Assembly (NCBI GenBank): GCA_947479815.1
Contig: CANKAT010000015.1
Coordinates: forward strand, 1-49,480
From: Sphingobacteriaceae bacterium
GTDB lineage: Bacteria; Bacteroidota; Bacteroidia; Sphingobacteriales; Sphingobacteriaceae
Direction: 5' to 3'
DNA length: 49,480 nucleotides
Part shown: piece after piece, positions 1 through 49,480 of the stretch
Layout: the number at the start of each line of letters is the position of its first letter
How positions within the stretch are numbered: the stretch's first letter is position 1
Notes under the pieces: generated by a model
Told to the model about the DNA's origin: nothing
What the model saw: only the letters and a program-made list of their open reading frames with translations
Databases searched by the model: none
Translations under genes and position numbers: made by a program

Positions 1-98
1 AAAACAGCGAATAAATCCCACCGCTGCGCCTGCTGCTATGAAAGGTTCTGCGAGGGATGGGGTTGTCATTGCCGCACCAGTCAATGCGGAAGAAAGGT
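1..98 (-). repeat. dispersed repeat, partial copy A1
   Basis: On the minus strand this segment reads through a GCATTGACTGGTGCGGCAAT stretch and a GCAGCAGGCGCAGCGGTGGG stretch, ending in TTTATTCGCTGTTTT. The same words recur in the copies near 10078 and 10711. The copy is cut by the window start. No coding frame is conserved between copies. It is a non-coding dispersed repeat of unknown role. Confidence 0.7.
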
Positions 99-164
99 GA
101 ACGGAGGTTCAGTGAATGGACGATTTGTTTAACATTGATATAAATTATCCTGTGCCTGGAGTTA

Positions 165-336
165 GCTAATTTCATTCCTAATTTCACTCCGCTCATAGCC
201 GCGGGGGCTTAGTTCTTTTTCTGTAGCAAAAAAGAACCATGCCGAGGCGGTACGACGAGACCATGAGCACCTTTAAAAAACAATAAAAAACAGCGAATAA
301 CTGCTACCGCTGCGCCTGCTGCTATGGAAAGTTCTG
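165..336 (-). repeat. dispersed repeat, copy A2
   Basis: Second copy of the same family, also minus-oriented. It shares the core words TGGTCTCGTCGTACCGCCTC and CCCCGCGGCTATGAGCGG with the copies around 10078-10363 and 10711-10974. It contains a T-run / CTACAG / A-run segment that can fold. From here to the first gene at 519 the sequence is AT-rich and I see nothing else in it beyond the presumed promoter of that gene. Confidence 0.75.
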
Positions 337-518
337 CCCTTCAGCAGGTGAGGGACCTTCGTTTTCATGGCCAGGCCGCAAAAATCAGCAATTCTCTTAT
401 ATTTGAGAAAATACAAACAAGAAATGTCTCCATCTTTTTTTAAAAATCAATACCATTTATTCAAGAAAAAACAAATAATTAATCTGCCAAAGGACAGAAA
501 ACTTTAAGAATAATTAAT

Positions 519-1868
519 ATGAAGTTAAATAAATTAATTAAAACAACATTTTTATTATTAATAATTACATGTTCTGGCATAATAGCCTTGGCACAAAAAT
601 CATCTATTAAACTGATTGTACTAGATCCCGGACACGGACATGCAACCTATATGCAGGGAAGAATGTATGAAGGTATCGATCCAGAGGTTCATGTGTATGC
701 TCCTGTAGGTCCGGATGTAGAAACTTACCTAAACAGTATCAACAGAAGCAATAATCGTACAAGCAACCCTACCAATTGGAAGATTGTTCTTTATACCGGA
801 ACTGATTACCTGGAAAAAATGCTTGCTGAAAAAAAAGGCAATGCCGTGATTATTTCAGGAAACAACAGCAAAAAAGCCAATTACATTCGCCGTTCCATTG
901 AAGCGGGGCTAAATGTACTTGCTGATAAACCTTTAGCAGTTACACCAGAGGATTTTGAAAAGCTGAAAATATCATTCAATATTGCAGTCAAAAAGAATGT
1001 GCTGCTATTCGACCCAATGGATCTTCGTTTTGACATTAGTAATATCCTGCAAAGGGAACTGGCTGCAACAACAGAACTATTTGGGACACTTACCAAAGGC
1101 AGTATTGATAATCCATCCTTAATTCAGTCGAACCTCCATCATTTTTTAAAGTTCTCAGGCACTGAACCTGCCCGTCGTCCGGCTTGGTTTTTTGACATTG
1201 AACAACAAGGGCATGGAATAACCGATGTTAGCACACACCTGGTTGATATGACGCAGTGGGCAGCTTTTCCTGAACAGATCATAGATCCTAAAAAAGATCT
1301 CAAAATACTAAGTTCAAAGGAATGGCAAACGAGCCTGACACCTTCAGAATTCAAATTGATTACCCGCGTAGACTACCCTGATTATCTGAAAAAATATGTC
1401 AATGACAGTATTTTATCCGTTTATGCAAATGGAGAAATCAATTATATAATCAAAGGAATCCATTCTAAAGTTTCTGTCGCGTGGCACTACAGAGAGCCTG
1501 TAGGTTCAAGTGATACACATTATGCACTAATGCGGGGAACAAAAGCCGTATTAGAGCTCCGCCAAGGTACTGAAGAACAGTATAAGGCAACATTATATAT
1601 TAAAGCTGCAGAAGGTATCTCAGCAGAAGATTTCAACAAAACAATAGATCAGGTAAAATCAAAGTTTCAGCAGAAATACCCGGGTTTCGACCTGATTAAA
1701 AGAGGGAATGAATACACTGTAAAACCCGGAACATTTAAGAGTACCAATTCCGCTGAAGTAGCTATTTCGTACATCCTAAACAATAAAATGCCTACATGGG
1801 AAGTACCCAATATGATTGCGAAATATTATATCACTACCGGAGCAATCAGAAACATTAAAAGGGACTAA
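519..1868 (+). CDS. exported Gfo/Idh/MocA-type putative oxidoreductase
   Basis: Protein of 449 residues. Residues 1-26 form a signal peptide (hydrophobic stretch ending ALAQ), so the product is exported. The N-terminal half is a dinucleotide-binding fold with the family's conserved DKP motif at 136-138 (Gfo/Idh/MocA enzymes use E/D-K-P, where Lys is catalytic). The remainder matches my memory of the putative oxidoreductase C-terminal domain common in Bacteroidota. The canonical GxGxxG is replaced by a DPGHGHA segment near residue 36, so cofactor use is uncertain. The next gene, apbE, starts 7 bp after the stop, implying co-transcription. The substrate is unknown; related Bacteroidota proteins are usually tied to sugar metabolism, which would suit the fucose operon nearby. 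Confidence 0.75.
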   Translation: MKLNKLIKTTFLLLIITCSGIIALAQKSSIKLIVLDPGHGHATYMQGRMYEGIDPEVHVYAPVGPDVETYLNSINRSNNRTSNPTNWKIVLYTGTDYLEKMLAEKKGNAVIISGNNSKKANYIRRSIEAGLNVLADKPLAVTPEDFEKLKISFNIAVKKNVLLFDPMDLRFDISNILQRELAATTELFGTLTKGSIDNPSLIQSNLHHFLKFSGTEPARRPAWFFDIEQQGHGITDVSTHLVDMTQWAAFPEQIIDPKKDLKILSSKEWQTSLTPSEFKLITRVDYPDYLKKYVNDSILSVYANGEINYIIKGIHSKVSVAWHYREPVGSSDTHYALMRGTKAVLELRQGTEEQYKATLYIKAAEGISAEDFNKTIDQVKSKFQQKYPGFDLIKRGNEYTVKPGTFKSTNSAEVAISYILNNKMPTWEVPNMIAKYYITTGAIRNIKRD

Positions 1869-1875
1869 CTAGACT

Positions 1876-2931
1876 ATGAATAATGGGAGGTTTAAGAATA
1901 CGTGCGGAAGTAAGATAAACAGATTTTTATTAATCCTATTTTTCATTTTCACATTCTCAATTATCAGCTCCTGCTCGCTCAACCGAAGGCAAGCATCATT
2001 ATCAGCCGCTTATAAAATTGAGGGCTTTGCTCAGGGCACCAGTTATCAGATCACCTATTATGCTAAATCTGCGATCATCAGTAGCAGTTCCATCAATCAA
2101 CTTTTCAATGAGCTAGACAGTTCCCTTTCCATTTACAAACCCTATTCCCTGATTAATCAATTCAATAATTCGGCGAATGGACTGATCATGGATGATCATC
2201 TTTTTAAAGTTGTGCAGCGTTCAATGAAAATTTGGAAAGAAAGTGAGGGCGTGTTTGACATCAGCATATTGCCAATCGTGGAGGCATGGGGATTTGGTGC
2301 GAAGAAACATAGCATAGAACCAAGCAATTCCGAAATTGCTAGAGCCCTATCTTGTTCAGGTTCTGATAAACTCCGTATAGAAGGCAAACGGCTAATCAAA
2401 ACCATTCCCTGTCTTAAAATTGATGTCAATGGTATTGCCCAGGGCTATAGCGTAGATGTGATTGCCAAGCATTTAGAAAGTAAAGGCGTTCAAAATTACC
2501 TGATCGAAATTGGCGGCGAGATCCGGGTAAAAGGTCGAAAACAACCCGGAAATCAGCTCATGCGAATTGGGATCGAGCAGCCAGCAGAAAATGGAAATGA
2601 CGAACCCATCATTCAGAAAGTTATTGAATTGCATGCCGGAGCAATAACCACATCAGGTAATTACCGAAAGTTTATCCAGAACGGATCGAAGAAACTCTCC
2701 CATCTCATGGATCCAAAAACCGGCCGTCCGATTGATAATAAGATGATCAGTGTAACGGTTAAAACTAGAAATGCGATGAGTGCAGACGGGTATGACAATG
2801 TACTCATCGGATTAGGCATTGAAAAAGCATTTGCCTTCCTAAAAAAACATAAAGATTTGGAAGCCTATTTTATTTACCGGGATGATAATGGTGTGGTGAG
2901 AGATACGGCGAGTGCTGGATTTTTTAAGTAA
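1876..2931 (+). CDS. apbE: FAD:protein FMN transferase (ApbE family)
   Basis: Lipoprotein of 351 residues with a lipobox Cys at about residue 33 (ISSC). ApbE proteins attach FMN from FAD to a Ser/Thr of target proteins such as Nqr/Rnf subunits, in the periplasm. Diagnostic segments are DVNGIAQGYSVD (183-194), EIGGE (211-215), SHLMDPKTG (275-283) and the metal-site region SADGYDN (302-308). Length is normal for the family. The gene follows the exported oxidoreductase by 7 bp. No flavinylated partner (NqrC, RnfG or an FMN-bind domain) is visible in the window, so its target is probably elsewhere. Confidence 0.9.
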   Translation: MNNGRFKNTCGSKINRFLLILFFIFTFSIISSCSLNRRQASLSAAYKIEGFAQGTSYQITYYAKSAIISSSSINQLFNELDSSLSIYKPYSLINQFNNSANGLIMDDHLFKVVQRSMKIWKESEGVFDISILPIVEAWGFGAKKHSIEPSNSEIARALSCSGSDKLRIEGKRLIKTIPCLKIDVNGIAQGYSVDVIAKHLESKGVQNYLIEIGGEIRVKGRKQPGNQLMRIGIEQPAENGNDEPIIQKVIELHAGAITTSGNYRKFIQNGSKKLSHLMDPKTGRPIDNKMISVTVKTRNAMSADGYDNVLIGLGIEKAFAFLKKHKDLEAYFIYRDDNGVVRDTASAGFFK

Positions 2932-2941
2932 GGGGTGAGGA

Positions 2942-3045
2942 CTGTTATCTGTTGTCTGTTATCTGTTATCTGTTATCTGTTGTCTGTTATCTGTTGTCTG
3001 TTGTCTGTTATCTGTTGTCTGTTATCTGTTGTCTGTTATCTGTTG
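2942..3045. repeat. heptamer tandem repeat CTGTTRT
   Basis: Fourteen perfect 7-bp units, each CTGTTAT or CTGTTGT in irregular alternation, followed by a degenerate CTGTTGG. The array lies between the stop of apbE and the convergent end of the fucose operon. The only within-unit variation is A/G at position 6. Downstream (3046-3178) there is a GTTAGTTAGG-like stretch and then a pyrimidine-rich CTTTTGGCTTT segment. Confidence 0.95.
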
Positions 3046-3178
3046 GTTAGGTAGTTAGTTAATAAGTTGGTTAGGGTGCATAAATATCTAATAAACAAAA
3101 TTTCGCTTTCAGCTTTATACTTATAACTTATTACTTCCCGCTTTTGGCTTTTGGCTTTCTGCTTTCCCCTTTCTACTT

Positions 3179-3961
3179 TCAACCTATCGCTCTATCCAAA
3201 TGCGTATATCCCCCATCCACATGGATCAATTGTCCGGTGGTATGAGATGATCGGTCAGATAAGAGAAAAGCAACGGTATCAGCGATTTCTTTTGCGGTGG
3301 TCATTCTTTTCCCTAGGGGAATCTTTTTAATGATCTCCTGCAAGGTTTCTTTTGGATTGGGAAGCGTTTTTATCCAGCTTTCATAAAGTGGAGTATAACA
3401 TTCTGCGACAATTACTGAATTAACACGGATCCCCTCTTTTAATAGTTCAACGGCCCATTCGCGGGTCAGGGCATTGCGGGCGCCATTGGAAGCAGCATAG
3501 GCCGAAGTCCCTCCTTGACCGGTTTCGGCCACTTTTGAACCAATATTTACGATGCATCCTTGTGAAGCTTTTAACGCGGGCAAGGCATGATGAGCCATCA
3601 GGTAATAATGCACTACATTTTTATGTAAACTATCAATAAATCGCTGATAATTACCGCTTTCTAGTCCAACATTATCATTCACCCCGGCATTATTTACCAA
3701 AGCATCTATTCTACCCCATTTTTGCAAGGTCAGTTTGACCACATTCTCACATTCCATTGGCTGAGTAAGTTCGGCAACGATTTGGGAGCCACGGCCACCG
3801 CCTGCTTCAATTTCGGCGATCAGCTTTAGGTTATCCTCTTCATTTCTGCCAACTACCACAGGAATTGCTCCCTCTGCAGCTAAAACTTTCACGATTCCTG
3901 CTCCTATGCCCTTGGCACCGCCAGTCACAATAATTACCTTATCAGTTAGATGTAGATCCAT
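3179..3961 (-). CDS. SDR oxidoreductase, probable L-fucose dehydrogenase with altered active site
   Basis: Protein of 260 residues. A TGGAKGIG nucleotide-binding motif lies at 13-20 and NNAG at 90-93. Catalytic Ser142 (NIGS) and Tyr155 are present. The active-site Lys expected four residues after the Tyr is Asn159 (Y-A-A-S-N; codon AAT at 3485-3487). The C-terminal TTGQLIHVDGG segment is typical of classical SDRs. As last gene of the cluster it most likely oxidises L-fucose to L-fucono-lactone, by analogy with the SDR of Campylobacter-type fucose operons. The substrate is inferred from neighbours. The Lys-to-Asn change could lower or abolish activity, or be specific to this subfamily. Confidence 0.8.
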   Translation of the reverse strand: MDLHLTDKVIIVTGGAKGIGAGIVKVLAAEGAIPVVVGRNEEDNLKLIAEIEAGGGRGSQIVAELTQPMECENVVKLTLQKWGRIDALVNNAGVNDNVGLESGNYQRFIDSLHKNVVHYYLMAHHALPALKASQGCIVNIGSKVAETGQGGTSAYAASNGARNALTREWAVELLKEGIRVNSVIVAECYTPLYESWIKTLPNPKETLQEIIKKIPLGKRMTTAKEIADTVAFLLSDRSSHTTGQLIHVDGGYTHLDRAIG

Positions 3962-4025
3962 GAATTAAATTTACAATAATTATTATTTAAGAAGTATGAT
4001 GTTGTATAATGACCGGAAAAATGTA

Positions 4026-4853
4026 TCATAATTTATAAAACAGGGTGGCATTCTTGCCCCAGATCAATTCCTGTTCATGAATTGTTAATCTATCTAAATA
4101 GTCATTCATTAGATCACAAACCTGTCCATAACTTGCCGCAAGCCGGCATACTGGCCAATCTGAGCCGAATAACAGGCGTTCGGGACCGAAAAATTCAAGC
4201 ACCTTGTCCATATATGGATAAATATCTTCCTTCTTCCATGCGCTGTGGTCTGCTTCGGTTACCATTCCTGAGAGTTTACAGAATACGTTTTTATGGGAGG
4301 CGAGTTTTTTTAAATCTGCTGCCCATGTTGCAGAAGTGCCATTTTTAATGTTGGGTTTGGCCAGGTGGTCGAGTATAAATCTCTGCTCATTACCTACAAG
4401 GATAAGGTCTGAGGTGACAGACAGGTGCTGCGGGTAAATGAGAATGTCGTAGGTAAATCCGTACAATTGCAGTGCAGATATACCTCGTTGAAATTCGGGT
4501 TTGAGTATAAATTCGATTGGCTCTGCCTGCAGAATATGCCTAAATCCTTTAAGTTTAGGAAATTGAGAATAATGTTCAAGTCGTTCATGGATGGTATCAG
4601 CGCAAAGATCTATCCAGCCCACCACTCCTTTAATAAATTCATTTTCTGTTGCAAGGCTGAGTAAGAAATCGGTTTCATTTTCTGACTGATCAGCCTGAAC
4701 GGCGATGCAAGAGTTCAGCCCATTGGCATCCATCAAGGGTTTCAGATCATGAGGAAGGAAATCATGTTTAATGACTTCCATATCCTCTGTGATCCAACTA
4801 TCCCTTATGGGATCAAATTTCCAGAAGTGCTGATGTGCATCAACTTTCTCCAT
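4026..4853 (-). CDS. amidohydrolase-2 family lactonase (probable L-fuconolactonase)
   Basis: TIM-barrel metal-dependent hydrolase of 275 residues. The metal-binding HxH of strand 1 is at residues 7-9 (DAHQHF) and the strand-8 Asp lies in GSDWPV near 230. It matches COG3618 lactonases, which open sugar-acid lactones such as L-fucono- or L-rhamnono-lactone. The start overlaps the end of the upstream FAH gene by 14 bp, so the two are translationally coupled. Role in the pathway: hydrolysis of the lactone made by the dehydrogenase encoded at 3179. Confidence 0.85.
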   Translation of the reverse strand: MEKVDAHQHFWKFDPIRDSWITEDMEVIKHDFLPHDLKPLMDANGLNSCIAVQADQSENETDFLLSLATENEFIKGVVGWIDLCADTIHERLEHYSQFPKLKGFRHILQAEPIEFILKPEFQRGISALQLYGFTYDILIYPQHLSVTSDLILVGNEQRFILDHLAKPNIKNGTSATWAADLKKLASHKNVFCKLSGMVTEADHSAWKKEDIYPYMDKVLEFFGPERLLFGSDWPVCRLAASYGQVCDLMNDYLDRLTIHEQELIWGKNATLFYKL

Positions 4854-5697
4854 AGGCTTTTACTTCCTGTCTTGAAACTCCTAGTCCGTCGATACCCAGC
4901 TCAATCACATCTCCTGATTTCAGGAAGATTGATGGATTAAAGCCCATACCTACACCTGCAGGGGTACCTGTTGAAACTACATCACCAGGTAATAGGGTCA
5001 TGAATTTACTGACATAAGAGATCAGGAAAGGAACATTGAAGATCAAATCATCTGTATTACTGTCCTGTAAAATTTTACCGTTCAACTTTAGCCATAATCT
5101 CAATTTATGAGGATCAGCGATCTCATCAGCGGTAGCCAAAAATGGACCAAGCGGGGCAAAAGTATCGCATCCTTTTCCTTTGTCCCAGGTTCCGCCACGC
5201 TCCAGCTGCCATTCACGTTCAGAAACATCGTTATGAAGTACGTACCCGGCAACATAGTCTAAAGCCTCAGCTTCAGTTACATAACTAGCTTTTTTACCAA
5301 TCACAAAGGCCAACTCAACTTCCCAGTCTGATTTTACCGAATCTTTCGGTATCACGATCGGGTCAAATGGTCCCGATAAGGAGGTGGTGGATTTCATGAA
5401 TAGAATTGGCTCTGCCGGGATTGCCATTTTTGCTTCTGCAGCATGCTTGGCATAATTTAATCCTATACATAGAATTTTTGAAGGTCGTGCAACCGGTGAA
5501 CCCAGACGCTCATGATCTCCAACAGGCTGAAGCCTACCTTCATTATTCTTTAAAAATGACTCCAGACGAGTAAGTCCGTTATTTTCAAAAAAGGCTTCAT
5601 TGTAGTCTTCTCCAAAAGCTGAAGTATCGTATTTTACCTCATTAATAATTACTCCTGTTTTTTCCAATCCGGGTTTTCCCCACCTGATTAATTTCAT
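4840..5697 (-). CDS. fumarylacetoacetate hydrolase family enzyme (probable 2,4-diketo-3-deoxy-L-fuconate hydrolase)
   Basis: Protein of 285 residues with an N-terminal cap and a C-terminal FAH fold. Metal-site segments include the acidic DWEVELAFVIG stretch and the STGTPAGVG motif near the C-terminus. FAH proteins in non-phosphorylating fucose or rhamnose pathways cleave the 2,4-diketo-3-deoxy acid into pyruvate and L-lactate. Position between the second SDR and the lactonase supports that role. Generic annotation would be ureidoglycolate lyase-like, but no purine genes are nearby. Confidence 0.85.
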   Translation of the reverse strand: MKLIRWGKPGLEKTGVIINEVKYDTSAFGEDYNEAFFENNGLTRLESFLKNNEGRLQPVGDHERLGSPVARPSKILCIGLNYAKHAAEAKMAIPAEPILFMKSTTSLSGPFDPIVIPKDSVKSDWEVELAFVIGKKASYVTEAEALDYVAGYVLHNDVSEREWQLERGGTWDKGKGCDTFAPLGPFLATADEIADPHKLRLWLKLNGKILQDSNTDDLIFNVPFLISYVSKFMTLLPGDVVSTGTPAGVGMGFNPSIFLKSGDVIELGIDGLGVSRQEVKAYGES

Positions 5698-5771
5698 TGT
5701 ATTTGTATATTTTTTAGTTTGAGAATCGTATAAATAGGGTCAAATACCCTTTAACTTGAATTGAATACGTA

Positions 5772-6536
5772 TTAACTATTCAATTTAATAAAGCCTCCAT
5801 CAATCGGATAATCATTTCCGGTTACAAAACTAGATTCATCTGCGCATAAGTACAAGGCAATTGCCGCAATATCATCTGGAGTTGCCATTCTGCCAACCGG
5901 CTGAGTTTTAGAAAGTTTTTCGAACATTTCTTTCTCCTGACCAGGATAGTTTTTAGCAATGAATCCATCTACAAAAGGTGTATGAACCCTAGCAGGAGAT
6001 ATGCTGTTACAACGAATGTTATCTGCCAGGTAATCTTTCGCTACAGAAAGTGTCATTGCGTAAATGGCACCTTTACTCATTGAATAAGCAAAGCGATCAG
6101 CTACACCAACAATAGCAACAATAGATGCCAAGTTCAGGATAACACCACCACCATTTTTCTTCATCAAAGGAATAGTGGCAAAAAGACAGTTGTAGGCACC
6201 CTTTACATTCACATTGTAAATTCTATCCAGGTCTGCTTCTGAGGTGGTGTCGGCCCTACCCACATGAGCAATACCTGCATTATTAACCAAAATATCGACC
6301 TTCCCGATACTATTGAATAAAGAAACAACCTCCGACTGCTTTGACACATCGCATCCGTGAACAGATGCTGATCCACCTGCTTCGATGATCTCTTTGCATA
6401 CGGCAAGGCCTGCATCCTGATTAAGTTCCAAAATTTTAACATCGGCACCTTGCGCTGCAAATACTTTAGCAATACCTCTTCCGATACCACTTCCACCACC
6501 GGTAATTACGGCTGTTTTTCCTTTTAAACTAAACAT
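5772..6536 (-). CDS. SDR oxidoreductase, probable 2-keto-3-deoxy-L-fuconate dehydrogenase
   Basis: Protein of 254 residues with a complete classical SDR set: TGGGSGIGRGIA near residue 12, NNAG near 86, Ser in NLAS near 136 and an intact YSMSK active site near 150. In the oxidative fucose pathway this step converts 2-keto-3-deoxy-L-fuconate to the 2,4-diketo acid with NAD+. It lies between the dehydratase (21 bp downstream of its stop) and the FAH hydrolase. Unlike the SDR at 3179, the catalytic Lys is present. The alternative assignment (this enzyme is the fucose dehydrogenase and the other acts later) cannot be excluded. Confidence 0.82.
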   Translation of the reverse strand: MFSLKGKTAVITGGGSGIGRGIAKVFAAQGADVKILELNQDAGLAVCKEIIEAGGSASVHGCDVSKQSEVVSLFNSIGKVDILVNNAGIAHVGRADTTSEADLDRIYNVNVKGAYNCLFATIPLMKKNGGGVILNLASIVAIVGVADRFAYSMSKGAIYAMTLSVAKDYLADNIRCNSISPARVHTPFVDGFIAKNYPGQEKEMFEKLSKTQPVGRMATPDDIAAIALYLCADESSFVTGNDYPIDGGFIKLNS

Positions 6537-6557
6537 ATTTTTATCTTTTTAAAATTA

Positions 6558-8234
6558 TTAAAGTGATACACCACGTTTCCATGGGATAAAATCATCCTGC
6601 CCAAGTTGAACAGCTTTGGGCTGAACTTCACCATTTGCTACACTAATTACATAGTCTAAAATCCGATGTGCGTTCTCTTGAATTGTTTCTGAACCATCGA
6701 TTATCGTTCCGCAGTTAATATCGATAATATCAGGCATTTTAAAAAATGTTTTTGTATTAGTACTCAGCTTGATTACAGGTGCAACTGGATTTCCTGTAGG
6801 AGTTCCCAGTCCAGTAGTAAATAAAACAATATTCGTACCCGAAGCCACTTCTGCAGTGGTGCTTTCCACATCACTACCTGGGGTACACAATAGGTTCAAG
6901 CCCATTTTCGTTACTTTTTCTGGATAATCAAGAACAGCTGCGACGGGAGAGGATCCTCCTTTTTTAGCTGCTCCAGCTGATTTCATAGCATCAGTAATCA
7001 ATCCATCCCGGATATTTCCAGGTGAAGGATTGGCATAGAAACCCGAGCCATCGGCTTCGGCCCTTGCGTTATATGTCCGCATTAAATGCATAAAACGATT
7101 GGCCGTATCCTCATCCACACAGCGGTCACTTAACTCCTGCTCCACCCCGCACAATTCTGGGAATTCAGATAATACAACTGATCCGCCAAGAGAAACAAGA
7201 ATATCGGAGAGATAACCCAGTGCCGGATTAGCCGATATCCCTGAAAAACCATCAGATCCACCACATTCAAGACCTATGCATAATTTTGAAAGTGGTGCTG
7301 GCCTGCGGACGGTCTTATTGGCATCAACCAAACCGGCGAAAGTACGTTTCAGCGCTTCTTGCATCAGGTTTGTTTCGGTCCCCAAATCTTGTTGTTCCAG
7401 AATTGCAAGCGGTTTGCTGAATGAACTATCCCGCTTGTTGATCTCATTTTGCAAGGTGCTAATCTGTGAATGCTGGCAACCCAGACTCAAAATAGTAGCC
7501 CCTGCTACATTGGGATGGGTAATATAGCCGGCAATCAGTCCGCATAGCGTATCTGAATCCTGCTTGGTCCCACCACATCCCATATCATGGGTAAGAAATT
7601 TAATTCCGTCGATATTTGGAAATAACCGAGTCTTTTCTGCTCCTTCAGGCGTAGATTGCAAGTCGGCATTTAGAATTTCTTCTGTTGATTTTCCGGTTCT
7701 ATACAATGAAATAAGGCTTTCAACCTCGTTTTCATAGCTTTTAGCCTTTTTATAGCCCAATTTTTCATCCAATGCTTCTTTAAGGACATTTACATTGCGA
7801 TTTTCACAAAATACCAATGGAATAACCAGCCAGTAATTTGAAGTACCAACTGAGCCATCTGCACGATGAAAGCCATTAAAGGTTTTGCCTTCAAAATTAG
7901 ATGTATCCGGCTTCTGCCAATCTAATTTGCGCTGGCCCAGCACGAAATCGCTAGACGCATGGTACATATTCTGAGTCGTGATTGATTCGCCCAGTGCAAT
8001 AGGCTTGCTGGCGCGGCCAACCAATACTCCATACATGTAAATCTTATCCTCTTCTTTGAAGGGAACCCATGCAAATTTATGCTTTGCGGAAACGTCTGTG
8101 CTCAGCCTAAATGTCTGACTGTTAAACAAGATCTCCTCTCCTAAGTTCATATCCTGTAAAGCAACCAGTACATTATCCAATGGATGGATCTGTAAAAAGC
8201 GATGCTTATTAACCTTTTCGAAATTCGTATTCAT
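6558..8234 (-). CDS. UxaA-family sugar-acid dehydratase (probable L-fuconate dehydratase)
   Basis: Protein of 558 residues matching the altronate/galactarate dehydratase family. It has an N-terminal SAF domain (about 1-100) and the large C-terminal UxaA domain with conserved HDMGCGG, LGCQ and GLECGGSD segments typical of these iron-dependent enzymes. No uronate genes are nearby; every neighbour belongs to 6-deoxysugar oxidation, so it probably dehydrates L-fuconate. UxaA-type proteins occupy this place in Campylobacter jejuni fucose operons, in place of the enolase-superfamily L-fuconate dehydratase. The fused two-domain form is full length. Confidence 0.82.
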   Translation of the reverse strand: MNTNFEKVNKHRFLQIHPLDNVLVALQDMNLGEEILFNSQTFRLSTDVSAKHKFAWVPFKEEDKIYMYGVLVGRASKPIALGESITTQNMYHASSDFVLGQRKLDWQKPDTSNFEGKTFNGFHRADGSVGTSNYWLVIPLVFCENRNVNVLKEALDEKLGYKKAKSYENEVESLISLYRTGKSTEEILNADLQSTPEGAEKTRLFPNIDGIKFLTHDMGCGGTKQDSDTLCGLIAGYITHPNVAGATILSLGCQHSQISTLQNEINKRDSSFSKPLAILEQQDLGTETNLMQEALKRTFAGLVDANKTVRRPAPLSKLCIGLECGGSDGFSGISANPALGYLSDILVSLGGSVVLSEFPELCGVEQELSDRCVDEDTANRFMHLMRTYNARAEADGSGFYANPSPGNIRDGLITDAMKSAGAAKKGGSSPVAAVLDYPEKVTKMGLNLLCTPGSDVESTTAEVASGTNIVLFTTGLGTPTGNPVAPVIKLSTNTKTFFKMPDIIDINCGTIIDGSETIQENAHRILDYVISVANGEVQPKAVQLGQDDFIPWKRGVSL

Positions 8235-8240
8235 AGTAAT

Positions 8241-8570
8241 TTATAATTCAAATATTTTATTCATCAGCACCCATTTCTCACCTGCTTTTACACCAGGAAT
8301 AGCCTGCTGATAATTCCACATCAGTTCTTCCCATTCCTGAACTTTTGCATTTGTGGCATCGGCTTTCCCTTTTTTCTCAAAACTAAACTTTTTATTAACC
8401 TCCATGATCATAAAAAGCCTGTTGGCGAAGCGATAGATCTGCATGTTTTCAATTCCTGAGTTACGGATACTATTAATGATCTCTGGCCAGACTTTCTGAT
8501 GCCAGGCTTCATATTCTGCGATTAGTTTGGGATCATCCTTCAAGTCGAGCGTTAGGCAGTATCTATCCAT
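8241..8570 (-). CDS. L-rhamnose/L-fucose mutarotase family protein
   Basis: Protein of 109 residues, the normal length of RhaM-type mutarotases. The conserved AWHQKVWPEI segment near residue 23 and the YRFANRLFMIMEV strand near 47 mark the family. It interconverts anomers of the imported sugar so that the dehydrogenase receives the right form. Its start overlaps the end of fucP by 8 bp and its stop lies 6 bp before the dehydratase gene, so it is firmly inside the operon. Confidence 0.88.
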   Translation of the reverse strand: MDRYCLTLDLKDDPKLIAEYEAWHQKVWPEIINSIRNSGIENMQIYRFANRLFMIMEVNKKFSFEKKGKADATNAKVQEWEELMWNYQQAIPGVKAGEKWVLMNKIFEL

Positions 8571-9825
8571 TGGGGATTTCGTTTTTAACTATTTTATGCC
8601 CTTTTAGAGCAAATGCGAGGATTACCAAAAAGCAGCCCAAACTTACCACATGGCCAAATTGAAGGCTACCGGTTTGATCTGCAATGTATCCGAAAATTAA
8701 GGGTAAAACAGCACCGCCTACGATGGCCATCACTATTAAACTGCTGCCGTATTCAGTATCTCTACCAAGACCTTTAATTCCGAGTGAAAAAATTGTTGGA
8801 AACATGATTGACATGAAAAAAGCGATGCCAATTACGGAATATATGGCGATGTATCCCTGCATAAAAATTGCTGGAATACATAACAGGATACATAGAACTG
8901 AATATATCGCCAGAAGTCGTTCAGAGGCAATAAATCTCATAAAAAATACTCCGATAAACCTCCCAACCATAAAGGCTAATCCGCATCCCCATCCTAAATA
9001 ATCTGCTGCAAGCACTTTATCGATCTGAGCAACTTCAACAGCATATAAAATAAAGAAGCTGAAAATACAGACCTGGGCTCCAACATAAAAGAACTGAGCA
9101 GCTACGGCCCAGCTCAGATGCTTGTGCCGAAGGGCGTGAAATACATTTTTGCTTTCTCCTTGTTCATCATCCTGCTTAATTTCTGGTAGACGAATAAAAT
9201 AGAAGATGAGTGCAATGGCCAAAATAACTCCTCCTAAGATCAGATACGGAGTTTTCACACTGGATGCTTCTGCAGCAAGCGATAATTGTCGGGCACTTTC
9301 AGTCATTGCTTTGAGCTCTTCATCGCTTGAGCCTTCGGCCAAAATTAATCTGGCACCAATGATCGGAGCCATAGAAGCTGCTAAACCGTTGAATGATTGA
9401 GCAAAATTTAAACGTCTGGTTGCCGTTTCCGGGTCACCAAGAAGAGAAACATAGGGATTGGCTACGGTCTCGAGAATGGTGAGTCCACAGGCAATGATAA
9501 ACAAAGCTCCTAAAAAGAATAAATATTGACCGGTATCAGCAGCCGGAATAAACAAAAATGAGCCTACCGCAAACAACAATAAACCTGTAATAATTCCTGA
9601 TTTATACCCATAATTTTTAACTAAAATACCTGCCGGGATAGCCATAAGAAGATAAGCTATGAATACAGAAGAATCAACAAGAGAGGACTGTAGGTTATTT
9701 AAGCTAAAGGATCTTTTGAGATGAGGGATCAGAATAGGATCTAGATTATGAACGAAACCCCACATAAAAAAGAGGGAGGTAATCATGATAAAAGGGAAAA
9801 AATACTTGTTTTTGGCCATAATCAC
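8563..9825 (-). CDS. fucP: FucP-family MFS sugar:proton symporter
   Basis: Hydrophobic protein of 420 residues with about 12 membrane segments. Segments such as FFMWGFVHNLDPILIPHLK in helix 1 and LETVANPYV in helix 4 are typical of the FucP/GlcP branch of the major facilitator superfamily. First gene of the catabolic operon and its probable uptake system. ATG at 9825 is used; an in-frame ATG at 9819 is an alternative. No LacI, GntR or AraC regulator is encoded beside the operon, so control must come from elsewhere. Confidence 0.88.
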   Translation of the reverse strand: MIMAKNKYFFPFIMITSLFFMWGFVHNLDPILIPHLKRSFSLNNLQSSLVDSSVFIAYLLMAIPAGILVKNYGYKSGIITGLLLFAVGSFLFIPAADTGQYLFFLGALFIIACGLTILETVANPYVSLLGDPETATRRLNFAQSFNGLAASMAPIIGARLILAEGSSDEELKAMTESARQLSLAAEASSVKTPYLILGGVILAIALIFYFIRLPEIKQDDEQGESKNVFHALRHKHLSWAVAAQFFYVGAQVCIFSFFILYAVEVAQIDKVLAADYLGWGCGLAFMVGRFIGVFFMRFIASERLLAIYSVLCILLCIPAIFMQGYIAIYSVIGIAFFMSIMFPTIFSLGIKGLGRDTEYGSSLIVMAIVGGAVLPLIFGYIADQTGSLQFGHVVSLGCFLVILAFALKGHKIVKNEIPNG

Positions 9826-10077
9826 CTATTTTAAAAAGGATTAGTATTCAATTTTATAAATAAATTCGATAAAACCATAAAAATCGGCCTCAAAACCAAT
9901 TTGGTATGCAAGATCATATTACAATAATACTAATTCAGGTTGTTTTATTTAAAAGAGATTTCTAATCATTAGAATTTAGCAAAAACTTGGGCATTAGGGA
10001 ATATCTTGTTGGGAGTAGCACACGCAAAGTAAATAGTACACGTGTGAAGCACATTTTATTTATCCGACACGCAATTT

Positions 10078-10363
10078 TTTTATCCGCCACGCTTGCTCCA
10101 AAGGAGTCCTACGGACACAGACCTTTAATAACCGTTCTTCCCGCCTTGACTGGTGCGGCAATTACCGTCCTAGCCCTCGCAGAACCTTTCATAGCATCAG
10201 GCGCAGCGGTGGGGTTTATTCGGTGTAGTTTATTGTTTTTTAAAGGCCCTCATGGTCTCGTCGTACCGCCTCGGCTTGGTACTTTTTTCCTACAGAAAAA
10301 GGTAAGGCCCCCGCGGCTATGAGCGGAATGAAATTATACATGCTTAGTGGGTACCACTAAGCA
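10078..10363 (+). repeat. dispersed repeat, copy B with terminal hairpin
   Basis: It begins at a TTATCCGCCACGC word shared with copy C and runs through GACTGGTGCGGCAAT, GCAGCGGTGGGGTTTATTCG, TGGTCTCGTCGTACCGCCTC and CCCCGCGGCTATGAGCGG. It ends in a hairpin at 10341-10363 (arms TGCTTAGTG and CACTAAGCA, loop GGTAC). Relative to copy C it carries an extra segment with GCTCCAAAGGAGTCC. Confidence 0.85.
10095..10109. repeat. 15-bp near-palindromic word, copy 1
   Basis: GCTCCAAAGGAGTCC, containing the hairpin CTCC-AAA-GGAG. The exact inverse occurs at 10395-10409, and a one-mismatch direct copy (AAT for AAA) occurs at about 11035-11049, followed by TTTGGACC. Three occurrences in 1 kb of non-coding DNA suggest a repeat-associated structural element. 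Confidence 0.7.
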
Positions 10364-10394
10364 AAAGAAAATTTGTTTTTGCCTGTGGTCCAGG

Positions 10395-10409
10395 GGACTC
10401 CTTTGGAGC
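10395..10409. repeat. 15-bp near-palindromic word, copy 2 (inverted)
   Basis: GGACTCCTTTGGAGC, the exact reverse complement of 10095-10109, with 285 bp between the two copies. Together they could form a long-range stem enclosing copy B of the dispersed repeat. Confidence 0.7.
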
Positions 10410-10420
10410 AAATATTATTT

Positions 10421-10463
10421 GATACTTTTTTCTTGATGAAAAAGTATCCAAAACATCAAGAAA
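10421..10463 (+). repeat. mutually exclusive hairpin segment
   Basis: GATACTTTTT (10421-10430) pairs perfectly with AAAAAGTATC (10439-10448) around the loop TCTTGATG. That loop, extended leftward to TTTCTTGATG (10429-10438), is perfectly complementary to CATCAAGAAA (10454-10463). The two stems share bases and cannot easily coexist, so an RNA of this segment would be bistable. No gene lies directly downstream on this strand. Confidence 0.6.
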
Positions 10464-10710
10464 GAACGATGCTTCAGCCCTCTAGGCCATACACCTGGCC
10501 CGCCGTTCTTTCATCCCACCGCACGGGTATTCTGCTTCAATGGGCATTTATTCTTTTTAGTTAAAATCTGGCAGGCTACTAAAGTGATCGTTAGTGGGGG
10601 TTATGAACGTTCATCCACCAACGGCCGCGTACAGGGCTTTGATTTTTGTTTTGAAATGAAATTAGAGCTAACGCCCTGTCCAATGCCGCACATGATGGTT
10701 AATCAAATTA

Positions 10711-10974
10711 TTCTTATCCGCCACGCTCGCACAAGCCTTTAATACCCGTTGTTCCGCATTGACTGGTGCGGCAATTACAGACCCAGCCCTCGCACTGCCT
10801 TTCATAGCAGCAGGCGCAGCGGTGGGGTTTATTCGGTGTAGTTTATTGTTTTTTAAAGGCCCTCATGGTCTCGTCGTACCGCCTCGGCTTGGTACTTTTT
10901 TCCTATAGAAAAAGGACTAGGCCCCCGCGGCTATGAGCGGAATGAAATTATAAAATGCTTGGTAACACCAAGCA
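10711..10974 (+). repeat. dispersed repeat, copy C with terminal hairpin
   Basis: Same order of conserved words as copy B, without the 15-bp insert. It ends in a hairpin at 10956-10974 (arms TGCTTGGT and ACCAAGCA, loop AAC). Confidence 0.85.
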
Positions 10975-11140
10975 CTTTCCTATAGTCGATGATTCTCAAT
11001 CTAAAATTAAAAACCACCCCCTTTTATTCCCCCGCTCCAATGGAGTCCTTTGGACCAGCGGTGGATACTAAGCGCCTAAAGAAAATTTGATTTTAATATT
11101 AAATTCAAACTTTTTTCGAAATCTCATTATCCGATATGCT

Positions 11141-11199
11141 GTCCCCCGCGGTTATGAGCGGAATGAAATTATAAAATGCTTGGTGGGTAACACCAAGCA
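11141..11199 (+). repeat. dispersed repeat, 3' partial copy D with hairpin
   Basis: Only the 3' end of the repeat is present (CCCCGCGGTTATGAGCGG, GAATGAAATTATAAAATGC), with a 9-bp perfect hairpin at 11177-11199 (arms TGCTTGGTG and CACCAAGCA, loop GGTAA). It sits 34 bp beyond the stop of the PEBP gene and could act as its terminator, although the following T-run is weak. Confidence 0.75.
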
Positions 11200-11233
11200 C
11201 ATTGAAATTTAATTAAATCAGTACAACGAAATT

Positions 11234-11809
11234 TTATTGTGGCCTTTTAAACAAACCACCATAAACAGCTTTTCCAAGTATATGTCCCTGTATGGTCTGC
11301 ATAACTTTGGCTCTGGTTTCAAAAGGATCATTATTCACTGCAGGAAAATCCAATTTAATATCCAATGCGATGATCTCAAACATATAATGATGTAGTGGGC
11401 CATTTGCAGCTGCTCCGGGACCACGGTAAACCGGACCAGTTACACTTATCTGATTGCTTCCATCTGGCAAGCTCGCTCCTCTTGGTAGTCCCTCTGAAAG
11501 GCTATTTTTATTCGCAGGAATATTCCATACCAACCAATGCACCTGATCATCTGTAGTTTTATTACGTACAAAATCTAGATCATGCATATGAAGTACTAAA
11601 CTCTGAGTACCGGCAGGAACATTGGTCCAGCTTAAAGCAGGAGAGGTTCCTTCACCTATTGCTGCACCTGGTGCTGCCTGGCTGTATTTGATGGGTATGA
11701 TCGTTCCATCAGCAAAAGCTGTTGTTGAAAGAGTCATTGGAGGAATTTGTGCAAATGTAGAGAACGCTAAAGCACTAAGAAATACAAGGGTCAAAACTAT
11801 TTTTTTCAT
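11234..11809 (-). CDS. YbhB/YbcL-type PEBP-family protein, exported
   Basis: Protein of 191 residues. Residues 1-20 form a signal peptide (ALAFSTFAQ). The mature part shows PEBP-family segments GTSPALSWTNVP, DLDFV and HWLVWNIP, with the ligand-pocket GPVYRGPGAAANGPLHHYMFEI stretch. These Raf-kinase-inhibitor-like proteins bind small anionic ligands; the bacterial function is mostly unknown. It stands alone between the repeat region and a divergent gene. Confidence 0.88.
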   Translation of the reverse strand: MKKIVLTLVFLSALAFSTFAQIPPMTLSTTAFADGTIIPIKYSQAAPGAAIGEGTSPALSWTNVPAGTQSLVLHMHDLDFVRNKTTDDQVHWLVWNIPANKNSLSEGLPRGASLPDGSNQISVTGPVYRGPGAAANGPLHHYMFEIIALDIKLDFPAVNNDPFETRAKVMQTIQGHILGKAVYGGLFKRPQ

Positions 11810-12067
11810 GGTTATTTGATTGAATTTATGTAAAGCAAATTACTAAATATGAGTGTAAAATCAATGAGAATTTTATACGGGTAGAGCTATGAATGATCAG
11901 GACATAATTAATCATCTAAAAGACAGAACTGATCAAGAAATAGGCTCATAAACTTAGATGACTAATTAATATGAAGATTAAGTTAAAAATCTAAATCAGA
12001 TAATCATTTCGGGGTATATCGTAAGAATTTTACCATTAAAATGTCGTAATTTTAAGAAAAAACAGAT

Positions 12068-12799
12068 ATGTTCCGCCATAAAGGTAAAGGGAGAACCTTT
12101 ATTCACAATCGTCGTTTAGCTGCTATACTTTCATTAACTGCTGGCATTGTTAATATCGTCGGTGTGCTTTCTATTCATACATTAACTACGAATGTAACCG
12201 GACATTTTGCATTCTTTGCGGAGGAAATAGTCAATAATCGGTACCTAAATGCTGTAGCTTTTTTATTCTATATTTTGGCATTCTTATCCGGAGCTTTCAT
12301 TTCTAGCGTTTTGATTGAGCTGAGTTCGAAAAAAAATCCACTGATTGCCCATACGGTACCAATGGGTTTGGAAATCATTATTCTCAGTTTTGTTGGAATC
12401 TGGGGGTTTCATTGGTTGGATGCTGGTTTGAATTATGAATACTTAGCCTTTCTGTTATTGTTTGCTATGGGTCTGCAAAATGCACTAGTTACCAATGTTT
12501 CAAATTCAATAGTTAGAACAACGCACCTGACCGGTTTATTTACTGATCTTGGAATTGAACTCTCTCAATTATTTTTTTACCGTCAGGAGGATGAACTTAA
12601 AAAGCTTTACCGCAGTATCAAATTGAGAATGATCATCATTATTTTTTTCTTTTCAGGGTGTATTCTTGGAGGGTTTTCCTATAATTCATTCGGCATCAAG
12701 TCATTACTAATTGCCTCAGGCTGCCTAGTTGTTGCCTTGGTCTACGACAATATTCGCTACCGCTATTACTATCTCAGAAGAAAGCTGCTTCGCTCCTAA
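12068..12799 (+). CDS. DUF1275 (YoaK-type) membrane protein
   Basis: Protein of 243 residues with about six membrane segments. The TAGIVNIVGVLSIHTLTTNVTGH opening and the MGLQNALVTNVSNSIVRTTHLTG segment are characteristic of the DUF1275 family. Function is not established. It is monocistronic: the upstream gene is divergent and the downstream gene is convergent. An imperfect inverted repeat just after the stop (AGAATTTGAA ... TTCAATTCT, about 12821-12846) may serve as a terminator. Confidence 0.85.
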   Translation: MFRHKGKGRTFIHNRRLAAILSLTAGIVNIVGVLSIHTLTTNVTGHFAFFAEEIVNNRYLNAVAFLFYILAFLSGAFISSVLIELSSKKNPLIAHTVPMGLEIIILSFVGIWGFHWLDAGLNYEYLAFLLLFAMGLQNALVTNVSNSIVRTTHLTGLFTDLGIELSQLFFYRQEDELKKLYRSIKLRMIIIIFFFSGCILGGFSYNSFGIKSLLIASGCLVVALVYDNIRYRYYYLRRKLLRS

Positions 12800-12869
12800 T
12801 TACTAAGTGTAATTAAAAGAATTTGAATGTTGCTTTTTCAATTCTAAATAATGCGCGGTAACCTGATCT

Positions 12870-14975
12870 TTATTTTAATGGATTTCCAAGTGCAAAAGCA
12901 ACATAACTATCTCCTTTTGACATTCCAAGCTTAGTTCCGCCGCAGGCTATAACAATATATTGCTTACCATTCAATTGATAAGTTGAAGGGGTGGCAAAAC
13001 CAGAAGCTGGTAAAGGATATTCCCAAACTATTTTACCGGTTTTCTTTTCAATAGCGCGGAAGGTATTATCCTTGGTTGCAGCAATGAATAACAGTCCGCC
13101 AGCTGTAACTAGAGGTCCACCATAATTTTCTGTTCCAGTTACTGGAATACCTTTTTTAGTAAATTCTTTTATTTCACCCAATGGAATTTGCCAAAGGTGC
13201 TGACCTGTATTCAAGTTAATAGCAGTAAGAGTACCCCACGGTGGAGTAATTGCTGGATAGCCCTTTTCATCCAGAAATTTATTATATCCGTTAAAACGAT
13301 AGGGCACATCTGGATATTTATCTTTTGCTACAGCAAGTGCTTCTGCTTTTTCTTCACCAAAAATATAGGATATAATGGCCTGCTTTTCCTGATCCGAAAT
13401 TTGGCTAAAGCCTGGCATCATTCCCTTTCCATTTTTAATCAAATTGGTAACTACTGTACGGCCCAGACGTTCACGGACTCCCACTAATGCAGGGTATCCA
13501 CTTTGTGGATTTCCTGAGAAATCAGCTTTGTGACAGGTTTGGCAATTATTCAAATACAATGACTTCCCGGTACTTGCAACATTTGAAGCCTTATCTTTTT
13601 TACTCAGACTGAATAGCCAAGCCATCTCATTTGAATTAACATACATTATACCTTCCTTGTCAACTGCCGGCCCACCCCATTCTGCTGCCCCATCAGGGCC
13701 AGGAAAAATAATGGATTCTTTAAAGTCAAGCGGATGAAATGGCCCTTTATTGGCGTTCCTATAAATGGTAAGCAAGGAATCTCTTTTAGAAGAAAAATGA
13801 GTGATATCATTTTCTGTTATCGAATTTCTAGCGAATGGTTTTGGCAAACGTGGTATGGGCTGAGTAGGCCAAGTTTCTTCGCCAGGCAGAGTGGATTGTG
13901 GGAAAGGTATTTCATCAATTGGAAACAAAGGTGTTCCATTTTCGCGATCAAATACAAAAACATAGCCTGACTTGGTAACCTGAGCTACAGCATCAATACT
14001 TTTACCATCCCTCTTAATGGTGATCAGGTTTGGCGGAGCTGGCAAGTCACGATCCCAGATGTCATGATGAACAGTTTGAAAATGCCAGATATACTCCCCT
14101 GTCTTTGCATTTAATGCAATAAGAGAATTAGCGAATAAATTTGACCCTTTCCGATTACCACCGTAAAAATCAAAAGCAGCTGATCCTGTTGGAATATAAA
14201 TTATTCCCCGTTTACGATCAACCGACATACCCGTCCAATTATTGGCAGAACCGATTGCCGAATTTTTATATGCATCAGCAGGCCAGGTATCATATCCTCG
14301 TTCACCCGGATGAGGTATAGTTTTAAAAACCCATGCTATTTTTCCGGTTTGAATATTAAATGCCTGAATATATCCCGATGCTGCACCCGCACCTTCGTCT
14401 AAACGCAAGGGCATGACAATAAGATCACCATAAATAGTTCCGGGAGTAGTTGACGAAACAAATTTTAACTCAGCATCTTTTCCTAGTCCGCTTTTCAAAC
14501 TAACTCTACCACCTTCGCCAAAAGAAGTTATCGGTTTACCGGTTAATGGATTTATGGCATAAAGCCAGGTTAAGTACGTGTATAGAATTCTTTTGTCTTT
14601 ACCTTTTTCCCAATAAGCAACCCCCCTGTTTACATTAGCGGCACTTTTTTGCTCGGGAGCAAAACGCCAGAGTTCTTTACCAGTTGCAGCGTCGAGTGCA
14701 AAAAGATGATTGGATGCTGTTAAGGCAAACAACCTGTTTCCAACTATGATAGGATTACATTGAACCTGACCTGAATCTCCAGTATGAAATTCCCATACCG
14801 GCTCAAGAGTGCTTACATTAGAAATGTTTATTTGTGAAAGGTTTGAATAATGATTCCTGTCTGCCCCTCCCAGGTATTCTGGCCAGTCTTGATCGCCCGT
14901 AAAATAGCCTTTAAAACTTAGAAACATCAGGCTCATGCCCAATAGAAAAGCAAAAACAAAGAAAGACTTTTTCAT
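12870..14975 (-). CDS. PQQ-dependent dehydrogenase with inserted cytochrome c domain
   Basis: Protein of 701 residues with an N-terminal signal or anchor (MKKSFFVFAFLLGMSLMFLS). It is an eight-bladed quinoprotein propeller: repeated AT/KTGKxxWxF segments are seen at about 90, 210, 290 and 660, and DWPEYLGGADRNHYS opens the mature part. A c-type haem motif CQTCH lies near residue 478, in a roughly 75-residue insert with the Met ligand region (GMMPGFSQIS). Proteins of this build oxidise sugars or alcohols in the periplasm and pass electrons to the respiratory chain. No pqq biosynthesis gene is in the window, so PQQ is scavenged or made elsewhere. Its substrate is unknown. Confidence 0.87.
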   Translation of the reverse strand: MKKSFFVFAFLLGMSLMFLSFKGYFTGDQDWPEYLGGADRNHYSNLSQINISNVSTLEPVWEFHTGDSGQVQCNPIIVGNRLFALTASNHLFALDAATGKELWRFAPEQKSAANVNRGVAYWEKGKDKRILYTYLTWLYAINPLTGKPITSFGEGGRVSLKSGLGKDAELKFVSSTTPGTIYGDLIVMPLRLDEGAGAASGYIQAFNIQTGKIAWVFKTIPHPGERGYDTWPADAYKNSAIGSANNWTGMSVDRKRGIIYIPTGSAAFDFYGGNRKGSNLFANSLIALNAKTGEYIWHFQTVHHDIWDRDLPAPPNLITIKRDGKSIDAVAQVTKSGYVFVFDRENGTPLFPIDEIPFPQSTLPGEETWPTQPIPRLPKPFARNSITENDITHFSSKRDSLLTIYRNANKGPFHPLDFKESIIFPGPDGAAEWGGPAVDKEGIMYVNSNEMAWLFSLSKKDKASNVASTGKSLYLNNCQTCHKADFSGNPQSGYPALVGVRERLGRTVVTNLIKNGKGMMPGFSQISDQEKQAIISYIFGEEKAEALAVAKDKYPDVPYRFNGYNKFLDEKGYPAITPPWGTLTAINLNTGQHLWQIPLGEIKEFTKKGIPVTGTENYGGPLVTAGGLLFIAATKDNTFRAIEKKTGKIVWEYPLPASGFATPSTYQLNGKQYIVIACGGTKLGMSKGDSYVAFALGNPLK

Positions 14976-15096
14976 AAGATTTGAAGGTTTTGAAGGTTTT
15001 AAATTATGAAAAAGAATTTAGGAACTGGCATCCAAATTAAATTTAATTAGCGCTGATTAATAGATTCAGGAAAAATCCATGCAGGAATCAAAATAA

Positions 15097-15112
15097 TATG
15101 ATCTTCGTCAAT
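15097..15112. promoter_or_regulatory. weak candidate TGA-N6-TCA operator
   Basis: TATGA-TCTTCG-TCAAT in the divergent gap between the PQQ dehydrogenase and the P-type ATPase. It has the core and spacing of the island's other sites, but the outer bases are not symmetrical. The nearest -7-like element (TAGAATTTG from 15139) is about 5 bp too far for the spacing seen elsewhere. It could be chance. Confidence 0.25.
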
Positions 15113-15189
15113 AATAGCAATCAATTTAATCTGCTAACTAGAATTTGATTAAATTAACACTTTAATCCATCCTTTATTCAAATCAATCA

Positions 15190-17691
15190 TTGGTGCTAAA
15201 TAACCCCTTTCCATTTTCAGGATTAAGCAGTGCTGAAGCAAAGAATCGGCAAAAGGATCTTGTGCTTCAGAGCAAGCAGCAGAGCGAATTCAGTATTATA
15301 TTGAAGGAAACGATTTTTGAACCGATTTTCATACTTCTGATTGCTTCGGTAGTTGTTTATCTTTTACTTGGCGAATTTTCGGAAGCTATTTTTCTACTTT
15401 CTGCAGTGATATTGGTTTCTACAATTTCTTTTTTTCAAACATTTCGTACCCGTAAAGCTCTATCATTACTCGAAGTCTTAACCGCTTCCAAAACCAAGGT
15501 TATTCGTAATGGAAAGGTAATTGAAATATTTTCGCAAGAAATTGTTCAGGGCGACTTTCTTATTTCAGAAGAGGGGGCAATAGTGGCAGCAGATGGGATT
15601 ATTGTTCATTGCAATGATTTTGCGGTGAATGAATCAGTACTTACCGGCGAGTCATTTTCGGTAAGAAAAAGTATAGCCAAAGACAACAATTTAGTATTTC
15701 AGGGCACCCTGGCTATTTCTGGCCTGGCAGTTTATGAAGTAACTGCAAGTGGAGCAGACAGTAGGGCGGCCCAGTTAGCCAAACTGGCTAAAGATATAAA
15801 AATGGAGAAAGCACCTCTTTATAAGCAGATCCTAAGTTTTGTCAAGTCGATGACTATTGCGGGTATGATTTGTTTTTTACTGGTATTGGGTTTCTACTAT
15901 TTCCAGACTCAAAAATTTCTTGACAGCTTATTAATGGCATTGACTTTGGCAATGTCTATTCTGCCTGAAGAGATTCCGGTGGCATTCACCACATTCATGG
16001 CTCTTGGAGCATGGAAACTTTCAAAAATAGGAATATTGGTCAAAGGTCTTAATACGGTAGAAACTCTGGGTGCGGCAACAGTGATCTGCATTGATAAAAC
16101 AGGAACCATTACAGAGAATAAAATGGAGCTGGCATCCATATACAATCACCAAACCAAAGAGACCCACAATGCAGCGCAAATTAAAGCGCAGAAATCTTTA
16201 GATGAAATAGTTGAATATGGGATGTGGGCAAGCGAGCCTGTACCTTTTGATCCAATGGAAATAGCCTTACATGATCTTTATAAAAAGCTGACTCTGCATG
16301 ATGCTAGAGTCGATTTTAAAATGATTCATGAATATCCGCTTGACGGTCAACCTCCAATGATGACACATATCTTTGAAAACATGCTTGGCGATTATCGCCT
16401 TGCTGCTAAAGGAGCACCAGAGGCTATGATGAGCGTTTCAGATCTCAATAAATCTGAAAAAAAGACAATTAATGCAAAAATCAAGGTTTTAGCATCTCAG
16501 GGTTTCAGGGTTCTTGGTGTTGGGAAAACAGATTATAAAGGGAATTCATTCCCCGAAAAACAACAGGAGTTTAGTTTTATATTTTTAGGCTTGCTCGCAT
16601 TTTATGACCCTCCGAAAAAAAATATTGATCAGGTTTTTAACCAGTTCTATCAGGCAGGAATTAAAGTAAAGATCATTACTGGCGACAATGCGTTAACAAC
16701 TTCAGCTATCGCCAAACAATGCGGGTTTTACGTTGGGAAAAGAACGCTGGATGGGAAAGAACTTGTGGAAATGAGCGATGAAGAACTTCAACGCTCGGCA
16801 GATGAAGTAAATATCTATACCCGAATGTTCCCTGAGGCTAAACTGAGGATCATCAATATCCTTAAACAAATGGGCCATGTGGTGGCTATGACTGGCGATG
16901 GGGTAAACGACAGTTTGGCATTAAAATCATCTCATATTGGAATAGCCATGGGCAAAAAAGGTTCTGAAGTAGCTAGACAGGCTGCGTCTCTCATTCTGAT
17001 AGATGATGACCTTAGGCATATGGTTGAGGCAATCGCTATTGGCAGAAGAATATATGAAAACCTGAAAAAAGCAATTCAATATATTATTTCAATTCATATA
17101 CCCATCATCCTGATTGTGACAGTACCCCTAATCCTTTTTTGGAAATACACTAATATATTCACACCAGTCCATGTAATATTTCTAGAACTTATAATGGGGC
17201 CAACATGTTCTATTATTTTTGAAAATGAACCCATTGAAAGCAATTCGATGAACAAGCCACCTCGAAAATTGAGCAGAAGCTTCTTCTCTATTAATGAATT
17301 ATCAATTAGTATTATTCAGGGCATTTTTATCACGGCTTCCTGCCTGGGAATGGGATATTATTATATGGTCAATGAATACAGTATCGTTGAAGTTCGAACA
17401 ATCATTTACAGTACACTAATCTTCAGCAATATTTTTTTGACGCTTTCCAACAGATCATTTTATTATTCAATTTTCACTACAATACGATATCCAAATCGCT
17501 TAATTCCTATGGTTCTAGGAATTTCTATGCTAATTTTAGTATTGTCAATTTATTACAAGCCCTTTCAGGATATTTTTGAATTTGTGCCACTTTCGTTTAA
17601 TGAATTTTCATATGGTCTATTAGCTGCATTTATAGGTGTAATGTGGGTAGAAATATTAAAATTTATTAAAAGACGAATGCTAAGTATTTAG
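15190..17691 (+). CDS. P2-type cation-transporting ATPase (Ca2+-ATPase-like)
   Basis: Protein of 833 residues. It has the LTGES actuator motif, PEEIP in M4, the DKTGT phosphorylation site, TGDGVND hinge motifs and about ten membrane helices. It belongs to the P2 group with SERCA-like pumps, but M6 reads FLELIMGPTCS where calcium pumps usually carry an Asp for ion binding, so ion selectivity is uncertain. An in-frame TAA at 15163-15165 leaves only a TTG (15190) or GTG (15193) start, because no ATG precedes the conserved N-terminus. It lies upstream of ccoI on the same strand with an 88-bp gap holding an operator, so the two are probably separate transcripts. Confidence 0.85.
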   Translation: MVLNNPFPFSGLSSAEAKNRQKDLVLQSKQQSEFSIILKETIFEPIFILLIASVVVYLLLGEFSEAIFLLSAVILVSTISFFQTFRTRKALSLLEVLTASKTKVIRNGKVIEIFSQEIVQGDFLISEEGAIVAADGIIVHCNDFAVNESVLTGESFSVRKSIAKDNNLVFQGTLAISGLAVYEVTASGADSRAAQLAKLAKDIKMEKAPLYKQILSFVKSMTIAGMICFLLVLGFYYFQTQKFLDSLLMALTLAMSILPEEIPVAFTTFMALGAWKLSKIGILVKGLNTVETLGAATVICIDKTGTITENKMELASIYNHQTKETHNAAQIKAQKSLDEIVEYGMWASEPVPFDPMEIALHDLYKKLTLHDARVDFKMIHEYPLDGQPPMMTHIFENMLGDYRLAAKGAPEAMMSVSDLNKSEKKTINAKIKVLASQGFRVLGVGKTDYKGNSFPEKQQEFSFIFLGLLAFYDPPKKNIDQVFNQFYQAGIKVKIITGDNALTTSAIAKQCGFYVGKRTLDGKELVEMSDEELQRSADEVNIYTRMFPEAKLRIINILKQMGHVVAMTGDGVNDSLALKSSHIGIAMGKKGSEVARQAASLILIDDDLRHMVEAIAIGRRIYENLKKAIQYIISIHIPIILIVTVPLILFWKYTNIFTPVHVIFLELIMGPTCSIIFENEPIESNSMNKPPRKLSRSFFSINELSISIIQGIFITASCLGMGYYYMVNEYSIVEVRTIIYSTLIFSNIFLTLSNRSFYYSIFTTIRYPNRLIPMVLGISMLILVLSIYYKPFQDIFEFVPLSFNEFSYGLLAAFIGVMWVEILKFIKRRMLSI

Positions 17692-17707
17692 TAAAAATAG
17701 CTGATAA

Positions 17708-17723
17708 TGTGATTGAGATCACA
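17708..17723. promoter_or_regulatory. CRP/FNR-type operator upstream of ccoI
   Basis: TGTGA-TTGAGA-TCACA, a perfect match to the classical CRP palindrome, with its centre about 64 bp before the ccoI ATG. A weak -7-like TCATTTCG follows at 17741-17748. Binding by one of the two Crp/Fnr-type regulators of the window is inferred. Confidence 0.7.
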
Positions 17724-17779
17724 AGTTTTAATAATCAGAGTCATTTCGCCAGACCTAAATTGAAGTGATTTTTGGTGGC

Positions 17780-20179
17780 ATGAATAATTCAGAAATTCAA
17801 GGCCAAGTTGAAATCTTAACGCAATGCTTTCATTGTGGTAATGACTGCATAGAAGATCAATTTCATTACGACGAAAGAAATTTTTGTTGTATTGGCTGCC
17901 AGAGTGTTTACACTATTCTTTCTGAAAATCAACTCTGTAATTATTATTCATATAACACTAATCCGGGGAAAACTCAAGATAGTAAATCGACACATTACGA
18001 TTATCTGGATGAACCTAAGATTGCTTCTTCTTTACTCGACTACGCTGACGAAAATGTAAGCATCATTACACTTTATATCCCAGCCATACATTGCAGTTCT
18101 TGTTTATGGTTACTAGAGCATTTATACAAGATCAATGCATCTATTATAAACTCACGCATCGATTTTCTGAAAAAACAGGTGGTGATCACGTTCAAACACA
18201 AGGAATTCTCTTTACGCGAACTTATCAGAATGCTTGCTGCAATTGGTTATGAACCGGTTATCAGTTTACAGGATGTGGTGAAAGAGCAGAATAAATTGTC
18301 TGACAGCGACATCATCAAAAAAATTGCGGTAGCAGGTTTCTGTTTTGGAAATGTGATGCTCTTAAGCTTTCCTGAATATTTTGGAATGGCAGCCTTTGAA
18401 CATCAGTTCAAAACGTTTTTTGGCTGGCTAAATCTTGCATTTGCCATTCCTGTAGTATTTTATAGTGGCCGCGACTATTTTATTTCTGCATGGAAAAATT
18501 TAAGGAATAAGGTTCTAAATCTTGATTTCCCTCTTGCATTAGGAATTGCAGTGATGTTCATCCGTTCAATCTATGAGATTGGGAGCGGTACTGGTGCCGG
18601 ATTTATAGATACGCTTTGCGGACTAGTTTTCTTTTTACTGATTGGCAAATGGGTTCAAGAGCGAACGTATCATCATTTATCTTTTGAACGCGATTATCGT
18701 TCATACTTTCCTGTGGCAGTTACTTTGATCAGTGAAGGAATTGAGAAACCTATCCCAATGGATGAACTAAAGGTTGGTAACCGTATCCTGATTCGTAATA
18801 ATGAGATTATACCTGCCGACACCATACTAATGAAAGGGGATGCTGTGATTGATTTTAGCTTTGTAACGGGCGAATCAGCACCAGTGCAAAAAATATTAGG
18901 TGAAATAGTTTATGCCGGAGGGCGACAAATTAATGAAGCCATTGAGCTTGAAGTGATCAAGCCTGTATCGCAAAGTTATTTAACCAGTCTTTGGAATAAT
19001 GAAGCATTTGAAGGAAATAAAAGAAAAATTGACACCTTCAGCGATACGATAAGCAGGTATTTCAGTATTGTGCTCTTAATTATTGCTTTTGGATCGGCAG
19101 CTTTCTGGATGTTTGATGATCGTGCCAAAGCATGGCAATCTCTAACAGCAGTCCTGATCATTGCCTGCCCATGTGCCTTGGCTCTCAGTTCGCCTTTTAC
19201 ATTATCAGCAGTACTCAGCATTTTTGATAAGAATAAATTCTATCTAAAAAATACGGCTGTAGTTGAGCAGATGGCGAAAATCAACACCCTTGTATTCGAT
19301 AAAACAGGTACCATAACTGCTCCTGAAGGTTTCCGAATCAGTTTTGAAGGCAATCTTAGCCATGAAGAACAATGTATGATCAGTTCATTGGCACGAAATT
19401 CAGGACATCCGCTGAGTAGGGAGCTAGTCAAGTGGATGAAAATCAATGAATATTTTACTGTCAGTTACTATCAGGAGATTCCCGGTAAAGGCATTGAAGG
19501 TTTAGTGAATAATAAAATGGTGAAAATTGGTAGTGCATCATTTATTAATATAAGATCAGAGAAGAAAGATACTGGAACCATTTATATTCAGATCGGCGAT
19601 CATTATGCCGGTTATTTCAGTTTCAGACAATGCTGGCGTCAGGGTTTAAAAGAGCTCTTCACTAAATTAGGAAACAAACTAAATATGCATTTACTTTCAG
19701 GAGACCAAGATTCTGAACGTGAATTTTTACTTCCGGCGTTCCCATGGGAAGATCAGATGCATTTCAACCAAAGTCCGCAAGATAAACTGAACTACATCTA
19801 TGCACTGCAGCAAAAAAACAATAAAGTAATGATGCTAGGCGATGGATTAAATGATGCAGGAGCACTCAAACAAAGTGATCTTGGAATTGCAGTTACTGAT
19901 AACATCAATAACTTCTCGCCAGGATGTGATGCCATACTGGATGGAGCAGGATTTGAAAAGCTTCCCAACTTTATTCAGCAGGCTAAAGATGCAATGAAAG
20001 TGATATATATCAGCTTTGGGATTTCAACATTATACAATACAGTGGGATTATACTTTGCTATGCAAGGCTCATTATCACCACTTTATGCAGCTATTTTGAT
20101 GCCATTAAGTACCATTACCATTATTTCATTTACCAGTACTGCAACACATTTATTTGCACGTAAAAACAAATTAACATGA
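17780..20179 (+). CDS. ccoI: cbb3-oxidase copper-transporting P1B ATPase CcoI
   Basis: Protein of 799 residues from ATG at 17780. A GTG 15 bp earlier is also in frame, but the ATG is the better start. The N-terminus has the CcoI/FixI metal-binding domain (CFHCGNDC, then CCIGC) and an HMA-like domain (HCSSC near 110). Then come the TGES loop, CPCALALSSP in the metal-selecting helix, DKTGT, and GDGLND. It supplies Cu to the binuclear centre of cbb3 oxidase. Its stop overlaps the ccoS start (ATGA), and it is the first gene of the ccoI-S-NO-Q-P run, behind a CRP-type operator. Confidence 0.93.
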   Translation: MNNSEIQGQVEILTQCFHCGNDCIEDQFHYDERNFCCIGCQSVYTILSENQLCNYYSYNTNPGKTQDSKSTHYDYLDEPKIASSLLDYADENVSIITLYIPAIHCSSCLWLLEHLYKINASIINSRIDFLKKQVVITFKHKEFSLRELIRMLAAIGYEPVISLQDVVKEQNKLSDSDIIKKIAVAGFCFGNVMLLSFPEYFGMAAFEHQFKTFFGWLNLAFAIPVVFYSGRDYFISAWKNLRNKVLNLDFPLALGIAVMFIRSIYEIGSGTGAGFIDTLCGLVFFLLIGKWVQERTYHHLSFERDYRSYFPVAVTLISEGIEKPIPMDELKVGNRILIRNNEIIPADTILMKGDAVIDFSFVTGESAPVQKILGEIVYAGGRQINEAIELEVIKPVSQSYLTSLWNNEAFEGNKRKIDTFSDTISRYFSIVLLIIAFGSAAFWMFDDRAKAWQSLTAVLIIACPCALALSSPFTLSAVLSIFDKNKFYLKNTAVVEQMAKINTLVFDKTGTITAPEGFRISFEGNLSHEEQCMISSLARNSGHPLSRELVKWMKINEYFTVSYYQEIPGKGIEGLVNNKMVKIGSASFINIRSEKKDTGTIYIQIGDHYAGYFSFRQCWRQGLKELFTKLGNKLNMHLLSGDQDSEREFLLPAFPWEDQMHFNQSPQDKLNYIYALQQKNNKVMMLGDGLNDAGALKQSDLGIAVTDNINNFSPGCDAILDGAGFEKLPNFIQQAKDAMKVIYISFGISTLYNTVGLYFAMQGSLSPLYAAILMPLSTITIISFTSTATHLFARKNKLT

Positions 20180-20337
20180 ACATCTTATACTTTCTGATCG
20201 GTTGCAGTGTGTTTTTAGCGCTTCTATTTCTACTTGCATTCTTTTGGGCCATGAAAAATGGACAGAATGAGGATACCTACACTCCAGCGGTAAGAATTCT
20301 ATTTGATGATGAACTACCAAATGAAAACAAAAAGTGA
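20176..20337 (+). CDS. ccoS: cbb3-type oxidase assembly protein CcoS
   Basis: Small 53-residue protein starting MNILYFLIGC. One membrane helix spans about 5-25 and ends in AFFWAMKNGQ, and the tail contains the DxxTPA element shared by CcoS proteins. The start overlaps the ccoI stop by 4 bp. It is required for cofactor insertion into cbb3 oxidase in other bacteria. Confidence 0.9.
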   Translation: MNILYFLIGCSVFLALLFLLAFFWAMKNGQNEDTYTPAVRILFDDELPNENKK

Positions 20338-20348
20338 CGAGAATCAGT
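20333..20348. promoter_or_regulatory. weak candidate TGA-N6-TCA operator before ccoNO
   Basis: AGTGA-CGAGAA-TCAGT, overlapping the ccoS stop codon. The core spacing fits, but the arms are short. A plausible -7 element TAGCTTTA lies at 20392-20399, farther away than at the better sites. It could support an internal ccoNO promoter. Confidence 0.25.
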
Positions 20349-20422
20349 TTTTAAAATAAGTTCTGTCACATCATTGTCAGGCCAGGCAAATTAGCTTTAC
20401 CTCATAAATAAAATCGTATTGT

Positions 20423-22558
<2,136 letters not shown>

Positions 22559-22591
22559 TAAACAGAGAATAATTAATTAACAACAAAGAAC

Positions 22592-22759
22592 ATGTTCAGA
22601 CAATTTATTGATAAATCTACAGGCGCAGATGTCTATCTGATAACTTCACTTGGAATCTTTTTTGTGTTTTTCGTAATAGTTACAGTATTGCTAGTGACTA
22701 TGAATAAAAAACACGTGAGTTATATGAGTGAGCTTCCATTAACTGACACTAAAGAATAG
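22592..22759 (+). CDS. ccoQ: CcoQ/FixQ-like small membrane protein
   Basis: A 55-residue ORF starting MFRQFIDKSTG, with a single hydrophobic helix at about 14-36 and a charged tail. It sits 33 bp after ccoNO and 4 bp before ccoP, the position of ccoQ in cbb3 operons. Identity rests on size, topology and position rather than a strong motif. Confidence 0.75.
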   Translation: MFRQFIDKSTGADVYLITSLGIFFVFFVIVTVLLVTMNKKHVSYMSELPLTDTKE

Positions 22760-22763
22760 AATT

Positions 22764-23645
22764 ATGAAACGTTTGATTTTTATATTCACACTACTTTTTG
22801 CAAGCAATTCTGTTTGGGCTGTTATTACTCCTGCAGATGCAACAACTAACAATATTTATACTGAAATGCTCATCGTCTTATTTCTTGTAGCCCTCCTACT
22901 ACTCATCGTTTCAGTTGTTTTACTAAAAACTGTGCGTGTTATGGCCAATGAAATTAAGGTGCCAGGAATTATACCAGCTGCCGAGCCAACTAAAATGCTA
23001 GAATACGAAGAATGGCAAGCTGCAGAAAAATCTAAAATAAGCAGTAAACAAAGTGTTTGGAATAAGCTGCTTGGCCTAAGGCCAATTTCAGAAGAAAAGG
23101 ACATGATGCTTGAACATGATTTTGATGGCATTACAGAACTTGATAACCCTACTCCAGTATGGTTCAATGCGATGTTCTATGCTTCAATTCTGTTCGCCGT
23201 TATTTACCTACTTAATTATCATGTATTGGAGTGGAGTCCATTACAGGATGAAGAATATGCTATTGAAATGAAAGCTGCAGTGGCCTCTAAAGCTGTATTT
23301 TTAGCTAAAGCAGGAAACCTGATCGATGAAACCACTGTAAAAGTTGATGACGACGCCATTGTATTGGCTGCTGGAAAAACTGTTTTTATGCAAAATTGTG
23401 TCGCCTGTCATGCACCAGATGGTGGAGGAATTATAGGACCAAACTTAACGGATGAGTATTGGATTCACGGTGGTACGGTTAACAACATCTTTAAGACCAT
23501 TAAATACGGTATCCCTGAAAAGGGTATGATCTCATGGGAAAAAACCCTCAAAGTAAAACAAATGTCGGATGTATCGAACTTTATCCTATCGCTTAAAGGC
23601 ACTAAACCAGCTAATCCTAAAGAACCTCAGGGAACTAAAATGTAA
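22764..23645 (+). CDS. ccoP: cbb3-type oxidase subunit III (CcoP), mono-haem
   Basis: Protein of 293 residues. It has a signal-like N-terminal helix, a second helix at about 30-52, the CcoP N-terminal region with the TPVWFNAMFYASILFAVIYL helix, and one cytochrome c domain with CVACH near residue 212 and GMISWEK as the likely Met-ligand region. Only one CxxCH is present, whereas many proteobacterial CcoP proteins have two. Last gene of the operon, followed by a terminator. Confidence 0.9.
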   Translation: MKRLIFIFTLLFASNSVWAVITPADATTNNIYTEMLIVLFLVALLLLIVSVVLLKTVRVMANEIKVPGIIPAAEPTKMLEYEEWQAAEKSKISSKQSVWNKLLGLRPISEEKDMMLEHDFDGITELDNPTPVWFNAMFYASILFAVIYLLNYHVLEWSPLQDEEYAIEMKAAVASKAVFLAKAGNLIDETTVKVDDDAIVLAAGKTVFMQNCVACHAPDGGGIIGPNLTDEYWIHGGTVNNIFKTIKYGIPEKGMISWEKTLKVKQMSDVSNFILSLKGTKPANPKEPQGTKM

Positions 23646-23668
23646 CTAATAATACACGCTATATCATG

Positions 23669-23698
23669 CCGGCCTCCTATTCATGAGCCGGGTTTTTT
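23669..23698 (+). terminator. rho-independent terminator after ccoP
   Basis: A CCGGCCTC ... GAGCCGG hairpin with one bulge is followed by GTTTTTTATT, starting about 22 bp after the ccoP stop. The U-rich tail orients it to the plus strand. Confidence 0.85.
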
Positions 23699-23717
23699 AT
23701 TAGTTTTTTTATTTTTT

Positions 23718-24488
23718 TTAGATTCTTTTTTTACGATTTCCAGTACTTAAAAAGAATAAAATAAAGCCTGAAAAGATTGTAAATAGACCAAAAATTGAAA
23801 AGCCTTTAAGTAAAATATTCCCGAAATTATCACGCCCTTGATAATCCATGGTATGCAGCATCCATAAAAAATCAAATATTCGCCACTTATCATTTCTGAT
23901 CTTTTGAATGGTACCCAACTCGGTAGCTACAAACACGGTTGACTTACTAGGGTGATCAAAACTAATTGCATAAGCGGGTAAAGGCCCTGAACGATATTCA
24001 TGATGAGTAGATGTTTCAGTCAAAAGCTTTACTTCCCGAATCTTTGTACTCCCAATAAACCCCTCCTTTGCGATTGCTATAGCTTCCAATTCGTTTAATG
24101 GTCCACGCAGTTCACCAGTAATAGCATTAGCCAGTTGAACCTTAAATTCTGGTTTTTTGGAATGATTTGTATGAGTTAATACCAATTTCTCTTTGATCAA
24201 CAATTGATAAAAAGGCAGCCCTGATAATTGAATTAACCTAATGTCATTTATAGAATCTACATTCTGACCAAGGCTTTTCATTTTTTCAATGACAGCAGCG
24301 GGAGAAATGAAATTAAACTTACTGGAAATTAAAGAAGCTGGCCTCCTGTTCAGGTCGCCATGTATCTCATCCATATTACTCCAGCTAAAATAGATCCCTC
24401 CTATGGTCCAGAATAAAAATTGTATTCCCAGTAAAAGACCGAGGTAGCGATGTATTTTACGTATTCTATAGTGGAAGCTTTTTGCCAT
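23718..24488 (-). CDS. PepSY-domain membrane protein
   Basis: Protein of 256 residues with N-terminal RKIHRYLGLLLGIQFLFWTIGGIYFSW, typical of PepSY-associated TM proteins. It has a central periplasmic PepSY-like region and a C-terminal helix (GFSIFGLFTIFSGFILFFL). Relatives are linked to iron/haem or flavin reduction at the membrane, but its reaction is unknown. It is convergent with ccoP and downstream of the YceI and lipoprotein genes on the same strand. Confidence 0.8.
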   Translation of the reverse strand: MAKSFHYRIRKIHRYLGLLLGIQFLFWTIGGIYFSWSNMDEIHGDLNRRPASLISSKFNFISPAAVIEKMKSLGQNVDSINDIRLIQLSGLPFYQLLIKEKLVLTHTNHSKKPEFKVQLANAITGELRGPLNELEAIAIAKEGFIGSTKIREVKLLTETSTHHEYRSGPLPAYAISFDHPSKSTVFVATELGTIQKIRNDKWRIFDFLWMLHTMDYQGRDNFGNILLKGFSIFGLFTIFSGFILFFLSTGNRKKRI

Positions 24489-24583
24489 TATTGATTATTG
24501 AAAAAAAAATAGAATTAATAAATAATATTAAAGATTTTAAAGGCTATTTAGAAATAAATTGATCGTTTAAATCCCAGAATCTT

Positions 24584-24757
24584 TTATTTAGCCTGCGAGC
24601 TGAAACTACCGGTTATACTTCGGTACCATTCGTTCTGATCTCTGATAAGCAAAGAATCTGCATTTAAATTTATAGCATTTAAATTCTTTTGGCCACATCC
24701 CTGGAATGGCAATAGTAGCATAAAAAATGAAATAAAAACAGGAATCCTAAAATTCAT
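24584..24757 (-). CDS. small putative lipoprotein
   Basis: A 57-residue ORF too short for routine calling. It begins MNFRIPVFISFFMLLLPFQG, then Cys21, so a hydrophobic leader is followed by a lipoprotein-like Cys and a short polar tail (NLNAINLNADSLLIRDQ). It starts 18 bp after the YceI stop on the same strand, so it is probably co-transcribed. No family is recognised. Codon use looks like its neighbours. Confidence 0.55.
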   Translation of the reverse strand: MNFRIPVFISFFMLLLPFQGCGQKNLNAINLNADSLLIRDQNEWYRSITGSFSSQAK

Positions 24758-24775
24758 TTTAATCTCAAATCAGAA

Positions 24776-25381
24776 CTATTGTTTAACTCCAACAACAAAG
24801 TTCACCGTTACCTCATCGCTTGTTTTTAAGGTTCCCATTAATGATTTTTTGGGTATAACATGAAATGTACTAAGTTTAAGTTTATGGGAACCTGCAAATG
24901 TAATTACGCCATCATGAATTACGGTTGCGATAAGATCCATCTTAATTATCTGAGTAATTCCTGCAATGGTAAGATTACCACTTGCCTTGACTAAATACTG
25001 ATCCTTATCATCCCATGGTAATAGTTCAGAATTTACATAATGAAAGTATATTTTGTCAAATGGGTAGGATTTAAGAGTTCTATGGGCAATACGATCCATG
25101 TACGTATTTGGACTACTTAACTTATTAACCGGTACAGTCAGACTCAATGAATTGATCGCTTTTAACTGCTTATTGATCAAAGTCAATTGTGCCCTGCAAT
25201 CCACACTATCGGTCTTCATTTTCCAATTATAAGCATTGGTAAATCCGCTTACCTCTATTAATCCCGAATGAAATCTATAGACTTGCTGTTGCCCAAGGGC
25301 AAATTCAACTGATATTAAAAGTGAAATAATCAAGCAGATATACCTCAATTTAAACGGAAATGAATGGATATATTTTTTCAT
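24776..25381 (-). CDS. YceI-like periplasmic protein
   Basis: About 201 residues from the ATG at 25381. The frame stays open back to 25516, but that extension overlaps the upstream LOG gene and lacks a signal, whereas MKKYIHSFPFKLRYICLIIS gives a clean signal peptide ending near FALGQ. The remainder resembles the YceI lipocalin-like fold, which binds isoprenoid-type ligands, with a C-terminal TSDEVTVNFVVGV strand. The binding partner is unknown. Confidence 0.75.
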   Translation of the reverse strand: MKKYIHSFPFKLRYICLIISLLISVEFALGQQQVYRFHSGLIEVSGFTNAYNWKMKTDSVDCRAQLTLINKQLKAINSLSLTVPVNKLSSPNTYMDRIAHRTLKSYPFDKIYFHYVNSELLPWDDKDQYLVKASGNLTIAGITQIIKMDLIATVIHDGVITFAGSHKLKLSTFHVIPKKSLMGTLKTSDEVTVNFVVGVKQ

Positions 25382-25460
25382 TCTGTAAAACTTAATATGT
25401 GCATAATTATCAAAAGCATACACTAACATCATATTTACAATCCTTTTTATAAAAATCGAA

Positions 25461-26189
25461 TTAAAATTTAAGCCTAGATTCGAACAACCATCTAAATGGT
25501 TTAATTCTTTCTTCAACTTTTAATCCATGTCGTTTTATGCTTTGCTCTTTAATCAATTCAACAGCCTCTTCAATAGAATCGGTTAACAGAAAGAGACTTA
25601 AGTCTGCATTGGATATAGTTCCTTTTTCTTTCATATTAAAAGTATGTTCAATTAATTTTTGGTGAAAGTCCTTGCAGAAAATAATTACCGGAAAATCATC
25701 AATTTTTTTGGTCTGGATTAGAGTTATCGCTTCAAAATATTCATCCAGTGTCCCAAATCCTCCTGGCATGACCACAAAAGCAAAAGAATACTTCACTAAA
25801 AGAACCTTTCTCACAAAGAAATATTTTATTTCAACCCATTTATCAAGATATGGATTGGGATCTTGCTCTTTTGGAAGTTGAATATTACACGCTACTGAAC
25901 GCCCTCCTACATCTTTTGCCCCACGATTTGCGGCTTCCATAATTCCGGGTCCACCACCTGTCATTATAGTAAAACCAAGCTTGGCAAATTCTCCGGCTGC
26001 TTTTCTTGTCAATATATAATATTCATGATCTTCCTTAAATCGGGCTGACCCAAAAACGGTTATACAAGGACCTATAAAATGCAGTGCCCTGAAGCCTTTG
26101 ATAAACTGAGTCAAAATATTGATAGTAAAAAGAAATTCCTTAAAACGCGATTGCGGCCCACTGAGGAATTTTATTTCTGATTTAGTCAT
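25461..26189 (-). CDS. LOG-family protein (nucleotide 5'-monophosphate phosphoribohydrolase type)
   Basis: Protein of 242 residues. It has the GGGPGIMEAANRGA motif near 80 and the PGGFGTLDE motif near 143, the two signatures of LOG/TIGR00730 proteins. These hydrolyse nucleoside monophosphates to a base and ribose 5-phosphate. Its start overlaps the end of the upstream PPDK_N gene by 8 bp, so the two are translationally coupled. Bacterial relatives are often mis-annotated as lysine decarboxylase; no decarboxylase signature is present. Confidence 0.88.
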   Translation of the reverse strand: MTKSEIKFLSGPQSRFKEFLFTINILTQFIKGFRALHFIGPCITVFGSARFKEDHEYYILTRKAAGEFAKLGFTIMTGGGPGIMEAANRGAKDVGGRSVACNIQLPKEQDPNPYLDKWVEIKYFFVRKVLLVKYSFAFVVMPGGFGTLDEYFEAITLIQTKKIDDFPVIIFCKDFHQKLIEHTFNMKEKGTISNADLSLFLLTDSIEEAVELIKEQSIKRHGLKVEERIKPFRWLFESRLKF

Positions 26190-27201
26190 AATTTTCTCTT
26201 AATTTTTTAAAAAATTCAGGCTTCGCTTGCAATAAATACAGATCCTCCGATTTGCCATCTTTTGCCCATTCCATACTTACAGGGCTGTTATAATAATTTT
26301 CCAGAATCATTCCCCAATTAGAAATTGAAATCACCTCTTCATCCAATAAAATAAATTGATCACGCATTTCTACAGGAGTATTAACCGTATGAATTCCAGA
26401 ATCGCCCTGATGCACAATCATATAATTTTTGCTCCCAAGTTTTTTCTGAATAATTGACTTAATACCTGTTGAAATTGAAGGTTTATAAATGATAAATTCG
26501 TCGTAAACTACACTTTTTTGAAGTTTTTTTTCATGATGTCCCCAAATTCCGGAGATATGAATTACATCAGCAAAACCGGTTTCAGGATCAGACGTATATG
26601 CAACACCAGAACAAGATTTTTCGGAATCAATCATTCTTTGTACACAAACTGCTATGGCCTGATGCGTCGAAGGTTTTTCAATCAAAGCCAAATCTGAAAA
26701 AAGAGATGCAAAACATTTTTTTACTGTTTCTATTAATGCTCTTTCACCTTTAATGTTAAGAAAGGTTTCATACAAATCTTTACTGGATTTATGAGTATTT
26801 TCAAAGCTTATTTCGCTACTTCGAACAGCTACTTCAATGGCAGAATCGGAACAAAGATCATGATATGCAGCTATTATTGCATCATCTATATCCCCAGGCA
26901 TTCGTGCGCCAAGTATCAGCGACCTGGCTTTTAAACCAATTTTATTGACACTTACTAAATTTTTTCTATCTAAAGATGCGAGCAGTTTATCATGAACTCC
27001 ATCAAGCTTATTATATTCAATAAATCGTTTATATGCACTTGCAGTAATTGCAAAGCCATTGGGCACTCTAATCTGCTGAAGTTCAGGATGGGTAAACATC
27101 TCACCTAAAAATGCATTTTTAATACCAACTTCTTCAGTATCAGAAACTGAAATAGTATTTAGTCTTAAAACATAATCCTTCATACTCATAAAATTATTCA
27201 T
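26182..27201 (-). CDS. stand-alone PPDK_N (PEP synthase ATP-binding) domain protein
   Basis: Protein of 339 residues matching only the N-terminal ATP-grasp part of PEP synthase / pyruvate phosphate dikinase: EVAVRSS near 106, GVAYTSDPETGF near 200 and MEWAKDG-LYLLQAKPE near 320. It stops where the swivelling phospho-His domain would begin and has no PEP/pyruvate-binding C-terminal domain. It therefore cannot perform the full PpsA reaction. The ORF is intact and overlaps the LOG gene, so it looks like a genuine single-domain gene. It is divergent from ccoG, with an operator in the shared gap. Function unknown. Confidence 0.8.
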   Translation of the reverse strand: MNNFMSMKDYVLRLNTISVSDTEEVGIKNAFLGEMFTHPELQQIRVPNGFAITASAYKRFIEYNKLDGVHDKLLASLDRKNLVSVNKIGLKARSLILGARMPGDIDDAIIAAYHDLCSDSAIEVAVRSSEISFENTHKSSKDLYETFLNIKGERALIETVKKCFASLFSDLALIEKPSTHQAIAVCVQRMIDSEKSCSGVAYTSDPETGFADVIHISGIWGHHEKKLQKSVVYDEFIIYKPSISTGIKSIIQKKLGSKNYMIVHQGDSGIHTVNTPVEMRDQFILLDEEVISISNWGMILENYYNSPVSMEWAKDGKSEDLYLLQAKPEFFKKLRENYD

Positions 27202-27313
27202 GCCAATGCATCATTTTTTAGGCTTAAATCTATCCGAATTAAACAACCAAATTCTTATTATACGAAAGTGCAATGAATATCCTCCTTTATTTATGATTCT
27301 TATTATCAATTAA

Positions 27314-27329
27314 AATGATATAAATCATA
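27314..27329. promoter_or_regulatory. CRP/FNR-type operator in the PPDK_N / ccoG divergent gap
   Basis: AATGA-TATAAA-TCATA, which also reads as ATGAT-N4-ATCAT. It lies about midway between the two divergent starts (centre about 120 bp from the PPDK_N ATG and 130 bp from the ccoG ATG). I could not identify a convincing -7 element at the spacing seen at other sites, so which gene it serves is open. The rest of this 250-bp gap shows nothing else. Confidence 0.5.
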
Positions 27330-27451
27330 CTCTATGATCAACTATATACCAACTTTTACATCAGATTGAAAATAAGGCAAGAAAATTCGAATGTGTCTTT
27401 AAAAAAATAAAATAGCAGGTTTTTCAAAAAATTTGCGAGAAAAAAAGCAAC

Positions 27452-28840
27452 ATGACTGAAGCACCGAATTTCAGGGATCATTTACCTTCAATTAATGATA
27501 TCGAGAATAAAAGAAAATGGATGTATCCACAAATCATTAAGGGCAAACTATATCAATACCGAGATAAGTTCAGTTATTTACTTCTTTTACTTCTTTTTAG
27601 CGGGCCATTCATTAAAATAAATGGAGAACAATTGATTCTTCTCAATGTAATTGAACGAAAATTTGTGTTTTTTGGTATTATCTTTTGGCCTCAAGATTTC
27701 TACCTTTTTGTTTTAGCAATACTTACATTCATGGTATTTATAGTCATGTTTACTGCCATATTTGGAAGAGTATGGTGTGGCTGGGCATGTCCGCAAACCA
27801 TTTTCATGGAAATGGTTTTCAGAAAAGTTGAGAACTGGATCGAAGGAGATTATCTACATCAGCAAAAACTTGATGCAGGACCTTTAAGCTTAGAAAAAAT
27901 ACTAAAAAAGGGATCTAAACATTTCATATTTATCCTGATTTCCTTCCTAATCTCAAATATTTTTCTGGCCTACATAATAGGGTCAGACGAATTGATTAAA
28001 ATAATGACAGATCCAATCGGAGAGCATACTTCTGGATTTATATCCATATGGATTTTCACTTTTGTATTCTATATCGTCTATTCATATATCAGAGAACTGG
28101 TTTGTACAGTTATTTGTCCGTATGGAAGACTTCAGGGTGTACTCCTAGATAACCAAAGTATAATCGTAGCCTATGATTATGAACGCGGTGAACCAGGAGG
28201 TAAAATATTAAAAACTAAAGATCAACATCTTGGTGATTGCATAGATTGTAAACTATGCGTTCATGTTTGTCCTACTGGAATAGATATTCGAAATGGCACG
28301 CAGCTTGAATGTATTAATTGTACTGCATGCATTGATGCTTGCGACATGGTGATGGAAAAAGTTCATCGTCCAAGCAGGCTTATTGGATTTATGTCTGAAG
28401 ATCAGATCAAATCAAAAACTGGATTCAAATTAAGCAAAAAAGTATACGCTTACTCCGTTGTTTTCCTTATTCTGGCAACTGTATTAAGTTATCTATTGTT
28501 TAGCAGAAGTGATATTGAAACTACTGTATTACGTGCTGGAGGGACCTTGTATCAGTTAAGAGATAATGGAACTGTCAGCAACCTTTACAATGCTGAATTG
28601 GTCAATAAAACCTCTGGGAATATTCCTTTTGAATTGAAAGCAGAAGATGATGATGTTACCATTCAATTTATCCGTAAAGAGTCTACCATAAAAAAGGGAA
28701 GTATTGTAAAAGTGACTTTCTTTATAATTAGACCACAGAAAGATATTGAAAAATATAAATCAGAGATAGAACTTGAGATATTTTCAAATGGTAAGAAAAT
28801 AGACGAAGTAAAAACAAATTTTATAGCACCACCAAATTAA
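27452..28840 (+). CDS. ccoG: cbb3 oxidase accessory ferredoxin CcoG (FixG/RdxA)
   Basis: Protein of 462 residues. It has several membrane helices and the FixG signature GRVWCGWACPQTIFMEMVFR near 105-125. Two [4Fe-4S] sites follow (CIDCKLCVHVCP near 263 and CINCTACIDACD near 285), and the C-terminus is an Ig-like domain. CcoG proteins take part in copper reduction for cbb3 assembly. It is followed by ccoH after 5 bp. Confidence 0.93.
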   Translation: MTEAPNFRDHLPSINDIENKRKWMYPQIIKGKLYQYRDKFSYLLLLLLFSGPFIKINGEQLILLNVIERKFVFFGIIFWPQDFYLFVLAILTFMVFIVMFTAIFGRVWCGWACPQTIFMEMVFRKVENWIEGDYLHQQKLDAGPLSLEKILKKGSKHFIFILISFLISNIFLAYIIGSDELIKIMTDPIGEHTSGFISIWIFTFVFYIVYSYIRELVCTVICPYGRLQGVLLDNQSIIVAYDYERGEPGGKILKTKDQHLGDCIDCKLCVHVCPTGIDIRNGTQLECINCTACIDACDMVMEKVHRPSRLIGFMSEDQIKSKTGFKLSKKVYAYSVVFLILATVLSYLLFSRSDIETTVLRAGGTLYQLRDNGTVSNLYNAELVNKTSGNIPFELKAEDDDVTIQFIRKESTIKKGSIVKVTFFIIRPQKDIEKYKSEIELEIFSNGKKIDEVKTNFIAPPN

Positions 28841-28845
28841 ATATA

Positions 28846-29268
28846 ATGAACTGGGGAACAAAATTGCTCATAGGAATGGGATCATTTATGGCATTCATTA
28901 TTACTCTTGCAGTATTGATGATCAGAAGCGGTTCAGATGATCTGGTAGACAAAGATTATTATCAAAAAGGCATTGAATACGATAAGGATTATGCCCGTAA
29001 AAGTCAAATGCAGAAAGATCAAGCTGAACCTGAAATAAGTATCGGCGATAGTATTAGAATCGTTTTCAATAAACCCATGACAGGAACTGTTCGTTTTCTT
29101 CATCCTTCTGATACTAAAAAAGACCGAATAGTTAGCTTAAATTCAGGAATAGGTAAAAAAATAGCACTACCCTTGAGCGATATAGCAGAAGGGCACTGGA
29201 AACTTATTATTGAATGGAAAAGTGATGCGAAAGAATACCTGTTCGAAAAAAACATCACCATTCATTAA
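28846..29268 (+). CDS. ccoH: FixH/CcoH-family protein
   Basis: Protein of 140 residues with one N-terminal membrane helix (about 4-25). The conserved DLVDKDYYQKGIEYDKDYARK segment marks bacteroidotal FixH proteins, and a beta-rich periplasmic domain follows. CcoH is needed for stable cbb3 assembly. It lies between ccoG and the TauE/SafE gene. Confidence 0.88.
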   Translation: MNWGTKLLIGMGSFMAFIITLAVLMIRSGSDDLVDKDYYQKGIEYDKDYARKSQMQKDQAEPEISIGDSIRIVFNKPMTGTVRFLHPSDTKKDRIVSLNSGIGKKIALPLSDIAEGHWKLIIEWKSDAKEYLFEKNITIH

Positions 29269-29280
29269 TTGGATAGACCC

Positions 29281-29308
29281 ATTTTATGAGATTATTAAAT
29301 CATAAAAT
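29281..29308. repeat. 9-bp inverted repeat just upstream of the TauE/SafE start
   Basis: ATTTTATGA ... TCATAAAAT with a 10-nt loop, ending 3 bp before the ATG at 29312. In mRNA it would place a hairpin directly against the start codon. Alternatively it is simply an AT-rich operator-like palindrome, but its TGA-N10-TCA spacing differs from the island's operators. Confidence 0.5.
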
Positions 29309-29311
29309 AAA

Positions 29312-30031
29312 ATGAATTATAACGAACTCGCATTTTTCACCGGTTTATTCGGAAGCATACATTGCGTGGGAATGTGTGGTCCGCTGGCATTTGCAATTCC
29401 AAGTTTTCATGACAATCGCTGGCTGATAATTTTTGACAAGCTGGTTTACAATCTGGGACGAACCCTAACCTATACACTTCTGGGTATTATTATTGGGTTA
29501 ATAGGGCGGCAGTTCTGGTTAGCCGGCATACAATCATCCGTCAGTATTTTAACCGGTATATTCATCATTCTAGCAGCATGCTCAAGAATGCTTAAAATTT
29601 CTTTTGGAAATTGGAAGTGGGTTTCTAAATTGGTACAACCTTTCAATAAACTAGTTTCCTATGCAATTAGGCATAAAGCAGGTCATCTGATAACCGGTAT
29701 ACTTAATGGTTTCCTGCCCTGTGGATTTGTTTATCTGGCCATGGCAGGAGCATTAAATACAGGAAATGTGATGTCTTCAGCTCAATACATGTTATTTTTT
29801 GGATTGGGAACACTCCCACTAATGTTGGCAGCCATGATTAGTACCGGACTAGCTGGCCCTGCCTTTCGTAGAAGAATAAATAAGGCAATTCCTTTCATAA
29901 TGTTGGCACTTGGAGTTTGGTTTATCTTAAGAGGACTTACCCTGGATATTCCGTATTTAAGTCCCGAAAAAGTTGATGAAGGAGTTGAGGTTTGTTTCCG
30001 AATCGGGGCCGGAATGACTAAACTGTGCTAA
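29312..30031 (+). CDS. TauE/SafE-like membrane protein of cbb3 clusters
   Basis: Protein of 239 residues with about six helices. Paired Cys motifs lie in two repeats (SIHCVGMCGP near 18 and FLPCGFVYLA near 137). Although the family name is sulfite exporter, this subfamily regularly accompanies ccoG/ccoH/ccoI, and the Cys placement resembles CcdA-like or metal-handling proteins. A role in copper or thiol handling for oxidase maturation is inferred. Confidence 0.8.
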   Translation: MNYNELAFFTGLFGSIHCVGMCGPLAFAIPSFHDNRWLIIFDKLVYNLGRTLTYTLLGIIIGLIGRQFWLAGIQSSVSILTGIFIILAACSRMLKISFGNWKWVSKLVQPFNKLVSYAIRHKAGHLITGILNGFLPCGFVYLAMAGALNTGNVMSSAQYMLFFGLGTLPLMLAAMISTGLAGPAFRRRINKAIPFIMLALGVWFILRGLTLDIPYLSPEKVDEGVEVCFRIGAGMTKLC

Positions 30032-30042
30032 AATAAAATGTC

Positions 30043-30069
30043 AAGCCGGGATCGATCTGGCCCGGCCTT
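30043..30069. terminator. bidirectional terminator hairpin
   Basis: GCCGGG (30045-30050) pairs with CCCGGC (30061-30066) between the convergent TauE/SafE and hemN genes, extended by AA/TT around a one-base bulge. On the minus strand it is followed by the U-rich TGACATTTTATTTTAG. Confidence 0.65.
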
Positions 30070-31432
30070 AACCCGCCATACTAAACAATTGCGCTTCAGG
30101 CTGTTCTGACCAAAGACGAACATCAAGGGTCATGCAAATATTTCTGAGGAATCGCTTGCCTAAAGGAGTTACAACAAGTCTGTTTTCAAGTATTTCTACT
30201 AAACCATCCTGTTCAAGCAATTTTGCTCTTTCAAGTCCGGCAATAAGTTCATCATTACCTGATAATGGAGTATCCCAATCTGTTCTGCCTGTGCACATCA
30301 AATTTAAAATATGCCTTCTTATCATTAAATCTACTTCTGTTAGATGATGTCCTTTAACTACAGGAAACTGGCCTTTGTTAATCATATCGTAATAATCTTC
30401 TACTTTTTTAACATTCTGGGCAAATGCAAACCAGCTATCACTAATGGATGAAACTCCCAAGCCAATCATTAGCTGGGTATACTGGTGGGTATAACCCATG
30501 AAATTACGATGCAGTTTGCCTGAACGTTCTGCTTTATATAGGCTATCAGTAGGTAATGCGAAATGGTCCATACCAATCTCCTGATAACCCATAGAGATAA
30601 ACATTTGGCGGCCCAATTCGTATAATTTTTGCTTTTCAATGACTGATGGCAAATCATCTTCAGTAAAACTTCTCTGTCCGGGTTTTATCCAGGGCACATG
30701 GGCATAGCTGTAAAAAGCAATCCGGTCGGGCAATAGCTTTTCTACCTGCAAAATGGTTTCTCCAAGACCTAATGAAGTTTGAAGCGGAAGCCCGTAGATT
30801 AGGTCAAAATTTATTGAGGTATATCCTATTTCTCTTGCAAGGATTGTAATTTTTTCAACCTGCTCAAAGCTTTGTACGCGATTTATGACCTTTTGAACTT
30901 TAGGGTCAAAGTCCTGAATTCCAAGGCTTAATCGGCGAAATCCAAGATTATACAAAGTAATAAGATGAGCTTCACTTGTATTGTTGGGATGGGCTTCAAA
31001 ACTAAATTCAGCATCAGAATGAAGTTCTGAACCATCCATTAATCCGTTGATCAATACATTCAGATTTGAAGCATCAAAAAAGGTAGGTGTACCACCGCCA
31101 AGATGAATCTCCCTGATTAAGGGTTTTTCGGCAAATACCTCCCGATAAAGATCCCATTCTTTTAAAATTGCCTGAATATAAGGATCTTCGACCTGGTGAT
31201 TCTTTGTAATTCTGGTATTACAACCACAATACGTACATAGACTTTCACAAAATGGCAAGTGAACATATAAACTTATGCCGTTACTTGCATTACTCTGATC
31301 GAATGAAAATTTAACAGATGTTTTCCATTTTTTAATATCAGGAGATTCAGCATCCCAATAAGGAACAGTAGGATAGCTGGTATAACGTGGTGCAGCCACG
31401 TGATATTTATTAATGAGTTGCTGCATGTTCAT
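30068..31432 (-). CDS. hemN: oxygen-independent coproporphyrinogen III oxidase
   Basis: Protein of 454 residues with the radical-SAM motif C-ESL-C-TY-C near residues 62-69 followed by GCN, and a HemN opening YHVAAPRYTSYP. Length matches true HemN rather than the shorter HemW. It makes protoporphyrinogen without O2, as needed for haem synthesis at low oxygen. It lies 32 bp after the LdhA-like gene on the same strand and probably shares its promoter and operator. An alternative ATG is at 31426. Confidence 0.92.
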   Translation of the reverse strand: MNMQQLINKYHVAAPRYTSYPTVPYWDAESPDIKKWKTSVKFSFDQSNASNGISLYVHLPFCESLCTYCGCNTRITKNHQVEDPYIQAILKEWDLYREVFAEKPLIREIHLGGGTPTFFDASNLNVLINGLMDGSELHSDAEFSFEAHPNNTSEAHLITLYNLGFRRLSLGIQDFDPKVQKVINRVQSFEQVEKITILAREIGYTSINFDLIYGLPLQTSLGLGETILQVEKLLPDRIAFYSYAHVPWIKPGQRSFTEDDLPSVIEKQKLYELGRQMFISMGYQEIGMDHFALPTDSLYKAERSGKLHRNFMGYTHQYTQLMIGLGVSSISDSWFAFAQNVKKVEDYYDMINKGQFPVVKGHHLTEVDLMIRRHILNLMCTGRTDWDTPLSGNDELIAGLERAKLLEQDGLVEILENRLVVTPLGKRFLRNICMTLDVRLWSEQPEAQLFSMAG

Positions 31433-31464
31433 AAGTAATTGATAAGAATAAAATCAAACAAGGG

Positions 31465-32469
31465 TCAATTTTTTTTACATCCATCAACACAGATACATGC
31501 TTTTCCTGAACATTTACCTTCATGCCAGTTGTCCAGATTTTTGATGGTAAGATTTGCAATTTCTTGTAAAGCTTCTTTAGTTAAAAAAGCCTGATGTGGA
31601 GAAACTATGACATTGGGATAAGAAATTAGCTCTTTAAGAATTGCATCTTTATTTTCGTCATTTCTGTGATCATTAAAAAACAGACTCTTTTCAAACTCAT
31701 ACCCATCCAAACCGAGATAAGCAATTTTTCTGCTTTTAAGTGCTTTCAGCAATTCAGCAGTTTTTATCAATTCGCCACTTCCGGTATTAATCAGCATAAC
31801 ACCATCCTTCATCTTAGCCAGACTTTGATTATTGATGAGATGCCTGGTATCGGGGTTTAACGCAACATGTAAGGAAATAATATCCGACTCAGCAAGCAGC
31901 TGGTCTAGGTCTCTTGTTTCCACACCATTCAGAAATTCCGGATACTGCTTATCATAACTAATCACCTTGCATCCCAAGCCTTTATAAATGGCTGCTGTTG
32001 CCTGTCCAACATGGCCAAGGCCTATAATACCGACTGTTTTTTTGAAAAAACTGAATCCAATATGTTGATCTATTCTGAAATCAAATTCTCTTGTGCTATT
32101 TACAGTCGATACAATTTTTCGGCTCAACGACAAGGCCAGCATAACTGCATACTCAGCAATTGATTGAGGCGAAAAAGATGGAACATTTGCCAGTTTTATT
32201 TTCCTTAAAGCTGCAGCATTCCTATTGATATGGTCTGTTTCTAATGAACGGGTGGCAATATATTTTATACCAAGGTCTGCCAGTTTATTAATAACGGCTT
32301 CAGAAACATCATCATTTGTAAAAACAATAACTGCCTCTTTTCCCTCTGCATACATAGCAGTGTCAAGGCTTAGAGGATTAGAAATTAACGTAATATCGTG
32401 TTGCTTTTTATTAGCACGAGCCAAAAATTCCTTTTCAAATTCTTTGATACTGTAGGCAACAACTTTCAT
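31465..32469 (-). CDS. LdhA-like D-2-hydroxyacid dehydrogenase with altered active site and Cys tail
   Basis: About 334 residues from the ATG at 32469. An ATG at 32490 is also in frame, but the inner one fits LdhA N-termini and leaves room for the promoter. GLGHVG lies at 150-155. Family residues Glu260 (YEFEKSLFF) and His292 (PHQAFLTKEAL) are present. The Arg of the usual NTSRG motif is Ser231 in NTGSG (codon AGT at 31777-31779). The C-terminus adds Cys residues 320, 325, 327 and 331 (C-x4-C-x-C-x3-C). It resembles fermentative D-lactate dehydrogenase, but the missing Arg makes activity or substrate uncertain. Confidence 0.8.
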   Translation of the reverse strand: MKVVAYSIKEFEKEFLARANKKQHDITLISNPLSLDTAMYAEGKEAVIVFTNDDVSEAVINKLADLGIKYIATRSLETDHINRNAAALRKIKLANVPSFSPQSIAEYAVMLALSLSRKIVSTVNSTREFDFRIDQHIGFSFFKKTVGIIGLGHVGQATAAIYKGLGCKVISYDKQYPEFLNGVETRDLDQLLAESDIISLHVALNPDTRHLINNQSLAKMKDGVMLINTGSGELIKTAELLKALKSRKIAYLGLDGYEFEKSLFFNDHRNDENKDAILKELISYPNVIVSPHQAFLTKEALQEIANLTIKNLDNWHEGKCSGKACICVDGCKKN

Positions 32470-32516
32470 TCTATTATAGCTATTCTCCAAAAATAGAATT
32501 CGGAAAGGCTATTTGT

Positions 32517-32532
32517 AATGAGTGAAGTCATG
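32517..32532 (-). promoter_or_regulatory. CRP/FNR-type operator of the ldhA-like/hemN unit
   Basis: AATGA-GTGAAG-TCATG, with its centre 55 bp before the ATG at 32469. On the minus strand a perfect Bacteroidota -7 element TATTTTTG occupies 32495-32488, whose last base is 36.5 bp from the operator centre. This is class II activator geometry. Confidence 0.65.
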
Positions 32533-32549
32533 TAGAAAAATGATCTTTG

Positions 32550-33608
32550 TCAGTTTTTCATCTTTAGGAGTTTCGATTGATCAATAATATGGATCACACT
32601 GCCCTTTTTTTCGATAATTCCCTCATCCTTAAAATCACTTAAAGTACGGCTTACGGTTTCTGTTGCCATTCCGGCCATGGATGCAAGGTCTTCTCTTGAA
32701 ATCCGGATTTGGGATTCTCCAACAGAATCCTGATGAATTTTAGTAAGACGGATTAGGATTTCAGCCATACGCTTTCGTACAGAATGGTACGCGAGCTGCA
32801 GCAATTGCTCTTCTTTTTCAATGAGGTTACTAGAAATTACTTTAATAAACTTCTGACCAACATCTGTATAATTATCAAGCAATTGTTTGACAATATCCTT
32901 AGGAAGGAGACAAATGGTGGTATCTTCAGTTGCTTCTACAGTTTCATTATAATGATCACCAGACAACATCGCCTGGATTCCGAGATATTCTTCTGATCCA
33001 TACATTCCGGTTACAAGTTCTCGCCCATCTTCATTTAACTTGATAGCCTTAACTCGACCACTTAGAATCAAATAAATGCCTGTTATAGAATCTCCTTCAT
33101 AATAAATTATCTGTTTTTTTCTAACCAGCTTAACTTTTCGGTCGGCTATAACTTTTTTCAGTTCATCTAATCCATGATTCTGATTTGCAAGCAGTTTTAG
33201 ACTTTCGTATGATTGGCTGTAAAAAGATTCTAATTTCTGCTTTTTGTGAAATCGTGATTCAATGGCATTAAGCAATTCCATATCGTCAAATGGCTTGGTC
33301 AAATAATCATCAGCTCCCATTTCCATACCTTTTCTGATATCAGACCGCTCTGCCTTGGCAGTAAGAAAAATAAATGGAATATTTCCAGTATTCTGATTTT
33401 TTGAAAGTAGATACAAAACCCCGTAACCATCAAGCTCGGGCATCATAATATCGCAGAGGATCATATCCGGAAAATGTTGTTGGGCAAGTTCTACTCCTAA
33501 TTTGCCATTTTCTGCTTGTAGTACTTCATAACCTGCTAGTTCCAGAATTTCCATTGAACTTTCTCTGATATCTTCATTATCCTCAATAATTAGAATTTTT
33601 TTCTTCAT
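32550..33608 (-). CDS. response regulator fused to a Crp/Fnr DNA-binding module
   Basis: Protein of 352 residues. Residues 1-120 form a receiver domain (acidic EDNED near 9-13, phospho-acceptor Asp53 in CDIMMPELDG, conserved Lys in TKPFDD). About 150-270 is a cNMP-binding-like jelly roll (YYEGDSITGIYLILSGRVKA), and the C-terminus is an HTH_Crp. The cAMP-contact residues of CRP are not conserved (LGIQAMLSGDHYNETVEA), so cAMP is unlikely. The recognition helix is TETVSRTLSDF, with Glu317, Ser320 and Arg321 in the positions of FNR Glu209, Ser212 and Arg213. It starts 6 bp after the kinase gene. This build merges FixJ-like and FixK-like roles in one chain. Confidence 0.88.
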   Translation of the reverse strand: MKKKILIIEDNEDIRESSMEILELAGYEVLQAENGKLGVELAQQHFPDMILCDIMMPELDGYGVLYLLSKNQNTGNIPFIFLTAKAERSDIRKGMEMGADDYLTKPFDDMELLNAIESRFHKKQKLESFYSQSYESLKLLANQNHGLDELKKVIADRKVKLVRKKQIIYYEGDSITGIYLILSGRVKAIKLNEDGRELVTGMYGSEEYLGIQAMLSGDHYNETVEATEDTTICLLPKDIVKQLLDNYTDVGQKFIKVISSNLIEKEEQLLQLAYHSVRKRMAEILIRLTKIHQDSVGESQIRISREDLASMAGMATETVSRTLSDFKDEGIIEKKGSVIHIIDQSKLLKMKN

Positions 33609-33614
33609 AAAAAT

Positions 33615-34802
33615 TTACTGTGGAAAATTTAGTGTAAATACAGTTTTCTGATTAACAAGGCTTTTAAAGTCTACTTTACCACCCATAAGATTAACGTATC
33701 GAAGAATTATATTCAATCCTAATCCGGTACCCGGTATGTTGCCGGTATTATTTGCTCTGAAAAAAGGCTCAAATAGGTGTTTATGATCAATTTCTGGAAT
33801 ACCAATGCCATTGTCGCGAACTGTTATAGTACATTCGGTATCTGTAAGTTCGGTATTAAATTCAATGAATGTATTTTCACCAGAGTATTTTATTGAATTT
33901 GAAATCAGATTAATAATACAATTTCGAAGCAAATTCTGATCAAGCAAAACCATACTATGCAAACCTGTATGCTGGTAAATGATATTTTGATCTTTCTTAG
34001 CCATTAACTGCATTTCTTCGGTAATCTCTTCAGCAAGTTTAACCATATCGAACTTAGAGAAATTAGTTTCGATTTTTCCTGCCTCCAAACGCTCCAATGA
34101 AAGGAAATCATCCAAAATGGTAGTTAGATTTCCAACTGAATTTTTGATTTTACCAACATGTTTACTAACGTTGGTGTAGTCTGACTGCAATTTATACTTT
34201 TCAATCAGCGAGGCCGAAAGCTGAATGGAGCTCAGTGGTGTTCGAAATTCATGAGAAGCCATCGATACAAATCTGCTTTTAAGCTGGTTGAGCTCTATTT
34301 CTTTTTCGAGTGATTTACTGACTGTCTCTTTTGCTGCTTGAAGTTCAGTTACCGATTTTTGCAAGGAATTGGTTCGCTCTTCAACCAATTTTTCAAGTTG
34401 AGATGCATAATGAAGTATCTTTGATTCTGCTTCTTTCTCTTTAGAAAGGTCATGAATAAATCCAGCATAAATAGTTCTTCCTGAATACTTTACTTCATTT
34501 ACTCCCAAACGGAATGGAAATAAAGTACCATCCTTTTTTTGTCCGTTAACATCTCGACCTTTACCAATGATATGAGGACTACCAGTTCTTTGAAAGCGTG
34601 CAATATATTCATCATGCTGATCTTTATCAGGCCTGGGCATAAGCATTGAAACATTTCTGCCAATTACTTCCTCTATTGAATACCCAAATAAGGCACATGC
34701 AGCGGGATTTATTGACTCTATCAAACCGCGCTCATCAATAGTTATAATACCATCAATTGCGTTTTCTATAATAGCATACAATAAAGCACTCTTTTCAGTC
34801 AT
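33615..34802 (-). CDS. fixL: soluble PAS histidine kinase with FixL-type haem site (predicted O2 sensor)
   Basis: Protein of 395 residues without membrane segments. A PAS domain spans about 5-120. Its HDEYIARF and SPHIIGKGR segments match FixL: His63 aligns with the haem ligand His200 of Bradyrhizobium FixL, His77 with His214, Ile78 with Ile215 and Arg83 with Arg220, with identical spacing. A coiled linker (122-175), HisKA with His184 (ASHEFRTP) and an HATPase (N-, GIGI- and GTGLGL boxes) follow. It is predicted to sense O2 through haem and phosphorylate the receiver-Crp protein encoded 6 bp downstream. It lacks the N-terminal membrane region of rhizobial FixL from Sinorhizobium. Confidence 0.88.
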   Translation of the reverse strand: MTEKSALLYAIIENAIDGIITIDERGLIESINPAACALFGYSIEEVIGRNVSMLMPRPDKDQHDEYIARFQRTGSPHIIGKGRDVNGQKKDGTLFPFRLGVNEVKYSGRTIYAGFIHDLSKEKEAESKILHYASQLEKLVEERTNSLQKSVTELQAAKETVSKSLEKEIELNQLKSRFVSMASHEFRTPLSSIQLSASLIEKYKLQSDYTNVSKHVGKIKNSVGNLTTILDDFLSLERLEAGKIETNFSKFDMVKLAEEITEEMQLMAKKDQNIIYQHTGLHSMVLLDQNLLRNCIINLISNSIKYSGENTFIEFNTELTDTECTITVRDNGIGIPEIDHKHLFEPFFRANNTGNIPGTGLGLNIILRYVNLMGGKVDFKSLVNQKTVFTLNFPQ

Positions 34803-34872
34803 GTTGTAAAAATACTCTTTTGATAATGAAAATCAGAAAATTATGAATACCTAGAAGGTATAGAAATTAAAA

Positions 34873-35601
34873 TCAATTTAAAGCAAGATAAAGAAATGCT
34901 GCAAGACTTGCTCCTATCATAGGACCAATTACAGGTATCCATGAATACGGCCAGTCGCTTGATCCTTTACCTGAAATAGGAAGTATACTATGCATGATCC
35001 TGGGGCCAAGATCCCGCACCGGGTTAATGGCATATCCTGTTGTTCCTCCAAGTGATAGTCCGATAGCCCAAACTAGGAACATCACCGGAATAGCACCCAA
35101 AGATCCAAGACCGACGGGGGTTTTAGTATCTACAATTTCAGCAGTAGTAAAATAGAAGATTACAAAAAGCAATACAAATGAGCCAATGATCTCACTGGTC
35201 AGATTTGAAAATGTATTTCTTATTGAAGGTCCTGTGCTGAAAACTGCCAACTTTAAACCCTTATCGTCTGTAACTAAAAAATGATCCTTGTACTTTATCC
35301 AAACTAGCAAAGATCCGAGCATTGCTCCAAGCATTTGGGCAAGCATATAGCTTGGTACTTGGGCCCATTCAAATTTACCGGAGATGGCAAGCGCGATGGT
35401 CACTGCAGGGTTCAAATGCGCCCCACTGTAAGGAGCCGAGACTACCACACCAACAAATACTGCCAGAGCCCATGCGGTAGTAATCACAATCCAACCACCA
35501 CCATTACCCTTTGTTCCGGTTAAAACTACATTGGCAACTACTCCGTTGCCTAATAAGATCAGAAGTGCTGTTCCTATAAATTCTGCTAAAAATGGTGTCA
35601 T
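34873..35601 (-). CDS. glpF: MIP-family glycerol facilitator
   Basis: Protein of 242 residues with six helices. The first half-helix motif is intact (HLNPAV). The second reads NPVRD where NPA is usual (codon GTG near 35014); the Asp after it marks a glyceroporin rather than a water channel. It follows glpK by 18 bp, so the two form a glycerol uptake and phosphorylation unit. No glpD is visible here. Confidence 0.9.
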   Translation of the reverse strand: MTPFLAEFIGTALLILLGNGVVANVVLTGTKGNGGGWIVITTAWALAVFVGVVVSAPYSGAHLNPAVTIALAISGKFEWAQVPSYMLAQMLGAMLGSLLVWIKYKDHFLVTDDKGLKLAVFSTGPSIRNTFSNLTSEIIGSFVLLFVIFYFTTAEIVDTKTPVGLGSLGAIPVMFLVWAIGLSLGGTTGYAINPVRDLGPRIMHSILPISGKGSSDWPYSWIPVIGPMIGASLAAFLYLALN

Positions 35602-35619
35602 AATTGAAAATATTATTTT

Positions 35620-37107
35620 TTATAAACTTACATTAGCTTTTGCAGCCTTTATTGCCCGCTCCCATCCATTGATCAATTCATCATAATTTTCAAGTGCTGC
35701 AGGTTCAAAATTTCTTTCAACTTTCCACTGTGCAGAGATCTCTTCCACATCGCTCCAGAAACCTGTTGCCAATCCGGCAAGATAAGCAGCACCCAGGGCA
35801 GTAACTTCTGTTATCTGCGGACGAATAACTTTGCATTTCATACTATCAGCCTGAAACTGCATTAATATATTATTTGCAGTTGCTCCTCCATCTACTCTTA
35901 GTTCAGTGATGGGGGTTCCTGCATCAGCTTCCATCGACTTTAGCACATCCATAGTTTGATAAGCAATACTTTCAAGTGCTGCCCTTGCAAAATGTCCGGA
36001 ATTTGTTCCACGTGTTATTCCTGTTATGGTTCCTCTGGCATGCTGATCCCAATGAGGTGCACCCAGCCCTGCAAAGGCAGGAACAACATAAACACCACCA
36101 TTATCTTTTACTGTTGCTGCAAGCACTTCAACTTCAGCAGAAGACTTGATCAATCCAAGTTCATCTCTTAACCATTGTACTACGGCACCACCTATGAATA
36201 TGCCCCCCTCCAATGCATAAGTTACCTCTCCATTGATCTTCCAAGCAATGGTAGTCAGCAGATTATTAGCTGACATGACTGGTTTCTTACCGATATTCAT
36301 CAACATAAAACATCCTGTTCCATAGGTATTTTTCACCATCCCAACTTTGGTACACATTTGCCCAAAAAGAGCTGCCTGCTGATCACCTGCAATGCCAGCA
36401 ATCGGAATTTTAGTTGCCAGTATATTACCTGCCGTATGACCGAATACTTCACTAGAAGATTTAACTTCCGGAAGCATGTTCATTGGAATATCAAAAATTT
36501 CCAATAAAGTTTGATCCCATTTGAGCGTATTAATATCAAATAACATGGTACGTGATGCATTACTAACATCAGTAACATGGGTAGTACCTCCTGAAAGTTT
36601 CCAGATCAACCAGCTATCAACGGTACCAAAAAGCAGTTTCCCTTGCATCGCTTTTAGGCGGGCACCCGGAACATTTTCAAGAATCCAACGAACCTTAGTG
36701 GCCGAAAAATAAGAGTCGACAATCAAGCCAGTTTTTTGACGTATCATATCCCCATGTTCCTTTCTAATCGAATCACAATAATCTGAAGTTCGGCGATCCT
36801 GCCAAACAATAGCATTGTAAATAGGAAGTCCGGATTCTTTATCCCAAACCACTGCTGTTTCTCTTTGATTGGTGATACCGATTGCGTGAATATCAATTGA
36901 ATTAAGTCCGGCCTTGGCTATTGCCTCCGTAACAACAGAAACCTGACTTGACCAGATCTCTAAAGGATCATGTTCAACCCAGCCTGGTTTAGGATAGATC
37001 TGCTCAAATTCTTTTTGCGAAACAGCAACAATACTGCCTTCACGATTAAATAAAATAGCTCTGGAACTGGTAGTACCCTGGTCTATAGATAAAATATAAT
37101 CTGACAT
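35620..37107 (-). CDS. glpK: glycerol kinase
   Basis: FGGY-family kinase of 495 residues, the normal GlpK length. It opens with [14 protein letters not shown], has [15 protein letters not shown] near 80 and [13 protein letters not shown] near 240, and ends with the family's C-terminal [13 protein letters not shown]. It phosphorylates glycerol entering through GlpF. The 204-bp gap to the divergent TyrA-like gene holds an AT-rich promoter region; I find no operator of the island's type there. Confidence 0.95.
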
Positions 37108-37311
37108 TTGATAAAAATTAATTCGACCGGATGTTTATCGCTTAATTAAATATGAGAAAAATATGTAATATTGAGAATAATATTTATCTATAAAAAGATA
37201 GCATGCTACTTTAATTATAGCAGCAGCACTAATTATACGTTTTTTAATTAAATGAGTAAACAGGATAAATAATCGAACAATTATCTATTCAAAACACATC
37301 AGCCATTTAAC

Positions 37312-38571
37312 ATGAATATTGGAATCATAGGCCTTGGCGACATGGGCTGTATCTATGCTAAATCTTTTTTAAAGGCTGGTTACAGAGTTTATGGCTGTGA
37401 TCTGCCACACCGCAGAGAACTACTCGAAGCAGAGCTTGGCCCTTATGGCATTGAAATTTTGAAAGATGGGAAGGAAGTTTCCAGGATATCTGATGTGATA
37501 TTTTACTCTGTAGAAGCTGAACGAATTGCTGAAGTAGTTAGTCAATATGGTCCTCATACCAAAAAAGGGGCAATAGTAGCAGGCCAGACATCTGTAAAGC
37601 ATCCAGAAATTGAGGCATTTGAAAAATACCTACCAAAGGATTCTCATATTATAACCTGCCATTCACTGCACGGCCCAGGATTCGACCCTAAGGGACAAAA
37701 AATGATTGTAATTCCTCACCGAACTACAAAAGAGGCTTATCAGCGAATGACCGATATCCTTTCATCTTTGGGTTCGATATTAAATGAAATAACTGATTAC
37801 CACGAGCATGATAAAATTGTTGCTGATACACAGGCAGTTACACATATGGGCTTTGAAAGCATGGGTACCGCTTGGAAAGAAGCCGGCTTTTTTCCATGGG
37901 AAAATGCCTCCTATCTCGGTGGAATTGACAATGTAAAGATCCTGATCACCCTTAGAATATTTAGTTATAAGGCGCATATATACGGCGGATTAGCCATTTT
38001 AAACCCCTATGCCAAGCAACAGATCAAACGTTATGCCGAATCTGAGTCTGAGCTTTTCAAGCTCATGATCAAAGAAGAAGCTGATACCTTCAGAAAGCGA
38101 CTGTATAATGCCAAGGATTTCATTTTTGGGCAGAATCATAAACCTTTAATGCTTAACGAAAAAGTAATGCAGGAGTTCTCACTATCTGCAGGATCTGAGA
38201 ATCGTAAACCAAATTCACATTTGAGTCTGCTTAGTATGGTCGATGCCTGGTATCATCTTGGTATAAATCCATATGATAATCTGATTTGCCAGACTCCCCC
38301 ATTCAGGCTGAGATTAGGAATTGCTGAATACCTCTTTAAAAATGAAGATCTACTAGAAGAATCCATTGAAACTGCATTATTTGATAAAACGATCCGTGGA
38401 GATGATTTGGAATTCCACTCAGCAGTACGTGAATGGTCATCAATTATTGGGTATGGCGACATGGAAGGCTATAAACAGCATTTTGAGCAAGTAAAAACAT
38501 TTTTTGCAGGAAGGCTAGAACATGGCCGTGACCAAAGTGCAGAATTGATTAGAAAGCTTGAAATAGAATAA
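37312..38571 (+). CDS. prephenate dehydrogenase of the fungal TYR1 type
   Basis: Protein of 419 residues. It opens with the NAD(P) motif GLGDMGCIYAKSF (7-19), then YSVEAE, GQTSVKHPEIEAFEKYLP, HSLHGPG, DKIVADTQAVTH and NSHLSLLSMVDAWYHLGI, and ends near REWSSIIGYGD. These segments and their order match my memory of yeast Tyr1, including its long C-terminal half. It differs from the compact bacterial TyrA. Predicted role: NADP-dependent conversion of prephenate to 4-hydroxyphenylpyruvate. It lies upstream of the 595-residue unknown on the same strand, separated by 98 bp with an operator. Confidence 0.8.
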   Translation: MNIGIIGLGDMGCIYAKSFLKAGYRVYGCDLPHRRELLEAELGPYGIEILKDGKEVSRISDVIFYSVEAERIAEVVSQYGPHTKKGAIVAGQTSVKHPEIEAFEKYLPKDSHIITCHSLHGPGFDPKGQKMIVIPHRTTKEAYQRMTDILSSLGSILNEITDYHEHDKIVADTQAVTHMGFESMGTAWKEAGFFPWENASYLGGIDNVKILITLRIFSYKAHIYGGLAILNPYAKQQIKRYAESESELFKLMIKEEADTFRKRLYNAKDFIFGQNHKPLMLNEKVMQEFSLSAGSENRKPNSHLSLLSMVDAWYHLGINPYDNLICQTPPFRLRLGIAEYLFKNEDLLEESIETALFDKTIRGDDLEFHSAVREWSSIIGYGDMEGYKQHFEQVKTFFAGRLEHGRDQSAELIRKLEIE

Positions 38572-38593
38572 TTCTTGAGTCATTTTTTATATA

Positions 38594-38609
38594 TGTGACT
38601 TCTGTCATA
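38594..38609 (+). promoter_or_regulatory. CRP/FNR-type operator upstream of the 595-residue protein
   Basis: TGTGA-CTTCTG-TCATA, with its centre about 68 bp before the ATG at 38670. A -7-like TTATTTG lies at 38632-38638, its G 36.5 bp from the operator centre, the same distance as at the ldhA-like promoter. Confidence 0.6.
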
Positions 38610-38669
38610 TTTTAAGAGCTCTTTAATACCCTTATTTGCACTCGTGATTTTAACCTATTTAAAATTTTC

Positions 38670-40457
38670 ATGAGTCATACATTTCATATTCCTGTTCTCG
38701 GGCTAGCCTATTCTGTAGATACCCCAGTAAAAGTAGCTCGTTATGGTATCAGTTCTGTTGTTTCAATAGTAGATGATATATTAATTGAACGCATGCGTCA
38801 ATTCTATACTGAAAAACGCAAGGAGACATTTGTACCCATAAATCCTAAAGAGATCGATTTTAGAAGCAAACGAATTACTGCCTACCTCAATCTCATAAAA
38901 AAGATTGTTGATGAACAGTTTGAAAATCTGAAAAAGCAATCTTTTGATGATGGTACAGACCTGAACAGATATTTTAAATTATTACCTGACACATCACCCT
39001 TGAAAAGCAAATATCAGCAGATGCTTTCCAAACAAGACCGCGTAGTAGTTGCTGCATTGCAACAGGAATTGCTAAATGAAATGGAAAAGGGTGAAATTCA
39101 GGTAAATATAATGGCTAAGGTTGACCGGATGAATCCGGATACCAATGGTGAGCAACTTTCAGACTCCCTATCGGCATTGAAAGGTTTTGCTGAAAGTAAT
39201 ATAAACTCTGCAGTAGTATTATCGGCAGGAATGAATCCACGACTTTACGGTTACTTAGAAAACTTTGCAGACTTTCTTCCTGATCAGTCAGGAAAATTTA
39301 AAAAAAGCGTCATTTTAAAGGTCAGCGATTTCAGATCGGCACTTATCCAAGCTAAATTTCTTGCAAAAAAAGGTATTTGGGTATCCGAGTTCAGAATTGA
39401 ATCTGGACTTAATTGCGGTGGTCATGCTTTCGCTACCGAAGGCTACCTACTTGGTCCGATTCTGGAGGAGTTTAAGCTGAAAAAACAGGAGATGATTAAT
39501 GAGCTCTATGAAATGTATGGAAAGGCAATACTTGAAAAAGGCATTGAATTAAACCAAGCGCCAAAGATGAAAATCAGCGTTCAGGGAGGTATTGGAACTG
39601 CCCATGAAAATAATTTCCTGATGGAACATTATCAATTAGACGCTACTGGATGGGGAAGTCCATTTTTACTGGTACCTGAAGCCACAAACGTAGATGAGGA
39701 AACATTAGAACTGCTTGCAAAAGCATGCAAGGATGACTTTTATATCAGTAGTTCATCGCCCTTGGGAATTCCATTTAATAATTTCAGTAAAAGCACATCA
39801 GAAATACAAAGGCTAGAACGGATTGCCAAAGGCAGACCCGGTAGCCCTTGCGTAAAGAAATACCTGTCCACGAATACAGAGTTTACCGAACTACCAATCT
39901 GTACAGCCTCAAGAGAATACCAAAATTTGAAGATCAAACAGTTGAAATCTGAAGGTTTAGAGCCTGGGGCTTTTCAGACAAAATTCGATGAGATAACTGA
40001 AAAGATATGCCTTTGTGAAGGCCTTGCAGCACCAGCATACTTAAAAAATGGTATTTTAAAGCCTAAAGAAATCAGAGCTGTAGCTATTTGTCCGGGACCG
40101 AACATAGCCTATTTCAGTGGGAAGTTCTCACTTGATGAAATGGTAAGTCATATTTATGGCAAGCTCAACTTATTGAATGATAACGACCGTCCAAACCTAT
40201 TTGTAAATGAACTGAATCTTTATGTGGAGTACCTCAAAAAAGATATCAACAAGCATTTACAGGACATGAGTGATAAAAAAGCTAAATACGTTTCAAAATT
40301 TAAAGAGCAGCTACAGGTAGGAATCGATTATTACAAACAACTTGTTCCAAAAATCACCAACCAAACTGAAGTTTACAGAAAGAAAATGCTAAATGAACTC
40401 AAAGAAATTGAAGAACAATTGCTGCAATTAAACCCGGTCGTAAATCAAGAAATATAA
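38670..40457 (+). CDS. unrecognised 595-residue protein, predicted low-oxygen-controlled
   Basis: I do not recognise the family. The start HIPVLGLAYSVDTPVKVARYGISSVVSIVDD and the alternation of strands and Gly-rich turns (ESGLNCGGHAFATEG near 245, VQGGIGTAHEN near 305, GWGSPFLLVPE near 328) suggest a TIM-barrel enzyme, perhaps flavin-binding. Four conserved-looking Cys occur in SPCVKKYL, PICTASREY and KICLCEGL (about 390-452) and could bind a metal or Fe-S cluster. The C-terminus (about 510-595) is a charged helical or coiled-coil tail. No signal peptide, so cytosolic. Its operator ties it to the respiratory island. Confidence 0.85.
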   Translation: MSHTFHIPVLGLAYSVDTPVKVARYGISSVVSIVDDILIERMRQFYTEKRKETFVPINPKEIDFRSKRITAYLNLIKKIVDEQFENLKKQSFDDGTDLNRYFKLLPDTSPLKSKYQQMLSKQDRVVVAALQQELLNEMEKGEIQVNIMAKVDRMNPDTNGEQLSDSLSALKGFAESNINSAVVLSAGMNPRLYGYLENFADFLPDQSGKFKKSVILKVSDFRSALIQAKFLAKKGIWVSEFRIESGLNCGGHAFATEGYLLGPILEEFKLKKQEMINELYEMYGKAILEKGIELNQAPKMKISVQGGIGTAHENNFLMEHYQLDATGWGSPFLLVPEATNVDEETLELLAKACKDDFYISSSSPLGIPFNNFSKSTSEIQRLERIAKGRPGSPCVKKYLSTNTEFTELPICTASREYQNLKIKQLKSEGLEPGAFQTKFDEITEKICLCEGLAAPAYLKNGILKPKEIRAVAICPGPNIAYFSGKFSLDEMVSHIYGKLNLLNDNDRPNLFVNELNLYVEYLKKDINKHLQDMSDKKAKYVSKFKEQLQVGIDYYKQLVPKITNQTEVYRKKMLNELKEIEEQLLQLNPVVNQEI

Positions 40458-40550
40458 CAGAAATCTGAATCAGGTTAAGCCGAATAGCCAAAACACATTG
40501 ACAACCAATTTTTTTTGATTAAAATATTATAATTAATTCATTATTAGGTA

Positions 40551-40575
40551 TTTATTAAAATATAATTTTAATAAA
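40551..40575. repeat. 11-bp perfect AT-only inverted repeat
   Basis: TTTATTAAAAT, loop ATA, ATTTTAATAAA, in the 211-bp gap before the fasciclin gene. It may be a weak terminator for the upstream gene or an AT-rich promoter element. Confidence 0.5.
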
Positions 40576-40598
40576 ATATTCACGAAAAACGCTCCGAC

Positions 40599-40614
40599 TA
40601 TGATTGCAATCATA
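40599..40614 (+). promoter_or_regulatory. CRP/FNR-type operator upstream of the fasciclin gene
   Basis: TATGA-TTGCAA-TCATA, a perfect 16-bp palindrome with its centre 62 bp before the ATG. The -7 element TAATTTGT lies at 40636-40643, its G 35.5 bp from the operator centre. Confidence 0.7.
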
Positions 40615-40668
40615 TAATTAAGAGAATTTAATGGATAATTTGTATGATAATAAAAAAAAAATAAAATT

Positions 40669-41229
40669 ATGAGAAAGATCTTTTTAGCTACATCATTGAT
40701 CTGTATTTCAATGCTAATGAGCTGTGAAAACAGTACGAAACAGTCTGCTGAAACAGAGGGCAGTACAGAAGCAATTGCGACCGGGCAATCTGGAGTTCAG
40801 GATGAGCTGTCGCAAAAAAATGTTGTTCAGGTTGCTATTGGGAGCAAAGACCACAGCACATTAGTTACCGCTATTCAAGCTGCTGAATTAGTAGACGCAT
40901 TAAGTAATGCTGGTCCATTTACAGTGTTTGCTCCTACCAATGCAGCATTCAATAAATTACCTGCCGGAACAGTAGAAAGTTTATTAAAACCGGAAAGCAA
41001 AGATGCCCTGGCCAATATTCTGCAGTACCATGTTTCACTTGGTGTATTTAAAGCTGAGAGTTTTACCGACGGACAAGTAATTGGTCAAGTAAACGGTAAT
41101 GACATCACTATGAGTGTTAAGGATGGAAAAGTAATGGTCAATGGGGCAAAAATTGTAGCCTCAGTACCGGCATCAAATGGTATTATACATGTAATTGACG
41201 GGGTACTATTACCACCTGCAGCCAAATAA
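40669..41229 (+). CDS. fasciclin-domain lipoprotein
   Basis: Protein of 186 residues. A lipobox LMSC places Cys19 at the mature N-terminus, a low-complexity Ser/Thr/Glu linker runs to about 55, and one FAS1 domain follows (STLVTAIQAAELVDAL, GPFTVFAPTNAAFNKLP, NGIIHVIDGVLLPP). FAS1 proteins mediate adhesion or bind surface ligands. It is monocistronic, under a perfect operator. Its role in a low-oxygen regulon is not obvious. Confidence 0.9.
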   Translation: MRKIFLATSLICISMLMSCENSTKQSAETEGSTEAIATGQSGVQDELSQKNVVQVAIGSKDHSTLVTAIQAAELVDALSNAGPFTVFAPTNAAFNKLPAGTVESLLKPESKDALANILQYHVSLGVFKAESFTDGQVIGQVNGNDITMSVKDGKVMVNGAKIVASVPASNGIIHVIDGVLLPPAAK

Positions 41230-41277
41230 GTATCTAATTTTTAGCGAAATTCTCTCCTATCAAAACATGCACTAACT

Positions 41278-41316
41278 AATTAAAAGAGGATCTCTGATCG
41301 AGATTTTCTTTTAATT
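41278..41316. terminator. bidirectional terminator between the fasciclin gene and the nos operon
   Basis: AATTAAAAGA pairs with TCTTTTAATT. Inside it, GGATCTC pairs with GAGATTT through two G-U pairs, around the loop TGATC, giving a 17-bp stem. It lies between convergent genes and has T-rich flanks on both strands. Confidence 0.85.
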
Positions 41317-41332
41317 AATAATAGCTTCCTAT

Positions 41333-41731
41333 TTATTTTTGAATTTTTAGTTTTTTTTGATATTCCTGAATATTTTCACTGATTATACCCGAAATTTTTA
41401 ATGCACGTTCTTTGGCAAGATCTGCTTTTGATCCTTTAAACAATTCATTAACTGTTCTTACGAATAAGGTATTCCAACGATTAAAATGTGTTTTATTTAG
41501 TGGTTGAATACGATTAAGGTGTTTATGAAGATTTATTGGATTGCCTTCATAAGTCCCGGTAAATAGAATAGCATTTTCCCAGAAATTGTACATGATCAGA
41601 AAATGAGTTGACCAGTTCAGGAGTGCCACATTATTAAAAATATAGCCCAGCTTTTTATCGGCTTTTACTTTTCTGTAGAACGTATTAACCAATAGCTCAA
41701 TATCTTTCCGGTTTTCAATATCCTTTTTCAA
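41333..41731 (-). CDS. group III truncated haemoglobin
   Basis: Protein of 132 residues. The opening IELLVNTFYRKVKADKKLGYIF, the central FWENAILFTGTYEGNP and the proximal His82 in THFNRW are typical of TrHb3. It is the last gene of the nos run, 4 bp after the hemerythrin gene. A likely role is O2 or NO binding or NO scavenging during N2O respiration. Confidence 0.9.
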   Translation of the reverse strand: MKKDIENRKDIELLVNTFYRKVKADKKLGYIFNNVALLNWSTHFLIMYNFWENAILFTGTYEGNPINLHKHLNRIQPLNKTHFNRWNTLFVRTVNELFKGSKADLAKERALKISGIISENIQEYQKKLKIQK

Positions 41732-41735
41732 TTAG

Positions 41736-42173
41736 CTATGTAGATAAAATCATTCCAATGGCATTCAATACGTGCTCAGTGCAGTTCTCTTGAATTAGGC
41801 AGAATAGTTGCCTTTCCTCCTTGCGGATGTGTAATTCCAGATCTTTACCTAATTGGTTCAGATGAACAGCCAGGTTATCCTGATTATTTATTGAATTAAA
41901 ACTGACATGAAAACGATCGTGCTCCTCCAAAATTTCTATGATTAGAACATCTATCTCTGAATTTAAACCTTTAACCAGAGTTAAAATTTTTTCTTCAGCA
42001 CTAAAATGTGCGATCAATATATTTTTATAAAATTCCTGTGCATATACAGCCTTTCCATTAATTTCAAGAGGAAGACCTTTGTATGGTGGGGCATCCTTTT
42101 GAATTAATCTGGCGAGTATCAATGCGCCGTGATGCTCTCTAGAAAGAGGTATTAATGCAGGATGCCTTTTCAT
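41736..42173 (-). CDS. hemerythrin HHE-domain protein
   Basis: About 145 residues from the ATG at 42173, just after the nosY stop; the longer frame to 42245 has no sensible N-terminus. Di-iron ligands can be placed at His14 or His15, His56 with Glu60 (HFSAEE), His85 (EEHDRF) and His115 with Glu119 or Glu120 (HIRKEE). Such proteins bind O2 or NO, or repair iron centres. It is embedded between nosY and the globin gene. Confidence 0.85.
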   Translation of the reverse strand: MKRHPALIPLSREHHGALILARLIQKDAPPYKGLPLEINGKAVYAQEFYKNILIAHFSAEEKILTLVKGLNSEIDVLIIEILEEHDRFHVSFNSINNQDNLAVHLNQLGKDLELHIRKEERQLFCLIQENCTEHVLNAIGMILST

Positions 42174-42174
42174 A

Positions 42175-42942
42175 TTAAAGGTCTTTAGAATTAAATTTTC
42201 TAGTAGAATACCAGACCGGTAATAGGATCCAGGACAACAATACAAAAAAAGAAAACATTAATCCAGTTGAGGTTCCAAAGAAGTCTTTGAAAACTGCACC
42301 AGTATATCCCATCATGGCAGACACATCGAGCTGCAATAGAATTAGGATTCGGCTTAAATCTATAGGATTAAGAGTACTTAAAGCGATCATTGGCTTTTCC
42401 AAAGGATAATCTGCAAACTGGAATAATAAAAACAAAACCAATCCATCGAATAACAATGAAAAATATAACCATAGCATAATTGCTGCTCCAATTCCTTTTG
42501 CTTTATCCCGCATTTTAACTGTTGCAAGAAAAGCGATGGCAGCAAAAATAATACTAAGAATTATTCCAGTAAGGATCATCGTAAAACCTATCCAATTTGC
42601 CTGATAGATCAGAACCGGTATCCCTACACCAATAAAAAATGCTATGGAAAGCGAGCATGCAAGACCCATAAATAAGCTGAGCCAGATTGTCCTTCTTTTG
42701 AGCGGCTGACTAACCAGCAGTTCAATAAACTCAACAGAATTATACATATAAATAGTAGAAAAAATAATGCTCACAAGCGGCACCACAATCAGAATAATAT
42801 TCAATAGGCTTAACAATCCCTTGCTGTTATTATCTTCCAGACTAAATACACTAAAGGATGCTACAAGCAAAAAACCAGTGTAGATTACCACGATTTTATT
42901 TCGAAGAATATCTGTAATTACGTATTTTATTATCTTATTCAT
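42175..42942 (-). CDS. nosY: nitrous oxide reductase maturation ABC permease NosY
   Basis: Protein of 255 residues with about six membrane helices. It has the ABC-2 permease arrangement and an N-terminus (YVITDILRNKIVVIYTGFLL) usual for NosY. It overlaps nosF by 8 bp. With NosF and NosD it forms the transporter that supplies sulfur, and indirectly copper, for the CuZ centre of NosZ. Confidence 0.9.
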   Translation of the reverse strand: MNKIIKYVITDILRNKIVVIYTGFLLVASFSVFSLEDNNSKGLLSLLNIILIVVPLVSIIFSTIYMYNSVEFIELLVSQPLKRRTIWLSLFMGLACSLSIAFFIGVGIPVLIYQANWIGFTMILTGIILSIIFAAIAFLATVKMRDKAKGIGAAIMLWLYFSLLFDGLVLFLLFQFADYPLEKPMIALSTLNPIDLSRILILLQLDVSAMMGYTGAVFKDFFGTSTGLMFSFFVLLSWILLPVWYSTRKFNSKDL

Positions 42943-43645
42943 AGTTGCTAATCATCACTTGTGCAATTGATTTTACGAGCCTTTCCTCACCCGTATCCCT
43001 ACGCAGCTCTTCCATGCTTTTATGGAAAACAAGCTTTCCATCTTGCATATAAATAATCCTCGTAACCAAATCATCTAGATCGCTCAAAATATGTGAAGTA
43101 ATTAAAACCAATTTACCCTTATCCTTTTCTGAAATGATTTTTTCCTTGAAGAGTTCAGAAGCTACCGGATCAAGACCTGCAGTAGGTTCATCAAGGATCA
43201 GTACAGAAGGTTTGAATAAAAATGCAAGGGCAGCACTTACTTTTTGTATAGTTCCACCAGATAAGGTTCGCATTCTCTTATTCAGGAGGTTATTTATGGA
43301 AAACGCTTTGATCAGATCTTCGTCTAACTCGCCAGATTTACCACGTATATCTTTCATCATTCCCAATACCTGCCCGATAGTCATATTATCAGGATATCGA
43401 CCAATCTGAGGCATATACCCTATTTCATCTCTGTATTGATAGTTATTAGCGATGTTTTTCCCATTGAATGTGATAGACCCACTATCAGGAATTACCATAC
43501 CCAAAATTGATTTTATCAGTGTGGTTTTTCCACTGCCATTCGGACCAATCAATGCAATACATTCTGATTGATCACACGATGTAGATACATGGTCGAGTAC
43601 TTTTAATTTACCAAACTGTTTATTTATATTTTTTAAAGTAATCAT
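42935..43645 (-). CDS. nosF: nitrous oxide reductase maturation ABC ATPase NosF
   Basis: Protein of 236 residues with Walker A GPNGSGKTT (33-41), signature LSGGT near 128 and Walker B VLILDEPTAGLDP near 150. It lies between nosD and nosY, as in other nos operons. Confidence 0.93.
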   Translation of the reverse strand: MITLKNINKQFGKLKVLDHVSTSCDQSECIALIGPNGSGKTTLIKSILGMVIPDSGSITFNGKNIANNYQYRDEIGYMPQIGRYPDNMTIGQVLGMMKDIRGKSGELDEDLIKAFSINNLLNKRMRTLSGGTIQKVSAALAFLFKPSVLILDEPTAGLDPVASELFKEKIISEKDKGKLVLITSHILSDLDDLVTRIIYMQDGKLVFHKSMEELRRDTGEERLVKSIAQVMISNYE

Positions 43646-43695
43646 AGTTTATAGACTAAGAATCATCACTGAAACCAATCAGGCAAAAGCCATTT

Positions 43696-44943
43696 CTAGA
43701 ATGCTTTATTCATCATTGGACTACTGTCTTTAAGATTTTCAGGCGTAAGACTCGGCAATATTTTTTCTGTTTTGTCAAGAAGTGTGGTTATGAAACTTCT
43801 GAATAAAATCATTGCGGGAGGATACTTCTCAACAATCATTGAATACATACTTACTGGCCTGTATGGAATATCTCCAATTTTATCTTTGTTTAGATCATAA
43901 CCTTCGTACTTATCCCAATAGTTATTTTTAAACTGATTCAGTACAAGTGAACCATTGGTTCCTACATCAAATGTATTCCCTATGAAATTATTATACTCTA
44001 GAACTACATCTACACAGCTCGCCTGAATCTTTAAGGCCCAGCCATTGTTTTCAAATACATTTCGTTTCATGTGAATACGGTTGGCGCCTTCCATAAAAAT
44101 GGCACTGGTGTTTTTAGTAAAATAATTGCCTTCCATATAACCATCAGATATTTCTTTGAGCAAAATACCATGAGCCGCATCGCCCCAATTCTCATAAAAA
44201 TAATTACTAAACATTTTAATTCTGTTAGAGTACATCACTGATACCCCCGAACCATTATTTCTAAAAACATTGTTCACATACATATCATCATTTGAAAACA
44301 TAAAATGCAATCCATAACGGATATTGTTTTTAGATATATTCCTCCAAATCACTGAATTTTTAACGAATTCGAAATATATACCATCTCGGTGCCCAGAAAT
44401 ACTATTGCCAATAATTCTTAAACTATCCCCTTTCCAACAGTGAATACCGTTACCGCTTTGCTGCTCTTCTATGCTGATGGCTTTCAGCCTATTATTTTCA
44501 ATGATGCAATTCATTCCATTCTGGATATAAATCCCAAAAAAAGTATCTTCAAGGATATTATTCCTGATTACTACATACTGGCTATCATATACTTTTATTC
44601 CACTTAAATCTTCCAAACTTGAAATACCACTATGTATAAGCTTAAATCCGTCAACAAGTACATGATTAGCTTTTACAGAGATTATTTCATACTTCCGTTC
44701 ACCATCCAGAATAGGAAGACCAATACCCTTGAGTACAATGCTTTTATTAATTATTAAATTCTGTTCATTATAAATTCCAGAACCAACAAGTATTGTATCG
44801 CCATTTGTAGCCTCAATGATAGCTGAGCGTATATTTTTATGCGTGCGTTTTGCACCCACATAAATAGTATTTGCAGATGCATTATAATTAAAAATACTGC
44901 AAATTATCAGGAAGAAATATCTCACTTCTGCATGTCCTCCCAT
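43696..44943 (-). CDS. nosD: nitrous oxide reductase maturation protein NosD
   Basis: Protein of up to 415 residues. It has a signal peptide and then repeated right-handed beta-helix turns (N-x-I/F-x-N-N patterns from about 120 to 340). ATG at 44943 is reported; a GTG at 44925 overlaps the nosL stop by 4 bp (GTGA) and gives a cleaner leader, so it may be the true start. NosD is the periplasmic partner of NosFY. Confidence 0.9.
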   Translation of the reverse strand: MGGHAEVRYFFLIICSIFNYNASANTIYVGAKRTHKNIRSAIIEATNGDTILVGSGIYNEQNLIINKSIVLKGIGLPILDGERKYEIISVKANHVLVDGFKLIHSGISSLEDLSGIKVYDSQYVVIRNNILEDTFFGIYIQNGMNCIIENNRLKAISIEEQQSGNGIHCWKGDSLRIIGNSISGHRDGIYFEFVKNSVIWRNISKNNIRYGLHFMFSNDDMYVNNVFRNNGSGVSVMYSNRIKMFSNYFYENWGDAAHGILLKEISDGYMEGNYFTKNTSAIFMEGANRIHMKRNVFENNGWALKIQASCVDVVLEYNNFIGNTFDVGTNGSLVLNQFKNNYWDKYEGYDLNKDKIGDIPYRPVSMYSMIVEKYPPAMILFRSFITTLLDKTEKILPSLTPENLKDSSPMMNKAF

Positions 44944-45947
44944 GATATAACATTACCATAAAATTTAGGTAAAGCCTTTTGCAAGCTATCTTCCTGACTA
45001 AAAGCGGCAATATTGCCATTCATCGGACTTTTAAAATCAGGGCTTTGCAGAAAAAATGCTTTTTTCGAATCGATTAGGCTATTTGGACTAGAAAAATCAA
45101 CAACATATACGCGGGCAATATCATCAGGCTCAATTGTGCCTTCTTTCAAAAACTGGATAATACAATGCTCATCGTCAAACTTATAGTTCTTGCTTTTAGT
45201 AGTTACTATTTCTGCGCCGAATCTATGATCACTAATGGTCATTTTACAAAAGTCGCAGTTATCTTTTCCTATGCGGATAGGCACGGGCTCTGTACTGCAT
45301 GAACTAAATAGTGTGGCCGCAAGAATAATGACAGAAAGTTTTAGAGCAGATGACTTTTTAAATTCTACTTTACCATGCTTCCATTCCAAAAAAACACAGA
45401 ATAATAATACCAGTCCGGCACCTATAAAAATCCAACCACCGGTATCTGGCACTGAATATGCTCCAAAATTTAATAATTGCTTGAAACCGATCAATGGAGG
45501 CTGATAGGCCATACCCGGCACAATGATGGCTGCATTTGGATCAAGATTATGCCCATAGTCATATTCCCACCTCCAAAAATCAGCCATGGCAAGCAGCCCG
45601 AATGTTACAAATAAGCCAAAAAGGGTAAACATTAGTTTTCTACTTGCCAGAATAGCCGAAAGAATAAATAAACCTGCAAAAAATAAAATAATACCGGATA
45701 GCACCTTAAATTCAACAAAATCATCGGCATGAAGGGTCTTCATTCCTATGTAATGATTTAGGCCGTTAATTATATCTACACTACCCGACAATTTATGAGC
45801 ATGAATCAATAGCGTCAAACCCTCCGGATACTGTGGTGCGGTGAGTTCAATTCTCCAGATCGGAGTAAACAAAACAGCTACCAAAGAAAATCCAGCGATA
45901 AGAATTGCTATTCTACTGAAATCGGCAATTTTATTATTGTTCATCAT
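44922..45947 (-). CDS. nosL: NosL copper chaperone fused to an N-terminal membrane domain
   Basis: Protein of 341 residues. About 1-195 is a four-helix membrane domain with a periplasmic loop containing conserved His and Trp residues. The C-terminal part begins at a lipobox-like FSSC near 217 and holds the NosL copper-binding CDFCKM near 233 and a HCIIQFL segment. The internal lipobox shows how a separate lipoprotein was joined to an upstream membrane protein. It is separated from nosZ by a hairpin. Confidence 0.88.
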   Translation of the reverse strand: MMNNNKIADFSRIAILIAGFSLVAVLFTPIWRIELTAPQYPEGLTLLIHAHKLSGSVDIINGLNHYIGMKTLHADDFVEFKVLSGIILFFAGLFILSAILASRKLMFTLFGLFVTFGLLAMADFWRWEYDYGHNLDPNAAIIVPGMAYQPPLIGFKQLLNFGAYSVPDTGGWIFIGAGLVLLFCVFLEWKHGKVEFKKSSALKLSVIILAATLFSSCSTEPVPIRIGKDNCDFCKMTISDHRFGAEIVTTKSKNYKFDDEHCIIQFLKEGTIEPDDIARVYVVDFSSPNSLIDSKKAFFLQSPDFKSPMNGNIAAFSQEDSLQKALPKFYGNVISWEDMQK

Positions 45948-45962
45948 AAACTATTATAGAAA

Positions 45963-46002
45963 GAGAGATATAAGAATGCCGAAAGCATATCCCATATCTC
46001 TC
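45963..46002 (-). terminator. hairpin between nosZ and nosL
   Basis: GAGAGATAT and ATATCTCTC, a perfect 9-bp stem with a 22-nt loop, 16 bp after the nosZ stop. On the minus strand it is followed by TTTCTATAATAG, a modest U-run. It is likely a partial terminator or an RNase barrier that keeps nosZ mRNA more abundant than its accessory genes. Confidence 0.65.
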
Positions 46003-46017
46003 GTATTTGGATGAGTA

Positions 46018-48021
46018 TTATTTCTTGGTATCTGGTACTGGAGCGTCAGATTTAGCCATGTTTGTTCCTGTACTGAAACTTATTGGCACATTACTGCCAG
46101 CAGGTGATACTCTGACATATCCAGACATTTCCTGATGAAGTGCACTACAGAAATCGGTGCAATACATTGGGTACATACCGGCTTTTAATGGTACCCATTT
46201 TAAGGTTGTGGTTTCACCGGGCATAACCAAAAGTTCTGAATTTAAAGCGCCTTTAATTGCAAATCCGTGTGGAACATCCCAATCCTGCTCTAGGTTAGTG
46301 GTGTGGAAATAAACTTCATCACCCACTTTTATCCCTTCAATATTATCAGGAGTTAAATGTGAACGCATCAATGTTAGGTTGATATGTACCTTGTTTCCAT
46401 GACGAAAAACTTTGGATTCACCTTCTCCCTTGGCAACATAAGGATGAGTATTTTCTTCGATTTTGAAGAATTTAACAGACCTATCTTTGATCACACTTGC
46501 GGCAACGCCTTGGGCATAATGCGGTTCTCCAATAGTTGGGAAATCTAATAATAACTGCATTTTATCACCACTAATATCATAAAGCTGGGCACTTTGAGAT
46601 AGCTCTGGCCCGGTTGGTAAGTAACGGTCTTTAGTAATCTTATTATAAGCAACCAAGTATTTTCCAGTTGGCTTTTTAGAATCTCCACCAGGAATCATCA
46701 AGTGACCAACAGAATAATAAGTTGGAACTCTATCTAATACTTTAAGTTCCTTAATATTCCATTTTACAACTTCACTAGATACGAACATGGATGTATAGGC
46801 ATTTCCTTTATCATCAAATTCAGTGTGCAAGGGTCCTAAACCCGGTTTCTTAACTTCCCCATACAATGCTGCTTCGTACTTGATCACCGGAATGCCATCA
46901 TAAACACCGTCAAATGCTTTTTCAGCAATTGCTTTTTGAATCTTATCAAAACTAAATACTGGAATCAATGCGGCCAATTTACCACTACCAACAATGTATT
47001 CACCTGTTGGGTCAACATCGCAACCATGTGGAGATTTAGGACATGGAATCAGATAAACCAAACCAGGATGATCTTTCATATCAAGAACAGTCACTTCGGT
47101 TTTAATTATTGAGGTTGCTGTATGAGTACTTTCATCAAAACGATTACTTGCATATTTGGTTTTTTGCTTACGGCCTTTTCCTTCTTTGATCAATTTTTCA
47201 GCCAATTTCCAGTTTACAGCCATAATAAAATCTTTATCCCGTTTAGAAGCATTTACTTCCAGAAGGGTGTTCGCTTGCTCAGTATTGTAACAACTGAAGA
47301 AAAACCATCCATTCGATTTACCTTTTCCTGCATGGCTTAAATCGAAGTTTACACCTGGGCCTTGAATCTGGAAGGCAACATCCATATTGCCATTTTTTTT
47401 ATCAACGCTAATAAAGCTTATGGTTCCTTTAAAGTTACCCTTATAGGTATTGATAGGAATGTCTCCATTTTTATCATCAGGGGGGATACTAAATCTTGTA
47501 CCGGCAACAATATATTCAGAGTTTTCAGTAATAAACGGTGAAGAATGATTACCCCCACTGTTTGGAAGTTCAAGGATCTCAGAGGTTCTAAATGTACCCA
47601 GATCAATACGGGCAACACGTGGGGTATTATTTCCATTGGCAAACGCCCAGCGGCCATCAATTTCTCCATTGGTCTGTGACATTGAAACGTGATGAAGATC
47701 ATCCCATGGAACAATTCCATGCGAGGTGTTCAACATTGGTTTTGTTTCTTCAGAATAACCCCAGCCCTTTTCCGGATCAACCGAGAAAACAGGAATTACA
47801 CGTAATAACCTGCCACTTGGAAGGCCATAAACTGAAAGTTGACCACTAAATCCTCCTGAAACAAAGTTGTAGTATTCATCATACTTTCCGGGTGCCACAT
47901 ATACTTTTGAAGCCGCATCTCCACTAACTGCAGAGCCGGCATTCTTTGGCTTACAAGCATTCATGCTTACTAATAATGCAAGGGCAGCCATTCCCTGTGC
48001 ATATTTTGAAATTATCTTCAT
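46018..48021 (-). CDS. nosZ: nitrous oxide reductase NosZ, Sec-type (clade II)
   Basis: About 667 residues from the ATG at 48021; the frame extends to 48069, but MKIISKYAQGMAALALLVSM is a proper leader. The signal lacks twin Arg, so export is by Sec, which marks clade II (atypical) NosZ. A Cys in NACKPK could be lipidated. The beta-propeller carries CuZ His segments (DLHHVSMS, PHGCDVDPTGE, HTEFDDKG, GEPHYAQG), and the C-terminal cupredoxin has the CuA site MYCTDFCSALHQEMSGY. It reduces N2O to N2 in the periplasm. The upstream cytochrome c is the probable electron donor. Confidence 0.95.
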   Translation of the reverse strand: MKIISKYAQGMAALALLVSMNACKPKNAGSAVSGDAASKVYVAPGKYDEYYNFVSGGFSGQLSVYGLPSGRLLRVIPVFSVDPEKGWGYSEETKPMLNTSHGIVPWDDLHHVSMSQTNGEIDGRWAFANGNNTPRVARIDLGTFRTSEILELPNSGGNHSSPFITENSEYIVAGTRFSIPPDDKNGDIPINTYKGNFKGTISFISVDKKNGNMDVAFQIQGPGVNFDLSHAGKGKSNGWFFFSCYNTEQANTLLEVNASKRDKDFIMAVNWKLAEKLIKEGKGRKQKTKYASNRFDESTHTATSIIKTEVTVLDMKDHPGLVYLIPCPKSPHGCDVDPTGEYIVGSGKLAALIPVFSFDKIQKAIAEKAFDGVYDGIPVIKYEAALYGEVKKPGLGPLHTEFDDKGNAYTSMFVSSEVVKWNIKELKVLDRVPTYYSVGHLMIPGGDSKKPTGKYLVAYNKITKDRYLPTGPELSQSAQLYDISGDKMQLLLDFPTIGEPHYAQGVAASVIKDRSVKFFKIEENTHPYVAKGEGESKVFRHGNKVHINLTLMRSHLTPDNIEGIKVGDEVYFHTTNLEQDWDVPHGFAIKGALNSELLVMPGETTTLKWVPLKAGMYPMYCTDFCSALHQEMSGYVRVSPAGSNVPISFSTGTNMAKSDAPVPDTKK

Positions 48022-48141
48022 TAGTTTAATTGTATGGTAAGTATTAAATTGGTTTAAAAAAATGGACAAAAATTGCTACATAACATTATTAAATAATATG
48101 TTCAAGTAAATTGAAATTGAGTCTAATTCAATAGAATTGGC

Positions 48142-48630
48142 CTATTTCACACCATCATTTTTTCGCATGTATTCCAGAAGATTTCTAGCGTCTTGATCAG
48201 AAAGATTTTGATTAGGCATTCGAACCAGACAAAGTTCAAGCAATGCCTGCATTTCAGGATCTTTGTCAATCATTACATCTGTATTGGTAATGAAATTCAT
48301 GATCCATTCAGGCTTGCGACGCTTTGTTACCCCAGACCAACCTGGACCGACTAGTTTCTCACTTGTAGTTTTATGGCAACTGGTACATTTCACCTTTGCA
48401 ACTTTATCTCCTAAATCTGCTTTAGCAGGATCAATGGTTGCTCCCAATTCAACACTGGTAAATTTCCCCTCACCTCGATGGGGGTCATAGGATGGATTTA
48501 CACTTTCTGTTTTAGAAGCTTCAGCTTCAGAAGTTTGATCAGTTGTTGATTCTGAATTGTTGCTTGCTCCACAAGATTCAAATACAGCGATTAGGAAGGC
48601 AACCAAACTTAGTACAAGGAGTTTTTTCAT
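48142..48630 (-). CDS. exported mono-haem cytochrome c of the nos operon
   Basis: Lipoprotein of 162 residues with lipobox FESC (Cys20), an acidic Ser/Thr linker and one haem site C82-TS-C85-H86. A Met ligand is likely in LVRMPNQ near 145. It is the first gene of the nos operon, 120 bp before nosZ, and the probable electron donor to NosZ. Its promoter shares an intergenic region with the divergent Crp/Fnr gene. Confidence 0.9.
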   Translation of the reverse strand: MKKLLVLSLVAFLIAVFESCGASNNSESTTDQTSEAEASKTESVNPSYDPHRGEGKFTSVELGATIDPAKADLGDKVAKVKCTSCHKTTSEKLVGPGWSGVTKRRKPEWIMNFITNTDVMIDKDPEMQALLELCLVRMPNQNLSDQDARNLLEYMRKNDGVK

Positions 48631-48710
48631 TTTACCAGATTTAGATTAAGAATAAATTTGTTGTACAAGTTTAGATAAGACCTGAAAATCATTTTATGCG
48701 TTCAATCATA

Positions 48711-48726
48711 AATGATAAATGTCATT
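48711..48726. promoter_or_regulatory. CRP/FNR-type operator shared by the nos operon and the Crp/Fnr gene
   Basis: AATGA-TAAATG-TCATT with perfectly symmetrical arms. Its centre is 62 bp before the ATG of the Crp/Fnr gene, identical to the fasciclin promoter, and a -7-like TAATTTAG lies at 48747-48754. On the other strand a weaker TGATTTTC faces the cytochrome c gene. It could drive both genes. Confidence 0.65.
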
Positions 48727-48780
48727 TAATTAAATAAGCAGAGTCATAATTTAGAATTCATACCCAACTTAATTTTGTTT

Positions 48781-49422
48781 ATGAATTTTACATCTCAGGA
48801 TATGATAGATATTAACTTATTACTTGCTTATGGTGCAACCTATAAGAAAGTTGGCGTGAATGAAACCGTCTTTACTGAAGGCCAGCAATGCAGTTATTAT
48901 TATCAAATTGTAAGCGGTACAATCAGATGGCTGAACATTGATGAAGACGGCAGAGAATGCATCCATTATATTGCCGAGTGTGGCGAATCATTTGGAGAAT
49001 TTCCTCTTTTTGATGATGGCCCATATGCCGCTTCGGCTATTGCAAATTCAGAGTCAATACTGATCAGGCTCTACAAACCCGTATTTCTAGATTTATTAAA
49101 TGAAAAGAATAAACTTTTATTTGAATTTACCCGCTTACTAACAAAAAGATTGCGATTTAAATATTCTGTAATTAAGTCTTTTGGTTCAAATTGTCCTCAG
49201 GAAAGAATCATCAATCTTTTAAAAAATCTAAAGTCAGAAAATAAGAATTATTGCGCTGAATTTGATCAATTAAAATTGACCAGACAGCAGATTGCAGACA
49301 TGACTGGGCTTAGGGTAGAGACCGTTATCCGAACCATGCGTCAAATGCATACAAAAGGTGATATAATAATTTCTAGAGGAAAAGTCTTTTGTAAGGATAT
49401 GACCGAAATCATAATGGCTTAA
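48781..49422 (+). CDS. Crp/Fnr family transcriptional regulator
   Basis: About 213 residues from the ATG at 48781; a TTG at 48775 is in frame but less likely. A cNMP-like jelly roll (VFTEGQQCSYYYQIVSGTIRWL) is followed by a helix-turn-helix with recognition segment LRVETVIRTM (Glu180, Ile183, Arg184). The four Cys of FNR are absent, so no O2-labile Fe-S cluster is expected. CRP's cAMP contacts are not clearly present. Its position beside nosZ suggests a DNR/NnrR-like nitrogen-oxide regulator. It may be controlled by the other regulator, or by itself, through 48711-48726. After 49422 I see nothing to the window end. Confidence 0.88.
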   Translation: MNFTSQDMIDINLLLAYGATYKKVGVNETVFTEGQQCSYYYQIVSGTIRWLNIDEDGRECIHYIAECGESFGEFPLFDDGPYAASAIANSESILIRLYKPVFLDLLNEKNKLLFEFTRLLTKRLRFKYSVIKSFGSNCPQERIINLLKNLKSENKNYCAEFDQLKLTRQQIADMTGLRVETVIRTMRQMHTKGDIIISRGKVFCKDMTEIIMA

Positions 49423-49480
49423 CATTTCTATAGCTATTTTTGAAAAAAAAGAATGAATACCTTTTTATCAAAATGGATTA

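Follow-up and report, generated by a model that had tools for sequence, protein, structure and literature searches.

A PAS-domain sensor kinase and a receiver-Crp/Fnr protein (REC-Crp), encoded side by side in the window (the whole stretch of DNA analysed, 49,480 nt of Sphingobacteriaceae bacterium contig CANKAT010000015.1, from the 3.2-Mb assembly GCA_947479815.1), are likely to constitute a cytoplasmic oxygen-sensing two-component system in which phosphorylated REC-Crp activates ccoNO, ldhA-hemN, crp2 and, less surely, ccoI. Judging from FixL and other kinase families, the haem of the FixL-like PAS domain would keep the kinase off at high oxygen; as oxygen falls, the kinase would autophosphorylate on His184 and the phosphate would pass to Asp53 of REC-Crp. 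The phosphorylated receiver, linked by a long helix, would then favour the DNA-binding dimer of the Crp module, and REC-Crp would bind tandem dyads at about -63.5 and -41.5 and activate transcription from the class II position. For the cbb3 and haem genes, phosphorylation would be the switch, with no transcribed regulator in between, and crp2 would form a second tier, perhaps for nos. At the level of sequence, direct switching of a Crp-type activator by phosphorylation is well supported, because of the tandem-site targets and the alternation of REC-Crp with a four-Cys Crp protein across genomes.

The kinase gene lies upstream of the REC-Crp gene with 6 bp between them, in agreement with the spacing and reading frames given in an earlier note on this DNA. 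Pfam places PAS, HisKA, and HATPase_c domains at residues 8-118, 175-242, and 288-394 of the kinase, respectively. Its top match among solved structures is the FixL PAS domain 1dp6 (E 1.4e-30), and in this alignment His63, His77, Ile78, and Arg83 fall on FixL residues His200, His214, Ile215, and Arg220, as had been claimed; the proximal His (200), the distal Arg (220), and Ile215 of a FixL-type PAS are thus all present. The protein scores 160.5 bits against the 850-bit cut-off of the NCBIfam rhizobial FixL model (NF041777) and is therefore called FixL-like rather than FixL. His63 and Arg83 are invariant in all 43 aligned kinases of a set (A2) made up of the window kinase and 42 of the 47 listed kinases. 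Among the five left out, L009, L014, and L069 keep both of these haem-pocket residues; L011 and L049 have Tyr and Gln, respectively, at the His200 position, though they lie inside the FixL-type clade. The modelled PAS (model pLDDT 82, averaging 65 over residues 71-80) superposes on FixL 8js5 at ~2.0 A with 40% identity. Consistent with the claim that the kinase has no membrane anchor, the highest Kyte-Doolittle mean of any 19-residue stretch is 1.2, too low for an ordinary membrane helix (a crude test). A search of the assembly found one FixL-like PAS.

REC-Crp contains REC (4-116), cNMP_binding (161-246), and HTH_Crp_2 (279-348) domains, so the description of an intact receiver fused to a Crp/Fnr module stands. 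Asp53, Asp10, and Lys105 are conserved in 106/106 aligned relatives; at position 9, 104 have E and two have D, and at position 83, 104 have T and two have S. The receiver active site, together with a kinase gene in the same operon, marks the protein as a response regulator; the cNMP-type fold and Crp helix-turn-helix place it in the Crp-Fnr superfamily, and the N-terminal receiver sets it apart from one-component proteins such as FixK and FNR. Descent from FixJ and FixK, which the earlier note's 'collapsed FixL-FixJ-FixK' label had implied, is not borne out. The top curated models for the receiver are PleD/PhoB-type and FixJ is absent from the best 25 of 111 matches, the output consists of cNMP_binding and HTH_Crp_2 rather than a LuxR-type domain, and the Crp half is closest to FNR among solved structures (5cvr group). 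From its sequences, the pair looks like an independent assembly.

REC-Crp/PAS-kinase pairs proved widespread in Bacteroidota when the proposed search for this architecture was made; one clade has FixL-type kinases, and the remaining partners mostly have a PAS without the FixL motif. REC-Crp has a called kinase as its immediate neighbour at 107 of 110 loci (a number in which the window counts as L001 and L078 duplicates L003) and in 21/26 further stretches; the recurrence of related pairs across Bacteroidota argues that the pairing is more than chance. Where both places were listed (47 genomes), REC-Crp and ccoNO are no more than 25 kb apart in 23. In family f4 (Flavobacterium-like) it lies away from ccoNO in 15/17 listed genomes, and a four-Cys Crp protein is often near ccoNO in its place. 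The survey scored the best five candidates per genome, so a REC-Crp may be missed. A recheck with the Crp half covered the 42 same-class genomes that gave no match (leaving aside 297 genomes outside the class), and among these the open frames at the listed places reach 278 residues at most, as compared with ~350 residues for REC-Crp. A FixL-like kinase and a recognition-helix Ser occur together in 44 of 107 pairs (one a duplicate), with neither in 55 and mixed states in four and four. This covariation was rejected as evidence of specificity and attributed to shared descent, because the Ser needs only two changes on a quick tree and independent pairs give no support.

The surroundings of the pair agree with the claim that it lies among cco, hemN, and nos genes: curated models identify ccoNO, ccoG, hemN, nosZ, and nosD above their cut-offs. 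The window ccoP scores below its cut-off, the ccoI gene passes the general P-type ATPase cut-off and fails the heavy-metal and copper cut-offs, and ldhA is closest to D-lactate dehydrogenase models, though below their cut-offs. The predicted promoter pattern consists of a TGAY-N4-RTCA dyad at about -63.5, a second site, often a half, at about -41.5, and a -7 box whose distance from them is constant. Allowing one mismatch at most, the assembly has four matches, all in the window (Table); the reversed control gives none, and 200 shuffled windows average 0.005. They lie before ccoI (the weakest), ccoNO, ldhA-hemN, and crp2, the last near nos. Of the targets that the earlier note thought plausible (cco, hemN, nos), ccoNO and hemN, the latter behind ldhA, are backed by tandem promoters and ccoI less well; ldhA and crp2 join the list. 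A site at about -41.5 relative to the -7 box TAnnTTTG (-12 to -5) would correspond to a class II arrangement, and the evidence supports class-II-like, conserved promoters for ccoNO and ldhA-hemN and a weaker one for ccoI. The assembly has two perfect AASTGAYN4RTCASTT sites, and the ccoNO dyad is one of them. The predicted ldhA transcription start at 32483 means that translation probably begins at ATG 32469 rather than TTG 32490; hemN, 32 bp behind ldhA, is probably in the same operon, and the real starts of ccoI and crp2 are probably ATG 17780 and ATG 48802.

Table. Coordinates of the kinase/REC-Crp pair, the predicted promoter elements, and the candidate target genes in the window
Feature	Position	Strand	Description
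Sensor kinase	33615..34802	-	PAS-HisKA-HATPase, soluble, FixL-type haem-pocket motif, predicted phospho-acceptor His184 (ORF, Pfam, alignments)
REC-Crp	32550..33608	-	Response regulator: receiver (Asp53), long helix 109-140, Crp/Fnr-like module, recognition helix ETVSR
ldhA-hemN promoter, distal dyad	32538..32555	-	AACTGACAAAGATCATTT; centre ~-63.5; overlaps REC-Crp gene 3' end
ldhA-hemN promoter, second site	32519..32530	-	TGACTTCACTCA; centre ~-41.5
ldhA-hemN promoter, -7 box	32488..32495	-	TATTTTTG
ldhA	31465..32490	-	D-2-hydroxyacid dehydrogenase, predicted target
hemN	30068..31432	-	Oxygen-independent coproporphyrinogen III oxidase
ccoNO promoter, distal dyad	20332..20349	+	AAGTGACGAGAATCAGTT
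ccoNO promoter, half-site	20357..20368	+	TAAGTTCTGTCA; ~-41.5
ccoNO promoter, -7 box	20392..20399	+	TAGCTTTA; one mismatch
ccoNO	20423..22558	+	Fused cbb3 oxidase subunits I/II, predicted target
ccoI promoter	17707..17774	+	Weakest of the four
ccoI promoter, dyad	17707-17724	+	ATGTGATTGAGATCACAA
ccoI promoter, half-site	17732-17743	+	TAATCAGAGTCA
ccoI promoter, -7 box	17767-17774	+	GATTTTTG; one mismatch
ccoI (by position)	17765..20179	+	P-type ATPase beside ccoNO, possible target
crp2 promoter	48710..48777	+	
crp2 promoter, dyad	48710-48727	+	AAATGATAAATGTCATTT
crp2 promoter, half-site	48735-48746	+	TAAGCAGAGTCA
crp2 promoter, -7 box	48770-48777	+	TAATTTTG
crp2	48775..49422	+	Stand-alone Crp/Fnr regulator near nosZ, predicted target

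The same geometry is seen in relatives. Among 81 type A sites (L031-L110), the -7 box begins at offset 51 from the dyad centre in 33, every other offset occurring at most once, and the second-site TCA sits at +26 in 46. The dyad (up to one mismatch) precedes ldhA in 11/11 and ccoNO in 8/9 type A upstreams; it is found in 1/18 of hemN's own upstreams, 0/14 for ccoG, 0/12 for ccoP, and 0/5 for ccoI in other type A loci. Upstream of the kinase gene no dyad was found in the window; relatives have one in 11/29 type A and 10/44 type B cases. Only 1/15 type B ccoNO upstreams carry the dyad, and other genes do so in 49/359 (type A) and 24/527 (type B) cases. In 160 type A upstreams, AAGTGATN4ATCACTT occurs 20 times with up to two mismatches (expected 1.2) and 47 times with up to three (expected 4.2); for AATTGATN4ATCAATT the corresponding numbers are 4 (expected 1.4) and 37 (expected 12.2). 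The classical FNR box TTGAT-N4-ATCAA, an idea suggested by the ETVSR helix, was accordingly set aside as the main site, being much weaker in relatives than the AAGTGAT form; the window has 12 matches (up to one mismatch) versus a shuffle mean of 6.7, with 5/100 shuffles reaching 12, and the type A upstreams do not follow this FixK/FNR site.

The dyad was also rejected as proof of REC-Crp binding, since TGAY-N4-RTCA precedes ccoNO in genomes without REC-Crp as well. In a survey of 80 of the genomes with ccoNO, AAVTGAYN4RTCABTT (up to one mismatch) precedes this gene in 11/40 REC-Crp genomes (expected 0.2), and in 2/21 same-class genomes and 0/19 genomes of other classes without REC-Crp. The 42 same-class genomes that lack REC-Crp hold 29 copies of the dyad plus -7 box (control 7), and 10 of the 42 have the exact tandem form. 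REC-Crp genomes therefore share the pattern with others, which counts against the main reading. In a genome of the same genus (G122), REC-Crp is the sole Crp protein found by two Crp queries, and this genome has a perfect dyad before ccoNO (L126) and one tandem promoter.

Many same-class genomes without REC-Crp instead have a stand-alone four-Cys Crp protein, often near cco, which presumably senses oxygen directly through C4, C7, C53, and C106. In 17/21 listed genomes without REC-Crp, ccoNO has a stand-alone Crp gene no more than 10 kb away, and a tandem promoter is present in 8/8 f2/f8 genomes with the four-Cys protein and without REC-Crp; in the count of sensor exchange, the four-Cys protein appears in 8/8 versus 4/30 genomes. 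A second Cys-bearing Crp type (C8, C13, C16, C107) is found in seven REC-Crp genomes (G033, G091, G099, G214, G261, G379, G391), and another in G088 and G312. These proteins may also sense oxygen, so the exchange is best regarded as a tendency. It is conceivable, though we hold it only tentatively, that Bacteroidota share one low-oxygen promoter code with interchangeable four-Cys FNR-like or REC-Crp activators, and that the Daejeonella-like REC-Crp commands a second Crp protein. The sites at -63.5/-41.5 and the fixed -7 box would have been kept as the sensor was swapped in evolution, the four-Cys protein sensing oxygen itself and REC-Crp receiving its signal by phosphorylation from the FixL-like kinase; the Daejeonella-like second Crp may control N2O respiration.

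The position of crp2 also bears on whether REC-Crp acts directly. A true FixL-FixJ-FixK-like relay, in which REC-Crp would work solely through crp2 and Crp2 would bind the cco and ldhA promoters, would fit the exact tandem promoter before crp2, an architecture that also precedes crp2 relatives in Daejeonella lutea (L070) and G002 (C1:3833367-3833431, before 3833464). The top NCBIfam match of Crp2 is FixK (far below cut-off), its recognition helix VETVIR has both Glu and Arg, and besides the source genome 9/15 type A genomes have a Crp2-like protein (E 1e-20 or better). However, in 6/16 type A genomes (G122, G099, G214, G261, G359, G379) nothing Crp2-like scores better than 1e-14, yet the dyad plus -7 box is present in 6/6 of them and the exact tandem promoter in 5/6, which makes such a relay very unlikely. 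The assembly holds three Crp/Fnr proteins by two profiles, one without the recognition Glu, and in the source genome Crp2 could bind the same sites as REC-Crp. The idea that the middle transcriptional step has been removed agrees with the predicted direct sites at ccoNO and ldhA-hemN, but the crp2 arm, itself a predicted target, would keep a second tier. 'Collapsed' applies only in part, because nothing links the pair to a FixJ ancestor and a Crp gene is among the predicted targets; the FixL-type motif and the adjacent REC-Crp stand.

The remaining alternatives concern the signal. The PAS could be a FixL relative that no longer senses oxygen through haem and reads redox or another ligand, with low-oxygen control retained. 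Within the FixL clade, L011 and L049 lack the haem ligand, and in type B the Ile-Gly-x-Gly-Arg motif of FixL is missing from the kinases although the partner REC-Crp genes are again found in the neighbourhood of cco; since the window kinase keeps the pocket residues and its predicted PAS fits FixL, we consider this unlikely. Still less credible, and barely so at all, is control of REC-Crp by a small molecule at the cNMP domain with phosphorylation as a modulator only. The cNMP_binding fold is intact, but at the positions of the GEL glutamate and RS arginine of CRP, the family has Y, I, V, or F in 98/106 and E or D in 102/106, respectively (a by-eye alignment, in which a one-column shift would alter both counts). 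The FNR cysteine set is likewise absent from the window protein, which has only Cys52 and one cNMP-domain Cys, and the Crp half shows no apparent sign of a further signal site.

Low-oxygen control is well described in Proteobacteria, and members of the Crp/Fnr family are usually switched by bound small molecules or metal clusters. Little was found in the open-access literature on such control in Bacteroidota, and no paper there on a REC-Crp regulator or FixL-like kinase in this phylum, though the architecture may well be catalogued already. The source bacterium and many of its relatives probably rely on phosphorylation alone, by an oxygen-sensing kinase, to switch on the low-oxygen activator; other bacteria use for this job either an additional round of gene expression or an iron-sulphur sensor of its own. 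If this is true, a Crp/Fnr protein governed by phosphorylation would represent a different kind of switch for the family. Bacteroidota are abundant in soil, water, and animals, and the predicted circuit is testable: it names the sensor, a phosphorylated Crp-type activator, the precise layout of the promoters, and a handful of targets, namely the cbb3 oxidase, haem synthesis, a dehydrogenase of the lactate type, and a second regulator. The apparent exchange with the four-Cys protein likewise offers a way to test whether sensors have been replaced while the promoter code stayed fixed.

The system resembles FixL-FixJ-FixK of rhizobia and Caulobacter in having a FixL-type, putatively haem-binding PAS kinase and, as predicted, low-oxygen control through a Crp/Fnr-type activator. 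It differs in that receiver and Crp activator are one protein, the receiver is not FixJ-like, there is no LuxR-type output, the kinase is soluble, and the base before TGA in the dyad is mostly G, C, or A rather than T. In the hFixL-FxkR-FixK pathway of Rhizobium etli and R. leguminosarum, a FixL-type kinase likewise works with a non-FixJ regulator (PMC4999443, PMC7888657); there FxkR still acts by inducing fixK, whereas here the regulator itself bears the Crp output. Type B pairs share the operon design, the kind of site, and often the proximity to cco, but their recognition helix is ESLIR/ETVIR-like and their PAS mostly lacks the FixL motif. The four-Cys Crp/Fnr proteins of other Bacteroidota (e.g. 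L218) share cco proximity and the tandem promoter, but lack a receiver. Finally, FNR, the nearest solved relative of the Crp half, shares the Glu-x-x-Ser-Arg recognition helix and the -41.5 position predicted for REC-Crp; in contrast to this Fe-S oxygen sensor, REC-Crp would take its signal through the receiver and recognize a site other than TTGAT-N4-ATCAA.

Within the window, the kinase gene comes first and is followed, after a gap of 6 bp, by the gene for the receiver-Crp fusion regulator (REC-Crp), both on the minus strand. The earlier note had correctly identified the key residues of both proteins: His63, His77, Ile78, and Arg83 of the kinase align with the FixL haem-pocket residues His200, His214, Ile215, and Arg220, and Asp53 is the phospho-acceptor of the receiver. 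The FixL PAS domain is the top solved-structure match of the kinase (1.4e-30), and in a predicted model (pLDDT 82) the PAS domain superposes on FixL 8js5 at ~2.0 Å with 40% identity. In the predicted REC-Crp model (pLDDT 89), a long helix (109-140) joins the receiver to the Crp half, whose top structural match is FNR 5cvr (2.3 Å); with pTM values of 0.53 and 0.56, the two models do not settle the domain arrangement. Nearly all of 106 REC-Crp relatives have other residues at the cAMP-binding positions of CRP (by-eye alignment).

Coordinates of the regulatory pair and of nearby features in the window
Feature	Position	Strand	Description
Kinase	33615-34802	-	395 residues; PAS, HisKA, HATPase_c (Pfam, each above cut-off)
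REC-Crp regulator	32550-33608	-	352 residues; receiver, cNMP-binding fold, Crp helix-turn-helix (Pfam, each above cut-off)
Candidate site TGACTTCTGTCA	38593-38610		about 60 bp upstream of the gene for the 595-residue protein
595-residue protein	38670-40457		no Pfam or NCBIfam match
Small protein	41333-41731		no Pfam match
Hemerythrin-domain protein	41736-42245		

A REC-Crp query at 1e-40 gave matches in 63 of 395 genomes of the phylum; in 7 of these the receiver part alone was matched, leaving 56 genomes with a full-length REC-Crp, which is a lower bound, with five candidates scored per genome. When 84,980 species genomes were scanned, the organisms named among the best 80 of 582 relatives were Bacteroidota apart from a single record titled Azovibrio. 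(This record, L105, titled Azovibrio restrictus, holds a Bacteroidota-type kinase and REC-Crp locus and is perhaps a mis-binned contig.) Of 110 loci, 107 have a kinase call next to REC-Crp, as do 21 of another 26 stretches. The earlier note had proposed a search for this architecture next to FixL-like kinases across Bacteroidota; such pairs are indeed found, the FixL-like PAS being a feature of one part of them, type A. Type B kinases have a PAS that mostly lacks the FixL Ile-Gly-x-Gly-Arg motif; because most of them retain a His at the proximal position, they may still bind haem. REC-Crp proteins with the recognition helix ET[VI]SR form one clade of 46 rows in a quick tree of the 106 proteins. 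Exceptions within it are the kinases of L011 and L049, in which the haem His has been lost (to Tyr and Gln, respectively) and the pairing with REC-Crp retained; in L039 the haem pocket is kept in a truncated kinase. Outside the clade, FixL-like kinases occur in L019, L071, L085, L090, G162, and G178, and L028 combines the recognition-helix Ser with a type B kinase.

The dyad AAGTGAT-N4-ATCACTT, with up to two mismatches, is matched in 20 of 160 type A upstream regions (11 of these regions being the window's own), against 1.2 expected. Using a looser consensus, AAVTGAY-N4-RTCABTT with at most one mismatch, counted in loci L031-L110 with the window left out, type A sites precede ldhA (a D-lactate-dehydrogenase-like gene) in 11/11 cases, ccoNO in 8/9, the kinase gene in 11/29, hemN in 1/18, ccoI in 0/5, and other genes in 49/359; the type B values are 1/15 for ccoNO, 2/11 for ccoI, 10/44 for the kinase gene, and 24/527 for other genes. 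Among 81 type A sites, a -7 box (TAnnTTTG) begins 51 from the dyad centre in 33, any other offset occurring at most once; a second TCA is present at +26 in 46, and a full second TGA-N6-TCA in 21. The -7 box of Flavobacterium psychrophilum lies at -12 to -5 (PMC9723704), a placement that would centre the two sites of this tandem promoter near -63.5 and -41.5. Of 39 type B sites, 13 have the box (≤1 mismatch) at offset 29 and 7 have it at 51, making a lone site at -41.5 the commoner form there. For FNR and CRP, a site centred at this position counts as class II.

The spacing learnt from L031-L110, which include a close relative (L031), was then applied to the window. In the whole assembly (3,195,242 bases, 157 contigs) the tandem pattern (≤1 mismatch) occurs four times, and in the control not at all; all four promoters lie within the window, at ccoI, ccoNO, ldhA-hemN, and crp2, a stand-alone Crp gene near nosZ. 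In 200 dinucleotide-shuffled windows the mean is 0.005 and the maximum 1. The ccoI promoter is the weakest, with a mismatch in the -7 box, a dyad that is absent in relatives, and a predicted transcription start one base ahead of the inferred ATG; no site was seen upstream of the window's kinase gene. Judged by the predicted promoters, the listed first start codons of ccoI (17765), ldhA (32490), and crp2 (48775) are too early, and ATGs at 17780, 32469, and 48802, respectively, fit better. The assembly has only one further perfect AASTGAYN4RTCASTT match (contig C6:11004-11021, L111), 96 bp upstream of a gene for a YceI-domain protein, and YceI-like genes with tandem promoters are also present in L036 and L042. 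Homologues of the 595-residue protein, recognized by sight, have an upstream dyad in L042, L053, L068, L069, L074, and L087; since these and the window copy share an upstream site, the gene may be an uncharacterised low-oxygen gene. The hemerythrin-domain protein and the small protein are encoded between the nos cluster and the 38670-41229 genes.

Two profiles detect three Crp/Fnr proteins in the assembly: REC-Crp, Crp2, and a third without Glu in the recognition helix. Crp2 could act as a relay between REC-Crp and the promoters; crp2 is itself a predicted target, and its relatives in Daejeonella lutea (L070) and G002 likewise have a tandem promoter upstream. However, among the 16 type A genomes, six lack any Crp2-like protein better than 1e-14, and all six have the dyad plus -7 box, five of them as the exact tandem promoter (in one of the six, G122, which belongs to the same genus, both Crp queries retrieved REC-Crp alone); this weakens the relay and makes REC-Crp the preferred binder rather than Crp2. 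(Contig C76:11872-11967 repeats the C-terminal 32 residues of Crp2 with 97% identity, either as a partial duplicate or as an assembly overlap.)

Eighty named loci, of unequal length up to 21 kb, were assigned by recognition helix to type A (33 loci) or type B (47). ccoNO is found in 13 and 15 of these, respectively, hemN in 22 and 6, and a D-lactate-type dehydrogenase in 19 and 0. REC-Crp lies within 25 kb of ccoNO in 23 of the 47 genomes with both places listed, while a random gene would be expected there in roughly 1% of genomes (a rough estimate from genome length); in family f4, probably Flavobacterium-like from its place among named tree rows, this holds for only 2 of 17. Genes named by sight as Hsp20-like, ATP-cone-like, or metallo-beta-lactamase-like follow REC-Crp in Flavobacterium-like loci (L008-L010, L013, L014, L055), and universal-stress-like genes carry a dyad in other type A loci; this set resembles a dormancy or hypoxia regulon.

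Of 21 genomes that lack REC-Crp and have both a stand-alone Crp place and ccoNO listed, 17 carry the Crp gene no more than 10 kb from ccoNO (for G273, the second-best Crp place was used). Many of these stand-alone proteins have cysteines matching positions 4, 7, 53, and 106 of one example, L218. Among ccoNO-bearing genomes of the same class, outside f4 and with f3 left out, this four-Cys protein is found in 8/8 without REC-Crp versus 4/30 with it (Fisher p 1e-5, relatedness uncorrected); at least 7 of those 30 have Cys-bearing Crp proteins of other types. Family f3 has seven genomes without REC-Crp (0/4 inspected proteins with the four-Cys set) and one with it, G210; in f4, most REC-Crp genomes also carry the four-Cys protein. 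In 46/395 genomes (groups tallied by hand) an exact tandem promoter is present: 15/16 of type A (matches/reversed control 25/0), 15/40 other REC-Crp genomes (38/0), 10/42 genomes of the same class that lack REC-Crp, among them all 8 four-Cys genomes (15/1), and 6/297 outside the class (14/1). The helices of the 40 other REC-Crp genomes, 14 read from the 110 loci and 26 from the further stretches, place none of them in the ET[VI]SR clade. For the looser dyad-plus-box, likewise tallied by hand, the first three groups give 37/1, 46/7, and 29/7. Outside the class, G271 and G306 (family f47) have four and six exact tandem promoters, respectively, and no REC-Crp was found in them in the 1e-40 search.

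Taken together, these comparisons of sequence establish the parts, their pairing, the predicted promoters, and the rarity of those promoters. The best explanation, and one that we hold to be quite probable, is that a FixL-like kinase acts on REC-Crp as a class II activator of low-oxygen genes. The kinase would carry haem and sense O2 through it, O2 presumably holding the kinase off; phosphate would pass from the kinase to REC-Crp, whose dimer would switch, and REC-Crp would be the Crp protein on the promoters.

The earlier note had described the pair as a collapsed FixL-FixJ-FixK cascade. Going by profile matches, however, the pair is not a member of FixLJ-K, although it is a putative two-component oxygen control, because the kinase misses the cut-off of the NCBIfam FixL model (160.5 of 850 bits) and the curated profile matches listed for the receiver include no FixJ model. 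Here it is apparently REC-Crp itself, once phosphorylated, that activates the cbb3 genes.
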